A stretch of 64,000 nt of DNA, taken from assembly GCA_009698675.1 (NCBI GenBank), contig WLPT01000001.1, positions 91,909 to 155,908 on the forward strand, read 5' to 3'. This document shows positions 1-64,000 of the stretch, in pieces. The notes under the pieces were generated by a model, which was not told the DNA's origin, made no database searches, and worked only from the letters and a program-made list of their open reading frames with translations. This DNA comes from Actinomycetota bacterium. GTDB lineage: Bacteria; Actinomycetota; Actinomycetes; Nanopelagicales; Nanopelagicaceae. Position numbers and translations under genes: made by a program. Numbering within the stretch: the first letter of the stretch is position 1; every line of letters starts with the position of its first letter.

Positions 1-2
1 AT

Positions 3-287
3 GCGCAAGAGGCATTAAGTATGGGATTGGTTAACACCGTAGTTCCTATTGGCGAGTTAGAGGCCGAGACTGTTTCATGGTGTCGCGAAATGTTGCGCAA
101 CTCCCCGCTTGCTCTTCGATTATTGAAGTCAAGTTTGAACGCCGCCGATGATGGTCTGGCGGGAGTACAGCAACTTGCAGGAGATGCAACACTTCTCTTT
201 TATATGAGTGAAGAAGGCCAAGAAGGCCGTGATGCTTATAAAGAAAAAAGAGCACCGGATTTCGAGAAATTTCCTAAGCGTCCATAA
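3..287 (+). CDS. menB: 1,4-dihydroxy-2-naphthoyl-CoA synthase, C-terminal part
   Basis: This is the 3' end of a gene that begins before the window. The frame is open from position 3 and reads [15 protein letters not shown], then ends in [14 protein letters not shown]. That is the usual MenB tail, with a GLVN motif and a final EKR-PDF segment. MenB closes the second ring of menaquinone by Dieckmann condensation of o-succinylbenzoyl-CoA in the cytoplasm. menC follows after 3 bases, so the genes are likely cotranscribed. The crotonase core and active-site residues lie outside the window. A BadI-like hydrolase gene at 45769-46572 shares this tail, but the men context settles the assignment here. 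Confidence 0.9.
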
Positions 288-290
288 GCA

Positions 291-1262
291 ATGCTTGATT
301 CAATCCTTGGCTCACTCAAAGTCGTTGCGCTTGCAACTAAAACAGACTTTCGCTCGGTAACTTCGCGCGAAGTCGCACTCTTTGAGGGACCAATGGGTTG
401 GGGCGAGTTTTCTCCCTTCCTCGAATATAGCTATGAAGAGTCTGTGCCATGGCTACTGAGTGGAATAGAGGCGGCCTTTGTTGAAAGCCCTCGCGAACTG
501 CGCAAACTTATCGAAGTAAATGCCACACTTCCGGCAATCGATGATCCGATTGAAATCGAGAGACTTCTTGAAGATTTTGATGGAACGAAAGTGATAAAAA
601 TTAAAGTGGGTGGAGATCTACACGTTGACTTGGAAAGAATCGCTAACGTACGACGCATTCGACCTGAATCTAGAATTCGAATCGACGTAAATGGGCTTTG
701 GAGTGTTGACCAAGTAGAGCTTTTTCTAAAAGAGGCGGGTGAAATAGAGTACGTCGAGCAACCATGTTCAACTATTGATGAACTTCGTGAGTTGAAACTG
801 CGTACTGGAATCACAATCGCCGGCGATGAGATTTTTAGAAAAGCTAAAGATCCATTAGATATAGATATTGAAGGCGCGGTGGATATTGTGATGCTCAAGG
901 TTGCGCCCCTTGGCGGTATAGCCAAAGCGCTGGAAATTGCCAAGCACTATGGAGTCCCAGTTGCAGTTTCAAGTGCATTAGAGAGCGCAGTCGGGATTTC
1001 TCACGGACTTCGACTGGCGGCATCACTTCCCGAGCTAGATTATGCATGCGGTCTAGGTACTGGGGCCTTACTTGCAGTTGATGTTGCTCAACTCCCGATT
1101 GTGGATGGAGTGATTGAAGCCAGAGATGTGACACCAAATTCGGAGGCCCTAACCAAGTTCGCCGTATCTAATGAGCGCCTAAACTGGTGGAAGAATCGGA
1201 TTCGCATGACATGGGGTGCGGGTGTTCAAAATGCAGTTGCGGAGAGTGGGTGGAAAATATGA
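291..1262 (+). CDS. menC: o-succinylbenzoate synthase
   Basis: This 323-residue protein belongs to the enolase superfamily. MenC dehydrates SHCHC, the MenH product, to o-succinylbenzoate in menaquinone synthesis. Visible superfamily marks are the KIK pair near residue 103 (second Lys is the usual base), metal-binding acids in DVNG near 132, VEQP near 156 and GDE near 178, and a C-terminal VSSALESAVG segment near 226. The start lies 3 bases after the menB stop. The end overlaps menD by 4 bases (ATGA), which indicates translational coupling. Length and motifs fit actinobacterial MenC. A dipeptide epimerase could look similar, but the neighbours argue against it. Confidence 0.93.
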   Translation: MLDSILGSLKVVALATKTDFRSVTSREVALFEGPMGWGEFSPFLEYSYEESVPWLLSGIEAAFVESPRELRKLIEVNATLPAIDDPIEIERLLEDFDGTKVIKIKVGGDLHVDLERIANVRRIRPESRIRIDVNGLWSVDQVELFLKEAGEIEYVEQPCSTIDELRELKLRTGITIAGDEIFRKAKDPLDIDIEGAVDIVMLKVAPLGGIAKALEIAKHYGVPVAVSSALESAVGISHGLRLAASLPELDYACGLGTGALLAVDVAQLPIVDGVIEARDVTPNSEALTKFAVSNERLNWWKNRIRMTWGAGVQNAVAESGWKI

Positions 1263-2833
1263 ACTCATCAACTTCCCTATCGCGGGTGATTGTTCGTCAA
1301 ATTATCGAAGCAGGTATCACCGATGTAGTTATCTCTCCCGGATCTAGAAATGCACCTCTTTCGCTGGCTTTTAACGCTGCAGCAACTCGGGGGTTAATCA
1401 AAATTCATGTTCGAATCGATGAACGAACTGCGGCGTTTTTTGCTTTAGGTTTGATTAAATCTACGCAGCGCCCTGTACCGATTGTTTGTACCAGCGGAAC
1501 GGCGGTTGCGAATTATCATCCAGCTGTATTAGAAGCCAGCCACACCAATGCGGCCCTACTTGTTCTGAGCGCTGATCGGCCTGCAATGCTTCGGCGAACT
1601 GGTGCCAATCAAACCACTGAGCAGGCCCGAATCTACGGCAGGGCAGTGCGTTATTTTGCCGACATAGATGGACCGGTATTTCCAATGGAACTTCCACTTG
1701 ATAGTTTGCGTTTTGGCCCGGTGCATTTAAATCTTCAGTTTGATGAACCCCTGCTACCCGATGATTCGACCCAATGGCTCGATGAGATCAAAGTCTTACC
1801 AATTGAATTTAAATCACGCACGAAGAGCTCAACACTTAGAGTTCAGGCAACTCGTGGAGTTTTAGTTATTGGTCATGATCGCGGTGGATTAAGCGTCGAG
1901 GAAGTTAGAAAATTCGCCAAGAAACTCAACTGGCCAATAATCGCTGAAGATCCGCTCTCTTTTCCAGATGCAGTTGCACATGCTTCGGTATTTTTAACTT
2001 CACTTCAAGTCCGAAGTGTTTTAGTTCCGCAAGCGGCAATTGTTATTGGTCGAACAACACTTTCAAGATCTGTGAATGCTCTCGTAAGCTTGGCGCCTAC
2101 GAGCTTTGTCATTGATCCACGCATAGCAACAGTAGATAGCGATCGCCAAGCAGATAAGCGTTTTACCGAGATTCCTGCCCTCGATTGTGTGATGGCTTCG
2201 GATGACTGGATCGCCCAATGGCAAAAATACTCTGAACGTTGCGCCAAACTAATTGGCGAGGTTGATGGCTGGAATGAGGCGTCTATTGCCAAAGCGATTG
2301 CCGCAGCTCTTCCAGATGGATCGGCGTTATTTATCTCATCCTCTCGTCCTATTCGAGATTTGGAAGGCTTTGCAAAGCCTCGAAGCGGAGTTACAACCTA
2401 TGCAAATCGCGGCCTAGCCGGAATTGATGGCAATATTTCAACGGCATTGGGAATTGCAGCTGGTAATGCCCAAACTTTTGCCGTACTTGGAGATCTAGCA
2501 TTCTTACATGACATAACAGGCTTAATTCACCGAGAAGATATCAACTGCAGATTTATCATAATAAATAATGATGGCGGTGGAATCTTTTCCACTCTTCCAC
2601 AAAACGCAGTAGAGGGATTTGAAACGGTTTTTGGAACTCCTCACGGTTTAGATCCAGCGGCAATAGCCCAAGCTTTTGGTGTTGCTTCCTCGACAATCAC
2701 ATCAATTAGTGAACTCAAGGGCGCCATAGCTCAACCGGTTAAAGGGATTTCAGTGATTGTGGCAAAAGTTCAATCACGTGAGGCAAACGCTCAGAATTTG
2801 AAATCTATCTATGAAAAAATGAACTCTATTTAG
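1259..2833 (+). CDS. menD: SEPHCHC synthase (thiamine-diphosphate enzyme)
   Basis: The 524-residue protein is a ThDP-dependent MenD, which joins 2-oxoglutarate-derived succinic semialdehyde to isochorismate. The N-terminal PYR domain carries SRNAPLSLAF near residue 30 and an SGTAVANYHPAV stretch near 80. The C-terminal ThDP/Mg site shows NNDGGGIFSTLPQ near 440. I chose ATG 1259 because it overlaps the menC stop as ATGA and gives the usual N-terminus (NSSTSLSRVIVRQI). A longer in-frame start at 1187 would add 24 non-homologous, Cys-rich residues that are really menC read in another frame. The 3' end overlaps the convergent menF end by 4 bases. Confidence 0.95.
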   Translation: MNSSTSLSRVIVRQIIEAGITDVVISPGSRNAPLSLAFNAAATRGLIKIHVRIDERTAAFFALGLIKSTQRPVPIVCTSGTAVANYHPAVLEASHTNAALLVLSADRPAMLRRTGANQTTEQARIYGRAVRYFADIDGPVFPMELPLDSLRFGPVHLNLQFDEPLLPDDSTQWLDEIKVLPIEFKSRTKSSTLRVQATRGVLVIGHDRGGLSVEEVRKFAKKLNWPIIAEDPLSFPDAVAHASVFLTSLQVRSVLVPQAAIVIGRTTLSRSVNALVSLAPTSFVIDPRIATVDSDRQADKRFTEIPALDCVMASDDWIAQWQKYSERCAKLIGEVDGWNEASIAKAIAAALPDGSALFISSSRPIRDLEGFAKPRSGVTTYANRGLAGIDGNISTALGIAAGNAQTFAVLGDLAFLHDITGLIHREDINCRFIIINNDGGGIFSTLPQNAVEGFETVFGTPHGLDPAAIAQAFGVASSTITSISELKGAIAQPVKGISVIVAKVQSREANAQNLKSIYEKMNSI

Positions 2834-4050
2834 GCAAGTGCACTTCGCATAGGAACAAGTTTGGCTTCGCTCTCGGCCAACTCTTTAGATGGGTCAGAGC
2901 CAGTGACTATTCCACAACCGGCAAAGATTCTGATTGAGTCGCCAGATATCTGCCCACATCGAAGTGCAATTCCGAGTTCGCCATCTCCTGCGGCATCGAT
3001 CCAACCGACCGGTCCGGCATATCTTCCGCGAGACATTCCCTCAATTTCACTAATTAATTTCGCGGCCTGTTCGCGTGGTGTGCCACAAACAGCAGCCGAT
3101 GGATGAAGTTGTTCAAGAATTGTAAATGCATCGACATGGGCCAATTTTTCGGCCAAGGCTCCAGTTACATCAGTTGCTAAATGCATGACGTTGGCTAAGT
3201 GCAATACATACGGAGATTCAGGAACGTTTGTGGATGTACAAAACGGTTCAAGTGCATCGGCGACAGAACGCACGGCATATACATGCTCTTCTAAATCCTT
3301 AGATGAACGGGCCAAGGAGGCAGCTAGTGCTAGATCACGCTCGTCATCGCCGGTCTTACTAATAGTTCCGGCAAGTACACGTGAAGTGACCATCTTGCGA
3401 GTGAGGCGAAGAAGCAGTTCGGGAGTTGCTCCAACGAGGCCAGCAACTGCAAAACTCCACGTCGATGGATATTCAGCTGCCAATCTATGTAATATTGTTC
3501 GAGGTTCAATCTCGTGTTTAGATCGTCCGATAAAATCTCTAGCCAGAACAACTTTATCGAGTTCACCATTTTGAATACGAGTAACTGCCGCGGAAACTCG
3601 ATTTTTCCAGGCAGAATCTGAATCTTTATCGCTATCCCACACGATTGAATTCTGAGCCAGTGCCGGTGCAACGAGATTTAGTTCTGGCTGAGGTGAAGTT
3701 CCAACCCATGTAATCCACGACTTATCACCTTTTTTCCCAACAATTACTTCGGGAATTATTAAAACCGATTCATCATCGGGGGAGAAAGAGAAAGAGGTAA
3801 ATAGAACTGGACCAGTTCCATTTCCGTGGACTGAGTTAGTAACAGCAAAGCTTTCCAACTGTTTCAACCACCACTTACGCGCCTCTGCAAAGCGCTGTGG
3901 ACCACTGACTGTGGTAGTTGCATGAACACCCCACCCAACTACTCCTTCACCCGCACGTACCCACGCGACAGGATTGGCATCTGGCAGTAGTTCCAATAGC
4001 GGTAAATGTTCACCTAAGTGAGTTGTTGTAACTGGAATTAAAGTTGGCAT
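2830..4050 (-). CDS. menF: Isochorismate synthase
   Basis: This 406-residue protein belongs to the chorismate-binding family. It converts chorismate to isochorismate, the first committed step to menaquinone. The C-terminal chorismate-binding domain shows the base-carrying stretch ELDKVVLARD near residue 164, GTISKTGDDERD near 225, and the late GPVGWID and FAGCGIVTGSDPSKE segments typical of isochorismate and salicylate synthases. It lies 9 bases downstream of bioY on the same strand and converges with menD. The men context makes MenF more likely than a siderophore-type EntC. Confidence 0.92.
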   Translation of the reverse strand: MPTLIPVTTTHLGEHLPLLELLPDANPVAWVRAGEGVVGWGVHATTTVSGPQRFAEARKWWLKQLESFAVTNSVHGNGTGPVLFTSFSFSPDDESVLIIPEVIVGKKGDKSWITWVGTSPQPELNLVAPALAQNSIVWDSDKDSDSAWKNRVSAAVTRIQNGELDKVVLARDFIGRSKHEIEPRTILHRLAAEYPSTWSFAVAGLVGATPELLLRLTRKMVTSRVLAGTISKTGDDERDLALAASLARSSKDLEEHVYAVRSVADALEPFCTSTNVPESPYVLHLANVMHLATDVTGALAEKLAHVDAFTILEQLHPSAAVCGTPREQAAKLISEIEGMSRGRYAGPVGWIDAAGDGELGIALRCGQISGDSIRIFAGCGIVTGSDPSKELAESEAKLVPMRSALA

Positions 4051-4059
4051 AGAAATTCT

Positions 4060-4644
4060 TTAGTTGCTCTTACGCTTTATAACTCGCCATAAAATTGGCA
4101 GGGACGTACCGGCGATAATCATCTTTAGTACTTCTCCAACAATAAATGGAGTTAGACCTGCGTTAATAGTCCAACGCCAATCTTTTCCGGTGAAGTGGTG
4201 CAACCAGATTAAACCAAAGCTAAAGATGATCAAATTAGCCACAAGCATTGATGGCAGAGAGGTTATAAACTTTTGGTCCATACGATGATTTGCTAGTAAT
4301 CCTAAGAGATATGTTGCAACCAACATCCCAATTAGATAACCACCCGTTGCCCCAGTTACTTTTTCAATTCCAGAGCTTGCTCCTGCAAATACTGGACCAC
4401 CGGCAATTCCAACCAGCAAGTACGTGGCAAAAGTTGCAAACCCTAACCCGGCACCAAAAGAGGAGGCGATCAAGACAACGCCAAGGCTCTGACCTGTTAC
4501 CGGAACTGGTGAACCTGGAATCGGAATTGAAATCTGAGCCAACGCGCTCAGAAATATCGCACCGGCTCCTATTGAGAGGGTATTAGTTAGCGCATTGGAT
4601 GCCGGCAGCAGGGTTGCTCGAAGTGAGCTAGCGTGAAATGACAT
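4060..4644 (-). CDS. bioY: Biotin transporter S component (BioY)
   Basis: The 194-residue membrane protein has about six hydrophobic segments and matches BioY, the substrate-binding component of ECF-type biotin importers. Typical marks are PIPGSPVPVTGQSLGV near residue 40 and a GGY(L)IGMLVA helix near 104. A GAGGAGATTT ribosome site precedes the ATG on the reverse strand. It is the first gene of a two-gene unit with menF. No ECF A/A'/T genes are visible here, so it either works alone or uses a shared energising module elsewhere. The start region faces menG. Confidence 0.93.
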   Translation of the reverse strand: MSFHASSLRATLLPASNALTNTLSIGAGAIFLSALAQISIPIPGSPVPVTGQSLGVVLIASSFGAGLGFATFATYLLVGIAGGPVFAGASSGIEKVTGATGGYLIGMLVATYLLGLLANHRMDQKFITSLPSMLVANLIIFSFGLIWLHHFTGKDWRWTINAGLTPFIVGEVLKMIIAGTSLPILWRVIKRKSN

Positions 4645-4701
4645 CTAAATCTCCTCGGCCCTTAAGTTGTGGATGAGCCTACTTCAAGAGAGAATGCGCT
4701 C

Positions 4702-5394
4702 ATGTCCCGCGCTAACCTGGGTAAAGATCCCGACGATGTAGCTGCGATGTTCGATGGCGTGGCCAGACGATATGACATCGTCAACGATCTCTTATCTCTA
4801 GGTCGAACTAAGGCCTGGCGCAGAGCGGCGACGAAAATCATCGCCCCAACTCCTGGCATGAAGATCCTTGATATAGCTGCCGGACCCGGCTCCTCCTCTG
4901 AGCCGCTCTTTAAGGCTGGGGCCAGCGTCCTCTCAACGGATTTTTCAGAGGGCATGCTCGCCCAGGGTCGAAAGGCCCGCCCATATCTGAGCTTTTCCAA
5001 GGCCGATGCCCTCAACCTGCCCTTTGAGGCCGATAGTTTCGAGGTTACGACAATCTCCTTTGGCCTTCGAAATACGGTCGACTACCCAAAGGCGCTCGCC
5101 GAAGCGCTCCGAGTGACCAAGAGCGGTGGCCGAATGGTCATCGTCGAGTTCTCCCATCCCACCTGGCGCCCCTTTCGTATCCTCTACATGAGCTACCTAA
5201 TGCGCGCACTGCCGGCCATTGCCCGTAAAACCGCCTCAAATCCCGATGCCTACATCTATTTGGCCGAGTCGATCAGGGCCTGGCCCGATCAAAAGGGGCT
5301 AGCCACTGCGATGCAGGGCGCCGGCTGGAGCTCGGTCACCTGGAAAAATCTCACCTTTGGGGTTGTTGCAGTTCACAGCGGGATTAAGGGCTAG
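4702..5394 (+). CDS. menG: Demethylmenaquinone methyltransferase
   Basis: The 230-residue class I SAM-dependent methyltransferase carries out the last step of menaquinone synthesis, C-methylation of demethylmenaquinone. The N-terminus SRANLGKDPDDVAAMF and the ARRYDIVNDLLSLG stretch are the standard actinobacterial MenG/UbiE signature. SAM motif I is LDIAAGPGSSSEPL near residue 57. I chose ATG 4702 because family members begin at this residue. An upstream GTG at 4669 would add 11 residues. By eye this gene uses more C- and G-ending codons than neighbouring nuo genes. It ends just before nuoA and points in the same direction. Confidence 0.93.
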   Translation: MSRANLGKDPDDVAAMFDGVARRYDIVNDLLSLGRTKAWRRAATKIIAPTPGMKILDIAAGPGSSSEPLFKAGASVLSTDFSEGMLAQGRKARPYLSFSKADALNLPFEADSFEVTTISFGLRNTVDYPKALAEALRVTKSGGRMVIVEFSHPTWRPFRILYMSYLMRALPAIARKTASNPDAYIYLAESIRAWPDQKGLATAMQGAGWSSVTWKNLTFGVVAVHSGIKG

Positions 5395-5434
5395 CGGTCA
5401 TCAGCATGGGCCTGACCGCCTTAAGATTTCACAC

Positions 5435-5806
5435 GTGATATCCACATCGAATCCATATGTTCCGATTCTTGCGCTAGGGGCAATCGGCTTTGGCTTTGCT
5501 TTAATTTCAGTGGTCGCAGGCGCCCTTACTGGACCGGCCCGTTACAACCGCGCAAAGCTAGAGGCATACGAATGCGGAATCGAACCATCACCACAAGCTG
5601 CTGAAGGTGGACGTTTTCCAGTTAAATATTTCTTAACTGCGATGTTATTTATTATCTTTGATATTGAAATCGTTTTTCTCTATCCGTGGGCCGTGACTTT
5701 CGATCAATTAGGAATCTTTGGACTCGTTGAAATGGCGATTTTTATTGCAACCGTGTTTGTCGCCTATGCATATGTTTGGCGCCGCGGCGGATTGGAATGG
5801 GATTAA
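5435..5806 (+). CDS. nuoA: NADH-quinone oxidoreductase subunit A
   Basis: The 123-residue membrane subunit of complex I has three hydrophobic helices. It carries the conserved YECGIEPSPQA loop near residue 45 and FDIEIVFLYPWAV near 75. I chose GTG 5435 because it gives the normal NuoA length and starts just before the first helix. The open frame extends upstream to 5357, but that part overlaps menG in a different frame and is unlikely to be translated. It opens the complete nuoA-N operon, and nuoB follows after 3 bases. Confidence 0.93.
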   Translation: MISTSNPYVPILALGAIGFGFALISVVAGALTGPARYNRAKLEAYECGIEPSPQAAEGGRFPVKYFLTAMLFIIFDIEIVFLYPWAVTFDQLGIFGLVEMAIFIATVFVAYAYVWRRGGLEWD

Positions 5807-5809
5807 ACA

Positions 5810-6367
5810 ATGGGTCTTGAAGAGAAAATTCCTAGTGGGTTTTTACTAACTACAGTTGAAAAACTCGCAGGGTATATGCGTAAAAACTCTCTCTGGCCAG
5901 CGACTTTTGGTCTAGCTTGTTGCGCAATTGAGATGATGGCCGTTGGCTCTGCAGCTAAATATGATATTTCACGTTTTGGTATGGAAGTTTTTCGTGCCTC
6001 TCCCCGGCAAGCAGATTTAATGATTGTCGCCGGCCGCGTCTCAAATAAAATGGCGCCAGTTCTACGTCAGATTTACGATCAAATGTCGGCCCCTAAGTGG
6101 GTTATTGCGATGGGTGCTTGTGCCTCATCGGGCGGAATGTTTAATAACTATGCCATTGTTCAAGGCGTTGATCATGTGGTTCCAGTTGATATCTATCTTC
6201 CTGGCTGCCCACCACGCCCAGAAATGTTGATGGATGCAATTTTGAAACTTCACGAAAAGATTTATGATGAAAAATTAGGTGCAAATCGCGCTCAAATTAT
6301 TAAGGAAGTTGAACTCGCAGCTATGAATGCAAAGCCAACCATTCAAATGAAGGGTTTGCTGGCGTAA
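5810..6367 (+). CDS. nuoB: NADH-quinone oxidoreductase subunit B
   Basis: The 185-residue subunit of the peripheral arm carries cluster N2, the last iron-sulfur centre before the quinone. The cysteine pair in ACCAIEMMA near residue 36, the GACASSGG cysteine near 103, and LPGCPPRPE near 131 supply the four ligands, so the cluster should be intact. The stop is directly followed by the nuoC start, with no gap. Confidence 0.97.
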
Positions 6368-6997
6368 ATGACTGACTCTGGAATGTTTGGCGCACGCGGC
6401 ACTGGTGACACATCGGGTTATGGCGGACTTGTTCGCACCGCCGCATCGACCGGGTCATCAGAGCGCCCATATGGTGGCTACTTTGATGAGGTCGCCGATG
6501 ATTTAGAGCGTGCATACCCTGAGTTTTCCAATGCGATCGAGCGAGTAGTCGTCGATCGTGGTGAGTTAACTCTGCATGTTAAGCGTGAAAAATTAATTGA
6601 GGTTGCGTTGATTTTGCGCGACAACTTGAAGTTTGAAATGTGTATGGGCGTCTCAGGCATTCATTACCCAAACAATGAAGGTCGCGAACTAGTAGCGGTG
6701 TACCCACTTCTCTCAATGACAAATAACCGCCGCATACGCTTAGAGGTAAGTGTTGCAGACTCCGATGCACACATTCCATCGCTAGTTGAAGTGTGGGCTG
6801 GAAATAACTGGCATGAACGTGAAACCTTCGACATGTTTGGAATTATCTTTGATGGTCACCCAGGACTTACGCGAATCTTAATGCCAGATGATTGGCAAGG
6901 TCACCCACAACGTAAAGATTATGCACTCGGCGGAATCGCCGTTGAATATAAAGGCGCAACAACTCCGCCTCCAAGTGATCGCAGGAGTTACAAATGA
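6368..6997 (+). CDS. nuoC: NADH-quinone oxidoreductase subunit C
   Basis: This 209-residue 30-kDa-type subunit of the complex I quinone module is separate from nuoD, as usual in Actinobacteria, rather than fused as in Escherichia coli. The family signature [18 protein letters not shown] lies near residue 150 and [10 protein letters not shown] near 178. The first 40 residues are Gly/Ser-rich and poorly conserved. The 3' end overlaps nuoD by 4 bases (ATGA). Confidence 0.96.
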
Positions 6998-8331
6998 CAA
7001 CTTTTGATCCGTACGCACCGTCTCGCGAAACAACTGAAGGAACGGTTTTCTCAGTTACTGGTGGCGACTGGGACTCACTCGTGCAAGAGATTGGTTCAAC
7101 TAAGGAAGAGCGCGTAGTTGTAAATATGGGTCCGCAGCATCCATCAACACATGGTGTTCTGCGTTTAATTCTAGAACTTGAAGGCGAGACTGTCACTGAA
7201 GTTCGTTGCGGAATCGGATATTTACACACTGGAATTGAAAAGAACATGGAGTACCGAAGCTGGACTCAGGGCACAACTTTTGTGACCCGCATGGATTACT
7301 TGGGGCCGATTTTCAATGAGACTGCATACTGCTTAGCTATTGAAAAACTTCTTGGCATCACCAACGATATTCCTGAACGCGCAAGCGTGATTCGCGTAAT
7401 GATGATGGAGCTCAACCGAATCTCATCTCACATGGTCGCCCTTGGAACCGGTGCCCTGGAACTAGGCGCAATTACTCCAATGTTTTTCGCCTTCCGCGAA
7501 CGCGAAATCGTTTTAGATCTCTTTGAAATGATCTCTGGTCTGCGCATGAATATGGCCTATATCCGCCCAGGTGGGGTACAGCAGGATCTGCCTGAAGGCG
7601 CAATCCCAAAGATTCGCGATGCAGTAAAACAGATGCGTAAAAACTTCAAAGACAACACCTCTTTGCTAGTCGGTAACTCCATCTGGTTAAAGCGAACTCA
7701 AGGAATCGGTTACTTAGATCTAGCTGGCGCGACGACACTTGGCATCACGGGGCCAGTGCTTCGCTCAACTGGGCTTCCATGGGATCTGCGTAAGGTCCAA
7801 CCATATTGCGGCTATGAAAACTATAACTTTGATGTGATTACAGCCGATACATGCGATGTCTATGGTCGCTTCTTAATTCGCATGAATGAACTTGAACAGT
7901 CATTGCGTATTATCGAACAGGCTTTAGATAAATTAGAGCTACTTGAAGGCGCTCCCGTTATGGTGGCCGATAAGAAGATTGCATGGCCAGCACAGTTGGC
8001 ACTTGGTAGCGACGGACTTGGAAACTCGTTAAATCACATTCGCGAGATCATGGGCACGTCGATGGAGTCGCTGATTCACCACTTTAAATTAGTAACCGAG
8101 GGTTTCCATGTTCCTGCAGGTCAAGTTTATCAAGCCGTTGAATCTCCACGTGGAGAGCTTGGAGCACACGTTGTATCAGATGGCGGAACACGTCCGTATC
8201 GCATGCACTTTCGCGAACCTTCTTTTAATAACCTACAAGCAACTTCTGCGATGAGCGAAGGCGGAATGATCGCTGACATTATCGGAGCAGTTGCATCTAT
8301 CGATCCTGTTATGGGGGGCGTTGACCGCTAA
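6994..8331 (+). CDS. nuoD: NADH-quinone oxidoreductase subunit D
   Basis: The 445-residue 49-kDa subunit forms the quinone-binding cavity with NuoB. The [14 protein letters not shown] stretch near residue 44 contains the loop that contacts the quinone headgroup in this family. The C-terminus ends in the conserved DP(V)MGGVDR. Its length is normal and there are no breaks. The stop overlaps the nuoE start by 1 base. Confidence 0.97.
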
Positions 8332-8957
8332 TGGCTTACTCAAGCGAAGATCTCGCAACTATGGATTCGATAATCAAGCGCTATCCACGCTCTCGCTCTG
8401 CAATCATGCCGTTGTTGCACTTTGTGCAATCTCGCGTTGGATATGTCAATGGTGAAGGCATCGAACTCATTGCAAAACTCTTAACGCTTGAGACTGCAGA
8501 AGTCTCAGCTGTTGCAACTTTCTACACGCAGTACAAGCGCAAGCCCGTTGGTGAATATCACGTAGGCGTTTGCACAAATACTTTGTGTGCAGTTATGGGC
8601 GGGGATGCGATCTTTGCCGGCCTTAAAGCACACCTGGGTGTTGAAAATGATGGCGTAACCGAAGATGGGAAGGTTTCACTCGAGCATATTGAATGTAACG
8701 CCGCATGTGATTACGCACCGGTCGTTATGGCTAACTGGGAGTTTTACGACAACCAAACGGTCGAGTCGGCCAAGGATTTAGTTGATTCAATGCGAAGCGG
8801 AAATCCAAAACCACCAACACGTGGCCCAAATACTTTAGTTACATGGAAAGAGGCCTCGGAAGTGCTTGCAGGTATTAATGATGGAAAAGCACATGAGGGT
8901 GTTCAAGCTGGAGCCCCATCACTTCTCGGATTAAGAATTTCGAAAGAGGGCAAGTAA
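8331..8957 (+). CDS. nuoE: NADH-quinone oxidoreductase subunit E
   Basis: The 208-residue 24-kDa subunit has a thioredoxin-like fold that holds [2Fe-2S] cluster N1a. The four ligands are visible as CTNTLC near residue 81 and ECNAAC near 122. The N-terminal helical domain has RSAIMPLLHFVQSRVGYV. A tail of about 55 residues beyond the cluster domain contains PPTRGPNTLVTWKE, as in other actinobacterial NuoE. It overlaps nuoF by 1 base and forms the NADH-dehydrogenase module with NuoF and NuoG. Confidence 0.96.
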   Translation: MAYSSEDLATMDSIIKRYPRSRSAIMPLLHFVQSRVGYVNGEGIELIAKLLTLETAEVSAVATFYTQYKRKPVGEYHVGVCTNTLCAVMGGDAIFAGLKAHLGVENDGVTEDGKVSLEHIECNAACDYAPVVMANWEFYDNQTVESAKDLVDSMRSGNPKPPTRGPNTLVTWKEASEVLAGINDGKAHEGVQAGAPSLLGLRISKEGK

Positions 8958-10237
8958 TGTCAAAGTTAACACCCGTACTTTCAGCGCACTGGGATGAGAA
9001 AGACTCGTTCACTATTGAGGCGTACACCCGCCACGGTGGCTATAGCGCAGCGAAAAAAGCCTTGGCGATGGAGCCGGATGCAGTTATTCAATTAGTAAAA
9101 GACTCAGGACTTCGCGGCCGCGGTGGTGCGGGATTTCCAACTGGTATGAAGTGGGGATTTATTCCCCAGGGCGATAACAAAGATCACTATTTGGTAGTTA
9201 ACGCTGACGAGTCGGAGCCAGGTACTTGTAAAGATATGCCACTTCTTATGGCAAATCCACATGTATTAGTAGAGGGATGCATAATCGCCTGCCATGCAAT
9301 CCGTGCCAAGCATGCATTTATTTATATTCGTGGCGAAGTTACACATGTTGTGCGTCGACTCAATCAAGCGATCGAAGATGCATATAAAGCTGGCCACCTT
9401 GGAAATGGGGTTGATGTAGTTCTCCATGTTGGTGCCGGCGCCTATATCTGCGGCGAAGAGACTGCACTCTTAGATTCACTTGAAGGCTTCCGTGGCCAAC
9501 CGCGTTTACGGCCTCCATTCCCAGCTATCGCAGGTTTATATGCCCGCCCAACTGTTGTAAATAATGTTGAATCTATCTCTGCAGTTCCAGCGATTATTAA
9601 CAATGGTGCCGAGTGGTATCAATCAATGGGTACAGAAAAGAGCAAGGGTGCAACGCTGTATTCGCTCTCTGGCCACGTAAATAACCCTGGCCAGTTCGAA
9701 GCACCCCTTGGAATAACTTTGCGTGAAATTCTTGAACTCGCTGGTGGAATCCGTACTGGCCACACGTTGAAGTTCTGGACTCCTGGCGGATCTTCGACAC
9801 CTATCTTTACGCAGGACCACCTCGACACTCCACTTGATTACGAAGGTGTGGCCGCGGCCGGATCAATGCTTGGAACAAAGGCTCTGCAGATATTTGATGA
9901 GACAACATGCGTTGTTCGCGCAGTACTTCGCTGGACCGAGTTCTATAAGCATGAGTCCTGTGGAAAGTGCACACCTTGTCGCGAGGGTACGTGGTGGTTA
10001 GTTCAAATTCTGCGCGACCTTGAAGCGGGTAAGGGCACTGAAGCCGATCTTGCAAAGCTGCTTGATCTCTGTGACAACATTATGGGTCGATCATTTTGTG
10101 CACTGGGTGATGGTGCTACAAGTCCAATTACCTCGTCGATTAAATATTTCCGTGATGAGTACATCGCGCATATGACGCAAGGTGGATGCCCATTTGATCC
10201 AGTTGCATCAACGCTTTTTGTTGGGGCGGGTGTTTAA
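8957..10237 (+). CDS. nuoF: NADH-quinone oxidoreductase subunit F
   Basis: This 426-residue 51-kDa subunit binds NADH, FMN and [4Fe-4S] cluster N3. The nucleotide-binding GRGGAGFPTGMKW lies near residue 54, the FMN stretch GAGAYICGEETAL near 156, and the N3 ligands in ESCGKCTPCREG near 334 with a fourth Cys in GRSFCALGD near 376. All ligands are present. The nuoG start follows directly. Confidence 0.97.
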   Translation: MSKLTPVLSAHWDEKDSFTIEAYTRHGGYSAAKKALAMEPDAVIQLVKDSGLRGRGGAGFPTGMKWGFIPQGDNKDHYLVVNADESEPGTCKDMPLLMANPHVLVEGCIIACHAIRAKHAFIYIRGEVTHVVRRLNQAIEDAYKAGHLGNGVDVVLHVGAGAYICGEETALLDSLEGFRGQPRLRPPFPAIAGLYARPTVVNNVESISAVPAIINNGAEWYQSMGTEKSKGATLYSLSGHVNNPGQFEAPLGITLREILELAGGIRTGHTLKFWTPGGSSTPIFTQDHLDTPLDYEGVAAAGSMLGTKALQIFDETTCVVRAVLRWTEFYKHESCGKCTPCREGTWWLVQILRDLEAGKGTEADLAKLLDLCDNIMGRSFCALGDGATSPITSSIKYFRDEYIAHMTQGGCPFDPVASTLFVGAGV

Positions 10238-12589
10238 ATGACAACCTCTGCAATCGTGGACATGATTACCGTTGTTATCGATGGCTTTGAAGTTAGTGTT
10301 CCAAAAGGAACTTTAGTAATTCGCGCAGCCGAGCAACTTGGAATTCAAATTCCACGTTTCTGTGACCATCCATTACTTGATCCAGTCGGTGCATGTCGCC
10401 AGTGTTTGGTTGATATTGAAATAAATGGTCGAGCTTTTCCTAAGCCACAAGCATCCTGCACAATTCCAGTTGAGCCAGGAATGATTGTAAAAACTCAATT
10501 AACCTCAGCCGTTGCCGATAAGGCACAAAAGGGAGTGATGGAGCTTCTGCTCATTAACCACCCATTAGATTGCCCAGTTTGCGATAAGGGCGGGGAATGT
10601 CCATTACAGAATCAAGCAATGAGTACGGGGCGCACTGAAACTCGATTTGAAGGCGTTAAACGCACATTTGAAAAGCCAATCAATATCTCTTCACAGGTCT
10701 TGTTAGATCGTGAACGCTGCGTTTTATGTGCGCGCTGTACTCGTTTTTCCGATCAAATCGCAAGCGATCCTTTTATTACCTTGAATGAACGTGGCGCACT
10801 TCAACAAGTTGGTATTTATGAGAAGCAACCATTCAAATCATATTTCTCTGGCAACGCAGTTCAAATCTGCCCAGTCGGTGCCCTCACCGGTGCTTCATAC
10901 CGCTTCCGCGCCCGTCCATTTGATTTAGTCTCAACGCCATCTGCATGCGAGCACTGTGCATCTGGTTGCGATATGCGCACCGATGTACGTCGCGGCAAAA
11001 CGCTACGTCGCCTTGCAGGCGATGACGCATCCGTTAATGAAGAGTGGAACTGCGATAAGGGTCGCTGGGCATTTAAATATGTCACTGCCGTTGATCGCCT
11101 TACACATCCTCTCGTTAGAAACGGCGCTGGAGTATTGGTTCAAGCATCATGGCCAGAAGCACTTGCTGCTGCAGCTAAAGGTTTGAAGGAAAATACTTCG
11201 GCGGTTCTAGTAGGTGGCCGTGCAACATATGAAGACGCCTACGGCTATAGCAAGTTTGCGCGTGTTGGCCTTGGAACAAATGATGTTGATTTCCGTTCAC
11301 GTCTTTCATCTGATGAAGAATGCGAATTCTTAGCCGCATATGTGGTTAGAACTTCAACCACCTACCGTGATATAGATCGCGCGGATCAAGTTCTTCTCGT
11401 GGGTTTTGAACCTGAAGAAGAGTCTCCAATTGTTTTCTTGCGCTTAAATAAGCAGTTCCGAAAGCGCGCGCTAAAGGTCACAGCTATTGCTAGCAAACTC
11501 TCTATCGGAGTTGAAAAATTAAAGGGCGATTTTGTAAAGGTCGCACCTGGTCAAGAAGCGGCAGCGGTCGCCAAGCAAACACTGAATGCTAAGTCGATAA
11601 TTCTTGTGGGGGAGCGTGCCTGTGAAAGCGCTGGACTCTTAACTGCAGTTGCCGCATTGGCAGATTCAACGGGAGCAAAAATTGCGTGGATTCCACGTCG
11701 TGCAGGCGAACGAGGCGCACTAGAGGCTGGGGCAATCGGAAACTTATTGCCAGGTGGTCGTCCGGTAGCAGATGCCGCTGCCCGCGTGGATATTGCAGCC
11801 GTATGGGGCGTGCCCTCACTTCCAACAACAATCGGTCGCAGCAGTGATGAGATTTTTGCCGCAGTCAATGCAGGCACAGTTGGAGCTCTACTTGTTGGTG
11901 GAGTTGATCCACTTGATGGATTACATAGCGATGATGCACTTCGTGCACTTGATAAGGCTTTTGTTGTCGCTCTTGAAATCGCTCCAAGTGAAGTGACAAT
12001 GCGCGCAGATGTAGTTCTACCAGTTGCAGCGATAACTGAGAAGAGCGGATCATTTTTAAACTGGGAAGGCCGCGCACGATCTTTTGATGCAGCGGTTCAT
12101 GACTCACTAAATCGCAGCGATCTTCGAATTCTTTCGATGATTGCACAAGAAATGGGTACCTCCCTAAACCTCGGCACAGTTACAGCTGCGGCAAAAGAGA
12201 TTACAAGCCTTGGAGCATGGGATGGCGAACGTGCGACCATGACTTCAGTTAGCCCCGCACAAGCACCTTCAGTCAGTGGCGATCAATTCATTCTTACCTC
12301 ATGGCGACGTCTTCTAGATCTCGGCACGCTTCAACAGGGTGAAGAGAACTTAGCTGGAACTGCACGCCAGACCGTCGCCGTGATTTCTCCAGGACGTGCC
12401 AAGTCAATGGGCGTTGTCGATGGAGAGCTTTTGAAGATTTCAACATCTCATGGCTCGGTAACTCTGGCAGCACTTGTTGAAGATATTCACGATGATGCAA
12501 TTTGGGCACCACGTAACTCACGCGGCTCTCAATTACTTGTAAACCTAGGTATCGGACACGGCGATGTAGTTACGGTGGTGAAGATATGA
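10238..12589 (+). CDS. nuoG: NADH-quinone oxidoreductase subunit G
   Basis: The 783-residue 75-kDa subunit has an N-terminal ferredoxin region and a molybdopterin-oxidoreductase-like body. Cluster ligands appear in order: [15 protein letters not shown] near residue 42, [14 protein letters not shown] near 108, CVLCARC near 161, and CEHCASGCD near 237. The last set matches the extra N7-type cluster found in some bacterial NuoG. The C-terminal part keeps a MopB-like dinucleotide-binding fold ([14 protein letters not shown] near 711) but is not expected to bind molybdenum. It overlaps nuoH by 4 bases. Confidence 0.96.
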
Positions 12590-13833
12590 CAACAGCAGAG
12601 TTAATCGGCGGAGATCCAGGTTGGCTAATCACCGTAAAGGCCTTACTCGTCTTTATTTTTTGTGTCGTTCTCACGCTGTTATCGGTTTGGGGAGAGCGTC
12701 GACTAGTTGGTCGCATGCAGCAACGTCCTGGACCTAACCGTGTTGGACCATTTGGCTTGATTCAAGCCTTGGCCGATGGAGTAAAACTTGCGCTCAAAGA
12801 GGACATCATTCCGGCGGCTGCCGATAAAATCGTCTTTATTTTGGCCCCGATTATTAGTGCTACAGCCTGCTTTATGTCCTTTGCCGTTATTCCAATTTCC
12901 GGCCCTGTAACTCTCTTTGGACACAAAACTGCAATGCAGTTAACCGATCTTCCAATTGGCGTTCTCTATGTTTTAGCAATCGCTTCAGTTGGTGTGTACG
13001 GAATAATTTTAGCTGGCTGGTCATCGGGTTCAACCTACCCACTTCTCGGTGGCCTTCGATCAAGTGCTCAAGTTATCTCCTATGAAATCGCAATGGGCCT
13101 CTCACTCGTAGCTGTATTTATCTATGCAGGCTCAATGTCAACATCTGACATTGTCGCTGCTCAGTCTTCAACTTGGTATGCCATCGTCTTGTTCCCATCA
13201 TTTGTTATCTATGCAATCTCGATGGTTGGTGAAACTAACCGTGCACCATTTGATTTAGCTGAAGCCGAAGGCGAGCTAGTGGGTGGTTTCCATACTGAGT
13301 ACTCATCACTTAAGTTTGCACTTTTCTTCTTAGCTGAATATGTCAACATAATCGCCGTATCTGCACTAGCAACAACGCTCTTCCTCGGCGGATACCATGC
13401 TCCACCTTTCCTTGGATTTACTGAAAACTGGCTTGGTGGTTGGTTTACTGCAATCTGGTTCTTCTCAAAGGTTTTAGTCTTCTTCTTTGTATTTGTCTGG
13501 TTGCGTGGAACGTTACCGCGTCTGCGTTACGACCAGTTCATGCAGTTCGGTTGGAAGATCTTGATTCCAGTCTCAATCGTATGGATTTTGGTTGTAGCAA
13601 CCCTTCGCGTACTTTCATTGCAAGGTGCACCACGCCTAGTTGTAGTTGCCTTTGCAAGCGCAGTTGTCCTGCTGGTTATGTTGGTGAACATCGGTTTTGA
13701 TTCTGCCAAGAAAAAGAAAATGGCCTCAATCATCGATGATGCACCGGCGCCAAGTTTTGCAGTTCCAGAGCTTCCAATGAATATCTCTTCTATCAATGTT
13801 TCTGCACCTAACAAAGGAGTCGACCGTGGCTGA
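12586..13833 (+). CDS. nuoH: NADH-quinone oxidoreductase subunit H
   Basis: The 415-residue membrane subunit joins the peripheral and membrane arms and lines the quinone tunnel. It has about eight hydrophobic helices, the [16 protein letters not shown] loop near residue 45 and the acidic [18 protein letters not shown] loop near 213, both diagnostic. The cytoplasmic C-terminal tail of about 60 residues is longer than in Escherichia coli, as seen in actinobacteria. The last codons overlap the nuoI start by 8 bases. Confidence 0.96.
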
Positions 13834-14437
13834 GATCGAATCTTTTAAGAACAGCGATAAGGATTTGCAGAAAGTTGAGTTCACACAAGTAGATCAACCT
13901 GGTTCAGTTGGATTCTTTGGACATGCCAAAGGCTTCTGGGTGACTTTTTCAACGATATTTAAGAAGCCTGAAACCGTTGAATACCCCGAAGTTAAAGCGC
14001 CTACTCAGGAGCGTTTCCACGGGCGCCATCAGTTAAACCGCCACCCCGATGGCCTTGAAAAATGTATTGGTTGCGAACTGTGTGCGTGGGCATGTCCTGC
14101 CGATGCGATTTATGTTGAAGGCGCAAATAACACAGAAGAAAATCGCATGTCACCCGGTGAGCGTTACGGCAAGGTTTATCAAATTAACTACCTACGCTGC
14201 GTTTTCTGTGGCCTATGTATTGAGGCCTGCCCAACTCGCGCCTTGACTATGACAAATGAATATGAACTTGCCGATGATTCTCGAGAGAAATTAATCTTTG
14301 AAAAAGAAGATTTGCTCGGACCGTTGCGTGCTGGGATGTTAATGCCACCGCACCCAATGTATCCAGATATGACTGACACCAATTACTACAAAGGTGATGT
14401 CACTCAGGCCCATCCATCACAGGATGTGAACAAATGA
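13826..14437 (+). CDS. nuoI: NADH-quinone oxidoreductase subunit I
   Basis: The 203-residue 23-kDa subunit carries two [4Fe-4S] clusters (N6a, N6b). The ligands are [12 protein letters not shown] near residue 80 and [12 protein letters not shown] near 125. I chose GTG 13826 because an AAAGGAG ribosome site lies 6 bases upstream and the open frame before it overlaps nuoH. The N-terminus ahead of the amphipathic helix ([19 protein letters not shown]) is charged and variable. Confidence 0.95.
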
Positions 14438-15225
14438 TTAATTTAGCTATTCAAGTTGGGCAAACGGCCGCTCCAGAGGCGACTTTATTTTGGATTTTAG
14501 CTCCACTGACATTTGTTGCAGCCTTAGGAATGTTGCTTGTGAAGAAGGCCGTTCACTCTGCAATTTTGATGGCATTTGTAATGATCGCCCTCGCGATTTT
14601 CTATATCGCACAAGGCGCGCCATTTCTTGGAATCGTTCAGGTGGTTGTTTATACCGGTGCAGTGATGATGCTCTTCCTCTTCATCCTCATGCTAGTTGGA
14701 GTTGATTCATCAGATTCGCTCACTGAAACTATTCGCGGCCTTCGCCCAATCGCAATCACTGCCGCCCTTGGCTTCGGTGGACTTATGCTCTCATTGCTGG
14801 CGCGGGCAACACTCGGACGTACTGTCGTTGGAGTTGAAGCGGCAAATGCGCAGGGAAATGTTCAAGGAATTGCACACTTATTGTTTTCAACTTTTGTTTG
14901 GCCGTTTGAAGTTGTCTCTGCGCTATTGATCACTGCCGCCCTTGGCGCAATGGTTTTAGCCCATCATCATCGAATTCAAGAGCGCCCGACTCAGCGCCAA
15001 CTATCGATCGATCGATTCCGTGGAGAGTCCCTTGCTAGCGCTGCCGGGCTCCCAGCCCCTGGCGTCTTTGCCCGTCACAACGCCGTTGATGTTCCGGCGC
15101 TATTGCCCGACGGTACCGCAGCTGCCGCATCGGTCAATGCCAGCTTAAAGGCACGTGGAGATGTTTTAGATTCATCAGTCTTTGAACTTGGAAGAGTCGA
15201 TACGAGCGTAGAGGAGGAGAAGTAA
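14434..15225 (+). CDS. nuoJ: NADH-quinone oxidoreductase subunit J
   Basis: The 263-residue membrane subunit has five hydrophobic helices in its first 170 residues, including the conserved [20 protein letters not shown] helix near residue 70. A hydrophilic C-terminal extension of about 90 residues follows, as in other actinobacterial NuoJ and absent from Escherichia coli. It overlaps nuoI by 4 bases and abuts nuoK. An AGGAGGAG site for nuoK lies inside its last codons. Confidence 0.95.
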
Positions 15226-15525
15226 ATGAATGCAGCTAACTATCTCTATCTATCAGCCCTTCTTTTCACAATTGGCGCCGTGGGTGTAGTCGTTCGACGC
15301 AATGCAATCGTTGTATTTATGTGTGTGGAGTTAATGCTCAACGCCGCCAATCTTTCATTCGTAACTTTTTCTCGAATCAATGGCGACCTAAATGGCCAAG
15401 TTATCGCCTTCTTTACGATGGTAGTAGCTGCTTGCGAAGTTGTTGTAGGTCTTGCCATTATCGTGACGATTTATCGTTCACGGCGATCAGCATCCGTTGA
15501 CGATGCTAGTTTGTTGAAGCGATAA
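15226..15525 (+). CDS. nuoK: NADH-quinone oxidoreductase subunit K
   Basis: This 99-residue MrpC-like subunit has three transmembrane helices. The family hallmark [17 protein letters not shown] near residue 30 carries the membrane glutamate used in proton transfer. A second helix has the conserved glutamate in [13 protein letters not shown] near residue 70. Length is standard. nuoL starts 2 bases after the stop. Confidence 0.97.
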
Positions 15526-15527
15526 CT

Positions 15528-17417
15528 ATGATGACTTCAACTAGCCTCGTTTACCTCATCGCACTGCCACTTGCTGGCGCTGCAATCTTGCTTCTCGCCG
15601 GTCGACACAGCGATAAGTGGGGGCACCTCTTAGCTACTGGCTTGTCAGGCTCCTCATTCTTAGTTGGTCTTTATCAGCTCTCATTAATGCTGGGCCGATC
15701 AAATGGTCAGCGACCAATTACTCAAAAACTCTTTGAGTGGATTTCGGTCGGTTCCTTCAATATCGATGCTGGTTTGATGCTTGATCAGCTCTCTATCTGT
15801 TTCGTTCTGCTGATCACAGGCGTAGGAACACTTATCCATATCTACTCTATTTCATATATGTCGCATGATCCTGATCGTCGACGCTTCTTCGCATTTCTAA
15901 ATCTCTTTATTGCGGCGATGTTGCTCCTTGTTTTAGGAAATAGTTACTTGAACCTTTATGTTGGTTGGGAAGGCGTAGGCCTCGCCTCTTACCTCTTAAT
16001 CGGTTTCTGGAATCAGAAACCTGCATATGCAACGGCATCTAAGAAGGCCTTTGTTATGAACCGCATCGGCGATATGGGACTCTCTTTTGCCATCATGATC
16101 GCTTTTGCGACTATGGGCACGGTTTCATTCAGCGGTGTTAAGGAGGCAGCTGGCCATACATCAACTGCTGCTTTAACTGGAATCGGCATTATGTTATTAG
16201 TTGCAGCGACCGGAAAATCGGCGCAATTCCCGCTACAGGCATGGCTCGGAGATGCAATGGCCGGACCAACTCCAGTTTCTGCCCTTATCCATGCCGCGAC
16301 GATGGTTACAGCTGGCGTCTATTTAATTACCCGTTCCAACTTCATCTTTGATGCAGCACCTACGGCGCAGTTATTGGTCGTAATCGTTGGCGCTATTACA
16401 TTGATGTTCGGTGCTCTCATTGGTACAGCTAAAGATGACATTAAGAAGGCTCTTGCCGCATCGACAATGTCGCAGATTGGTTACATGATTTTAGGTGCAG
16501 GCCTAGGCCCAGTTGGATATGCATTTGCCATCATGCATTTACTAACACATGGTTTCTTTAAAGCTGGAATGTTTCTTGGTGCAGGATCGGTCATGCATGG
16601 CATGAATGATGAAGTAAATATGCGCAAATATGGCGCGCTTAGAAAGTTTATGCCAATTACCTTCGCAACATTTGGCCTGGGTTATTTAGCGATTTTGGGA
16701 GTTCCACCATTTGCCGGCTTCTACTCAAAAGATATGATTATTGAGACTGCGTTTAACTCAGGTGGCTCAAAGGGAGTAATTCTTGGCTGCGTAACTTTAC
16801 TTGGCGCAGGAATCACAGCTTTCTATATGACCCGTGTAATGATTCTTACATTTACTGGAAAATCACGTTGGGATGATCAAGCACATCCACATGAGTCTCC
16901 ATGGTTGATGTGGCTTCCTATGGCAATCCTTGCAATCGGTTCGGTAACTTCTGGCTACTTATTGAGTCATGGTGATGCACTCGTGAACTGGCTTTCTCCT
17001 TTATTTGAAAGCCATGGCGAGCATGCCGAACTTCTCTCACCAGTAGTCGTGTCAGGCCTTGCATTAGTAATGGTTGCCGTAGGAGTTGCGATTGCATTCC
17101 TCAAGTATTCACGTAATGAAGTTGCCGCCGTGGCACCAGATGATGTTTCAATCTTTACACGAGTTGCTCGTCAGGACTTAATGCAGGATCGCTTCAATGA
17201 GGCCGTCTTTATGCGCCCTGGCCAGGTATTAACCGATGTTTTAGTTAAGAGTGATGAAGCGGTAATCGATGGGGCAGTGCGTGGGGTTGGCCGATTGGCG
17301 CTGGGCTCTGGTTCATCCTTACGTGGGATTCAAACCGGCTTTGTTCGTAGTTATGCGGCGTTAATTTTGATCGGTGCAGTTGTACTGGTCGCAGCGATTT
17401 GGGTGGTGACTCAATAA
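15528..17417 (+). CDS. nuoL: NADH-quinone oxidoreductase subunit L
   Basis: The 629-residue antiporter-like subunit is one of the three proton channels of complex I, with about 16 helices. Marks include the [16 protein letters not shown] segment near residue 147, [20 protein letters not shown] near 225, and [15 protein letters not shown] near 248. The C-terminal part should form the lateral helix along the membrane arm. The stop codon overlaps the nuoM ATG by 1 base (TAATG). Confidence 0.97.
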
Positions 17418-18928
17418 TGATCTGGTTAACCTTCTTAATGGCATTACCACTTGCCGGCTCAGTAGTAGTTGCTGCTCTTCCAAAGACTAATGAGAAGTTA
17501 GTTAAGCAAGTTGCGCTTTTCACTACTTTGCTAGTTATGGGTGCAACGATTGCAATGGCCGTTGGTTTCCAACGCGACAACGTTGAGCTTCAATTTGTTG
17601 AGAAATACTCCTGGATTCCATCTTTTGGAATTAATTACGCATTAGGCATTGATGGACTTGCCTTAGTTCTGATTTTAATGTCAACCATACTTGCACCCGT
17701 TGTCGTCTTAGCGGGTTGGAATGAATCCCACGGCGGGCGATGGAGCGTAAAGGTTTTCTATACTCTCATCCTTGTCTTAGAGACAATGATGATCGGTGTT
17801 TTCGCCGCCACCGATGTCTTCCTGTTCTATGTAATTTTCGAAGCCATGTTAATTCCGGTCTATTTCCTTATTGGTGGATATGGCACGGGCGAGCGTTCTG
17901 CCGCAGCGGTTAAGTTTTTAATTTATAGCCTTTTCGGTGGATTACTGATGTTGGCCTCAATCATCGCGCTATACGTAATGTCTGGTGCACAAGGTGGACA
18001 TACTTTTGATTTAGCCTCTCTCTCACATCTACAAATGAGTTCAACTACTCAAAATCTCCTGTTCTTAGGCTTCTTCATCGCTTTTGCAATCAAAGCCCCG
18101 CTGTGGCCACTTCATACCTGGCTACCAGATGCAGCCGAGTCGGCTACACCTGGAACATCGGTTCTCTTGCTAGGAGTTCTGGACAAAGTTGGAACATTCG
18201 GAATGATTCGTTACTGCCTGACGCTTTTTCCAGATGCTAGTAAGACGTTTACTCCGATGATTTTAGTTTTAGCTGTTATCTCGATTATTTACGGTGCAAT
18301 CCTTGCCATTGGTCAACGCGACTTAAAGCGTCTGATTGCATTTACATCGATCTCTCACTTCGGTTTCATTACGATGGGAATCTTCGCTATGACCTCTCAG
18401 GGCTATAGCGGGGCAGCGTTATATATGTTTAATCACGGCTTCTCTACGGCGGCTCTATTTCTTGTAGGCGGCTGGATGATCTCGCGTCGCGGCTCATCAA
18501 CGATCGCCGATTTTGGTGGCCTACAACGTGTAACCCCCGTTATGGCATGGATGTTCTTTCTAGCTGGAATGTCTTCACTGGCCCTGCCTGGACTTTCGAG
18601 CTTCGTGAGTGAGTTCTTAGTACTTGTCGGAACTTTCACGCGCTATCCGGTCCATGCAATTATCGCGACCTTTGGAATTGTATTGGCGGCGCTGTACATA
18701 TTGATTCCCGTACAGAAGGCACTGCATGGTCCAACTACGCCGGGCAATGAGAATTTACCTGATTTAAATCTTCGAGAAAAAATTGCTATAGCGCCAGTTA
18801 TAGCGATAATCGTTGTGCTTGGCTTCTATCCTTCACCACTTCTTAAGGTTATCAATCCAGCGGCGACACATGTAATCGCTGGCTTGGGCTTTAGCGATCC
18901 AGTCCCAACGAGCGGAAATAACGAATGA
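17417..18928 (+). CDS. nuoM: NADH-quinone oxidoreductase subunit M
   Basis: The 503-residue antiporter-like subunit has about 14 helices. Typical segments are YVIFEAMLIPVYFLIGGYG near residue 143 (membrane glutamate), FAIKAPLWPLHTWLPDA near 225, and DLKRLIAFTSISHFGFI near 303. ATG 17417 overlaps the nuoL stop. A longer in-frame start at 17399 would sit inside nuoL and add only six residues. It overlaps nuoN by 4 bases. Confidence 0.96.
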   Translation: MIWLTFLMALPLAGSVVVAALPKTNEKLVKQVALFTTLLVMGATIAMAVGFQRDNVELQFVEKYSWIPSFGINYALGIDGLALVLILMSTILAPVVVLAGWNESHGGRWSVKVFYTLILVLETMMIGVFAATDVFLFYVIFEAMLIPVYFLIGGYGTGERSAAAVKFLIYSLFGGLLMLASIIALYVMSGAQGGHTFDLASLSHLQMSSTTQNLLFLGFFIAFAIKAPLWPLHTWLPDAAESATPGTSVLLLGVLDKVGTFGMIRYCLTLFPDASKTFTPMILVLAVISIIYGAILAIGQRDLKRLIAFTSISHFGFITMGIFAMTSQGYSGAALYMFNHGFSTAALFLVGGWMISRRGSSTIADFGGLQRVTPVMAWMFFLAGMSSLALPGLSSFVSEFLVLVGTFTRYPVHAIIATFGIVLAALYILIPVQKALHGPTTPGNENLPDLNLREKIAIAPVIAIIVVLGFYPSPLLKVINPAATHVIAGLGFSDPVPTSGNNE

Positions 18929-20442
18929 CATTTACAGCGCCAGTACTTAACTACTCACTGCTCTCGCCAATCTTAATTCTGCTTGTTGGAGCTTTAATAG
19001 GCGTGTTAGTTGAGGCATTCGTTTCAAAGGCACTTCGACCAGTTACGCAGTTGAGTATCACTATCGGTACCCTCGTTCTCTCTCTTGCGCAGGTGTGGAA
19101 GATTCGCAATGAACACTCCACGACTGCGGCGATGGGTTCAGTCGTCATAGATGGACCGGCAATTTTGCTTCAGGCCTCCATTCTTATTATCTCCATCATT
19201 TCAGTCTTCCTCATCGCTGATACGGATCATTTCACTGCATTGGCCGCATCACTGCCAGGCTCCGATGAAGAGCGTCACGCAGTACAGACGGGTAATCAAG
19301 TAACTGAGGTTTATCCACTTACTCTCTTTGCAATCGCAGGCATGATGTTGTTCCCGATTTCAAGTGACCTTATTACTTTATTTGTAGCTCTAGAGATGCT
19401 CTCACTTCCACTTTATTTGATGGCCGGACTTTCACGTCGTCGTCGTTTAGCTTCACAAGAGGCTGCACTTAAGTACTTTCTTCTTGGTGCCTTTTCATCG
19501 GCCTTTTTCCTCTTTGGAATGGCGTATTTATACGGATATTCAGGGTCGGTGAACTTCGCTGGTATTCGAGAGTCGGTAGTTGGCGGAAGTGGCAACGATG
19601 TCTTACTTCTGATCGGTATCGCGTTTGTTTCAATCGGACTTTTATTTAAGGTCGGTGCTGTGCCATTTCATACGTGGTCACCTGATGTGTATCAAGGTGC
19701 CCCTACGCCGGTGACAGGTTTCATGGCAGCTGCCACAAAGGTTGCAGCTTTCGGTGCGATGCTCCGTATCTATTACACCGTATTTGCCAACGCTCAGTGG
19801 TCATGGACTCCATTACTCTCGGCGGTTGCAATCGTTACGATGCTCTTTGGCTCACTTGTTGCCATTGCACAACGTGATGTCAAACGTATGTTGGCATACT
19901 CATCTATTGCACACGCTGGTTTCTTGCTCGCTGGTGTCATTGCCCTTAACAAAGCCGGCCTTGATGCATCAATCTTTTATTTATTTGCATATGGCATAGC
20001 AACCGTTGGTGCCTTTGCAATAGTAACTCTAGTGCGGGATTCAAATGGAGAGGTTACTGATTTAAACCGTTGGAAGGGTCTAGGTAAGCGTTCACCATGG
20101 GTGGCAACTGCCTTCGCTGGCTTCCTTTTGGCATTTGCCGGAATCCCACTTACAAGTGGTTTCATTGGAAAGTTTTCAATTTTCTCAGCTGCATATGAAA
20201 GTGGCGCAAAGGGTGTGGTTATCGCTGGTGTTTTATCAAGTGCTATCGCCGCCTTCTTCTATATACGTGTCATTGTCTTAATGTTCTTTACCGATCCAAT
20301 TCAAGATGGAACTACTGTTGATATTCCATCCGGGCTAACTCGAATTACAATTATTTTTTCAATCGCCGTTACTATCGTGCTCGGTGTCTTCCCAGCTCCA
20401 CTTCTAACCTTGATCACGAACTTCGCAACCTTCATTCGCTAA
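18925..20442 (+). CDS. nuoN: NADH-quinone oxidoreductase subunit N
   Basis: The 505-residue antiporter-like subunit is the last complex I gene of the operon. Visible segments include LFVALEMLSLPLYLMAGLSR near residue 152, FKVGAVPFHTWSPDVYQGAP near 241, and DVKRMLAYSSIAHAGFLLAG near 318. All 14 nuo genes are present, in order and uninterrupted, so complex I should be functional. The stop overlaps the next start by 1 base (TAATG), tying the prenyl synthase gene into the operon. Confidence 0.96.
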   Translation: MTFTAPVLNYSLLSPILILLVGALIGVLVEAFVSKALRPVTQLSITIGTLVLSLAQVWKIRNEHSTTAAMGSVVIDGPAILLQASILIISIISVFLIADTDHFTALAASLPGSDEERHAVQTGNQVTEVYPLTLFAIAGMMLFPISSDLITLFVALEMLSLPLYLMAGLSRRRRLASQEAALKYFLLGAFSSAFFLFGMAYLYGYSGSVNFAGIRESVVGGSGNDVLLLIGIAFVSIGLLFKVGAVPFHTWSPDVYQGAPTPVTGFMAAATKVAAFGAMLRIYYTVFANAQWSWTPLLSAVAIVTMLFGSLVAIAQRDVKRMLAYSSIAHAGFLLAGVIALNKAGLDASIFYLFAYGIATVGAFAIVTLVRDSNGEVTDLNRWKGLGKRSPWVATAFAGFLLAFAGIPLTSGFIGKFSIFSAAYESGAKGVVIAGVLSSAIAAFFYIRVIVLMFFTDPIQDGTTVDIPSGLTRITIIFSIAVTIVLGVFPAPLLTLITNFATFIR

Positions 20443-21431
20443 TGTCATCTTTTGGCATTCCAAACGTTGCGCCAGCACTTGAGGCGACCTTGGTCGCCCA
20501 GATGGCACAAGTCGAGGCGCTACTTTTTAGCCATACGAAGAGCGACTATCCATTCGTTGATGAGACTGCACATCACCTAGTTGCAGCTGGTGGAAAGCGC
20601 TTACGCCCCTTATTAACCCTATTAACGGCTCAGTTTGGAGACCCAAACGCTGCCGGAGTAATCGCCGCTGCAGTTGCCTGCGAAATTACTCACCTTGCAA
20701 CGCTCTATCACGATGATGTTATGGATGAGGCACCGCTTCGACGCGGAGTTGAGAGCGCCAATATACGTTGGGGAAACACAATCGCAATTTTGACGGGAGA
20801 TTTTCTCTTTGCTAAATCCTCTGATCTTTTGGCAGATCTTGGACCTGAGGCGGTTCGTTTACAAGCTCGCACATTTGAGCGTTTAGTAATCGGTCAGATC
20901 ATGGAAACCCAAGGACCAAACCCGGGACAAGATCCTCTCGAGCATTACCTGAAAGTTGTTGCCGATAAGACTGGCTCACTGATCGCTGCGAGTGCGCGCT
21001 ACGGTGCGATGGTCTCTGGCGCTTCAGCGCCAATAACCGATACGGTCACACTCTTTGGTGAGAAAATTGGAGTTGCTTTTCAGTTAGCCGATGATGTTAT
21101 CGATATTGCAAGCGAATCAAATCAATCGGGAAAGACTCCTGGAACGGACCTGCGAGAAGGCGTCCCTACATTGGTGACATTAAATGTTATGAAGTCAACT
21201 GATTCAGCCGATCATGAATTACAACGACTCTTATCGGGACCAATTGAGAGTGAAAGCGTCGTCCAAGAGGTATTAGTAGCACTTCGTACTCACAGTGCAC
21301 TAAGTGAGGCGCGCGAGCAGTTGCACCAAGTGGCAAAAGAGGCACGTGTGGCCCTTGGTCCACTTCCCGTATGCGATGCAACTGGTGCTCTTATGTCACT
21401 ATGCGATGCGGTTATCGACCGTTCGGCTTGA
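20442..21431 (+). CDS. Long-chain trans-polyprenyl diphosphate synthase
   Basis: The 329-residue all-alpha prenyltransferase carries both aspartate-rich motifs: DDVMDEAPLRRG near residue 91 and DDVIDIASE near 217. GGKRLRPLL near 49 and GDFLFAKS near 125 also fit. The family condenses isopentenyl diphosphate units onto allylic diphosphates. Position at the end of nuo, with men genes upstream, suggests that it makes the menaquinone side chain, probably about C40-C45 (inference). The first aspartate motif is followed by small residues rather than bulky aromatics, consistent with a long product. It overlaps the convergent transporter gene by 33 bases. Confidence 0.9.
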   Translation: MSSFGIPNVAPALEATLVAQMAQVEALLFSHTKSDYPFVDETAHHLVAAGGKRLRPLLTLLTAQFGDPNAAGVIAAAVACEITHLATLYHDDVMDEAPLRRGVESANIRWGNTIAILTGDFLFAKSSDLLADLGPEAVRLQARTFERLVIGQIMETQGPNPGQDPLEHYLKVVADKTGSLIAASARYGAMVSGASAPITDTVTLFGEKIGVAFQLADDVIDIASESNQSGKTPGTDLREGVPTLVTLNVMKSTDSADHELQRLLSGPIESESVVQEVLVALRTHSALSEAREQLHQVAKEARVALGPLPVCDATGALMSLCDAVIDRSA

Positions 21432-22289
21432 TTTAACTAGATCAATCGCCAGAGTTATTAAGGCAATCCAGATTATCAGGAAGCCAATCCAGCGAGCCGT
21501 TGGCATATCCTCATGACGGACCCACACACCGATGCAAAAAGTGAGTGTTGGGGTGATGTACTGCAATAAACCTATTACCGTTAAAGGAAGACGAGTTGTA
21601 GCAGCATTGAACAATAGAAGTGGAGTTGCCGTGACTATCCCGGCGCTGATTAGGAGAACTGTGATTCCAGGTTCATGACCAAAGTGGCCTTGCCCCTTAT
21701 TACCCAAGTACAGTAGATAAGACAGGTATGGCAGGCTGACTATAAGCGTCTCAATAGCCAAGCCCTCTACGGCCTTTAGGCCTAATTGTTTCTTGACGAA
21801 GCCATAACTACCCCATGAGATTGCTAGGGCGAGTGCGACCCACGGTAGTCGCCCGTAGTTCATAGTCAACACAAGTACGCCAAATGTTGCAGTACCTAGA
21901 GCGATCCACTGCAAAGCACGCATCTTTTCCTTCAAGACCAGAACACCGAAGGCCACCGTAGCTAATGGATTTATGTAATAGCCCAATGAGGCCTCAACTA
22001 CGTGACCGTTATTTGTCGCCCAGATATAGACCAACCAGTTAACTGAAACCAGGGCAGATGAGAGGAATAATTTACTGACAATTTTTGGATGCTTCATAGT
22101 TTCTAAAGCACTCTTGAGCGATTTTGTTAGGGACAAAATAATCACACAGAAAACTAATGTCCATATCGCACGATGCGAAACTATCTCTAAAGAGGAGGCA
22201 GGTTTTAGTAAGGGCCAATACAAGGGGAAAGCTCCCCAGAGTAAGTAGCCACTTACTCCAAAAAGTAAGCCGGTTTTGTTGTGGTTCAA
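21399..22289 (-). CDS. rarD: RarD-like EamA-family transporter
   Basis: The 296-residue membrane protein has ten hydrophobic segments in two EamA repeats. The N-terminal GVSGYLLWGAFPLYWPLL and the VNWLVYIWATNNGHVVEASL stretch near residue 84 are typical of the RarD (chloramphenicol-sensitive protein) subgroup. The substrate is unknown in most members. It starts right after the yajQ stop, so the two are probably cotranscribed. Its 3' end overlaps the prenyl synthase gene tail to tail. Confidence 0.88.
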   Translation of the reverse strand: MNHNKTGLLFGVSGYLLWGAFPLYWPLLKPASSLEIVSHRAIWTLVFCVIILSLTKSLKSALETMKHPKIVSKLFLSSALVSVNWLVYIWATNNGHVVEASLGYYINPLATVAFGVLVLKEKMRALQWIALGTATFGVLVLTMNYGRLPWVALALAISWGSYGFVKKQLGLKAVEGLAIETLIVSLPYLSYLLYLGNKGQGHFGHEPGITVLLISAGIVTATPLLLFNAATTRLPLTVIGLLQYITPTLTFCIGVWVRHEDMPTARWIGFLIIWIALITLAIDLVKSSRTVDNRIA

Positions 22290-22781
22290 TTATCTAAAAT
22301 TCGTAAATTGAACTGCGAAATCCCAGCCACCATCTTTAATCATCGCCATAACCTCTTGCAGATCGTCACGACTTTTGGAGACAACGCGAAGCTCATCGCC
22401 TTGGATCTGAGTCTTAATCGACTTAGGACCCTCATCTCGTACAAACTTTGCAATCTTCTTAGCATTCTCTGTTGAGATACCCTCTTTTAACGGTGCAGCG
22501 ATCTTATAAATCTTTCCGCTAAGTTGCGCAGTTCCAGCATCGAGATGCTTTAGGGATACCCCACGTTTAATCATTTTATCTTTGACGACATCAAGGGCGG
22601 CCTTTGCGCGCTCTTCAGTATCGGCTTCAATCAGAATCTTTTCACCCTCTAACTCAATCTTCGATCCAGTATTCTTAAAATCAAAGCGGGTATCTATCTC
22701 TCGAATCGCCTGGTTGATGGCGTTGTCGAGCTCCATACGGTCGATCTTGGAGGTAACGTCAAAACTGCTATCTGCTGCCAC
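22290..22781 (-). CDS. yajQ: YajQ family nucleotide-binding protein
   Basis: The 163-residue protein matches YajQ across its length. It starts with DSSFDVTSKIDRMELDNAI, has FDFKNTGSKIELEGEKI near residue 34, and ends with GGWDFAVQFTNFR. Members are small two-domain proteins; some bind cyclic di-GMP in other bacteria, and the role in actinobacteria is unclear. It is the first gene of a unit with rarD. Confidence 0.92.
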   Translation of the reverse strand: MAADSSFDVTSKIDRMELDNAINQAIREIDTRFDFKNTGSKIELEGEKILIEADTEERAKAALDVVKDKMIKRGVSLKHLDAGTAQLSGKIYKIAAPLKEGISTENAKKIAKFVRDEGPKSIKTQIQGDELRVVSKSRDDLQEVMAMIKDGGWDFAVQFTNFR

Positions 22782-22886
22782 GGGTGGGGCTCCTTAATTA
22801 AAGAAAAGGCGGTCATGAGGCCTACGTGCTTAAGGTATCCTTTCTCATCGCACTATCCATAATTGCCGCACTACTTGTTCGACCTT

Positions 22887-22971
22887 GGCGGGTTGCCCGA
22901 GCGGCCAATGGGAGGGGACTGTAAATCCCCCGGCTCTGCCTTCGAAGGTTCAAATCCTTCACCCGCCACCA
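22887..22971 (+). tRNA. tRNA-Tyr (GTA)
   Basis: The acceptor arms GGCGGGT (22887-22893) and ACCCGCC (22961-22967) pair perfectly, followed by discriminator A and an encoded CCA. The anticodon loop reads ACTGTAAAT, giving anticodon GTA. A long variable arm (around CGGCTCTGCC) marks a class II tRNA, which in bacteria fits Tyr. The T arm contains GGTTCAAATCC. It lies between yajQ and the broken dhaK. Confidence 0.96.
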
Positions 22972-23008
22972 AATACCTTCCTAACCCAACCCGAGAGGTA
23001 ATTCCATC

Positions 23009-23689
23009 ATGAAGAAAATCATTAACGATCCGGAGCAGTTTGTTGATGAGGTTCTCAAGGGAATTCTCCTAGCCCACTCGGATCAACTTCGAAGCGCTAA
23101 CTCTGATGCCCGAGTTATTGTCCGTACAGATGCCCCAGGACCACGTGTTGGAATCGTTACTGGTGGAGGCTCAGGTCACCTACCTGTATTTCTAGGCTAT
23201 GTAGGAAAAGGTTTATGTTCTGGAGTTGCCGTAGGAAATGTCTTCTCATCCCCATCATCAGAGCAGATTTTCAATGCATCCGTTGAAGTTAACGGTGGCA
23301 TGGGAGTGCTTTATTTATTTGGAAACTACGGTGGCGATGTTCTTAATTTTGAACTTGCAGCAGATTTATGCGAGCTCGAAGATATTGAGACGGCCACCGT
23401 ACTTGTAAGTGATGATGTAATGAGCGCTCCGCAAGAACGCGCTGATAGTCGTCGCGGTGTAGCTGGAATGGTGTTTGCTTTCAAATGTGCAGGAGCCTCG
23501 GCCGAACGCGGAGACTCACTCGCACAGGTAGCAGAAGTCGCTCGAAAGGTAGTGCGCAATACTAGATCTGCTGGAGTTGGTTTATCTCCAACTATAACCC
23601 CGCATTTATATGGGCTGGGACGGCAACAAATGGCGGATCTGTCGATATTAGTGCATCTGGTTTTGTTACAGTATCTGCTCTTGCAGTAA
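23009..23689 (+). pseudogene. dhaK: Truncated dihydroxyacetone kinase subunit DhaK
   Basis: Residues 1 to about 194 are a clear DhaK: NDPEQFVDEVLKG at the start, GGGSGHLPVFLGYVGKG near 51, GNYGGDVLNFELA near 109, RRGVAGMVFAFKCAGA near 150, and NTRSAGVGLSP near 185. Family members continue for another 130 residues, including the histidine that holds dihydroxyacetone covalently. Here the homology stops and a non-homologous tail runs to a stop at 23689. A GAGAGG ribosome site precedes the ATG. No DhaL or DhaM gene is nearby. I read it as a 3'-deleted gene; an assembly join at about 23590 cannot be excluded. Confidence 0.8.
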
Positions 23690-23934
23690 ATACCGCATCA
23701 GTAGCAACGATAAGTACGACTCAAAATAATTATGCAGAGGGAAGCGCAAATACGGATTCTATACTGTCGCTGACAAACTCCGAAGTTGCAAATATTGTAA
23801 TTGCGCTCATTTCAAACTTTGATTGGACCAACGCACGAATAGCTTATGATCTATTAACTGTTACGCAACAAGGCTTAGTAACTAATTATGCGGAACTCAC
23901 AACACATGAGGCGTTCTTAATTAAGAGCGATTAA
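23593..23934 (+). other. Open frame without start, remnant overlapping dhaK end
   Basis: From about 23593 a different frame (+1 to dhaK) is open for over 100 codons to a TAA at 23932. It has no ATG. Its product is Ser/Thr/Ala/Asn-rich: TNGGSVDISASGFVTVSALA, then TISTTQNNYAEGSANTDS, and a helical-looking end (SNFDWTNARIAYDLLTVTQQ). The composition recalls surface or phage structural proteins, but I do not recognise a family. It fills most of the space between dhaK and the next gene. It could be the 3' part of a gene joined here by deletion or insertion. Confidence 0.45.
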
Positions 23935-24033
23935 GTTGTATTGCAACATAATTTATGATCTGTAAATACAGAATCGAGCGATTCCCAGTGGGGCGTAGAA
24001 GAATTCCAATGCGATTGGGGATAAAGTGTATTC

Positions 24034-25317
24034 GTGGCTAATGCAATCGTTATCGGCGCAGGAGTAATCGGCTGCTCGATCGCGTTAGAACTTGCCCGAG
24101 ATGGGTATGAAGTTATTTGCGTCGATAAGGCGCAAGGGCCAGGGCAAGGCTCAACGAACGCTTCTAGCGCCGTTGTTCGATTTAACTACTCAACTTTTGA
24201 TTCTGTAGCCCTTGCCTGGGAGTCCTTTCACTGCTGGAAAGCCTGGCCCAAGCATTTAGGTCACCTTCAAGAGCGTTACTCAACGATTATCGATGTTGGG
24301 GTCGTCATGTTGGATGCACCTGTTATATCAGGTCAGAGAACTTCACAGTTATTTGATGTAGTTGGAGTTCCCTATGAAGTATGGAGTTCGGACGAGCTGC
24401 AGAAGAATGCTCCTGGAATCGATGTTGGCAGATACTGGCCACCTAAGTCATTAAACGATGATGAATTTTGGGAGGATGCCAAAGAGAGGTTGGGCGCGAT
24501 CTTTACCCCCAATGGTGGATATATCGATGACCCATTACTTGCCACTCTAAATCTGGCACATGCGGGGATTAAAGAGGGCGTTGAATTTCGTTTCAAATCT
24601 AAAGTAACGGCGATCCTTCGCAGTAGCGATGCAGTGAGCGGGGTCGAACTCAATGGCTCTGAAAAAATCTTCGCCGACATAGTTGTAAACGTTGGAGGAC
24701 CTTGGTCCAATCAGATAAATGATCTTGCCGGTGTGGGTCGAGATTTCACAATAAACGTACGGCCCATGCGCCAAGAGGTTCATCAAATAGATACTCCCTT
24801 GAACTTGCTTCCCGGTCCTATTGTCGGAGACTTAGATCTTGGTACCTATATGAGATCTACACCCCATGGTGCAACTCTTATTGGTGGAACAGAACCAGAG
24901 TGCGATCCACTTGAATGGGTAGATAACGTTGATGCGGTTAATCTAAATAGAACTCAAGCGCGATTTGAAGCTCAAGTAACTCGCGCTGCGCGCAGGTTTC
25001 CAGCCTTACAGATTCCTCATACGCCCTCTGGAGTTGCAGGCGTCTATGACGTTGCCTCGGATTGGACACCGATTTATGATCGAACCGATCTTGATGGCTT
25101 TTATGTAGCTATTGGCACAAGCGGAAATCAATTTAAGAACGCACCCATGGTCGGTAAGTTGATGAGCCAACTGATAAACCAGGTGAGTAACGGCAGAGAC
25201 CATGACGCAGAGCCTGTGCGGGTACGGGGTGGCTACACGGGCAATGAAATAAATCTGGCAGCCTTTTCACGCAAGCGCCCATTTAACGCCGAGAATACGG
25301 GAACGGTGATGGGATGA
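24034..25317 (+). CDS. FAD-dependent oxidoreductase, DAO family
   Basis: The 427-residue protein starts with a Rossmann dinucleotide motif (AIVIGAGVIGCSIALELA, residues 4-21) and has the acidic residue at the end of the second strand (ICVDKA). The overall layout fits the D-amino-acid oxidase/glycine oxidase/sarcosine oxidase family, which oxidises C-N bonds of small amines. A late FAD-contact segment YVAIGTSGNQFKNAPMVG lies near residue 350. It starts with GTG at 24034. The substrate cannot be told. It stands alone between the dhaK remnant and a monooxygenase gene. Confidence 0.85.
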   Translation: MANAIVIGAGVIGCSIALELARDGYEVICVDKAQGPGQGSTNASSAVVRFNYSTFDSVALAWESFHCWKAWPKHLGHLQERYSTIIDVGVVMLDAPVISGQRTSQLFDVVGVPYEVWSSDELQKNAPGIDVGRYWPPKSLNDDEFWEDAKERLGAIFTPNGGYIDDPLLATLNLAHAGIKEGVEFRFKSKVTAILRSSDAVSGVELNGSEKIFADIVVNVGGPWSNQINDLAGVGRDFTINVRPMRQEVHQIDTPLNLLPGPIVGDLDLGTYMRSTPHGATLIGGTEPECDPLEWVDNVDAVNLNRTQARFEAQVTRAARRFPALQIPHTPSGVAGVYDVASDWTPIYDRTDLDGFYVAIGTSGNQFKNAPMVGKLMSQLINQVSNGRDHDAEPVRVRGGYTGNEINLAAFSRKRPFNAENTGTVMG

Positions 25318-25449
25318 GGCCGATAGCCATAAAGATGGAGCGCCGAATGGATACCCATCGCGCTTGATGGCTAAGAATTTCACCAATCTTTTCTAACCTC
25401 ACTATCTAATTGGCTCAAAGTTAATTGGAGAGAAACGGGGTTTTATCGG

Positions 25450-26922
25450 ATGAAAATCGGAATCGTCGGTGCCGGCTTTGCTGGACTTTCTTCGGCAAAG
25501 GTTTTAACTGAGTTTGGACATGATGTTCATATCTTTGAAAAAGATACAGAGGTGGGTGGAGTATGGACAACTTCTCGACGCTATCCTGGACTTGGAACTC
25601 AAAACGTGCGCAGTACATATGCACTCAGTGATTATCCATATCCAAAGGGAACGCCAGAGTGGCCTAGTGGAGAACAAGTACAGCAGTACATGGAAGGTTA
25701 TGCGAAAAAGTTTAATATTTTAAATAAGATCTCTTTCAGTACTGAAGTAAAAATCGCAAAGCAAAACAGCGATGATACGTGGAGTGTCGAGACTGTTACA
25801 AACGGCAAGAGCACAACCCATAATTTTGACTTTTTTATTGTGGCTAATGGAATCTTTTGTGATCCATTTGTGCCCGATTGGAAGGGTGCCGATGCTTTCA
25901 AAGCTGCCGGCGGCAAGATTTTACACACCGTTGATTTCCATAATTTAGAGGATATTCGCAATAAAAACTGCGTATTCATTGGTTACGGTAAATCCTCATG
26001 TGATGCGGCTAATGCAACCGTTGGAGTTGCAAAGAAGACAACTATTGTTGCCAGGCATTTGATTTGGAAAGTGCCAAAGCGCCTTAACAATGTTCTCAAT
26101 TACAAGATGCTTCTGCTCACACGTATGGGTGAGGCGCTCTTTCCTTACATTGAGCTAAAGGGAACTGAGGCTTTTCTACACGGTAAAGGTAAGAAAGTCA
26201 GCGCAGGAATGCTCGGAAGTGTTCAGGGAGTTATCGAGAAGCAGTTCAAGCTCGAAAAGCTTGGGCTACATCCAAAGACTGGCCTAGATACAATCGTTCG
26301 AAGCACAGTCTCACTTGCAACCGATGGATTCTTCAAGAATATTAAAGAGGGAAAACTCTCGGTTATTCGCGATACTGAAATCGCAAGCATGTCTGCCGGA
26401 AAGGTCACACTCTCTGATGGCCAGGTGCTCGATGCAGATTATGTAATCTGTGGAACTGGCTTCCATCAACGTGTGCCATTCCTTGAGGATTCGGTCATGA
26501 AGGCAATTACTGACGAGCGTGGTAATTTCCGCCTCTATCGCCAGCTAATCCCTCTCGATGTGAAGAATATCGCCTTCAACGGCTATAACTCCTCCTTCTT
26601 CTCACAGTTAAACGCTGAAATGGGCGCGATATGGATCGCTGCCTATATTGCCAAGGCGATTAACTTGCCATCAAAGCCTGCGATGTTGGCCCACATTGAT
26701 AAGCGTTTGGCGTGGATGGAAAAGCGCACAGAGAATAAACATGCACGTGGAACAAATATCATTCCATTCTCTGTGCACAATATCGATGAACTCTTGAGTG
26801 ATCTAGAGTTACAGATTCCAGCACCAGTCAGATTCAATCAATGGCTACTCCCAATCAATCCAAAGAGTTATGCCAAAGTTGGATCAAAGCTTCGTGCACG
26901 ATTGGCTAAAGCAGGAAAGTAA
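25450..26922 (+). CDS. Flavin-containing monooxygenase-like protein
   Basis: The 490-residue protein has two dinucleotide-binding motifs: GAGFAGLSSAKVL near residue 7 for FAD and FIGYGKSSCDAA near 176 for NADPH. Between them lies ILHTVDFHN, in the place of the FMO/Baeyer-Villiger fingerprint. The C-terminal CGTGFHQRVPFLED near 335 is the usual ATG-like strand. Such enzymes oxygenate heteroatoms or ketones. The gene ends at a strong bidirectional terminator shared with a convergent SDR gene. The substrate is unknown. Confidence 0.83.
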   Translation: MKIGIVGAGFAGLSSAKVLTEFGHDVHIFEKDTEVGGVWTTSRRYPGLGTQNVRSTYALSDYPYPKGTPEWPSGEQVQQYMEGYAKKFNILNKISFSTEVKIAKQNSDDTWSVETVTNGKSTTHNFDFFIVANGIFCDPFVPDWKGADAFKAAGGKILHTVDFHNLEDIRNKNCVFIGYGKSSCDAANATVGVAKKTTIVARHLIWKVPKRLNNVLNYKMLLLTRMGEALFPYIELKGTEAFLHGKGKKVSAGMLGSVQGVIEKQFKLEKLGLHPKTGLDTIVRSTVSLATDGFFKNIKEGKLSVIRDTEIASMSAGKVTLSDGQVLDADYVICGTGFHQRVPFLEDSVMKAITDERGNFRLYRQLIPLDVKNIAFNGYNSSFFSQLNAEMGAIWIAAYIAKAINLPSKPAMLAHIDKRLAWMEKRTENKHARGTNIIPFSVHNIDELLSDLELQIPAPVRFNQWLLPINPKSYAKVGSKLRARLAKAGK

Positions 26923-26929
26923 TCTGATT

Positions 26930-26966
26930 AAAAATAGCCCTGGCCATTGCGGCCAGGGCTATTTTT
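26930..26966. terminator. Bidirectional intrinsic terminator
   Basis: A perfect 16-bp stem, AAAAATAGCCCTGGCC paired with GGCCAGGGCTATTTTT, closes a 5-base loop (ATTGC). It ends in a T run on both strands. It lies between the convergent monooxygenase (ends 26922) and SDR (ends 26976) genes and should terminate both. Confidence 0.92.
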
Positions 26967-26975
26967 AATGAGTTA

Positions 26976-27770
26976 TTAAGCTTCCAGAAGTGGAATTGCG
27001 GGGACTGCCTGTTCTGGTCCCATCGCTGAGTAACCGCCATCAGCGGCCCAATCGGCACCTGTAACGATTGATGCTTTGTCACTGGCCAAAAATGAGATTA
27101 CATGTGCAACCTCTTCTGGGTCTCCAACACGTTTAGTTAAGTGAAACGGTGCGGCAACGCGATCAGTCTTGGCACGATCACCCTTTGACAGCATGTCCAT
27201 AATTGCCGACCACGTCCATCCAGGAGATACCGAGTTCACTCTGATCTTATCGCCGGCGTAATCCATTGCCATGTTTCGAGTCAATTGCACTAGAGCTGCC
27301 TTACTTACTGGATAAATCCATCGTCCAGTTTGCGCAACATTGGAAGAGATACTTGTTAAGTTAATAATCGATCCTCCACCTTGCTTTTTCATATGAGGTC
27401 GTACTGCCGCACCTAGCATTGCCGCACTTGAGATATTTACATTTAATGTATTGCTCCATTGGGCACGAGTGCTATCTGCCCCAGCATCATCATATGAGCA
27501 TGCAAGATTCACGAGGATATCGATACGCCCCCATGCAGAGATCGCGGCATCAATCATTTTCTCAATGGCTGAGTCATCGGTGATATCACCGTGAAAGAAA
27601 ATGGCGTCAGCTCCACAGGCTTTAGCTGCAGCAGCTCCACTTTCGGCGTTGATCTCAACGATTAAAACCTTGGCTCCATCGGCAATGAGCGTTTTCGCAA
27701 CTGCCGTTCCAAACAACGTTCCGCCGCCAGTGATGATTGCGGTCTTGCCCTGTAATAACTGCGAACTCAT
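26976..27770 (-). CDS. Short-chain dehydrogenase/reductase
   Basis: The 264-residue SDR shows an N-terminal nucleotide site (TAIITGGGTLFGTAVAKTL), NLACSY in place of the NNAG motif near residue 88, a catalytic Ser in NLTSISS near 138, and YPVSK with the catalytic Tyr and Lys near 155. The C-terminus has the usual SFLASDKASIVTGADWAADGG. The glycine motif is irregular (TGGGTLFG). The divergent AraC gene suggests control by that regulator. The substrate is unknown. Confidence 0.85.
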   Translation of the reverse strand: MSSQLLQGKTAIITGGGTLFGTAVAKTLIADGAKVLIVEINAESGAAAAKACGADAIFFHGDITDDSAIEKMIDAAISAWGRIDILVNLACSYDDAGADSTRAQWSNTLNVNISSAAMLGAAVRPHMKKQGGGSIINLTSISSNVAQTGRWIYPVSKAALVQLTRNMAMDYAGDKIRVNSVSPGWTWSAIMDMLSKGDRAKTDRVAAPFHLTKRVGDPEEVAHVISFLASDKASIVTGADWAADGGYSAMGPEQAVPAIPLLEA

Positions 27771-27914
27771 ACCTCTCCCTAAAACTCGTAAACCCCGACC
27801 TTATTACGAAAAAACTCATATTTATGTCCCACCCACGCATGGGCTATCCGCAGAACGCAAATAAAGCCTCAAAAATCTCTTGACAGCGTGCTCGTCCAAA
27901 AGGAACATACTCGC

Positions 27915-28892
27915 ATGGCGCCAGTGGCAGAACTGCTAAAAGATCACAATCTTTTCAGGACGACACATCTAGATGAGGCACGCAGTGAAGTGGCTCGAGT
28001 CTTTTGTCCTCATGCACTGACAACGGTTGGACGAGAAGAGAAACTTAATACAGTCCATAACCGAATTACCTTGGGTGATGTAACTCTGAACTATCTCGAC
28101 TATGGCGCAGAGGTCAGAATTACTCCGGGAGAGTTGAACTCGTTCTATCTGATTCAAATCCCTTTGGGCGGAAGCGCCGATATTACGTGTGGAAAAGAGA
28201 TGCTTCACTCCACAATAAATATGGCATCGATTCCGAATCCACTGGAAAAGCTGGATATGGTTTGGCACTCGGGTAATCCCCAGTTGATGGTCTACATAAA
28301 TCGAACGACCCTTGAAAAACGCCTCGAGGATTTAATAGGTCGAGAGATACATGTGCCGGTTCGCTTTGATTTGGGAATGGATTTAACAACTCAGAAGGCA
28401 AAGAGTTGGCAAAGACTGGTCGACACATTGGTATCGGATGTGGACCGGGGTGGATTAACAATGCATACAGGGATTAGAAATCAATTTCAGGATTTAATTA
28501 TTACTGGTCTGCTCTTATCTCAAAGGCATAATTACAGTGAATCAATTGGTACTTCTGTCGAACCTGCCGCACCTCGTTCAGTTCGATTGGCGATGGCGGC
28601 CTGTGAATCCAACCCTCAAGAGCCGCTAACCGTCACCGATATGGCGCGAATAGCTGGCGTTAGCATTCGATCTCTCCAAGATGGTTTCAAAAAATACGTT
28701 GGGATGAGTCCAACAGATTATCTGCGCAATGTCCGCTTGAGCCGAGTACGTGAAGAGTTGCTTAGTGGACGTGGCTTTGAGTCCTCGATCGCAGAGGTCG
28801 CCTTTGCCTATGGATTTACTCATCTTGGACGGTTTGCTAAGACTTATCACGAACGATTTGGCGAGCTACCCTCTGAAACAAATAGGAAATAA
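27915..28892 (+). CDS. AraC-family transcriptional regulator
   Basis: The 325-residue protein has an N-terminal cupin-like sensing half of the AraC-binding-like type and a C-terminal pair of helix-turn-helix units. The DNA-binding part starts near residue 225: VTDMARIAGVSIRSLQDGFK, then KYVGMSPTDYLRNVRL, then IAEVAFAYGFTHLGRFAKTY. I chose ATG 27915, preceded by AAAAGGA; a GTG at 27888 would add nine residues. It is divergent from the SDR gene and ends directly against the PaaX-type gene, tail to tail. Members usually activate neighbouring catabolic genes. Confidence 0.88.
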   Translation: MAPVAELLKDHNLFRTTHLDEARSEVARVFCPHALTTVGREEKLNTVHNRITLGDVTLNYLDYGAEVRITPGELNSFYLIQIPLGGSADITCGKEMLHSTINMASIPNPLEKLDMVWHSGNPQLMVYINRTTLEKRLEDLIGREIHVPVRFDLGMDLTTQKAKSWQRLVDTLVSDVDRGGLTMHTGIRNQFQDLIITGLLLSQRHNYSESIGTSVEPAAPRSVRLAMAACESNPQEPLTVTDMARIAGVSIRSLQDGFKKYVGMSPTDYLRNVRLSRVREELLSGRGFESSIAEVAFAYGFTHLGRFAKTYHERFGELPSETNRK

Positions 28893-29747
28893 TTATTTCT
28901 TAGCGATATTAAAAACAAAATTTAATGCAGGTCCGGCCAACTTATCGTGCACTTTGAAGAAATTCTCAGTGGCTTGATAACCAGCCCATGATTTAGGCAA
29001 GAACTCTTCTGGCAGACCTGGATCAAAATACGGTGCATGCCGCCAATTAGTCAGAATCGTCGTGTAATCACGAAAGGCTTTAGCCGAGTCGGTAACGATA
29101 TTCCTCGTCGACCAGTATTTAATAACGGGCTTGGCAGTTCGGCTAAAGGAGTTATAGACCTCTTGAATACCATCTAAATCCCACCACTCTTGGACTACTG
29201 AAGGAGTTGGAGTGAATGCGATGTGTTCGGCTGAGAATATATTCATGTACTTCTCAACTTTGAGGGACTTAGCCAATGAGATGGCATCTGAACTGAGTTG
29301 GCGTGGGGCGATCCACAAGCCTCCAGTTACTTGGGCAAAGCCAATGCGAGTTAGGCGTGATCGCAGTTGATAACGAAGTGCTCGCATCTTTTCAGGGATT
29401 GAGAAGGCAACCAAAATCCATCCTTCATTAGTAGGGGAGTCACGACGTTGTAGAACTCGCGCATCCCCTTGGTCAAATGATTTGCGCATTTCAGGACTTA
29501 TGGCATAACCGATAACGCCATTTTGTTTCTTAGAGATTAATATTCCTCGGCGTTTAAATCGGGCAAGTGCACTACGGGCGGCATCTTCGGCCACATCTAA
29601 TTCGGTACACAGTTGGATGATTGTGTTTGCTGAAAACCAACCGCCGTGAGAGCGGCTGTAGGCGGCAAAAATAGTGATTATCAGTGACTGCGGGCGGGCT
29701 GATCTATCAACTAGATCGCGGGCCTCGCCACTGAAGATACTATCCAT
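28893..29747 (-). CDS. PaaX-family transcriptional regulator
   Basis: The 284-residue protein has the PaaX layout. An N-terminal winged helix-turn-helix (ARPQSLIITIFAAYSRSHGG, then ARSALARFKRRGIL near residue 60) is followed by a Cas2-like middle domain (PTNEGWILVAFSIPEK near 104; GFAQVTGGLWIAP near 135) and a helical C-terminal domain. PaaX binds phenylacetyl-CoA; relatives sense other aryl-CoA thioesters. It is divergent from a thioesterase gene. A role in controlling aromatic-CoA genes nearby is an inference. Confidence 0.85.
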   Translation of the reverse strand: MDSIFSGEARDLVDRSARPQSLIITIFAAYSRSHGGWFSANTIIQLCTELDVAEDAARSALARFKRRGILISKKQNGVIGYAISPEMRKSFDQGDARVLQRRDSPTNEGWILVAFSIPEKMRALRYQLRSRLTRIGFAQVTGGLWIAPRQLSSDAISLAKSLKVEKYMNIFSAEHIAFTPTPSVVQEWWDLDGIQEVYNSFSRTAKPVIKYWSTRNIVTDSAKAFRDYTTILTNWRHAPYFDPGLPEEFLPKSWAGYQATENFFKVHDKLAGPALNFVFNIAKK

Positions 29748-29832
29748 GTGGGAATGCTAGTGTGCGGGAGTGTAAATGCAAGGTATTACAAGCATTAACT
29801 TCTCATTACCAGATATTAATATGGAGGAATCA

Positions 29833-30225
29833 ATGGCAGACGTTTACGTCGAAAAGCTTCGGCTATTAGAGTGGATGGAGACCGATGCTGCAGGGCATCA
29901 GCATTACACATCTGCATTTAGATGGGTTGAAGAGTGTGAATCTGCGCTCTATCGCAAACTAAATCTTCCAACATCACTGTTTGGTCAAATTCCGCGAGTT
30001 AAAGTGCAGATGGAATATAAACGTCGTATCTTTTTTGGTGAAGAGATTCTTACGAGACTAGAAGTAGTAAGAGTTGGTAACTCATCATTAGAGTTCGGAT
30101 TTACAGCACACGTTGCGGGTGAACTTGCCGCAGTTGGTAGTTACGTAATTGTGCACTCACCCGATGTAGATAAGGGCGCACAACGTTGGCCCGATAATTG
30201 GCGAGCGGCTTTTCTAGGAGAGTAG
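29833..30225 (+). CDS. Acyl-CoA thioesterase, 4HBT hotdog family
   Basis: The 130-residue protein has a hotdog fold of the 4-hydroxybenzoyl-CoA thioesterase type. The catalytic-loop region reads WMETDAAGHQHYTSAFRWVE near residue 13, where an Asp normally sits before the Gly-His; here it is D-A-A-G-H. It continues with a KVQMEYKRRIFFGEEI strand. I chose ATG 29833 because GGAGG lies 5 bases upstream. An open frame from 29776 would add 19 residues. It is divergent from the PaaX gene, consistent with hydrolysis of an aryl-CoA or acyl-CoA. The 3' end overlaps the convergent oxidoreductase gene by 12 bases. Confidence 0.82.
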   Translation: MADVYVEKLRLLEWMETDAAGHQHYTSAFRWVEECESALYRKLNLPTSLFGQIPRVKVQMEYKRRIFFGEEILTRLEVVRVGNSSLEFGFTAHVAGELAAVGSYVIVHSPDVDKGAQRWPDNWRAAFLGE

Positions 30226-31779
30226 TTTGGCGACCATTAGGCCGCTGCCACCACCAACGCCCCCACCGGGCCAGGTTCCAGAGCCACATAGGTAAAGGTT
30301 TTTAATAGGCGTGCGATGTCTAATCCATTGTGGCATTGGGCGCAGGAAGAAGAATTGAGCTGGATGGTGACTTCCACCAAGGGAGTCACCCTTTATTAAG
30401 TTGGGGTTATAGCGCTCTAAATCGCTAGGGGAGAGAACTTTTCTCGCCAAAATATGTGACTTAATTCCAGGTGCGTAGCTTTCAAGATTGTTAATAATCC
30501 GATCGGCATAAACCTCTGCAATTTCATCCCAGGTTTTTCCATCAATGCTTCCTGCACTATCACCGGTAATCTCAAGAGGTAAAACTCGTACTTGAATCCA
30601 GAGAATATGTTTTCCCTCAGGTGCCCGTGATGGATCACTTACCGTCGGTTGGCCAATGACTAGCGTGGGATTAGTTGGAAGTTTTCCTGCAGCTGCGTGG
30701 GCATATGTCAACGCCATCTCATCTACATAAGGGGCGATATGAACGTAGTTAAAACTACGAGCATCTTCATTAACCCACTGCGGTAATTGATCCATTGCCA
30801 AGTGAATCATCATGGTTGCAAGGCCTGGTCTAAAATCTTTGAGCTTTTCAATCTCAGGTGCGTTCTCGGTGCCACTGACCTCTTTGCCGGCTAAGAGATT
30901 TGGCATAAGTGCTGGGTTCACATTTGCAATGACAGCACGCGCCTTAATGATCTCACCCGTAGATGTTCGAACGCCAACGGCCCTGCCATTTTCAATTAAA
31001 ATCTCTTCTACGCGAGTATTGCTGCGAAGCTCTCCGCCTTGAGTGTTAATAACTGCACATAGAGCATCTACAAGAACCTTAGCGCCACCTTTTCCTAGAA
31101 CCATTCCAAACTCTTGGCCGCCGATAGATTCTAGAAATGAAAAGAGCGCGCCACCTGAAATATCCGGGCCATAATCTAAATGCATTCCCCACGTAGCAGC
31201 CAAAGCTTTCATCTCGGGGCTTTGAAAATGCTCATCGGTAAATGCACGACTTGATTGAAGCAACATCCTCACTAAATCTAAAAGTTGAGAGGTTCCCAGT
31301 ACACGCCAGGCCCTTATGAGAATCTTCACTGCAGCTACTGATGGCAACTCTGCACCAAGTAATGGGAATAGATGCGGTGCTAAAACTCCGAGTTTTGCAG
31401 TCAGCAACTTCCACGCTTGAACATCCTGGGGTGCAACTGCTGCAATATTTAGCTCAGTCTGATTGCGATCCATGACGACGCCAATCATCTTTCCATCAGG
31501 AAAGACGGAGCAGTACGGTTTACTAGATGGAACAAACTCCAGGCCGTGAGCAATCAACTCACTCTTAAGCGCGGCCATTACTCCGCCACCGGCGAACAGA
31601 CTCAAATTAGTAGCAAAGAGATCGTGATAAAAACCCGGCAGGGTTACTTCCTGCGTCCGGATGGCGCCACCAAAGGCGTCGGCCTGCTCTAAGACCAGAG
31701 TTTTCTTACCTTTAGAACCCATAAGAGCTGCGGCTGAAAGGCCGTTAATACCTGAACCAACGATGATTGCATCCAACAT
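30214..31779 (-). CDS. CrtI/PYROXD2-like FAD-dependent oxidoreductase (copy 1)
   Basis: The 521-residue protein starts with an FAD-binding Rossmann motif (DAIIVGSGINGLSAAALMG) and ends with a second FAD-contact motif (NLYLCGSGTWPGGGVGGGSG). The architecture is that of the phytoene-desaturase/PYROXD2 family of flavin oxidases. I chose ATG 31779, where the Rossmann strand begins; the frame extends 7 codons further. It is divergent from a paralogue at 31882-33468 and both keep the same end motif. No carotenoid genes are nearby, so a role in pigment synthesis is not supported. Confidence 0.83.
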   Translation of the reverse strand: MLDAIIVGSGINGLSAAALMGSKGKKTLVLEQADAFGGAIRTQEVTLPGFYHDLFATNLSLFAGGGVMAALKSELIAHGLEFVPSSKPYCSVFPDGKMIGVVMDRNQTELNIAAVAPQDVQAWKLLTAKLGVLAPHLFPLLGAELPSVAAVKILIRAWRVLGTSQLLDLVRMLLQSSRAFTDEHFQSPEMKALAATWGMHLDYGPDISGGALFSFLESIGGQEFGMVLGKGGAKVLVDALCAVINTQGGELRSNTRVEEILIENGRAVGVRTSTGEIIKARAVIANVNPALMPNLLAGKEVSGTENAPEIEKLKDFRPGLATMMIHLAMDQLPQWVNEDARSFNYVHIAPYVDEMALTYAHAAAGKLPTNPTLVIGQPTVSDPSRAPEGKHILWIQVRVLPLEITGDSAGSIDGKTWDEIAEVYADRIINNLESYAPGIKSHILARKVLSPSDLERYNPNLIKGDSLGGSHHPAQFFFLRPMPQWIRHRTPIKNLYLCGSGTWPGGGVGGGSGLMVAKLLS

Positions 31780-31842
31780 TGGGGAATCATGCCACGACAC
31801 TATCGAGTTGCCAATAGACGTAGCCGATTGTTTGGCATTAGA

Positions 31843-31855
31843 TTAACCAAGTTAA
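31843..31855. promoter_or_regulatory. Inverted repeat between divergent oxidoreductase genes
   Basis: TTAAC-CAA-GTTAA is a 13-base inverted repeat in the 102-base space between two divergent FAD oxidoreductase genes. It ends 26 bases before the ATG at 31882. It could be an operator that controls both genes. A short repeat of this composition can also arise by chance. Confidence 0.35.
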
Positions 31856-31881
31856 ATTTCTAAATCTCTGGAAGGTGATTC

Positions 31882-33468
31882 ATGGAGCGCAGTGATGCAA
31901 TCATTATCGGAAGCGGAATAAACGCATTAGTCGCTGGAGCGCTTTTGAGTCGCGGCGGTTGGAAGGTTTTAATCTGCGAAAGAAACAATCTCCCAGGAGG
32001 TGCAATCGCCACCTCGACAACGGCAACTTTGCCGGGCTTCACTCATGAATTATTATCGAGTTGGCATCCACTCTTTGTTGGTGGTCCAGCATATGCCGAG
32101 TTAAAGAGGGATTTAGAGTCACATGGCTTGGTATATGCAAATACAACGATGCCAACTGGAGTTGTGTGTAGCGATGGCAGTGCAGTGCTCTCGACAGACA
32201 TGGCGGCAACATCGGCTGAATTCGAAAGGCTTGGGGATGGTCAAGCTTGGAATGAGATGTTGGGGGAGTTCACCAAGAAGATTGATTTAGCATTTGGTTT
32301 ACTAGGCGCCGATCTCTGGCGTCCGAACGCATTAAAACTATTAAGGGCCGCACGTAAGCGCTTTGGTAATCGTGGTCTAGTTGCAACCGGTGCTGAGCTT
32401 CTAGAGCCTGCCGCCCCTTGGCTCGATAGAACTTTTTCCTCTCCAGTTAGCAAATCACTATTAGCCCCGTGGGCTCTACATAATGGCCTTGGCCCTGATG
32501 ATGCAAGTAGTGGATTTATTACCAAGGTTATTTCAGCTGCAGTTGCATTTGGCGGAATGCCAGTACCAATTGGTGGCGGAGTTAAATTAGTTGAGGCCCT
32601 ATCAGCGATTATCACCACTAATGGTGGTCAGATAATTACCGGTGCCGATGTTAAGAAAATAAATGTTACAAATGGAAAGGCAACAGGAGTTGAGTTGGTA
32701 GATGGCCGAAAGTTTGAAGCTAAGAAGGCTGTCCTTGCATCAACGACACCACAAGCCCTCTATGGAGGATTATTAAAAGATCAAGAGCTTCCAAGTACAA
32801 CGGTTAAAGCCGCTGAGAGTTTTCGTTATGGGCGAGCTGCGATCCAGATTCATTTGGCGCTCTCGGAAAAACCAATATGGAAAGACGATGCACGTTTGGC
32901 CGATGTCGCAATTGTTCATGTTCTAGATGGTATGAACTCACTATCGGAGTCGGTCAATGCCTCCAATCGAGGATATCTGCCCAAGCGCCCAACGATTGTC
33001 GTTGGCCAACCGACAACTATGGATGCATCACGCGCCCCTGAGGGTCAATCCATTCTCTGGATTCAACTTCAAGAAAATCCACGCACAATTCTCGGCGATC
33101 TTGCTGGCCAGATCGATCCCGGTGATGGGAGTTGGAATCAAGAGAGATTAAATGCATATGCCGACCGCGTTCTGGCACAGCTTGGCGAACAGATTACGAA
33201 TCTGGCATCGGCCACATTGGCCAAAGTTGTTCTGGGGCCACAACAAATTGAGGCGATGAATATAAATCTTGTAGGTGGAGATCCTTATTCTGGAGATTGT
33301 CGCATCGATCAATATGCAATCTGGCGACCACTATCGGGAGCAAGTGGACATCGCACCCCTATAAAGGCGCTGTGGCAGATTGGGGCTTCAACACACCCTG
33401 GTCCAGGACTCGGTGGAGGCTCTGGATATTTAGTTGCTAAGCGTTTACTTAGCAAGAGGTTTTTCTAG
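31882..33468 (+). CDS. CrtI/PYROXD2-like FAD-dependent oxidoreductase (copy 2)
   Basis: The 528-residue protein is a paralogue of the divergent gene at 30214-31779. It has DAIIIGSGINALVAGALLS at residues 5-23, GLGPDDASSGF near 210, a GGGVKLVEAL FAD segment near 232, and the terminal GASTHPGPGLGGGSGYLVAK. The family oxidises or desaturates hydrophobic substrates with FAD. An AAGGTG site lies ahead of the ATG. The gene ends at a strong terminator shared with the convergent cyclase-family gene. The substrate is unknown. Confidence 0.83.
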   Translation: MERSDAIIIGSGINALVAGALLSRGGWKVLICERNNLPGGAIATSTTATLPGFTHELLSSWHPLFVGGPAYAELKRDLESHGLVYANTTMPTGVVCSDGSAVLSTDMAATSAEFERLGDGQAWNEMLGEFTKKIDLAFGLLGADLWRPNALKLLRAARKRFGNRGLVATGAELLEPAAPWLDRTFSSPVSKSLLAPWALHNGLGPDDASSGFITKVISAAVAFGGMPVPIGGGVKLVEALSAIITTNGGQIITGADVKKINVTNGKATGVELVDGRKFEAKKAVLASTTPQALYGGLLKDQELPSTTVKAAESFRYGRAAIQIHLALSEKPIWKDDARLADVAIVHVLDGMNSLSESVNASNRGYLPKRPTIVVGQPTTMDASRAPEGQSILWIQLQENPRTILGDLAGQIDPGDGSWNQERLNAYADRVLAQLGEQITNLASATLAKVVLGPQQIEAMNINLVGGDPYSGDCRIDQYAIWRPLSGASGHRTPIKALWQIGASTHPGPGLGGGSGYLVAKRLLSKRFF

Positions 33469-33482
33469 AGATTTTCCAAAAA

Positions 33483-33524
33483 AATAATTAAGCCGGCCGA
33501 GTAATCTCGACCGGCTTAATTATT
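33483..33524. terminator. Bidirectional intrinsic terminator
   Basis: AATAATTAAGCCGG pairs with CCGGCTTAATTATT in a perfect 14-bp stem. A mismatch and a further three pairs then enclose a small loop. It lies between convergent genes ending at 33468 and 33533. Confidence 0.85.
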
Positions 33525-33532
33525 GAATTAGC

Positions 33533-34306
33533 TTATTTTGAAACGAGTGCCAATACGCGACATGGACTTCCTGAACCACCAACAATCTTTAGTGGTGCAG
33601 CGATAACGATTGCACCTTGTGGTGGCAATTTATCGAGGTTACGAAGTTGTGTCAGGCCGTACTTATTGTTTCCCATCAACATGTTGTGACAAGGAAATGG
33701 AACGCTCATTCCGAAAGCTCCACCGGCATCAATACCAACGGTCTCAACTCCTAAACCTAGGATGTCGCGCTTTGTTCCGAGGTACTCAGCACACTCTGGA
33801 GGCAATCCTGGAGTGTGCGGGCCATTCTCATCGGCGTTAGCAAAGGCAACTGGATCATCACCAAACTTTGACCAACCCGTACGGAAGAGAACCCATGCGC
33901 CCTTAGGAATAGCACCGTGCTCTTTTTCCCATGCCTCAATATGTGAAACCTCAAGAAGGAAATCTGGATTTGCTGCAGCCTCTTTAACAAAATCAAGAAC
34001 TACTGCAGGTCCAATGAGTCGACTTGGTGGAACTTGTGAAACGTCATCAAGATCCTTTCCAGTCACCCAGTGGTTGGGAGCATCGAAGTGAGTTCCAGTG
34101 TGCTCGCCGGTATGAAAGTTATTCCAGTACCAAGCTGGTCCCTTTTCATCGTAGTTAGAGATTTGCTCTAACTTAAATTTTGCAGTCTGACCAAACTCTG
34201 GTGGAAGAGTCAAGATCGGCGTCTCCTCATGCAGGGGAGATGTTAAATCAATTACCTGGACTGCTCCAGATGCAAGCTCTTGTGCAAGAGCCGATAAGTT
34301 GGCCAT
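33533..34306 (-). CDS. Cyclase-family metal-dependent hydrolase (KynB/isatin hydrolase-like)
   Basis: The 257-residue protein belongs to the cyclase family (Pfam PF04199 type). The metal-site signature H-x-G-T-H-x-D-x-P-x-H is visible as HTGTHFDAPNHW near residue 70 (numbering approximate). The family contains bacterial kynurenine formamidase and isatin hydrolase, which open amide bonds next to an anilide nitrogen. The aromatic-amine genes around it make one of these roles attractive, but the sequence alone does not decide. It is divergent from iorA, with a palindromic operator-like site between them. Confidence 0.8.
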   Translation of the reverse strand: MANLSALAQELASGAVQVIDLTSPLHEETPILTLPPEFGQTAKFKLEQISNYDEKGPAWYWNNFHTGEHTGTHFDAPNHWVTGKDLDDVSQVPPSRLIGPAVVLDFVKEAAANPDFLLEVSHIEAWEKEHGAIPKGAWVLFRTGWSKFGDDPVAFANADENGPHTPGLPPECAEYLGTKRDILGLGVETVGIDAGGAFGMSVPFPCHNMLMGNNKYGLTQLRNLDKLPPQGAIVIAAPLKIVGGSGSPCRVLALVSK

Positions 34307-34401
34307 TCATTTCTCCTTATTAGTGGTCGTCATACACTCTTGGAATCGAGCATCGGGTGAGATTAGCGCGCTTTTGGCGTACCTACTAGTCCCCTTGCGA
34401 T

Positions 34402-34415
34402 CTGACGGTCGTCAA
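34402..34415. promoter_or_regulatory. Operator-like palindrome, site 1 (upstream of iorA)
   Basis: CTGACGGTCGTCAA matches the pattern TTGAC-N4-GTCAA with one mismatch. It lies 87 bases before the iorA-like ATG at 34503 and 95 bases before the divergent cyclase-family gene. The same pattern occurs perfectly at 40692-40705 and 59046-59059, each in a promoter region of this island. No known regulator was matched. Confidence 0.6.
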
Positions 34416-34502
34416 AATGGTGTGGACAGCGCGCAGGGCAACTGGCACAATAACCAAATTCGCTGGCCCACACAGGCCAACTGCCCTTATGGATGGAGAG
34501 CC

Positions 34503-36668
34503 ATGGCCGAGCGCTCGTTTGCCGCCGAAGTTAAAAAGCTCCGCGTGGGCCAGGGCGAAGAGTTTCTTGGTGAGGGAATTCTCGCCGTCACAAAGGCGCT
34601 TTTGCAATCGGGTGTGGCCTATGTAGGCGGTTATCAAGGAGCACCGATCTCTCACCTTATGGATGTGCTTGGCGATGCTAAAGAGATTCTTGATGAGCTT
34701 GGAATTCACTTTGAAAATAGCGCATCTGAGGCAACGGCTGCAGCCTCACTAGCGGCCTCAGTCCATTACCCACTGCGCGGGGCAATAACTTTTAAATCTA
34801 CAGTTGGAACAAATGTTGCATCCGATGCTTTGGCTAATCTTTCATCAGGTGGCGTTACCGGTGGGGCGCTCATTATTGTCGGCGAAGATTACGGCGAAGG
34901 CTCATCGATTATGCAAGAGCGCTCGCACGCCTTTGCAATGAAGTCGCAGATTTGGCTATTAGATCCACGACCAAATCTGACTGCAATCGTTGACGCTGTC
35001 GAAAGTGGATTCCAACTTTCAGAGGCATCTAACTCACCGGTGATGCTGCAACTTCGACTTCGCTCTTGTCACTTGCACGGCCGCTTTATCGCCAAAGATA
35101 ATGTGAGATCGCCATTTACATTAAAAGAGGCGATGGAGAATCCACGTCGAGATACGAGTCGAATAGTCCTACCGCCAGCAAGCTTCCTGCACGAGCAAGA
35201 GAAGATGACTAAACGTTGGCCAGCCGCCGTTAAATTCATAAAAGAAAACAAACTCAATGAAGTGTTTTTTGATGGCACTCAGGATTTTGGAATCGTTATG
35301 CAGGGCGGCTTGTACAACACCGTTATTCGTGCGCTGCAACTTCTTGGTCTCTCAGATGTCTACGGAAATAGCAAAATTCCACTATATATTCTAAATGTCA
35401 CATATCCGATTATTGACGATGAGGTAATCGAATTTGCGAAAAGCAAGAAAGCCATTTTACTTGTTGAAGAGGGTCAACCCGATTACATAGAGCAGAATAT
35501 TCACGCCGTACTCCGTCGTGGAGATATCGCAACAAAGCTACATGGAAAAGATCTCTTGCTTCCTGCAGGTGAGTACACACCGGCGGCAGTCCTGAAGGGC
35601 ATTCTGGAGTTTGTTAAAAAATATGGACCATCACTTATCGATGAGAGTAATCTGCCGGCACTTGTTAGACCCGATGGCCAAAAACCAAACTCGATAACAT
35701 CTGTAATTCCAGCTGAAGTAGTACATGCACGACCACCTTCATTTTGCACGGGATGTCCTGAACGACCAATCTTTACGGCGCTTAAGCTGGCAGAGCGCGA
35801 GACCGGTAGTCACCACATCAGTGCAGATATTGGGTGTCACTTATTTTCAATCTTGCCACCGTTTAACATCGGCGCAACAACTATGGGTTATGGCTTAGGT
35901 GCTGCAGGTGCATCTGCATTAAGTGACCCAGCAAGCGATAAACGCACCATCAGTTTTATGGGTGATGGAGGCTTCTGGCATAACGGACTTACAAGTGGAG
36001 TCGGTAACGCTGTTTTCAATGAGAGCGATGGCGTCATGATCGTCGTTGATAACGCATATAGCGCGGCAACTGGTGGACAGGATTTACTCTCATCTACGGC
36101 TGAAAATACGATTCGTTCTACTAAACATCCGATTGAAAATGCAGTCCGTGGAATCGGTGTCAAGTGGGTCAAAACCGTTCAAAATACCTATCGAGTCGGT
36201 GAGATGCGCGATTTAATGAAAGAGGCGCTAACTGGAAAAACACGTGGCCCTAAAGTTATCATCGCCCAAAGTGAGTGCACACTTAACAAGCAACGTCGAG
36301 TCCGACCAGAGATTGCTGCAAAGATTAAAGCCGGCAAGCGCGTAGTTAAAGAGCGTTTTGGCATCGATCCAGATACATGTACTGGTGATCACTCCTGTAT
36401 CCGCCTCAATGGTTGTCCATCATTGACAATCGCGCCCAACCCCGATTCGATGCGCAAAGATCCAGTTGCGACAATTCTTCACTCATGTGTTGGCTGCGGG
36501 CTTTGCGGTGAGGCTGCGCAAGCTGCGGTCTTATGCCCATCTTTCTATCGCTCAGAGGTTATTAGCAATCCAAATATCTGGGATAAGACAAAGTTGGCAT
36601 CGCGCAATCTTCTTATTGGCTTCTTGCAAAATGGAATCGAACGTCGACTAAAGGGCATCAATGTCTAA
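34503..36668 (+). CDS. Indolepyruvate ferredoxin oxidoreductase, alpha-like subunit
   Basis: The 721-residue protein is a ThDP-dependent 2-oxoacid oxidoreductase alpha subunit of the IorA type. IorA with IorB turns aryl pyruvates into aryl-acetyl-CoA, passing electrons to ferredoxin. The pyrimidine-binding half is N-terminal (GVAYVGGYQGAPISHL near residue 38). The ThDP site is MGDGGFWHNGLTSG near 485. Two Cys groups end the protein: CTGDHSCIRLNGC near 626 and CVGCGLCGEAAQAAVLCP near 662. I chose ATG 34503, behind GGAGAG; an in-frame start at 34299 would add 68 unlike residues across the operator. It overlaps the beta gene by 8 bases. Confidence 0.86.
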   Translation: MAERSFAAEVKKLRVGQGEEFLGEGILAVTKALLQSGVAYVGGYQGAPISHLMDVLGDAKEILDELGIHFENSASEATAAASLAASVHYPLRGAITFKSTVGTNVASDALANLSSGGVTGGALIIVGEDYGEGSSIMQERSHAFAMKSQIWLLDPRPNLTAIVDAVESGFQLSEASNSPVMLQLRLRSCHLHGRFIAKDNVRSPFTLKEAMENPRRDTSRIVLPPASFLHEQEKMTKRWPAAVKFIKENKLNEVFFDGTQDFGIVMQGGLYNTVIRALQLLGLSDVYGNSKIPLYILNVTYPIIDDEVIEFAKSKKAILLVEEGQPDYIEQNIHAVLRRGDIATKLHGKDLLLPAGEYTPAAVLKGILEFVKKYGPSLIDESNLPALVRPDGQKPNSITSVIPAEVVHARPPSFCTGCPERPIFTALKLAERETGSHHISADIGCHLFSILPPFNIGATTMGYGLGAAGASALSDPASDKRTISFMGDGGFWHNGLTSGVGNAVFNESDGVMIVVDNAYSAATGGQDLLSSTAENTIRSTKHPIENAVRGIGVKWVKTVQNTYRVGEMRDLMKEALTGKTRGPKVIIAQSECTLNKQRRVRPEIAAKIKAGKRVVKERFGIDPDTCTGDHSCIRLNGCPSLTIAPNPDSMRKDPVATILHSCVGCGLCGEAAQAAVLCPSFYRSEVISNPNIWDKTKLASRNLLIGFLQNGIERRLKGINV

Positions 36669-38256
36669 GGGCGCAGAGTTCACTAAGGATTCTCGGCCGA
36701 TCACTATGGCGATCTTGGCGATGGGTGGCGAGGGCGGCGGAGTACTTGCCGACTGGGCCGTTGATATGGCCGAGCACTGTGGCTACTTTGCTCAAACGAC
36801 ATCTGTGCCAGGCGTTGCTCAACGCACAGGAACAACGGTTTACTATCTTGAATTCTTTCCGCAGCTAGAGGGTGAAACAAGAGAGCCCGTGTTGAGCACG
36901 ATGGCGGCTCCAGGTGAGGTAGATATCGTTGTTGCATCTGAACTCATGGAGTCTGGTCGTGCAGTTCAACGTGGCTTTATCTCTAAGGAGATCACAACGC
37001 TTATTACATCTACCCATCGCGTGTACTCGATGACCGAGAAGACTGCATTAGGCGATGGCCGGGTGGACTCTGATGTATTAATGGAGTCATCACGTAATGC
37101 TGCAAAACTATTTATCTCAGGTGATTTTGCAAAAGTCGCAGAGACCACGAAAAGTTTAATTTCAGCCGCCCTTTATGGCGCCTTGGCCGGAAGTGGAGCC
37201 TTACCTTTTGAGAAGAGTGATTTCATCGCCTCTATCGAACGCGGTGGCGTAGGTGTTGCTAACTCAATTAACGCCTTTGAAAGAAGTTTTGAGATTGCCA
37301 CGCAATGCTTGGTGCCGCCAACGAAAGTCAAGAGCGTAGATATTTCTATCGGAACTAAGCCGCGAGATGTTGCCTCCCAAGAGAGCAATACACTTTCACC
37401 AGAAGAAGAGTTAGCGATAATTAATAATCCCCAAACTGCGGTGGGATTCAAATTACAAGAGCTCGCAGCTCGCATTAAAGCCGATTTCCCAGAACCAGCC
37501 ATTGTTATGTTAATTAATGGCATCAAGCGTTGTGCCGATTATCAAGATGTTGCCTATGCAAGTCGATATCTAGATCGCCTTGAAAGCGTGCGAGATTCTG
37601 AGGCGAAGTTTGGTGACGGAACATCCCGTACCTTCTTTGAAGTAGCTCGGTATACAGCTCTCTGGATGACCTACGAAGACACTATCCGCGTTGCAGATTT
37701 GAAGATTCGCCGATCTCGCTTCAGTCGGGTCGGCAATGAAGCGCAAGTTCAAAGCGATCAAATCATGCAAATCCGTGAGTTCTTACATCCTCGCTCTGAG
37801 GAGTTTGCAGATACTTTACCGACAGCGATGGGACGATGGCTCTTGCGCAGTAAGCCGGTAACGGCTTTTATTGAAAAGTTAGCCAAGAATGGAATAATTT
37901 TACAAACCACTTCGATTCGTGGCTACCTCGCGCTTTATTTCATCGCGCGATTGAAACCAATCCGTCCCCGCTCGCTTCGTTTCAACCTGGAGCAACAGCG
38001 AATGGATCTTTGGGTGTCAATAATCAATAGAGAGATTGCCAATAATTACGATCTCGCCTATGAGATTGCCGAGTGCGCTAACTTAATCAAGGGCTATGGT
38101 GACACCCACGCAAATGGTTGGCGCAATTTCTCCCTGGTTATGGAGCAAGTAGATTTATTGCACAACGACTCCGGAGTTGTGGCACGCATAAGCGAACTTC
38201 GCAAAGCCGCTCTAGCCGATGATGATGGAACTAAGCTGCGGGCAATCTTGGCTTAG
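36661..38256 (+). CDS. Indolepyruvate oxidoreductase beta-family protein
   Basis: The 531-residue partner of the preceding subunit begins with a gamma/beta-type domain (AILAMGGEGGGVLADWAVD near residue 17, then TSVPGVAQRTGTTVYYLEF near 46). It continues into a long C-terminal region of the DUF6537 type often found attached to this domain in aerobic bacteria. It is about 300 residues longer than archaeal IorB. It overlaps iorA by 8 bases, so the two are translationally coupled. The true substrate may be indolepyruvate, phenylpyruvate or another aryl pyruvate. It ends 14 bases from the convergent monooxygenase/reductase gene. Confidence 0.85.
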   Translation: MSKGAEFTKDSRPITMAILAMGGEGGGVLADWAVDMAEHCGYFAQTTSVPGVAQRTGTTVYYLEFFPQLEGETREPVLSTMAAPGEVDIVVASELMESGRAVQRGFISKEITTLITSTHRVYSMTEKTALGDGRVDSDVLMESSRNAAKLFISGDFAKVAETTKSLISAALYGALAGSGALPFEKSDFIASIERGGVGVANSINAFERSFEIATQCLVPPTKVKSVDISIGTKPRDVASQESNTLSPEEELAIINNPQTAVGFKLQELAARIKADFPEPAIVMLINGIKRCADYQDVAYASRYLDRLESVRDSEAKFGDGTSRTFFEVARYTALWMTYEDTIRVADLKIRRSRFSRVGNEAQVQSDQIMQIREFLHPRSEEFADTLPTAMGRWLLRSKPVTAFIEKLAKNGIILQTTSIRGYLALYFIARLKPIRPRSLRFNLEQQRMDLWVSIINREIANNYDLAYEIAECANLIKGYGDTHANGWRNFSLVMEQVDLLHNDSGVVARISELRKAALADDDGTKLRAILA

Positions 38257-38269
38257 TGCCACACATTAA

Positions 38270-40663
38270 TTACGCTTCGAAGGCCAACGTAATCTGCTCG
38301 TATGAGAGTGAGTTTTTAGCTGCAGCTGCCATCTGCTTCTCACGTTCAATATTTCGCTCAATTTGAACCTTGGCTGAAACGTACTGTTTTGGCCAAGTGA
38401 CGTTCTTGTATCCAATTTTCGCAGCCTCTAAGAGCGTCCACGCTGGATTTACAAGGTGCATACGTGCAACTGCACAGAGATCGGCACGTCCAGCCGCGAT
38501 GATTGTGTTTACATTGTCGGCTTCGAAAATCGCTCCGACGGCAATCGTTGCAATTCCAGCTTCATTGCGGATTTGATCTGCAAATGGTGTCTGGAACATG
38601 CGACCAAATACTGGTTTTTCCTTCTTGGTGACCTGACCAGAGGAGCAGTCGATGAGGTCGGCGCCGGCGGCCTTAAACGCCTTTGCGATTTCAACTGCAT
38701 CTGTCGGTGTTATTCCGCCCTCAGTCCAGTCATGGGCTGAGATACGAACACTTATTGGCTTTCCTGCAGGCCAAACCGCACGGATTGCGTTAAAGATTTC
38801 AAGCGGATACTTCAATCGATTCTCAAGTGAGCCGCCATATTCATCGCTTCGTTTATTAGTCAGAGGAGAGATGAAAGAGGAGAGTAAATAGCCGTGAGCG
38901 GCGTGAAGCTCTAACCAATCAAAGCCGGCCTCGTTTGCCGCCTTTGTTGAGTTAATGAAATCTTCTTTTACGCGGTCCATATCACTGCGCGTCATCTCAC
39001 GTGAAGTCTGTGAAACTCCATCGAGATACTGCTCAGGTGAAGCAGAGATCAGTGGCCAAGAACCAGTCTCAACCGGCTTGTCGATTCCATCCCACGCCAA
39101 TTTTGTTGCACCTTTAGCGCCGGCATGTCCGATTTGAACGGCAATCTTTGCATCACTATTTGAATGAACAAAGTCAACGATGCGCTTCCACCCTTGAGTG
39201 TGTTCAGGTGAATACAGACCGGGACAGCCTGGCGTGATGCGAGCATCGGCGCTAATACATGTCATTTCAGTAAATACCATTGCAGCTCCACCCATTGCAC
39301 GCGCACCAAGGTGAACGAGGTGGTAGTCGGCAGCTAAGCCATCGACAGATGAATACTGCGCCATCGGTGAAACTACAACACGATTCTTGAGTACAACGTC
39401 CCGCACCTTAAATGGAGTAAACATTGGGGGAATGTTTTCAACGTTGGTTGGAAGTTCAAGGCCTGCATCTGCAAAGGCTTTGGCAGCAAACCATTTGTCA
39501 TAGTTATCGATAAAGGCGGCATCACGCACGCGAAGATTGTCGTGAGAAATTCTCTGGCTGCGAGTTAAGAGTGAGAAATTAAACTGCTCCGGCGGCAAAT
39601 TTGTATAACGGGCAGCTTCCTCAAACCACTCCATTGCATTTCTAGCAGCATTTTGAATCTTAAGAACTTCGATAGCACGAGTCTCTTGGTAGGAAGCTAA
39701 AATCTCATGCATATCCCCAGTCGTGCTGTTGGCAAAGGAGTTAGCAAGTTCAATGGCATCTTCCATCGCCAACTTTGTTCCTGATCCAATTGAAAAGTGG
39801 GCCGTGTGAGCAGCATCGCCCATGAGAACAACGGGGACCTCTTTGCCATCGATGGAGTTCCACTGAACCCAGTTTTCACAGATGACTCGTGGGAATTTAA
39901 TCCAGTTAGCCGAGCCACGAAGGTGAGCGGCATTGCTCATGAGCTCTGCGCCATCTAAGTGCTTAGCAAATAATTTTTCACAGAATGCAATCGACTCTTC
40001 TTGAGACATTTGATCGATACCTGCACGCAACCAGACATCTTCAGGAGTTTCAACGATAAAGGTAGAGGTGTCTCCATCAAACTGATAGATGTGAGCCTGG
40101 AACCAACCGAACTCAGTATTTTCAAAGATGAATGTGAAATCTTTAAAGAGTTTCTTTGTGCCTAGCCAAACAAAGCGGCACTTTCTAGTATCGATATCGG
40201 GCTTGAAAGTACTTTCGTATCGGGTGCGAATCGCACTATTTAAACCATCGGCGGCGATTACTAAATCTGCGTCGTAGAGCTTTGCAGCCTCCTGATCATC
40301 TTGAATGTCGCTTTCAAAAATTAACTTCACACCTAAGTTCTCAGCGCGCTCTTGAAGAATATTAAGAAGGCGCTTTCTTCCAATTCCGCAGAAACCATGG
40401 CCACCAGAGATAAAGCTGGTCTCATTAATACGTACATCGATGTCATCCCAGTGATTAAATGATTGAAGGATGGTTCGAGCCGTTGGCTCATCTGCACGCA
40501 CAAAATTACTCAAAGTCTGGTCAGAGAAAACCACGCCCCACCCAAAGGTGTCGTAAGGACGGTTACGTTCAACGATAGTGATCTCGTTATTGGGGTCGAG
40601 CTTCTTCATGAGAATTCCAAAGTAAAGCCCTGCTGCGCCACCACCGATGGAAAGAATCTTCAT
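38270..40663 (-). CDS. abmA: 2-aminobenzoyl-CoA monooxygenase/reductase (fused)
   Basis: The 797-residue protein is a fusion. Residues 1 to about 400 are an FAD-dependent aromatic hydroxylase (ILSIGGGAAGLYFGILMKK; GDAAHTAHFSIGSGTKLAME near 290). Residues from about 410 are an old-yellow-enzyme reductase (VSPMAQYSSVDGLAADYH; LHAAHGYLLSSFISPLTN). The same fusion in Azoarcus evansii hydroxylates and reduces 2-aminobenzoyl-CoA to 2-amino-5-oxocyclohex-1-enecarboxyl-CoA. Salicylyl-CoA 5-hydroxylase is the closest alternative; the ligase, formamidase-like and Rid genes nearby favour the anthranilate reading. I chose ATG 40663, behind AGAGAGG and a good promoter; the open frame runs 70 codons further upstream without homology. 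Confidence 0.87.
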   Translation of the reverse strand: MKILSIGGGAAGLYFGILMKKLDPNNEITIVERNRPYDTFGWGVVFSDQTLSNFVRADEPTARTILQSFNHWDDIDVRINETSFISGGHGFCGIGRKRLLNILQERAENLGVKLIFESDIQDDQEAAKLYDADLVIAADGLNSAIRTRYESTFKPDIDTRKCRFVWLGTKKLFKDFTFIFENTEFGWFQAHIYQFDGDTSTFIVETPEDVWLRAGIDQMSQEESIAFCEKLFAKHLDGAELMSNAAHLRGSANWIKFPRVICENWVQWNSIDGKEVPVVLMGDAAHTAHFSIGSGTKLAMEDAIELANSFANSTTGDMHEILASYQETRAIEVLKIQNAARNAMEWFEEAARYTNLPPEQFNFSLLTRSQRISHDNLRVRDAAFIDNYDKWFAAKAFADAGLELPTNVENIPPMFTPFKVRDVVLKNRVVVSPMAQYSSVDGLAADYHLVHLGARAMGGAAMVFTEMTCISADARITPGCPGLYSPEHTQGWKRIVDFVHSNSDAKIAVQIGHAGAKGATKLAWDGIDKPVETGSWPLISASPEQYLDGVSQTSREMTRSDMDRVKEDFINSTKAANEAGFDWLELHAAHGYLLSSFISPLTNKRSDEYGGSLENRLKYPLEIFNAIRAVWPAGKPISVRISAHDWTEGGITPTDAVEIAKAFKAAGADLIDCSSGQVTKKEKPVFGRMFQTPFADQIRNEAGIATIAVGAIFEADNVNTIIAAGRADLCAVARMHLVNPAWTLLEAAKIGYKNVTWPKQYVSAKVQIERNIEREKQMAAAAKNSLSYEQITLAFEA

Positions 40664-40675
40664 GAATAACCTCTC

Positions 40676-40705
40676 TTTATATGTCGAACTTTTGACTACC
40701 GTCAA
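40676..40705 (-). promoter_or_regulatory. Promoter of the monooxygenase/reductase gene
   Basis: On the reverse strand TTGACG (40700-40705) and TATAAA (40676-40681) are separated by 18 bases. The -35 box is one arm of operator site 2, so a bound regulator would block RNA polymerase. The start codon lies 12 bases beyond the -10 box, so the leader would be very short, with AGAGAGG ahead of ATG 40663. Confidence 0.6.
40692..40705. promoter_or_regulatory. Operator-like palindrome, site 2
   Basis: TTGAC-TACC-GTCAA is a perfect 5+5 inverted repeat in the 117-base space between the monooxygenase/reductase gene and the divergent SDR gene at 40781. It overlaps the -35 box of the reverse-strand promoter, which suggests repression. 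Confidence 0.65.
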
Positions 40706-40780
40706 GGAAGCGACACGGACATTGGGGTACGCTAGCGCAAAGAGAGCCAACTGGCGATACCTGCAACGGGAGAAAATCAC

Positions 40781-41557
40781 ATGGGAAGTAATCGATTTGC
40801 TGGAAAGGTTATCGTCATTACCGGAGGGGCCGGAGGCCTCGGGGCTGCGATTGCTCATGAAGCTGGGCGCCAAGGCGCATCGGTTGCCATTCTTGATACA
40901 AACAAAGATGCCATTGCACTTCTAGTTTCCGAGCTCAAGGCTGCGGGCATCACAGCAGATGGTCGGGCAGTAGATGTGCGAGATGGCAAGGCTGTCACCA
41001 CGGCTATGAATGAACTAGCTCAATCACTATCTGGTATCGATATTTTAATTGCTGCAGCAGGAGGATCTCTTGGTACTCCACGGGAGCTCGATGATATTAC
41101 CGATGAAGATCTGGATTTAGTCTTAGATGTAAATGTGAAAGGCACGTATTACTGTGCACGCGCTGCCATTGCACACATGAAGAAAAGAGGTGGCGGTTCA
41201 ATCGTTACCTTCTCATCCATTGGCGGAAGAAGCGCAAGTCCTGTAACAGGTGTTCCATATGCTGCCGCCAAAGCTGCGATTCTTGGACTCACTCGCCGTT
41301 TAGCAAAAGAGGTGGGGCTAGAGAAGATTCGAGTCAACGCCATCGCCCCCGGACTATTCCTCACCGATCGTTTAGCTGGAATGTTTGAGAAACTCTCACT
41401 CGTTGAGCGCGAAGAGGTTCTCAGCGCAATCCCACTTGGGCGCATGCCTGAACTTCGTGAGTGCGTGGATCCGGTTTTGTTCTTGGCCAGTGATGAGTCC
41501 TCATATATTACTGGCGCGGTTTTGGATGTTAACGGTGGAAGGCTCATGCCTAACTAG
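40781..41557 (+). CDS. Short-chain dehydrogenase/reductase
   Basis: The 258-residue classical SDR has IVITGGAGGLGAAIAHEA at residues 10-27, ILIAAAGG in place of NNAG near 87, catalytic Ser in TFSSIGGR near 146, and YAAAK with the catalytic Tyr and Lys near 162. The C-terminal LASDESSYITGAVLDVNGG is typical. A GGGAG site precedes the ATG. It is divergent from the 2-aminobenzoyl-CoA monooxygenase/reductase gene across operator site 2, so it likely acts in the same pathway, perhaps on an oxo or hydroxy ring intermediate (inference). Confidence 0.85.
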   Translation: MGSNRFAGKVIVITGGAGGLGAAIAHEAGRQGASVAILDTNKDAIALLVSELKAAGITADGRAVDVRDGKAVTTAMNELAQSLSGIDILIAAAGGSLGTPRELDDITDEDLDLVLDVNVKGTYYCARAAIAHMKKRGGGSIVTFSSIGGRSASPVTGVPYAAAKAAILGLTRRLAKEVGLEKIRVNAIAPGLFLTDRLAGMFEKLSLVEREEVLSAIPLGRMPELRECVDPVLFLASDESSYITGAVLDVNGGRLMPN

Positions 41558-41717
41558 GCTTTTATCACATTTTGTAATGAGAGGCTCCTCCCGCAAAAAC
41601 CCTTGCCAAATATAACGAAATTGATATGGCAGATGATTGACGAGCGCCATAAGTCCACGTGATAATAACCCATCGCTAAAGCCTGCCTATTACTATGATT
41701 TTTGAACTGGAGTAATC

Positions 41718-42227
41718 ATGTCATTTGTGACAAGGAATCTTCCTGGTCTTGAAGGTATGGACCACGTTGGAATTACAGTTCCAGATCTAAATGATGCTGT
41801 GGCCTTTTACTGCACACTCCTTGGAGCGAAAGAGATTTTTCGCTTAGGTCCATTTGATGCACGAGATTTCGATGCAGTCGATGGAAAAGACTGGGCATTG
41901 GCACACGTCAACGTTGCCGATGGACGTTTTACTTTGGCAATGCTTGAGTATGCAAAGGGTAGTCGCTTAGAGTTGTTCCAATACGACCGACCAACCGAAC
42001 GTCCAAGCTCGCCACCGCGCAATAGCGATTTAGGTGGCCACCACATCGCTTTTAAAGTTACTAATTTAGATGCGGTGTTAGCTATCGCCGATGCCTTCTC
42101 ATTAAAATTTCTAGCTGGCCCTATTGAGATCAATGATGGACCTGCAGCAGGACAGCGAATTATTTATGTATTAGATCCATGGGGTAATCAACTTGAGCTC
42201 GTTGAGTATGAAAGTAAAAGCTCATAG
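41718..42227 (+). CDS. VOC (glyoxalase/dioxygenase fold) family protein
   Basis: The 169-residue protein has two beta-alpha-beta-beta-beta units of the vicinal-oxygen-chelate fold. Possible metal ligands are His in GMDHVGITVPDL near residue 17, Glu in LELFQYD near 89, His in LGGHHIAFKV near 110, and Glu in NQLELVEYE at the end. The layout resembles methylmalonyl-CoA epimerase and glyoxalase I, but the exact reaction cannot be told. GGAG lies ahead of the ATG. It is 2 bases upstream of an ABC importer operon, so its substrate may be what the importer brings in. An epimerase role beside the B12 mutase is also possible. Confidence 0.75.
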   Translation: MSFVTRNLPGLEGMDHVGITVPDLNDAVAFYCTLLGAKEIFRLGPFDARDFDAVDGKDWALAHVNVADGRFTLAMLEYAKGSRLELFQYDRPTERPSSPPRNSDLGGHHIAFKVTNLDAVLAIADAFSLKFLAGPIEINDGPAAGQRIIYVLDPWGNQLELVEYESKSS

Positions 42228-42229
42228 AG

Positions 42230-43717
42230 ATGCAAACTCGCGTATCTATGCAGGGCATCAGCAAACGCTTTGATGCCGTACATGCCCTAACTGGGGTTAA
42301 CCTAACCCTGTACCCAGGTGAGGTTCATACGATCGCGGGGGAAAATGGTTCAGGAAAGTCGACCCTGTTAAAGATTTTGGCGGGTGTGCTACAGCCAGAC
42401 GCCGGTGCTATTGAGATTGATGGCAAAGCCGTTGAGTTTACCGATATCAGGATGGCGATGAACCATGGTGTAACAATGGTGAGTCAAGAGTTGAGCCTTG
42501 TTCCGCATCTAGGAGTAGCTGAGAACGTATTCCTTGGGCATAACCAGACGCGCAATACTTTTGGAATTGATTGGAAAGACACAGAAAAACGCTCAGTGGA
42601 GATTCTTAACCGTCTGAATTTACATGTGAATCCAAAGGCAGAGGTTTCATCACTTCCGCAGCATCAACAACAGCTCGTTGAAATTGCTAGAGCGCTAGCC
42701 TCTGAGACACGAGTTCTTTTACTAGATGAGCCAACCTCATCGCTAGCCCCTGCCGAAGTTGAGGCGCTATTTAATGTTGTTCGTCAGTTACGCGACGACG
42801 GAGTATCTATCGTCATGATCTCCCATCGCATGTCAGAGATGCTTGCGATCAGTGATCGCTTTACTGTTCTGCGAGACAGTAAATTTATTGACACAAGTTC
42901 CAAAGATGGTGTTGATGAAAACTGGCTAATCGATCGAATGGTGCTAAATAAGCCAAAAGAGGCCACTAAAAAGATTAAGTCAGGTGAGCCTCAAAAAATC
43001 GTAATGGAAGTAAAGGGGCTTACTGGTTTTGCTGGAGATTTTGCCGATATCTCTTTCAATATTCATCAAGGCGAGATTGTAGGTTTAGCAGGATTGGCAG
43101 GGGCAGGCCGGACCGAATTAGTTGAGGCAATTGTTGGGGCACATGCCCGTCGTTCAGGTGATGTCTATGTCAACACAAAGAAGATTGGTCACAATACGCG
43201 CTCAACAATGAACTCAGGAATTGCACTTGTTCCAGATGATCGTCGCATGAAATCGACTATTCACGACATGTCTGTGAGAGACAACTTACTTTTAGCCGTC
43301 CATGGCAGACCGGCAAAAAACAGGTCAAGAAAAAAAGAGGAAAAGATTGTTAATGAATGGGTTGCCAAGTTTAATATCAAAGTAAAGAATCTTGATGCGC
43401 CCATCAGCTCTTTATCAGGTGGAAATCAGCAGAAAGTTGTTATTGCGCGCTGCTTAGTATCTAAGCCCAAAGTTCTCATCCTTGATGAGGCAACACGGGG
43501 AATTGACTTAGGGGCCAAGGCTGAGATCTATGAAATTCTTAGAAACCTTGCTCGTGAGGGTCTAGCCATTCTCGTTGTCTCATCAGAGATTACCGAGATT
43601 TTTGAGATTTCAGATCGAGTACTTGTTATGCATGCTGGTGAGCTAACTGCCGATTTGGATAGAAGCACAATCAAAGAGTCTGATGTTGTATCGGCTGCGA
43701 CAGGAGTTTTAGTATGA
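42230..43717 (+). CDS. Ribose-type ABC importer, duplicated ATPase
   Basis: The 495-residue protein has two ATP-binding cassettes, as in RbsA/MglA/XylG of the CUT2 group. The first has Walker A GENGSGKSTLLK near residue 38 and Walker B RVLLLDEPTSSL near 160. The second has a degenerate Walker A, GLAGAGRTELVE near 287, and an intact LSGGNQQKVVIARCL signature near 396. This asymmetry is normal in the family. It lies between a VOC gene and the permease gene, which it overlaps by 4 bases. CUT2 systems import sugars, but also autoinducers, purines and other small molecules. Confidence 0.92.
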   Translation: MQTRVSMQGISKRFDAVHALTGVNLTLYPGEVHTIAGENGSGKSTLLKILAGVLQPDAGAIEIDGKAVEFTDIRMAMNHGVTMVSQELSLVPHLGVAENVFLGHNQTRNTFGIDWKDTEKRSVEILNRLNLHVNPKAEVSSLPQHQQQLVEIARALASETRVLLLDEPTSSLAPAEVEALFNVVRQLRDDGVSIVMISHRMSEMLAISDRFTVLRDSKFIDTSSKDGVDENWLIDRMVLNKPKEATKKIKSGEPQKIVMEVKGLTGFAGDFADISFNIHQGEIVGLAGLAGAGRTELVEAIVGAHARRSGDVYVNTKKIGHNTRSTMNSGIALVPDDRRMKSTIHDMSVRDNLLLAVHGRPAKNRSRKKEEKIVNEWVAKFNIKVKNLDAPISSLSGGNQQKVVIARCLVSKPKVLILDEATRGIDLGAKAEIYEILRNLAREGLAILVVSSEITEIFEISDRVLVMHAGELTADLDRSTIKESDVVSAATGVLV

Positions 43718-44712
43718 AAAATCCATTTAAACTGCCCACGATTAGTTCGCTTCCAGCCTGGTTTGGCATTCTGGTTCTAGAGATTATGTTGCTCATTGCG
43801 ATGGCAATCTTGCAACCTACCTTCTTCTCTGGCTCTAACTTAAGCAATATTGTCCGCTCATCGGCCGTACCAATCATTTTGGGAATTGGAATGACATTCA
43901 CCATTTTGACCGCCGGAATCGATTTGAGTGTTGGAAGTGTTTTAGCATTCACTGGCATTGTGCTCTCGGGACTGATAACACATATGCCACGCTTAGTCGC
44001 AGTAATTCTTACGATAGCTTTAGTAACGATTATTGTCGGAGGAATTAACGGTTTCCTTATAGGTAAATTGGGGTTGAACAGCTTCGTTATCACCCTTGGC
44101 TCGCTTGGAATTTTCCGAGGCATCTCCTACCTTGTAACAAATGGAACGACGCGAAGCATGGATACTGGAAAGTTAATCAATACCTTGGGTGATGGAAATG
44201 TCGGACCGATTCCTGGCCCATTTCTAGTCGTAATTTTTATATCGATAATCTCCATCTATGCACTTAAATCGACCTACTTCGGTAGAGATGTATATGCAGT
44301 TGGTGGTAACGAGTTTGCAGCTAAATTAGCTGGAATTTTTACTAGTCGCGTAAAAATGACTGTCTATTTCATCTCTGCACTTTTGGCAGCATTGGCTGGC
44401 GTCATGCAGGTAGGACGTTTGCAAGCAGCCTCACCAACTATCGGTGCTGGACTTGAACTAACAGTTGTCGCCGGAGTTCTTCTCGGCGGAACACGCCTTA
44501 GCGGTGGCGTAGGAAGTATTACAGGCACAGTAATCGGCCTGCTCTTCCTACAAACCGTATCTAATTCCCTGACCATTCAGGGGGTCTCCTCATACTGGCA
44601 GCAAGTTGTAACAGGTGTCTTATTGGGAGCAGCAGTTCTATTCGATCGAATACGCATTGAGTATTCAGGCCGAAGCAAACGAGGAGAGGAAAGTAATGTC
44701 ACTAAAGAGTAA
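43714..44712 (+). CDS. Ribose-type ABC importer, permease
   Basis: The 332-residue membrane protein has eight to ten hydrophobic segments. It carries the CUT2 permease signature around GMTFTILTAGIDLSVGSVLA near residue 65, and YAVGGNEFAAKLAGI near 192 at the ATPase-coupling loop. It overlaps the ATPase gene by 4 bases and the binding-protein gene by 17 bases, giving a tight three-gene importer. No substrate specificity can be read from it. Confidence 0.92.
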   Translation: MKNPFKLPTISSLPAWFGILVLEIMLLIAMAILQPTFFSGSNLSNIVRSSAVPIILGIGMTFTILTAGIDLSVGSVLAFTGIVLSGLITHMPRLVAVILTIALVTIIVGGINGFLIGKLGLNSFVITLGSLGIFRGISYLVTNGTTRSMDTGKLINTLGDGNVGPIPGPFLVVIFISIISIYALKSTYFGRDVYAVGGNEFAAKLAGIFTSRVKMTVYFISALLAALAGVMQVGRLQAASPTIGAGLELTVVAGVLLGGTRLSGGVGSITGTVIGLLFLQTVSNSLTIQGVSSYWQQVVTGVLLGAAVLFDRIRIEYSGRSKRGEESNVTKE

Positions 44713-45697
44713 AAAGGCAGTATTTATTCCATTATTGACAGTTGCGGCACTGCTTGCATCTGGCACAACTGCATCACATGCAGCTGCATCGAAGGGATTA
44801 GTTGGATTCAGCTATCCAATCGAAGCTAATACCTATTTAAAGGCTATCGGACTAGCTGCTGAAGCAACCCTGAAGAAGGCTGGCTACACAATGTTGCCAA
44901 TCGATGCACAGCTTGATGGCAATAAGCAGATTTCTGACGTAGAGACAATGATTACCAAGAAAGTTAAGGCGATGATTATCTATCCGCTTGACTCAAATGG
45001 TATGAAGCCTGTTCTTACAAAGGCAGCTGCAGCGGGTATCAAAGTTATTACAATGAACTACAGTGTTGGTGATTCAGTCAAAGCACCACCGGCCCCATCA
45101 CTGGCTCAGGTTCAAGATGGCTTCCCACAAAGAAGTCTGGCAACTGCACGAGTAGCTTGGCTTAAGAAAGTATTGCCACATGGTGGAAATATTCTCTACG
45201 TAGGTCTTGGCTTCCCAGTTGCAGCCCTTGAAATGCATGCCAAGCTCTTCAAAGAAGAGGTTGATCAGGACACTGCATTTACATACCTAGGCCGCGTTGA
45301 TAATAAGTCTGATGACTCAGAGGGTGGCCGTCAGGCCGTTGATGAGGCGCTAATTAAGTATCCAAATATCGATGCAATCGTTGCTTACAACGATCCAACG
45401 GCTTTGGGTGCCTATTCAGCTGTTAAGGCTGCGGGTAAGGCTGGCAAGATCAAGGTTATTGGTCTACAAATGCAGCCAGAGGCAGTTAACTCAATCAAGG
45501 CTGGCGAAATCAACGGATCATGGGACTTCAATCCCGTTGCATCTGGTGTTTCACTTGCTTCATTGACAGTTTCAATTCTCAAAGGCGAAGCAAAGTCAAA
45601 GTGGAATAAGACAGTTCAAACACCGGCTGTTTTCTTCGACAAGACAACAATCGGTAAGTTTGTTCCTTGGGACACACGTGTAAAGAAGCTTAAGTAA
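44696..45697 (+). CDS. Ribose-type ABC importer, substrate-binding protein
   Basis: The 333-residue periplasmic-binding protein (type 1 fold, RbsB-like) begins with a signal peptide: basic MSLKSKKAV, a hydrophobic core, and a cleavage-like ASHAAA near residue 27. No lipobox cysteine is visible. Mature segments IYPLDSNGMKPVL near 95 and IVAYNDPTALGAYSAV near 227 match the family. I chose ATG 44696 with GAGGAGAGG upstream; the frame runs 27 codons further back into the permease gene. A strong terminator follows. The ligand is unknown; its setting among aromatic-CoA genes allows a non-sugar ligand. Confidence 0.9.
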   Translation: MSLKSKKAVFIPLLTVAALLASGTTASHAAASKGLVGFSYPIEANTYLKAIGLAAEATLKKAGYTMLPIDAQLDGNKQISDVETMITKKVKAMIIYPLDSNGMKPVLTKAAAAGIKVITMNYSVGDSVKAPPAPSLAQVQDGFPQRSLATARVAWLKKVLPHGGNILYVGLGFPVAALEMHAKLFKEEVDQDTAFTYLGRVDNKSDDSEGGRQAVDEALIKYPNIDAIVAYNDPTALGAYSAVKAAGKAGKIKVIGLQMQPEAVNSIKAGEINGSWDFNPVASGVSLASLTVSILKGEAKSKWNKTVQTPAVFFDKTTIGKFVPWDTRVKKLK

Positions 45698-45710
45698 TAC
45701 TTAAGTAACG

Positions 45711-45748
45711 AAAAAGCAGGTGTAGAGATTTCTCTACACCTGCTTTTT
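45711..45748. terminator. Bidirectional intrinsic terminator
   Basis: AAAAAGCAGGTGTAGAG pairs perfectly with CTCTACACCTGCTTTTT (17 bp) around a 4-base loop. A T run follows on both strands. It separates the ABC importer operon from the convergent BadI-like gene. Confidence 0.95.
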
Positions 45749-45768
45749 CATTTAAACTTCAATGAGTT

Positions 45769-46572
45769 TTATCTGAATGGATTAAAATCAGGTAGTCGCT
45801 TTTCAGTAAATGCCTTACCGCCCTCTTTCGATTCATCCGTTTTTGTATAGAGATCTAAAACATCGAATGAGAGCGCTGCGATACCGGCGATATGGTCGGT
45901 ATCGGCGTTAAATGAGTGCTTGAGCGCCTTTAGTGCCGTTGGCGATAGAGTGCATATCTTCAATGCCCACTCCATAGATGCCTTCATCAATTGATCGGGT
46001 TCTACAATTTTATTTACGAGCCCCCATCGCTCAGCGGTAACAGCGTCATACTGCTCGCATAGGAACCAGATTTCACGCGCGCGCTTCTCGCCAACAACAC
46101 GTGCTAAATAGGCACTTCCAAAACCTGCATCAAATGAGCCAACGCGGGGTCCTACTTGTCCAAACTTGGCATTAGTAGATGCAATTGAAAGATCAGAGAG
46201 CACATGAAGTACATGGCCACCGCCGATAGCAAAACCATTTACTGCGGCGATGACGGGTTTAGGAATTGCTCTAATCGTCTTATGAAGAGCTTCAATCTCA
46301 AACATTCCAGTTTCAGTCTCACCGTATCCGCCAGTTTCAGCGCGCTCTTTCTGATCTCCGCCCGTGCAGAAGGCTTTTTCTCCTGCGCCAGTGAGAATTA
46401 CCGCACCTACATGTGAATCAACCCAGGCGCGCTTGAAAGAGCTCAATAGCTCATCAACCGTACGACCACGAAGTGCGTTATAGCGATCAGGGCGGTTGAT
46501 GGTAATTACTGCAACACCTTGATCAATGACGTAGGTTGTGTCGGTTAACTCATCTATAGAAATCATTGCCAT
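45769..46572 (-). CDS. BadI/MenB-like acyl-CoA hydrolase (ring-opening candidate)
   Basis: The 267-residue crotonase-fold protein resembles BadI (2-ketocyclohexanecarboxyl-CoA hydrolase) and MenB more than ordinary enoyl-CoA hydratases. Oxyanion-hole regions are KAFCTGGDQKE near residue 66 and GFAIGGGHVL near 114. The diagnostic loop reads GQVGPRVGSFDAGFGSAYLA near 139, followed by KRAREIWFLCEQY. The tail SPTALKALKHSFNADTDHIA through TDESKEGGKAFTEKRLPDF is BadI-like. BadI hydrolyses a 2-oxo ring next to the CoA carboxyl to a chain, as would be needed after dearomatisation of 2-aminobenzoyl-CoA. A separate partial menB at the window start makes a second MenB unlikely. It follows the thiolase gene by 22 bases. 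Confidence 0.8.
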   Translation of the reverse strand: MAMISIDELTDTTYVIDQGVAVITINRPDRYNALRGRTVDELLSSFKRAWVDSHVGAVILTGAGEKAFCTGGDQKERAETGGYGETETGMFEIEALHKTIRAIPKPVIAAVNGFAIGGGHVLHVLSDLSIASTNAKFGQVGPRVGSFDAGFGSAYLARVVGEKRAREIWFLCEQYDAVTAERWGLVNKIVEPDQLMKASMEWALKICTLSPTALKALKHSFNADTDHIAGIAALSFDVLDLYTKTDESKEGGKAFTEKRLPDFNPFR

Positions 46573-46594
46573 ACCTTATCCTCGAACAACTCAA

Positions 46595-47776
46595 TTAAGC
46601 CGAAACCTCGATGGCAACTGCTACTCCTAGACCAACTCCAATGCATGCCGCAGCGATTCCGATGCCTCCACCACGTCTTTTTAACTCTCGGGCACAGTCG
46701 ATGATGACTCGCGAGGCTGAGGCGCCAACTGGATGCCCGATTGCGATAGCACCTCCATTGACGTTGACACGATTTACATCGATTTCAGGAATCTCATGCA
46801 ACACCGTTAAAACCATTGATGCAAAGGCCTCATTGATCTCCCAGATTGCGATATCGGAGGTGTTGAGCCCCAACTTTGCAAGAAGCAAGTGGATTGCTTT
46901 GACCGGGGCTAGCGTGAACTGATCGGGATCGGTTGCAGTAACTTGTGAAGCCAAAATTTTCCCAATAGGTTGGATTTCATACTCATTGATTAAAGCGCTA
47001 TTTGTAATTAAAGCCGTTACACAGCCATCGTTTAAAGGAGATGAGTTGCCGGCAGTACCCGCGCCATTGGGTGAAAATGCAGATTGCAAATTGGCTAAGC
47101 TCTCTAAGGTTGAATCTGGGCGGATCGATTCATCTTTGGTTACCGAATTAAAAGGAACGACCCAGTCATCGTGCAATCCCTTATTCCACGCGGCATCGGC
47201 TAATTCATGCGATCTTAATGACCATGCATCTTGTTCGGTTCGTGAGATTCCTAAACGCTCGGCAACAAGTTCAGAGCAACGTCCAAGACTGACGGTCCAG
47301 TTGGCAAGCATTCGAGGGTTTGTCATTCGCCAACCAACGGTGCTCTGGTGAAACTTTGGATCAACGGGCTCGAGTTTATTTGTGCGTTCAACTATCCATG
47401 GTGCGCGGCTCATACTTTCAACCCCACCAGAGATTATTAAATTAGCATCGCCAGATTTAACCGCGCGAGCACCTTGTATAAATGACTCAGCACCTGAACC
47501 GCATAATCTATTTAACGTTACCCCTGGAACCGAGTTGGGAAGTCCAGCGAGCAAGGCGCCCATTCGAGCCACATTTCGATTATCTTCTCCAGCTCCATTT
47601 GAATCGCCGATAATTACGTCATCGATACGTGATGGATCGATATTCGCATTTCGCTCCATTAGGGCAGAGATGGTAAATCCTAGAAGATCATCGGGGCGAA
47701 CCTTAGATAGTCCGCCAAAGTACTTACCAAATGGCGTCCGAACTGCACTGGCAATAAATGCCTCAGGAGTTGTCAT
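46595..47776 (-). CDS. Thiolase, 3-oxoadipyl-CoA thiolase-like
   Basis: The 393-residue thiolase II keeps all catalytic residues: Cys in LNRLCGSGAES near residue 90, His in GGAIAIGHPVGASASR near 350, and Cys in AAACIGVGLG near 380. CIGVG rather than the biosynthetic CIGGG form is typical of PcaF/PaaJ thiolases, which cleave 3-oxoadipyl-CoA. It is cotranscribed with the BadI-like gene and divergent from an SDR-Rid-ligase-mutase operon. Cleavage of a carboxylated 3-oxoacyl-CoA at the end of the aromatic pathway is a good fit (inference). Confidence 0.88.
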   Translation of the reverse strand: MTTPEAFIASAVRTPFGKYFGGLSKVRPDDLLGFTISALMERNANIDPSRIDDVIIGDSNGAGEDNRNVARMGALLAGLPNSVPGVTLNRLCGSGAESFIQGARAVKSGDANLIISGGVESMSRAPWIVERTNKLEPVDPKFHQSTVGWRMTNPRMLANWTVSLGRCSELVAERLGISRTEQDAWSLRSHELADAAWNKGLHDDWVVPFNSVTKDESIRPDSTLESLANLQSAFSPNGAGTAGNSSPLNDGCVTALITNSALINEYEIQPIGKILASQVTATDPDQFTLAPVKAIHLLLAKLGLNTSDIAIWEINEAFASMVLTVLHEIPEIDVNRVNVNGGAIAIGHPVGASASRVIIDCARELKRRGGGIGIAAACIGVGLGVAVAIEVSA

Positions 47777-47870
47777 ATGGCGTATTATTGCCTATCGTTA
47801 GAAAAACGCACCATGTATTATGCCCTTGTTCTCGTAAGAAATATCCCTCGGAGATGGAGCCACGACTGTT

Positions 47871-48620
47871 ATGGCAATTACCTTGAGGGTGCTCGTGGTT
47901 GGGGCTGGCCGCGGAATTGGACGTTCTATCTCGACTGCGTTATTAGATCTAGGACATGATGTAGCGCTCTGTTCACGTACTCGCTCTGACCTAGAACTTA
48001 TAACTGCGGGCAGATCTAACAAAACACTTCTAATTACCGCCGATGTGACCGCTGGAGGAAGTGGTGAGTCAGTCATTAGCCAAGTAATCAACGCATGGGG
48101 CGCGATCGATGTGCTTATTCTCAACGCCGGAGACGGAGTCAGCGCCCCCATAGATAAGACAACAGATGAGATGTGGGATCACATGCTCGACCTGAATTTA
48201 AGTGCACCGTTTAGATTTATGCGCGCCGCAGTACCACATATGAAAGAGAAAAAAAGCGGGAAGATAATTGTTATTGCAAGCAAGGCCGGCCTAGTCGGTG
48301 AGGCAAATGTTGCCGCTTATACTTCGGCAAAACACGGAGTCGTTGGTTTAGTACGTGCTGCCGCAAGTGAGTTGAAACGCTATGGAATTACCGTGAATGC
48401 AGTCTGTCCCGATTTTGTAGATACACCAATGACTCAACGCACTTTGCAAGCAGCTGCCGAAAGAACTGGGAAAGGCATCGATGAGGTTAAAGCTGGGCTT
48501 GAATCGAAGTTAATCGGAGGACGTCTGCTTACCAGCGATGAGGTTGCAGAAGCGGCAATTTCATTCTTGAACGATGAAGAGACAACTGGAGTTACACAAC
48601 TGCTCGAAGGAGGGCAATAA
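47871..48620 (+). CDS. Short-chain dehydrogenase/reductase
   Basis: The 249-residue SDR has VLVVGAGRGIGRSISTALL near residue 7, LILNAGDG near 84, Ser in VIASKAGLVG near 139, and YTSAK with the catalytic Tyr and Lys near 152. The layout resembles FabG-type 3-oxoacyl reductases. It is the first gene of a forward operon with the Rid, synthetase, ligase and mutase genes and is divergent from the thiolase gene. A role in reducing or oxidising a ring or chain oxo group of the pathway is an inference. Confidence 0.85.
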   Translation: MAITLRVLVVGAGRGIGRSISTALLDLGHDVALCSRTRSDLELITAGRSNKTLLITADVTAGGSGESVISQVINAWGAIDVLILNAGDGVSAPIDKTTDEMWDHMLDLNLSAPFRFMRAAVPHMKEKKSGKIIVIASKAGLVGEANVAAYTSAKHGVVGLVRAAASELKRYGITVNAVCPDFVDTPMTQRTLQAAAERTGKGIDEVKAGLESKLIGGRLLTSDEVAEAAISFLNDEETTGVTQLLEGGQ

Positions 48621-48621
48621 C

Positions 48622-49014
48622 ATGACAATTAAAAAGATTAATCCAGAGACACTTGCTCCTCCAATAGGCTTTTCCCATGCCGTAATTGCAGAGGGACGGT
48701 TTATATTCTTAGCTGGGCAAACGGCGCTAAACAAAGAGAATGTGATCGTCGGTGAGAACATCGTTAGTCAGTTTGAAAAAGCGCTCATCAACTTAGTTAC
48801 CTCTTTGCGTGAAGCCGGCGGAACCCCTGAAAACCTAGTTAAAATCACTATTTTTTGCGTCGATCCAGTGGATTATCGTGCACACTCACGAGATATCGGG
48901 AAAACGTGGCAGTCACTCCTTGGTAAGAATTTTCCTGCGATGACTCTCGTAGGTGTTACCAGACTTTGGGATGATGCAGCTCTCGTTGAAATTGAAGGAA
49001 TAGCCTGTCTCTAA
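48622..49014 (+). CDS. Rid (YjgF/UK114) family protein lacking the usual arginine
   Basis: The 130-residue protein has the Rid fold: FSHAVIAEGRFIFLAGQTAL near residue 17, FEKALINLVTSLREAGGTPE near 48, and ALVEIEGIACL at the end. In RidA an arginine (Arg105 in Escherichia coli, in PARS) binds the carboxylate of the imine substrate. Here that place reads PAMT, so the arginine is a methionine. This puts the protein outside the RidA group and suggests a substrate without that carboxylate, for example a CoA thioester enamine (inference). I chose ATG 48622, with GAAGGAGGG upstream; the frame opens 16 codons earlier, inside the SDR gene. Its stop overlaps the next start by 1 base. Confidence 0.85.
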   Translation: MTIKKINPETLAPPIGFSHAVIAEGRFIFLAGQTALNKENVIVGENIVSQFEKALINLVTSLREAGGTPENLVKITIFCVDPVDYRAHSRDIGKTWQSLLGKNFPAMTLVGVTRLWDDAALVEIEGIACL

Positions 49015-51080
49015 TGAACTCTATCTCCCTATTATGGAACGCTCAATCAATCGCGATTATTGGTGCAACTGAGCGCGAAAATGCTATGGGACGAGCACCA
49101 ATCGAGTACTTACAAAGATTTGGCTACGCAGGCAGAATTTATCCAATAAATCCCAAGAGTCCGACGGTGTTAGGCCTGCAGAGTTTTGCAAAAATAACTC
49201 AGGTAAAAGCCGAGATTGATTTAGCTCTAATTATGCTCCCCGCGGAATTGGCAGAAGAAGCTTTAGTTGACTGTGCAGCAGCCGGTGTAAAGATAGTTAT
49301 CGTTATGTCATCAGGATTTGCCGAATCCGATGATGCTGGAGTAATAGCGCAGGCAAAATTAGTTGATATAGCCAAGAAGGCTGGGATGCGCCTTGTTGGT
49401 CCTAACTGCATTGGCTCCATAGGGGGTGCAAATAAACTCGTTGCATCTTTCTCCCCAGTATTCTCAGCACCAACTACCGTATTAGAGGCTGGAAACATCG
49501 CCTTGGTTAGTCAGTCCGGAGCCCTTGGATACGGCATGTATTCATTAGGAGTTGAGCAGGGGGTGCCTATCGGCGTAGTTGTCACCACGGGCAATGAGGC
49601 CGATGTCAGTAATTTAGAGGTTGCTAATGCCTTAGCCGATGATCCGGCAATCTGTGCTATTTTGCTCTATGCAGAGTCGGTAACCGATGTAGAAACGCTT
49701 CGTAAGATTTCAAGGAAGAAACCCACTGCAATCTTAAAAGTAGGACGATCGGTTCAAGGAGCGATTGCAGCGGCTTCACACACAGGTGCGCTGGCAACGC
49801 AGGATCGAGTAGTCGATGCAGCCATAAAGGCTACGGGCGCTGTACGTGTGGACGATGTTGAACAGCTACTAGATGCTGGTGCAATCTTTGCCTCTGGAGT
49901 TAAATCATTAGGTAAGCGAGTGGCAATCATTACGACCTCCGGAGGCAGCGGGATCTTGGCCACGGATGCATTAGAGAAGAACGGGCTTGAGTTAGCAGTT
50001 CTTGCTCCAGAGACTTTGGCCGAACTCAAGAAAATTGTTCCATCCTATGGAAATGCAAATAACCCAGTGGATGTCACTGCAGCAGTGATGTCGTCGCCTG
50101 ATTTGTTTGAGAAATGTTTGGATGTTTTAGCTAAAGATAAAGGCGTAGATTCAATAATCGCCTGTTTTGCCGTTCTTGTTGGTTCCGATGTTGATCGAAT
50201 CGCTTCGGCGCTGGGCAATGTAAGGAAGGTTCGAGAGTTACCAATTGCAGTTGCACGCACAGGATCAAAAAATTTAGCGCCACAAGCCAGTGGAATTTTT
50301 AAGAGTGTAAACATTCCAGTCTTTCCAACGCCTGATAGAGCAGTTGCGGCGCTGAGAATATTAAACGATAGCGCCTGTGTGCCCACGGAGATTGAAGTTA
50401 AGGTTTCCACTGAGGTATTTCCAACTCCATCAAACTCTGCCACTGAGGTCGAGATGAAAGAGATTTGGAAGAGCGTTGGAGTTCCCGTTCCGCTCTCAAT
50501 GGTCATTAGCGATGAAAATTCGGTTCTATCTGCAGTCGAATATGTAGGAGGACGTGCGGTATTCAAGGCGGTTATCCCGGGGCTTCTTCATAAGAGCGAG
50601 GCTGGCGCAGTTGCCTTGGATATTAATTCAAGCAATGCCCAAGCAACATTTAATCGCCTCTCAGAGCTTTCCGGAGGCGGTTCCAAGAATGACGTTCTCG
50701 TTGAAACCTTTGTACCTAAAGGCGTTGAGGCCTTAGTTGGAGTAACACCATCATCTCTAGGAAAAGTGATCACTATAGGCGTTGGCGGAATCCTCACTGA
50801 GATTATCTCTGATGTTTCTATTCGACTACTGCCAATCAATGAAGCGGTACTTCGAGAGATGATCTCTGAAACACGACTAGCCCCACTATTTGCTGGAGCT
50901 CGGGGAGCTGCGCCGGCAGATATCGAGGCATTTATCTCTGCGGTACTTCGAATCGCCGAAGTTGCAGCGACATTTCCAGATTCCAGTGAGTTAGATATTA
51001 ATCCACTGACTGTCTTGCATAAAGGTGCATGGGTTTTAGATACTGCATATTCAATACCTACCGAAGGGAAACACCACTAA
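49014..51080 (+). CDS. ADP-forming acyl-CoA synthetase, single chain
   Basis: The 688-residue protein has the full acetyl-CoA synthetase (ADP-forming) layout: CoA-binding domain (IAIIGATERENAMGRAPIEY near residue 12), a succinyl-CoA ligase-like part with SQSGALGYGMYS near 166, the probable phosphohistidine in ASHTGALATQ near 253, and a C-terminal ATP-grasp domain (AVFKAVIPGLLHKSEAGAV near 515). Such enzymes interconvert acyl-CoA and acid with ATP/ADP. It may recover ATP from succinyl-CoA or another pathway CoA, or activate a substrate. It is joined to neighbours by a 1-base overlap upstream and zero gap downstream. Confidence 0.88.
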   Translation: MNSISLLWNAQSIAIIGATERENAMGRAPIEYLQRFGYAGRIYPINPKSPTVLGLQSFAKITQVKAEIDLALIMLPAELAEEALVDCAAAGVKIVIVMSSGFAESDDAGVIAQAKLVDIAKKAGMRLVGPNCIGSIGGANKLVASFSPVFSAPTTVLEAGNIALVSQSGALGYGMYSLGVEQGVPIGVVVTTGNEADVSNLEVANALADDPAICAILLYAESVTDVETLRKISRKKPTAILKVGRSVQGAIAAASHTGALATQDRVVDAAIKATGAVRVDDVEQLLDAGAIFASGVKSLGKRVAIITTSGGSGILATDALEKNGLELAVLAPETLAELKKIVPSYGNANNPVDVTAAVMSSPDLFEKCLDVLAKDKGVDSIIACFAVLVGSDVDRIASALGNVRKVRELPIAVARTGSKNLAPQASGIFKSVNIPVFPTPDRAVAALRILNDSACVPTEIEVKVSTEVFPTPSNSATEVEMKEIWKSVGVPVPLSMVISDENSVLSAVEYVGGRAVFKAVIPGLLHKSEAGAVALDINSSNAQATFNRLSELSGGGSKNDVLVETFVPKGVEALVGVTPSSLGKVITIGVGGILTEIISDVSIRLLPINEAVLREMISETRLAPLFAGARGAAPADIEAFISAVLRIAEVAATFPDSSELDINPLTVLHKGAWVLDTAYSIPTEGKHH

Positions 51081-52637
51081 ATGGACGTTGGAACATTAGT
51101 AGCGCGCGCAACTCGCGCCTATAGCGATCGCCCGGCTGTTGAGAGCGAAGAGGGTGTTCTTACTTTTGGCCAGATTGGTGGTCGTATCTTCCAATTGTCT
51201 AGAGCTCTCCGAGCCCTCGGCTTACAGAATGAAGATCGCGTTTTAGATCTGCAGTTTAATCAAATCTCATATATTGAAAGTGATCTCGGAATTTCTAGTG
51301 CTGGTCTTTGTCGGGTGGCGCTTAACTATCGATTGCACCCTAATGATTGGATTCGCATCGCCAAAGATTGCGGCGCGACTACTTTAATTGTGGATCATAA
51401 ATTTTGGGAAGAGTCTGCACCAGTTCGTGCATTAGTTAAGCACGTCATTTTGATTCATGGATCTGAACCAGGGGCCACGAATTATGAGGATTTCTTAGCG
51501 GCTCAAGTTGCAGAGCCATTATTGCTTGCAGTGAATCCAGATTCACTAGTCTCGCTTAACTACTCAAGTGGAACTACTGGAAATCCAAAGGGAGCAATCA
51601 GAACTCACAGAAATAGAATTGCAAGTCTAAATAATATTGTGACAGATATTCTCAAGCGCACTCCTGATGAAACGGATTGCTGGATTCACGCTGGTCCTGT
51701 TACGCACACGAGTGGATTATTCGTTCTTCCTTACTTTGCATTTGGTGCAAAACAAATAGTCCAGTCAAAGTTTGATCCAGATGATTTTGTCGATGTGATT
51801 GTTAATCGTGGAGGAAATGCCACAGCACTTGTCCCAACGATGATCGCTCGATTGTTAGCAATGCCTGGAATGAGTCGTGAAAAAATGGCAAACCTACGCT
51901 TATTAGGTTATGCAGGGGCACCAATGACTCCTGAGCATATTAAGCAGTGTTACGAAACAATTACAAAGAATATGGTTCAGTACTACGGGCTTGTTGAAGC
52001 TATTCCACCAGTGACTGTGTTGAGTGCTGCAGACCACGAACTTGGGCTCGATGGCAATCCTGAGTTACTCACGAGTGCCGGTAAGGCCTGTATTGGTGTT
52101 GAGATTCTGATCGTGGATGAGGATAACAATCCAGTTCCAGTTGGCGAGATTGGTGAGGTTATTACTCGAGGCGACCATGTAATGCGTGGCTACTATGGCG
52201 CTGCGGGTATGGATGCAACGGTGACTAAGGCCGTTCGCGATGGCTGGCTCCATACGGGAGATTTAGGACGCCTAGATGCCGATAATCGGCTTTATCTTGT
52301 AGATCGCAAAGGCGACATGATTATTAGCGGTGGTTACAACATCTACCCTCGTGAAATTGAAGATGTAGTTGCAGATGTAGAGGGCGTTTTGGAAGTTGCC
52401 GTTATTGGCGTGAAGGATGTTGAGTGGGGTCAGCGCGTAGTTGCAATGGTGACGTTAAAACCTGGAGTATCTGCAACCGAAGAAGAGATTTCGGAGAAGA
52501 TCATGGCGCACTGTAAATCCAATATGGCCTCGTATAAGAAACCTAAAGTTGTAATGGTTCTCAAAGAGTTCCCACTTAATTCAACTGGCAAAATTGCTAA
52601 AAAAATCCTGCGACAACAACTAGAAGAGGGCAACTAG
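51081..52637 (+). CDS. AMP-forming acyl-CoA ligase
   Basis: The 518-residue class I adenylate-forming enzyme has P-loop-like LNYSSGTTGNPKGAIRTH near residue 156, YYGLVEAIPP near 296, HTGDLGRLD near 393, the hinge DRKGDMIISGGYNIYPREIE near 409, and the catalytic lysine in NSTGKIAKKILR near 500. The family activates fatty or aryl acids to CoA thioesters. The acid cannot be told from sequence. A more typical 2-aminobenzoate ligase is encoded at 54836-56440, so this one probably serves another intermediate or a precursor. Confidence 0.88.
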   Translation: MDVGTLVARATRAYSDRPAVESEEGVLTFGQIGGRIFQLSRALRALGLQNEDRVLDLQFNQISYIESDLGISSAGLCRVALNYRLHPNDWIRIAKDCGATTLIVDHKFWEESAPVRALVKHVILIHGSEPGATNYEDFLAAQVAEPLLLAVNPDSLVSLNYSSGTTGNPKGAIRTHRNRIASLNNIVTDILKRTPDETDCWIHAGPVTHTSGLFVLPYFAFGAKQIVQSKFDPDDFVDVIVNRGGNATALVPTMIARLLAMPGMSREKMANLRLLGYAGAPMTPEHIKQCYETITKNMVQYYGLVEAIPPVTVLSAADHELGLDGNPELLTSAGKACIGVEILIVDEDNNPVPVGEIGEVITRGDHVMRGYYGAAGMDATVTKAVRDGWLHTGDLGRLDADNRLYLVDRKGDMIISGGYNIYPREIEDVVADVEGVLEVAVIGVKDVEWGQRVVAMVTLKPGVSATEEEISEKIMAHCKSNMASYKKPKVVMVLKEFPLNSTGKIAKKILRQQLEEGN

Positions 52638-52639
52638 CT

Positions 52640-54133
52640 ATGCCAATCGAAGAGCCTGGTAAATACCCTTACACCCGTGGCATAAATGCCGATCCAGGGG
52701 TTTGGACTATGGGCCAGTACGGTGGATTTGGTACACCGGCTGAAACTAACCAGCGTTTTCGAATGTTACTTGATCAAGGGTTAACTGGTTTCAGTGTTGC
52801 ATTAGATCTGCCAACTCAGCTTGGTTTGGACTCAGATGATCCATTGTCACTTGGTGAGGTAGGCCGAGTAGGTGTTGCAATTGATAGCTTGCGTGACATT
52901 GAGATCCTTATGGACGGAATTCCACTCGAGAAAATTACGCAAGTACGGACTACTGCAAATTCAATTGGATATATTTGGGCAGCGATGTTCATTGCGTTAG
53001 CCGAACAGCGCGAAATGGATCCCAATAAGTTTGGAATGTTCATTCAAAACGATGTTTTAAAAGAGTACATCGCGCGTGGAACTCAGATTTTTCCGGCCGA
53101 GGCTGGACTTAAGTTATCTGTCGATGTGATTGAGTACATCGCCACTAAGATTCCCCGCTGGGTTTCACTGGCAATGAGCGGATACCATATTCGAGAGTCA
53201 GGATCTGATGCAGTACAAGAGGTAGCTTTTACTTTCGCCAATGCGCGTGAGTATCTCGATGCCGCGATTGCTCGCGGAGTAAGCGTTGATCAAATCGCTG
53301 CAACTTTGTTTACATTCTTATCCTCAAATATTGAGTTCTTGCCTGAAATAGCTAAGTTCAGAGCGGCCCGTAAGACGTGGGCCCGTCTGATTCATGAGAA
53401 ATATGAGCCACAAGATGCCGCCTCTGAAAAACTACGTATCTTTGCATTTACCGCCGGTTCCTCACTAACGGCACAACAGTCCATGAACAACGTAGTTCGC
53501 ACCTCGGTTGAGATGTTGGCTGCAGCGCTAGGCGGAATTCAAACGATGCATGTGTCGGCATTCGATGAGGCCTTAGGAGTACCTACAGAAGAGGCGGCTA
53601 TGTTGGCCCTTCGTACACAGCAGGTGATCGCCTTTGAAACGGGAGTATTGAGTACCGCCGATCCTTTAGCTGGAAGCTATGAAATTGAGCGCCTAACCGA
53701 TGAACTTGCCGAGAAAATGTGGGCAATGCTTGAAGATATAGAAAAACGTGGTGGCGCATTGGCCTGTATCAATAGCGGCTACTTCTCTAATGAACTCTCT
53801 GAAAAGGCCTATGCCTTTGCCATGGCAATTGAGTCAGGGGAGCGCAAACTAGTTGGAGTAAATATCTTTAAAGCAGATACTCCACCATATAAGGCATTTG
53901 AGATTAATCCTGAAAGCGAAGCGGGCCAAGTTGCCGCCCTTGAGGCCGTTCGAGCCGGTCGCAATAACGATTTAGTAATGCATGCACTTGCAGATTTACA
54001 TGCGGCAGCTAAAGCCGGAGACAATATTATGGAGAGCTGCATTGCTGCCGTAAAGGCCTATGCCACTGTTGGTGAGATTGTTAATGAACTACGTAAGGTC
54101 TATGGAAAATGGCAGCCTACGAGAGTTTTTTAA
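52640..54133 (+). CDS. B12-dependent acyl-CoA mutase, large (catalytic) subunit
   Basis: The 497-residue protein is the TIM-barrel part of a methylmalonyl-CoA-mutase-type enzyme without its own cobalamin domain. Measured against Propionibacterium mutase, Tyr89 (WTMGQYGGFGT near residue 27), Gln197 and Arg207 (FIQNDVLKEYIAR near 133), and His244 (SGYHIRESG near 182) are all kept. Isobutyryl- and 2-hydroxyisobutyryl-CoA mutases change the Tyr and Arg. Two arginines normally flanking the Tyr motif (RPWTIRQY) are Gly here (GVWTMGQY). The small subunit and MeaB genes lie about 2.5 kb away on a different promoter. Substrate is probably a carboxylated or 4-oxo acyl-CoA. It overlaps the convergent hydrolase gene by 17 bases. 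Confidence 0.87.
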   Translation: MPIEEPGKYPYTRGINADPGVWTMGQYGGFGTPAETNQRFRMLLDQGLTGFSVALDLPTQLGLDSDDPLSLGEVGRVGVAIDSLRDIEILMDGIPLEKITQVRTTANSIGYIWAAMFIALAEQREMDPNKFGMFIQNDVLKEYIARGTQIFPAEAGLKLSVDVIEYIATKIPRWVSLAMSGYHIRESGSDAVQEVAFTFANAREYLDAAIARGVSVDQIAATLFTFLSSNIEFLPEIAKFRAARKTWARLIHEKYEPQDAASEKLRIFAFTAGSSLTAQQSMNNVVRTSVEMLAAALGGIQTMHVSAFDEALGVPTEEAAMLALRTQQVIAFETGVLSTADPLAGSYEIERLTDELAEKMWAMLEDIEKRGGALACINSGYFSNELSEKAYAFAMAIESGERKLVGVNIFKADTPPYKAFEINPESEAGQVAALEAVRAGRNNDLVMHALADLHAAAKAGDNIMESCIAAVKAYATVGEIVNELRKVYGKWQPTRVF

Positions 54134-54839
54134 GTTGCTCTACAACGATCTCGATAGGTTGGGCTCTGTAGTCAATGAGTTCAAAGTGACCTGTATCTTC
54201 TAGTTCAATTAACTGACAATCAAGTCCTGCGCCCTTATATGATGCAAGAAGTGTTCGTGAGAGCTCTACTGGAACGCGAATATCATCAATCCCATGAATT
54301 ATCAATACGGGCACCTTTGTATTGCGTGTTAAATTTGGATCAAAGTCTGGGCGATTGACTGCGCTCTCACCAAGAAAACTACGTACGGCGCCTTCATCTA
54401 AATTTAGCGCATCGGCTGTAGCTAAATCAGCCACTGGAGCAAGTGTAATAACAGCCTTTATTAAAGGTGAGGTTTGAGAATCCGCGGCTAAAAGCGCTAA
54501 GTGTCCTCCTGCGGAGTGACCTATGAGCGTTCCACCTTTTGCGTGCATGATGGCAGCGCGAATATCGCTTAAGTATTTATCTGGCTCACCAGGAGTTCGA
54601 CGGTATTCAACTAAATGCACTCGCCAACCCAGATCTGATAGAGCACCGGCATAGGGACGAAGATGCGATAAATCATATTCAGTGCGCCAATATCCACCGT
54701 GAATAAGTATCACTTGGCCTAATTGAACTCCGGTCGCCTCAAATATCTCCGTAAAGTTATCGGGTTCAACGCCGTATTTTTCAATACTGCTACACGAGCG
54801 CGTAGGCAGATCAAAGACTGACCTATCTTCGGCTCTCAT
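54117..54839 (-). CDS. Alpha/beta hydrolase, kynurenine formamidase-like
   Basis: The 240-residue hydrolase carries an HGGYW oxyanion motif (VILIHGGYWRTEYDLS near residue 42), the nucleophile Ser in LIGHSAGGHLALLA near 107, Asp in LIIHGIDDIRVPV near 182, and His in EDTGHFELID near 218. HGG(Y/F)W with this layout is typical of animal-type arylformamidase, which frees kynurenine from N-formylkynurenine. Its gene overlaps the 2-aminobenzoate-CoA ligase gene by 4 bases, so anthranilate may come from tryptophan by the kynurenine route (inference). No tryptophan dioxygenase or kynureninase gene is in the window. Confidence 0.78.
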   Translation of the reverse strand: MRAEDRSVFDLPTRSCSSIEKYGVEPDNFTEIFEATGVQLGQVILIHGGYWRTEYDLSHLRPYAGALSDLGWRVHLVEYRRTPGEPDKYLSDIRAAIMHAKGGTLIGHSAGGHLALLAADSQTSPLIKAVITLAPVADLATADALNLDEGAVRSFLGESAVNRPDFDPNLTRNTKVPVLIIHGIDDIRVPVELSRTLLASYKGAGLDCQLIELEDTGHFELIDYRAQPIEIVVEQLKKLS

Positions 54840-56440
54840 TTATCGGAGTTTTTGAGACGAAATCTCTGGAGTTTGCCGGTGGTTGTCTTTGGCAAGGATT
54901 GAACAAAAACAATTCGGCGCGGATATTTAAATGGCGCAATCTTATGTTTGACGTGATCTTGGAGCTCTTTAATTAGCTCGGAGCTCTCTTTGTGGCTAGC
55001 TTGTAGGACGATGTAAGCAACCACGAGCATGCCGCGCTCTTCATCTGGCTCACCAACCACGGCGACCTCAGAGACGGCCTCATGGACAAGAAGTGCATTT
55101 TCAACTTCAGGCGCGGCAATGTTGTACCCACTAGAGATAATCATGTCATCGGCTCGGGATTGATACTTAAAATAACCGTTAGCATCTTTCAAGTAAAGGT
55201 CGCCAGTAACGTTCCAGCCATTAACTGCATAGACATTCTGACGCACATCATTTAAATACCGAACCCCGGTTGGACCACGAACGGCTAAGAATCCAATCTC
55301 ACCTGCGGGAAGTTCAGTAAACTCATCATTGACGATTATCGCTTCATAGCCTGGAACTTCCTTTCCGGTCATTCCAGGAACTACATCGTCATCGGATGCA
55401 GAGATAAAGATATGCAGCATCTCAGTTGCACCGATTCCATCAATTAGCTTGATTCCAGTTGCTTCAAACCAAGAGGTCCATGTCGACTCTGGTAGATGCT
55501 CACCCGCCGAGACACACCTGCGTAGAGAGGGTAGATCTAAATTATCAGTGGATTTAAGGATTGCTCTATATGCAGTAGGTGCAGTAAAGAGGACTGACAC
55601 TTTATGCTCACGCACTTTTTCGATTAAAACTGGTGGTGGAGCACTCTCCATAAGTAGTGTCGTGGCACCGATGCGGAATGGAAAGACCACGCTTGCCCCG
55701 AGGCCAAAGGTAAAGGCCAATGGCGCTGAGCATGCAAATACATCTTCTTTAACTGGTTTTAGAATCTGTTTAGAAAAAGTATCGGCAATTGCCAAAATGT
55801 CTCGATGAAAATGAATCGTGGCCTTAGGAACGCCTGTGGAGCCTGAAGTAAATGCCAAAATACTCACATCATCGCTAGCGGTATTACATGGCCTATGTAC
55901 GGTTGGAAACTCCATGGCCTTCTCAAAAATCCCATTTTCGCCACCGAAAATCAAAACCTGACCGGTGTAATTACTCACCTCATTCCAATCCTCGGTAAAG
56001 CGATGATCAATGCATGCGAATTGAACTTTAGCTACACCTAGCATCTTCTCAAGTTCATTGGCTCTCTGTAGGTGAATCGTGGTTACGGCGACGGCACCAA
56101 CTCGGAGTATCGCTAACCATAAAATAACAAGCGAAGCGCAGTTAGGACCACGTAGCAGCACACGGTTTCCTGGCTGCACACCAACAGACTCTAAATAGTT
56201 TGAAATCTGTGAGATCTTCTTTAAGAGCTCTCCGTAAGTGTAGTTTCCATCTGCGGCGATGATTGCCAATTTATCTTGGCCAACAAGCTCGATGGTTTTA
56301 TCAATCAGCTCTTCACTTGCGTTTAGGCGTTCTGGGTAGTTTGTTTCGATAAACTTTTGATTAAGCCAGGGCCACTGCTCACGAGGCGGCAGATTTTCAC
56401 GTGTGAAATTATCGACATGACCAGTTGTGTAGAAACTCAT
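54836..56440 (-). CDS. abmG: 2-aminobenzoate-CoA ligase
   Basis: The 534-residue AMP-forming ligase starts with GHVDNFTRENLPPREQWPW and NYPERLNASEELIDK near residue 34, the N-terminal pattern of benzoate/2-aminobenzoate-CoA ligases. The ATP motif is LAFTSGSTGVPKATIHFH near 193, the hinge is YQSRADDMIISSGYNI near 429, and the catalytic lysine is in PKTTTGKLQRFRL near 518. It would make 2-aminobenzoyl-CoA for the fused monooxygenase/reductase. It lies between meaB and the formamidase-like gene with 4-base overlaps on both sides. Benzoate or salicylate as substrate cannot be excluded. Confidence 0.84.
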   Translation of the reverse strand: MSFYTTGHVDNFTRENLPPREQWPWLNQKFIETNYPERLNASEELIDKTIELVGQDKLAIIAADGNYTYGELLKKISQISNYLESVGVQPGNRVLLRGPNCASLVILWLAILRVGAVAVTTIHLQRANELEKMLGVAKVQFACIDHRFTEDWNEVSNYTGQVLIFGGENGIFEKAMEFPTVHRPCNTASDDVSILAFTSGSTGVPKATIHFHRDILAIADTFSKQILKPVKEDVFACSAPLAFTFGLGASVVFPFRIGATTLLMESAPPPVLIEKVREHKVSVLFTAPTAYRAILKSTDNLDLPSLRRCVSAGEHLPESTWTSWFEATGIKLIDGIGATEMLHIFISASDDDVVPGMTGKEVPGYEAIIVNDEFTELPAGEIGFLAVRGPTGVRYLNDVRQNVYAVNGWNVTGDLYLKDANGYFKYQSRADDMIISSGYNIAAPEVENALLVHEAVSEVAVVGEPDEERGMLVVAYIVLQASHKESSELIKELQDHVKHKIAPFKYPRRIVFVQSLPKTTTGKLQRFRLKNSDK

Positions 56441-57201
56441 TTTCTTATCTCCCCGTGTTTTTCTATTGAAGCAACTAACTCACTAATTCCAACCGAATTC
56501 TCCATCGCACCGAGTAGAACTATTGGTTGCCACTCTGAGGGCTGAGGCGAAAGATGCAGCGAGCCCTCCAACTCTCGAGCAGTTTCCCTAGCGCCATCTC
56601 GATCTGACTTATTGACTAGAAAGATGTCACCAATCTCTAGAATTCCAGCCTTTGATGCCTGGATTCCATCGCCCATTCCTGGTGCTAAAACGACTACAAC
56701 AGTTTCTACGTACTTCATTACCTCTACTTCACTCTGCCCAACACCCACAGTCTCAACAAAAATATAATCAAAACCTGCCCGCCCAGTCAGATTTATTATC
56801 GACGCTATTGTGGCTGATAGACCACCTAAGTGACCTCGTGATGCTATTGACCGAATGAATACATCTGAGTCAAGAAAATGTTCGCCTAGACGGATTCGAT
56901 CACCTAATAAGGCCCCGCCTGAAACTGGAGAGGATGGATCCACGGCGAGCACAGCGACACTTTTACCTTGCGCCCGCAGCCAAGTAATTAAAGCATTGAC
57001 CGTCGTTGATTTTCCAACCCCGGGTGCGCCGGTGATTCCAACTATACGAGCGGGGCTATTTGCTGAAGTGACATTTAACGTTGAATCGTTTTCAACAAGT
57101 GAGATTGCTCGTGCCAATTCGCGGGTGTTATTACGAGAGAGGGAGCTGAGTAAAGTTTGTAATTCTTGCTCAGAGTTTGAAACACCAGTCACAGAGTTCA
57201 T
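56437..57201 (-). CDS. meaB: MeaB/ArgK-type GTPase, mutase chaperone
   Basis: The 254-residue G3E GTPase has Walker A GITGAPGVGKSTTVNALITW near residue 55, a VLAVDPSSPVSGGALLGDRI switch stretch near 82, FVETVGVGQSEVEV near 142, and the base-recognition NKSD near 195. MeaB proteins protect and reload B12-dependent acyl-CoA mutases. I chose ATG 57201 because homology begins just after it; in-frame ATG 57246 and TTG 57276 would add unlike residues and overlap the divergent gene's control region. Its gene starts the reverse operon with the ligase and formamidase genes, which links the mutase to aromatic catabolism. Confidence 0.9.
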   Translation of the reverse strand: MNSVTGVSNSEQELQTLLSSLSRNNTRELARAISLVENDSTLNVTSANSPARIVGITGAPGVGKSTTVNALITWLRAQGKSVAVLAVDPSSPVSGGALLGDRIRLGEHFLDSDVFIRSIASRGHLGGLSATIASIINLTGRAGFDYIFVETVGVGQSEVEVMKYVETVVVVLAPGMGDGIQASKAGILEIGDIFLVNKSDRDGARETARELEGSLHLSPQPSEWQPIVLLGAMENSVGISELVASIEKHGEIRK

Positions 57202-57231
57202 TTTAGGCCGTTCGCAGGGGGCAATGGCGTG

Positions 57232-57260
57232 TTGTACTGGAGCCATTGAGTTGCTATCTT
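57232..57260 (+). promoter_or_regulatory. Promoter of the mutase small-subunit gene, probably leaderless
   Basis: TTGTAC (57232-57237) and TATCTT (57255-57260) are separated by exactly 17 bases. Only six bases separate the -10 box from ATG 57267, so transcription would begin at the start codon. Leaderless messages of this shape are common in actinobacteria. No ribosome site is visible. Confidence 0.6.
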
Positions 57261-57266
57261 CACTCC

Positions 57267-57665
57267 ATGCCTCCAATTCGTATAGTTATTGCCAAGCCGG
57301 GATTAGATGGCCATGATCGCGGCGCAAAGATTATTGCTCGTGTATTGCGCGATGCCGGTTTTGAAGTAATTTACACAGGCCTTCATCAGACTCCCGATCA
57401 AATCGTTGCTACTGCAATTCAAGAGGATGTCGCAGCTATTGGGCTTTCAATTCTTTCAGGTGCACACATGACTCTCTTCACTAAAGTTCTTGAGCTTCTT
57501 AAAGAGCAAGGTGCGCCGGAAATTTTAGTATTCGGCGGGGGAATTATTCCGGAAGAAGATCGTCAAAGACTTATTGCTTTAGGTGTCGGAGAAGTTTTTA
57601 CACCCGGTGCGCCAACTCAAGAAATTGTCGAGTGGCTTAAGAACTCCTTAAAAATCTCGATATAA
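57267..57665 (+). CDS. B12-dependent acyl-CoA mutase, small (cobalamin-binding) subunit
   Basis: The 132-residue protein is a free-standing cobalamin-binding domain. The D-x-H-x-x-G motif is [15 protein letters not shown] near residue 10, where the His replaces the lower cobalt ligand. [13 protein letters not shown] near 67 and [12 protein letters not shown] near 93 match the S-x-L and G-G motifs. It should pair with the catalytic subunit at 52640-54133. ATG 57267 is chosen from homology and the promoter just ahead; the frame opens at 57246. It is divergent from meaB and ends at a hairpin. Confidence 0.92.
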
Positions 57666-57670
57666 CACCA

Positions 57671-57717
57671 CATTCACTGCCTTTAGAAATTAATTTCTAT
57701 TACGAAGGCAGTGAATG
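57671..57717. terminator. Stem-loop between convergent genes
   Basis: CATTCACTGCCTT pairs with AAGGCAGTGAATG (13 bp). The loop contains a second small palindrome (AGAAATTAATTTCT, 57685-57698). It lies between the mutase small-subunit gene (ends 57665) and the convergent ABC binding-protein gene (ends 57745). It lacks a long T run, so termination may be partial or of another type. Confidence 0.6.
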
Positions 57718-57744
57718 CAGCGCTATAACGATTAGATCTTTACT

Positions 57745-59004
57745 TTAGAACTGAACGTCAGTCTTTGAATCGTGAAGAATCACGCCATCTTTAACTGACC
57801 AAACTTCGAAGGCTCCACCCATTGGGTCTCCAGCCTTATCGAACTTTGTGTATCCCCAAACACCGTTGAAAGTGATTGGCTTTCCAGCTGCAACATCTTT
57901 AACTGCAGCAGTTAGCTGGTTCCATGAGTATGCAGTTCCGCCATTGACGCCACCGACATTACGTAGACCCTTAGCTAGAGAACGAGCAGATGTTCCGCCA
58001 GCAGAGATTCCTGCAAGACAAGCTAGAACGGCAGCATCGAAGCCTGAACCATCAACGAAAGTTCCTGGATTCTTTGGGAATGCTGTCTTGAATGCAGCCT
58101 TCCAGCCAGCTGTATCTGTTCCATTTGTCTTAGCTGAAGTTCCACGGATACCGTTCATAAGTGATGCTCCAACAGTCTTAATTGCTGAGTCATCGTTGAA
58201 TGCTTCAGTCATGAAAGTTGTAGATGCGTTCCACTTCTTAGTACGAACTAGCGCAGGAGCCATCTTTGCAAATGAGTCTGGATAGTCTACAAATACAAAT
58301 GCATCACGCTTAGTCTTTACAAGTGCTGCAGCCTCTGAATCGTATGATGCAGCGCCTGCGTTCCAAAGAACAGTTCCACCGATGTGGCCACCATTCTTGA
58401 TCCATGCAGCTTTGAATGCCTTAGCTAGACCTGTACCGAATGAGTTGTTGATTGCGCCAACAGTTACCCAAGAAGAGTTTCCATAAGCCTTTGAAATAGC
58501 CTTTACTAGGGCCTGTGCTTGAAGTAGATCAGATGGGTATGTGCGGAACAATGTGTCATTGTCCTTGAAGGTTGTTAGTGCAGGTGATGATGCAGCCGAG
58601 GCAATCGCAATGACGCCTGTAGATGCAGCAGTAACTGAGCCAACTTCAAGGGATGCACCTGAAGTAAGTGATCCAATAATGAAGTTAACTTTGTCAGACT
58701 TAGCTAGCTTTGTAGCCGCTTCTTTAACAACTGAAGGGGCATCTGATACTGAGTCTTCTTGAGCGATCATCTTGCAAGAGCCTGAGACTCCAGCAGCTGT
58801 CATTGCAGCAGTAACTGAGGCAACACCAAATGATGCAGCATTGGCCAAACCTGTACCGTAATCAGCAAAGCCGGCACCAGTCATTGGCTGAATTGTTCCA
58901 ACGCGTATATCAACACCTGCAGCATTTGCCGGGACTGTCGACACCAAGAGCGCTGAAGCTGCAACTGTGATAGTTGCAAGAATCAAACGGTTATTCATTT
59001 TCAT
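57745..59004 (-). CDS. Liv-type ABC importer, substrate-binding protein
   Basis: The 419-residue protein has a signal peptide (MKMNNRLILATITVAASALL, then a VPANAAG cleavage-like site near residue 29) and the type 1 periplasmic-binding fold of the branched-chain amino acid/amide group. IRVGTIQPMTGAGFADYGTG lies near residue 34. Its message starts with CGAGGAGAG ahead of the ATG, and operator site 3 sits 42 bases upstream of the gene. Group members bind amino acids, amides and many aromatic acids. Anthranilate, kynurenine or a related compound is a fair guess from context. No lipobox Cys is seen. Confidence 0.88.
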   Translation of the reverse strand: MKMNNRLILATITVAASALLVSTVPANAAGVDIRVGTIQPMTGAGFADYGTGLANAASFGVASVTAAMTAAGVSGSCKMIAQEDSVSDAPSVVKEAATKLAKSDKVNFIIGSLTSGASLEVGSVTAASTGVIAIASAASSPALTTFKDNDTLFRTYPSDLLQAQALVKAISKAYGNSSWVTVGAINNSFGTGLAKAFKAAWIKNGGHIGGTVLWNAGAASYDSEAAALVKTKRDAFVFVDYPDSFAKMAPALVRTKKWNASTTFMTEAFNDDSAIKTVGASLMNGIRGTSAKTNGTDTAGWKAAFKTAFPKNPGTFVDGSGFDAAVLACLAGISAGGTSARSLAKGLRNVGGVNGGTAYSWNQLTAAVKDVAAGKPITFNGVWGYTKFDKAGDPMGGAFEVWSVKDGVILHDSKTDVQF

Positions 59005-59045
59005 AAAGCAGCTCTCCTCGAGGGTAGTTGTGAATTTAGTTATAT

Positions 59046-59059
59046 TTGACGGCCGTCAA
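59046..59059. promoter_or_regulatory. Operator-like palindrome, site 3
   Basis: TTGAC-GGCC-GTCAA is a perfect 14-base palindrome in the 150-base space between the livF-like gene and the binding-protein gene. It lies 42 bases ahead of the ATG of the binding-protein gene, where a promoter is expected. It matches sites 1 and 2 in this island. Confidence 0.68.
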
Positions 59060-59154
59060 TTAACTGGCTAAGTATGCACTCAACACTCCCGAAATGAAAG
59101 ATAAATTCGGGTGAAATCGCCAATTTATGCGGGGAAAAACCTGCGAAAATACGG

Positions 59155-59889
59155 CTAAGTGGTGCGTTTACCGAAGTAGATTCCAACGATCTTAGGATCT
59201 ACAGATAGTTCGGCGCCCGGTCCCTCATGGCGGTTTTTGCCCATATCTAGGACGTACCCATAAGTAGATATCTCAAGTGCCCGTCTAGCGTTCTGCTCAA
59301 CCATCAAGATGGTTACACCCGACTGATTAATGCGGACCAGCTCGTCAAATAGCTGGTCGACCAGAGCCGGCGCCAAGCCCGCCGAAGGCTCATCTAGGAG
59401 CAAGACATCGGGTGCCGACATTAGGGCGCGTGCAAGAGCCAACATCTGACGCTGACCACCAGAGAGTTGGCCAGCACGATCTCTTTTGCGTGAGACCAAG
59501 TCGGGGTAGCGCACGTACATGGCCTCCTTCAACTCTTCTAGCGTCTTACCTGACTCTGGAATGTAACCAACATCGAGATTTTCATCGATAGTCATTCCAA
59601 CGAAAATATTTTCAATCTGGGGAACATAGCCGATTCCGATTTTGGAAAGGTTGTAAGGCTTCGTACCTAAAATATTTACCTCTTTGCCCCCACGCATAAT
59701 CGTTGCCGATCCGGCAGTTACTTTTGCAATTCCGTATATCGCCTTCATAATCGTTGATTTGCCTGCACCATTGGGTCCAACAATTGTCACAATTGCTTTA
59801 TCGGGAACTTCAATGTTCACACCGTTAAGGATTTTGATATCACCGTAACCACCTTCAAGGCCGGTTATCTTCATTAATGGTTGAGTCAT
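59155..59889 (-). CDS. livF: Liv-type ABC importer, ATPase F
   Basis: The 244-residue ATPase has Walker A VGPNGAGKSTIMKAIYG near residue 37, signature QLSGGQRQMLALARALM near 143, and Walker B DVLLLDEPSAGL near 162. The length and AGLAP ending of the D-loop fit LivF. It overlaps livG by 4 bases and ends the livHMGF unit. The substrate follows the binding protein encoded downstream. Confidence 0.92.
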   Translation of the reverse strand: MTQPLMKITGLEGGYGDIKILNGVNIEVPDKAIVTIVGPNGAGKSTIMKAIYGIAKVTAGSATIMRGGKEVNILGTKPYNLSKIGIGYVPQIENIFVGMTIDENLDVGYIPESGKTLEELKEAMYVRYPDLVSRKRDRAGQLSGGQRQMLALARALMSAPDVLLLDEPSAGLAPALVDQLFDELVRINQSGVTILMVEQNARRALEISTYGYVLDMGKNRHEGPGAELSVDPKIVGIYFGKRTT

Positions 59890-60662
59890 GAGCTCTGCTT
59901 TCTTGTTCCGAGGTAAGCATCAACAACTGCTTGATTTTGGTAAATTGAATTTGGTTGGCCATCTGCGATTACTCGGCCCTCTGCCATCACGATTACGCGA
60001 TCAGAGATATTCATAACTGTCTCTAAATCATGCTCGATAAGCAGGAAGGTAAGGTGATGCTTTGTTCGAAGGGCATCTAATACCTCGAGGAGTTTTTCAA
60101 CCAAAGTAGGGTTTACCCCAGCGAATGGCTCATCGAGGAGGAGCATCGTGGGATTGGCCATGAGCGCTCGCGCTAAATCTAGAAGTTTGCGTTGGCCGCC
60201 AGAGAGAATTCCGGCGTAATCCTGAGCGAATCTTTCAATACCAATCTGTTGCAAAAGCTCCATTGCACGATCACGAGCCTGATCCTCATATGCCTTTCGG
60301 GTGCGGGGACTAAAGAAACCAATGAGATTATCACCTGGATTATTTTGACCACCGAGCATTAAATTCTCTAGCACGCTCAGACGTTTGATGACTTTAGCGC
60401 CTTGAAAAGTGCGGATAATTCCACGCTCTGCGATTTTGTGAGGTGGCAGGTTTTGTATCTCAAGGCCTTCAAATAAAATCCTCCCCGATGTGGGTTTGAT
60501 CGCGCCGCTAATGAGATTAAATAAAGTTGTTTTGCCAGCCCCATTTGGCCCAATAACCGATGTAACGCTACCTACGGCCACATCCAAAGTTGCACCATTA
60601 ACTGCACGCACACCACCGAAAGTTACAGCGACGTCGTTGACTTCAAGAAGTAAGTTATTCAA
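59886..60662 (-). CDS. livG: Liv-type ABC importer, ATPase G
   Basis: The 258-residue ATPase has Walker A IGPNGAGKTTLFNLISGA near residue 39, signature ILSGGQRKLLDLARALM near 154, and Walker B TMLLLDEPFAGVNP near 173. The insert after the Q-loop (RTFQGAKVIKRLSVLENLML) is LivG-like. It overlaps livM by 8 bases and livF by 4 bases. Confidence 0.92.
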   Translation of the reverse strand: MNNLLLEVNDVAVTFGGVRAVNGATLDVAVGSVTSVIGPNGAGKTTLFNLISGAIKPTSGRILFEGLEIQNLPPHKIAERGIIRTFQGAKVIKRLSVLENLMLGGQNNPGDNLIGFFSPRTRKAYEDQARDRAMELLQQIGIERFAQDYAGILSGGQRKLLDLARALMANPTMLLLDEPFAGVNPTLVEKLLEVLDALRTKHHLTFLLIEHDLETVMNISDRVIVMAEGRVIADGQPNSIYQNQAVVDAYLGTRKQSS

Positions 60663-61638
60663 GGACCATCTCCTGACGTTTTCCGAATATTCCTTGAGGT
60701 CTGCGCATCATCAAAACAATTAAGGCGAAGCCAATAATCATGATGCGGATATATGCTCGCTGAGATGAATCGATAATCGAAAACGGCCAGAAAGTGAAGA
60801 AGCGAGTTCCACCGTAGAGGAAGCCAAAGAAAATTGCCGCAATCGGCAGACCCTTAACTTTTGTAGCCCCGCCCAAAATTAAGATCATCCAGCCATAGAA
60901 AGTTACAAGTGTTAGGAAGTCATCGGGCGAGAGCAACGTAGATTCAAGTCCCCAATAGATTCCAGCGATTCCACCGATAATTGAGCCAATGATTACCGCT
61001 TGAAGTCTGAATCTAAAGACATTCTTGCCAAGAGCCGCCGGTACATCATCGTCTTCACGTGTAGCACGAAGGACACGTGCCCATGAGGTTTTTTCGATGC
61101 GAGAGACCAGTAGCAAGAGAATCGCCAACGTAATCCATACTAAAACTCCCATGACAAAGTCACGATCAACGTAGTCTCCTAGACGGGGTTGCAGAAAATC
61201 TCTGATGTGATTTACAAGCGAGTCCCATGTATCGGTGTATGAAGGATAGTTATCGCCGATTACAGGGATGGCTAGAGAACCTTGCACACCACCTGTTAAG
61301 TTATCTGAGTTATAAATTACGTATCTAACAATCTCTGAAAAGGCGATACTTACAATAGAGAAGTAATCTCCCCGAAGTCGCAGCGTAGTCAATCCCAAAA
61401 ATGCTCCACCAAGTGCTGCAACGGCAACACCTGATGCTGCGGCAATCCAAAAGTTAATTCCATGGGAAATAACAAGGATTGCCATTGTGTAGGACGACAG
61501 AGCCATCATGCCAACATGGCCAAAGTTAAGAATTCCACCAACGCCATATTGGACTTGAAGGCCGAGGGAGAAGATTCCATAAATTCCAGCCATAGTTAAA
61601 ATAAACACCCAGAATCCGGGCTGCATTATCGCCGTCAT
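60655..61638 (-). CDS. livM: Liv-type ABC importer, permease M
   Basis: The 327-residue membrane protein has about nine hydrophobic helices. LQVQYGVGGILNFGHVGMMA near residue 27 and the coupling-loop stretch GLTTLRLRGDYFSIVSIAFS near 82 are typical of LivM. A cytoplasmic insert near residues 135-165 is longer than in Escherichia coli. It overlaps livH by 1 base and livG by 8 bases. Confidence 0.92.
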   Translation of the reverse strand: MTAIMQPGFWVFILTMAGIYGIFSLGLQVQYGVGGILNFGHVGMMALSSYTMAILVISHGINFWIAAASGVAVAALGGAFLGLTTLRLRGDYFSIVSIAFSEIVRYVIYNSDNLTGGVQGSLAIPVIGDNYPSYTDTWDSLVNHIRDFLQPRLGDYVDRDFVMGVLVWITLAILLLLVSRIEKTSWARVLRATREDDDVPAALGKNVFRFRLQAVIIGSIIGGIAGIYWGLESTLLSPDDFLTLVTFYGWMILILGGATKVKGLPIAAIFFGFLYGGTRFFTFWPFSIIDSSQRAYIRIMIIGFALIVLMMRRPQGIFGKRQEMVLE

Positions 61639-62531
61639 TAGATCTTCCTCGCCTTCACGCCGAAAATTCCCTCAGGTTTAAAGAGAAGAACGATAACTAA
61701 TACGGCAAAGGCGACGACTGGTTTATAGGTCGATGGGATTCCACCGAAAAGTGCATCCCATGTCGAGAGTTCCATGACAACTCCTAGAACAAAGCCACCG
61801 ATTAATGCACCGTATGCATCGCCAATAGTTCCGAGCACGACTGCGGCCAAAATAGATAGCAGCAGATCTAAGCCCATGCCATTTGTGAACTGGCCTTGAA
61901 CAGTTCCTTGGAAGACGCCAGCTAATGCACCGAAAGCACCGCTGATACTCCATGTTGCCAGGATTACTCGATCAACATTGATTCCGGAGACCGCCGCCAA
62001 TGAAGAGTTATCTGCATAGGCTCGCATATTTTTGCCAGTTGTAGACTTCTTAATATAAAGAGCGATTGCAGTTATAGCTACAGAAGCACAACAAAGAACA
62101 ATTAATTGAGTTTTAGCTATTTGAGCCCCAAGAAATTCATATGTAGTAAGTTGATCAAGGTCGAATTTGCGACTATTACTTCCAAATACCAGTGAAATGG
62201 TTTGACGAAGGATAAACGCTACGCCTGTTGCTACTAAGAAGAGCGCAAGCATTCCTGCACCGCTCTTGCGCAGCTTTTGCCATAGGAGAAATTCAAGGAT
62301 TAATGAAACCACCACGCCGAGAATCATTGAGAGAACAACTGCCACAATGAACGGCATATGTAGTGATGTAACAAAGAAGAATGCCGCAAATGCGCCCAAT
62401 GTCAGGAAATCTCCAGCCGCGAAGTTCACTAGGTGCAGGACCGAATACACCAATGAAATTCCAAGGGCGGCAATGCCAAAAATTGATCCTTCAACTAGAC
62501 CGTTGAAGAGCAGTTGCACGAATTCTGCCAC
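61638..62531 (-). CDS. livH: Liv-type ABC importer, permease H
   Basis: The 297-residue membrane protein has about eight helices. IFGIAALGISLVYSVLHLVN near residue 17 and MRAYADNSSLAAVSGINVDR near 175 are LivH marks. It begins with GTG at 62531 and is the first gene of livHMGF. The upstream space carries two GTCAA half-sites (62555-62575 region) but no full palindrome like sites 1-3. Confidence 0.91.
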   Translation of the reverse strand: MAEFVQLLFNGLVEGSIFGIAALGISLVYSVLHLVNFAAGDFLTLGAFAAFFFVTSLHMPFIVAVVLSMILGVVVSLILEFLLWQKLRKSGAGMLALFLVATGVAFILRQTISLVFGSNSRKFDLDQLTTYEFLGAQIAKTQLIVLCCASVAITAIALYIKKSTTGKNMRAYADNSSLAAVSGINVDRVILATWSISGAFGALAGVFQGTVQGQFTNGMGLDLLLSILAAVVLGTIGDAYGALIGGFVLGVVMELSTWDALFGGIPSTYKPVVAFAVLVIVLLFKPEGIFGVKARKI

Positions 62532-62634
62532 GCAGTAACCTCACACATCTGAGTCAAGTAGGGGTGTCAAAACAATTGCGCCAAACATACCCAAGAAGCT
62601 GGGATTTGTCTGCTTTGCCCCTACGATAATTCTT

Positions 62635-62964
62635 GTGGAAAACCAGGCAGATCATGACATGGAGCTTTTCGAATTGCGCATCGTGGTCGACCGCATTGAG
62701 GGTCGCTCAGTATGTGGACTAAAAGTTGGCGACTACTTTGAAGTAACTGAAAGCTCGCAACTTCGAATCCCCGCCGGCAAACATTTCTGCATGTATGCGA
62801 TCCAAGCCGCTATGCCCCTACTGCCGGCCAAGCAGCGCCAGATGCCGGCCCACGACTGGCTCGAGACGGATTCATTTGTGACATGCCCAGATCCAGATGA
62901 GCGCTTGGTTATGCGCATTGAACGAACAGCAAAGGTCAAACTTAATTCACAGGATTTAACTTAA
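62635..62964 (+). CDS. TIGR04076-like small protein of unknown function
   Basis: The 109-residue protein matches the TIGR04076 pattern: VDRIEGRSVCGLKVGDYFEV near residue 18, IPAGKHFCMYAIQAAMPLLP near 43, and DSFVTCPDPDERLVMRIER near 79. Function is unknown; Cys in the first and third blocks are conserved. GTG 62635 has a TACGAT box 7 bases ahead, which fits a leaderless start. ATG 62659 is the alternative, eight codons later, nearer to where homology begins. By eye it is richer in G and C than the genes around it. It converges on the aldo/keto reductase gene with a 4-base overlap. Confidence 0.75.
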   Translation: MENQADHDMELFELRIVVDRIEGRSVCGLKVGDYFEVTESSQLRIPAGKHFCMYAIQAAMPLLPAKQRQMPAHDWLETDSFVTCPDPDERLVMRIERTAKVKLNSQDLT

Positions 62965-64000
62965 TTATTGTTGGTATGCATAATCGCGCGATGCTTTTCT
63001 GAATATCGTTCTAAATCGTAAACCGGACCGCTCGGTCCCGCAGATTTATCTAAGATTTGATCAATGGATCCTAACTCACTGGCTGTAAAAACAATTTGAG
63101 GTATCTGCAGATTTGAATCAAGGTGTGAGATATTGCGCGCGCCTACGATGACTGCTTTAACTGCAGGTCTTTGCAATACCCACGCTGAAGCAATAGTAGC
63201 GATATCCGTTGAATGATTTTCAGCGATCAGCTTGCACGCACGTAAGAGCTCTTGAAAGAGGTCCCATCCACCAAACTCTTCGATAATAATCTGGTATTTC
63301 ACATTTGAGCGAGTCTCAACTTGAGTTGGTTCAGGCGCATCCAAGAACTTCTCTGAGAAAAAGCCGCCCGCTACGGTTCCGTAACATATTATTCCGATTT
63401 CATTATCAAGGCAGTACTGACTCATTCCAAGCTCTGTTCGGCGATCCAACATAGAGTATTGAATCTGATGGCTGGCAGGTTTCAAACCAGCATCAACCAT
63501 CTCCTCAACGCGCGTTAAGTCAAAGTTCGTAATTCCAATATTTGCAATCTTTCCAGCGCTTTTCAACTCAAAAAGCCTCTCTAACGCTGCCAGGTAATGG
63601 CGATCCTCATATCTCCACCAGTGGAGTTGAACGAGATCTACTTGGTCGACCCCAAGACGTGAAAGTGAGCGATTCACAATTGCGATGGCATCAGAACTAT
63701 CAAACTTGCTCAGAAAGCTCTCATTGGGGACGTATTTAGTATGTAGCTGGAGTCTATTTCGCGCATCGCTGCCGCTCTTGTGACTAAGTTTGGATAGCGT
63801 CTTTCCAATTAACTCTTCAACTCCGGTATAAATATCTCCAAAATCTAGCGTGGTGATTCCAGATTCGATGAAAGTAATCATGTCATTGATTGCTTGATCC
63901 TCTTGAATTTGCAGATTCAGCGAATGGCCAGAACTTAACTGCCATCCACCCTTAATTACGGGGGAGATTTCATATCCTGGAACTAGTTCACGTTTAATCA
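62961..64000 (-). CDS. Aldo/keto reductase, N-terminus outside window
   Basis: The frame is open to the window edge, so the true start lies beyond 64000. The visible part begins KRELVPGYEISPVIKGGWQL, the usual opening of this subfamily. The catalytic tetrad is seen: Asp and Tyr in LDFGDIYTGVEE, Lys in HTKYVPNE, and His in VQLHWW. The barrel ends with VIVGARNISHLDSNL near the NADP site. Such enzymes reduce aldehydes and ketones with NADPH. The substrate is unknown. It converges on the TIGR04076-like gene. Confidence 0.88.
   Translation of the reverse strand, partial: IKRELVPGYEISPVIKGGWQLSSGHSLNLQIQEDQAINDMITFIESGITTLDFGDIYTGVEELIGKTLSKLSHKSGSDARNRLQLHTKYVPNESFLSKFDSSDAIAIVNRSLSRLGVDQVDLVQLHWWRYEDRHYLAALERLFELKSAGKIANIGITNFDLTRVEEMVDAGLKPASHQIQYSMLDRRTELGMSQYCLDNEIGIICYGTVAGGFFSEKFLDAPEPTQVETRSNVKYQIIIEEFGGWDLFQELLRACKLIAENHSTDIATIASAWVLQRPAVKAVIVGARNISHLDSNLQIPQIVFTASELGSIDQILDKSAGPSGPVYDLERYSEKHRAIMHTNNN

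Follow-up and report, generated by a model that had tools for sequence, protein, structure and literature searches.

A truncated dhaK joined to the end of a repeat-protein gene, probably by deletion, in a tRNA-bordered flexible island of a small-genome actinobacterium

Introduction

Just downstream of a tRNA-Tyr gene in a small-genome actinobacterium, an open reading frame that begins as dhaK loses its homology part-way and gives over to a second frame that has no start. How did two unrelated coding pieces come to be joined at this spot, and could either of them still work? A sequence-only reading of the locus had offered two answers; either a mobile fragment entered dhaK, or a deletion fused two genes. 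The evidence presented here argues for the second, and the locus looks like an ordinary pseudogene fusion, a scar of DNA loss at a tRNA-bordered island, rather than a new gene. The stretch analysed (hereafter the window) is 64,000 bases long and corresponds to C1:91909-155908 of an assembly of 1,314,953 bases in 18 contigs (completeness 78.4%, contamination 0.18%). Genomes of this genus are about 1.3 Mb in size, with a GC content of about 0.47.

A dhaK gene that stops early

The reading frame that starts at 23009 on the plus strand is 226 codons long and begins 37 bases past the tRNA-Tyr. Its start codon is intact, and a ribosome-site-like word (GAGAGG) lies within these 37 bases. Pfam, NCBIfam and solved-chain matches all identify its first part (23009-23602) as DhaK residues 1-198 of about 330. 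Pfam PF02733 (Dak1) aligns profile positions 1-183 of 313 to residues 17-199 of the frame (E = 2.7e-64), and among solved DhaK chains the best-matching ones cover residues 1-198. The NCBIfam model TIGR02363 (dhaK1) matches over residues 1-199 of 329, but at 212.6 bits, against a curated cut-off of 406.25, the hit falls below the full-length threshold. The gene is therefore broken, as had been proposed. Its homology had been placed as ending near codon 194; it does end early, but runs surely to residue 196 and probably to 198.

Conservation was scored on an alignment of 76 DhaK relatives, with columns at least 95% invariant counted as near-invariant. All 37 such columns within residues 1-194 are kept, while four of the five between residues 195 and 226 (201, 212, 214 and 215) are lost and only 198 is kept, so dhaK has been cut, with the remaining part hardly decayed. 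The conserved region round the substrate-binding histidine, which we take to be His218 of E. coli DhaK, lies beyond the break, and the suggested loss of this residue is borne out. The frame does carry an H at residue 216; since the near-invariant G212, G214 and I215 that accompany the histidine in the family are missing beside it, this is an accident of the out-of-frame stretch. That stretch (23603-23689, plus strand) consists of 28 codons without homology and a stop.

The rest of the kinase was not found in the assembly. The sole Dak1 match is the one to profile positions 1-183, with no second Dak1 piece elsewhere, and no Dak2 (DhaL) gene was found either. A comparison with relatives carrying dhaKL had been recommended; Dak2 is present in all 15 dhaK-bearing genomes chosen, and in the seven that belong to this genus the two genes are no more than about 1.1 kb apart. 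As the assembly is 78% complete, the absence of these parts from it is no proof. Elsewhere in the genus, the dhaK of one genome (G034:C25) contains a single in-frame TGA, and may be a second broken copy or a sequence error.

The stub probably came from outside the genus, judging by sequence comparison. Its closest known relatives are from Cryobacterium (71% identity) and Caballeronia (70%), whereas identity is at most 54% to the DhaK of any of the 19 other genomes in the genus that carry one. A tree of 77 rows places the stub within a supported set of 26 rows (100/99) made up of other actinobacteria, one Dormiibacterota and Burkholderiales, with none of the 14 genus rows used; this tree drew on 14 of the 19 available genus rows, several of them long branches, and had no Cryobacterium row. 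The idea that the genus's own dhaK was broken in place was rejected as to origin on these identities and the tree. As the GC3 of the stub (0.33) is close to that of a core gene of the same genome (0.352), there is no sign in GC3 of a very recent import from a GC-rich donor; the GC3 of the second piece is 0.296.

A second frame from the 3' end of a repeat-protein gene

The second frame is open for 122 codons, from a stop at 23563-23565 to 23934, and no ORF of at least 50 codons with an ATG, GTG or TTG start is listed in it. The earlier description of a start-less frame of over 100 codons therefore stands, except that the frame is -1 (= +2) relative to dhaK and not +1. Its homologous part (23584-23934, plus strand) comprises 117 codons including the stop, hereafter the tail.

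The tail is more than a chance translation, because homologous stretches exist in large repeat proteins of the genus. At E 0.001 it matches 11 of 135 genus genomes, its own included, and hence 10 of the 134 others. The matches are to repeats of large proteins, in open frames of up to 3608 codons (one is a fragment of 206 codons). The best match (E = 7.6e-18, 42% identity over residues 1-109 of 114) lies in genome G064 (L146:7464-10781); this protein has 1105 residues, a choice-of-anchor L domain, fn3 and a PKD match just under the cut-off. The second piece, rightly called part of an unrelated gene, is thus the 3' remnant of a large, surface-type repeat-protein gene of the genus. The family includes giant members, with open frames of 3608 codons in G169 (L235) and 3133 codons in G013 (L147).

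A search against both viral and surface proteins had been advised, and only the surface-type repeat proteins of the genus gave relatives. The tail had no match in phage records, viral contigs or plasmids, and its best hits in PHROGs (E = 0.21) and Pfam (E = 0.092) were taken as chance. There is no second copy of it in the assembly at E 0.001; at E 10 a single 24% match appears (E = 0.12).

The two homologies overlap at the join

The second piece had been thought to begin at 23593. Its homology in fact begins at 23584, where the window reads ISNYNPAFIWAGT, so that the two homologies overlap. The overlap (23584-23602, plus strand) is well supported over 13 bases (23584-23596) and may extend to 19, and we presume it to be the site of recombination. 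It is correct in both frames, encoding LSPTI.P of DhaK in one and ISNYNP of the surface repeat in the other. On the DhaK side, the window has GVGLSPTITP; of the six close relatives compared, five have GVGLSPTILP and one GVGLTPTILP. On the repeat side, it has ISNYNPAFIW, for which genus repeats show, for example, ISNYDAAYTW or ITNYDPAYTW; in longer excerpts they read ISNYDAAYTWAGT, ITNYDPAYTWT and ISNFDSAYNWT.

We gauged how often such readings arise by chance in six-frame translations of 103.8 kb of the genome's own DNA (207,592 positions). There were 43 occurrences of the repeat pattern [IV][STGQKND]N[YFWH] and 40 of the DhaK pattern with its final proline. Because both patterns are rare, a blunt join would be unlikely to produce either reading of the overlap by chance. 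An overlap readable in two ways is exactly what a microhomology-mediated deletion or crossover leaves. The shared word by itself is less telling. When unrelated pairs of the genome's own sequence were drawn at random, a common 13-base word was found in 3/47, 6/48 and 12/45 of them (1 kb against 3, 6 and 10 kb, respectively). Since such matches are not rare in unrelated pairs, and amplification chimeras use words of this kind, the word cannot single out a biological deletion over a chimera. Within 22972-24033 the short repeats are weak pairs only. The join had no matches in viral contigs.

A variable island beside tRNA-Tyr

The tRNA-Tyr (GTA) was located by ARAGORN at 22887-22971 on the plus strand. 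On its core side lies a DUF520 gene (22290-22781, minus strand; Pfam PF04461, E = 8e-56), presumably of the YajQ type and present in 59 of 71 genus genomes. DNA alignments to the loci of nine relatives stop exactly at 22971, the final base of the tRNA; two further alignments stop at 22970 and 22939, where those relatives' contigs end. Beyond this border, gene content varies. The first ORF of at least 100 codons falls into 13 types among 22 flanks (21 relatives and the window), although in 9 of the 21 relatives the first gene is one of two recurrent neighbours, a protein of about 161 residues or an ABC solute-binding protein. Conservation thus stops at the 3' end of a tRNA beyond which content varies, and the tRNA-Tyr does mark a hot spot where gene content changes, as had been supposed.

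In the genome studied here, that transporter set (SBP_bac_3) returns only at about C1:159990, and the variable island accordingly spans 22972-64000 and continues past the window to that point, about 45 kb in all. It carries oxidoreductases, ABC transporters and a methylmalonyl-CoA mutase. Several relatives go from tRNA-Tyr straight to the conserved transporter genes, where this genome has its metabolic island of about 45 kb. The next gene after the fusion is an intact FAD-dependent oxidoreductase of the DAO type (24034-25317, plus strand), which is syntenic with one relative, G010. This relative shares 24035-29783 with the window at 77%, but other genes, about 18 kb of them, separate its tRNA-Tyr from the start of the shared stretch. 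Contigs also tend to break here; the DUF520 gene lies on the plus strand of 35 contigs, and nine of these begin within 250 bases of it, i.e. at the tRNA, a pattern to be expected at a site that varies between strains of one population.

A scan with 25-base pieces of the tRNA end, allowing up to three mismatches, found no direct repeat in the island and one weak minus-strand match beyond it. In two relatives, tRNA-Tyr-like pieces lie downstream of an intact tRNA-Tyr, just past it in G104 (L221) and at 7637-7681 of L162 in G060. This is what would be expected of old integration borders, and it marks the site as an attachment site in those relatives. Another truncated gene occurs in the tRNA-Tyr island of G010 (G010:C207:15345-15857, on L153), where an ORF of 170 codons starts out as the conserved ABC solute-binding protein, which elsewhere has 281 codons, but is cut short and followed by an unrelated ORF.

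How the join may have arisen

We consider it probable that the locus is a dead gene fusion, and that a deletion produced it at a short word shared between dhaK and a repeat-protein gene in a tRNA-bordered flexible island. A foreign-type dhaK would have stood directly after tRNA-Tyr; a large repeat-protein gene would have followed on that strand, some distance downstream. Both would have contained one short word (13, at most about 19 bases), though in different reading frames, and recombination or slippage at this word would have removed everything between. In this way dhaK would have lost its partner genes and its last 40% or so, and the repeat-protein gene would have been reduced to its final 116 or so codons. 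The product would be out of frame, so that dhaK runs on through 28 meaningless codons to a stop and the surface tail is left without a start. Of the two answers offered at the outset, this is the one that the homologies, their overlap and the frames support. As no genome was found with both genes whole and side by side in this island, their original presence here in this order is something we infer. The loss was presumably a single event, and neither piece is likely to work now.

The main rival, in our view unlikely, is that the join is an artefact, either a chimera from single-cell whole-genome amplification or an assembly join between strains, with the genes whole or elsewhere in the cell or derived from two cells. 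The site is just where strains differ and contigs break, as the contig starts at the tRNA illustrate, but short-read assemblers usually require longer words than an overlap of 13-19 bases would supply. The missing halves are also absent from the other contigs of the bin, although the bin is incomplete. Amplification chimeras, as described in PMC1855051, are commonly primed by matches of 2 to 21 bases, into which range the overlap fits, yet only 69 of the 475 chimeras recorded there joined segments in direct orientation.

A second rival, which we regard as distinctly unlikely, is an illegitimate crossover, in which an incoming cassette ending in dhaK recombined at the shared word with a resident repeat-protein gene and replaced the content upstream. 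The resulting scar would look identical to that of a deletion. Both the extra-generic affinities of the stub and the unrelated content that G010, the sole syntenic relative, holds between tRNA-Tyr and the shared oxidoreductase would suit such an exchange. Against it, no intact donor or recipient was seen, and the GC3 of the stub, near that of both the core gene and the tail, gives no hint of a very recent arrival from a GC-rich source.

It is very improbable that the locus makes a product that is used, whether a truncated DhaK or a frameshifted DhaK-repeat hybrid. The intact start and ribosome-site-like word, the full retention of near-invariant residues before the break and the open second frame through the join are all compatible with one. 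However, the near-invariant columns after residue 194 are mostly gone, Dak2 is missing from the assembly, and no DhaK-repeat hybrid was seen in any other genome. A hybrid made by frameshifting was set aside, as the dhaK frame showed no -1 slippery heptamer around 23563-23688. We accordingly give little credence to a DhaK kept as an orphan small-molecule-binding domain, or to a newborn chimeric gene at a tRNA hot spot in which a frameshift joins it to the repeat domain. Finally, the entry of a mobile element into dhaK was rejected, because a simple insertion would leave the rest of dhaK behind the second piece, and it was found neither there nor elsewhere in the assembly, while the second piece is known from chromosomes of the genus and has no phage, viral-contig, PHROG or plasmid relatives.

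The preferred reading, a deletion fusion, would offer a base-level picture of DNA loss in the flexible island of a small-genome actinobacterium, with unrelated genes joined at a match of 13-19 bases beside a tRNA. Annotators are cautioned against taking the 226-codon ORF for a dihydroxyacetone kinase subunit, or the second frame for an orphan gene. The fusion leaves existing knowledge of DhaK and of surface proteins as it was.

Comparison with known systems

Compared with DhaK as modelled by TIGR02363 and PF02733, the stub aligns unbroken over residues 1-198 but is without the last 40% or so, including the histidine region, and has no accompanying Dak2 gene in the assembly. The tail likewise aligns with the large repeat proteins of the genus (e.g. 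that of G064), from the motif ISNY..A..W through the next segment to ..LTTHE, but the window has only the last 116 or so codons, with no start, export signal or upstream domains.

The setting of the fusion has a parallel in the flexible islands of marine 'Ca. Actinomarinales', for which tRNA-linked cassette swapping has been described (PMC7771536). As presented there, these islands differ in that the window's island adjoins tRNA-Tyr, holds mostly metabolic and transport genes rather than envelope-sugar genes, and showed no direct repeat of the tRNA end inside it. The arrangement is nonetheless alike, with variable cassettes running from the 3' end of a tRNA and conserved genes resuming beyond.
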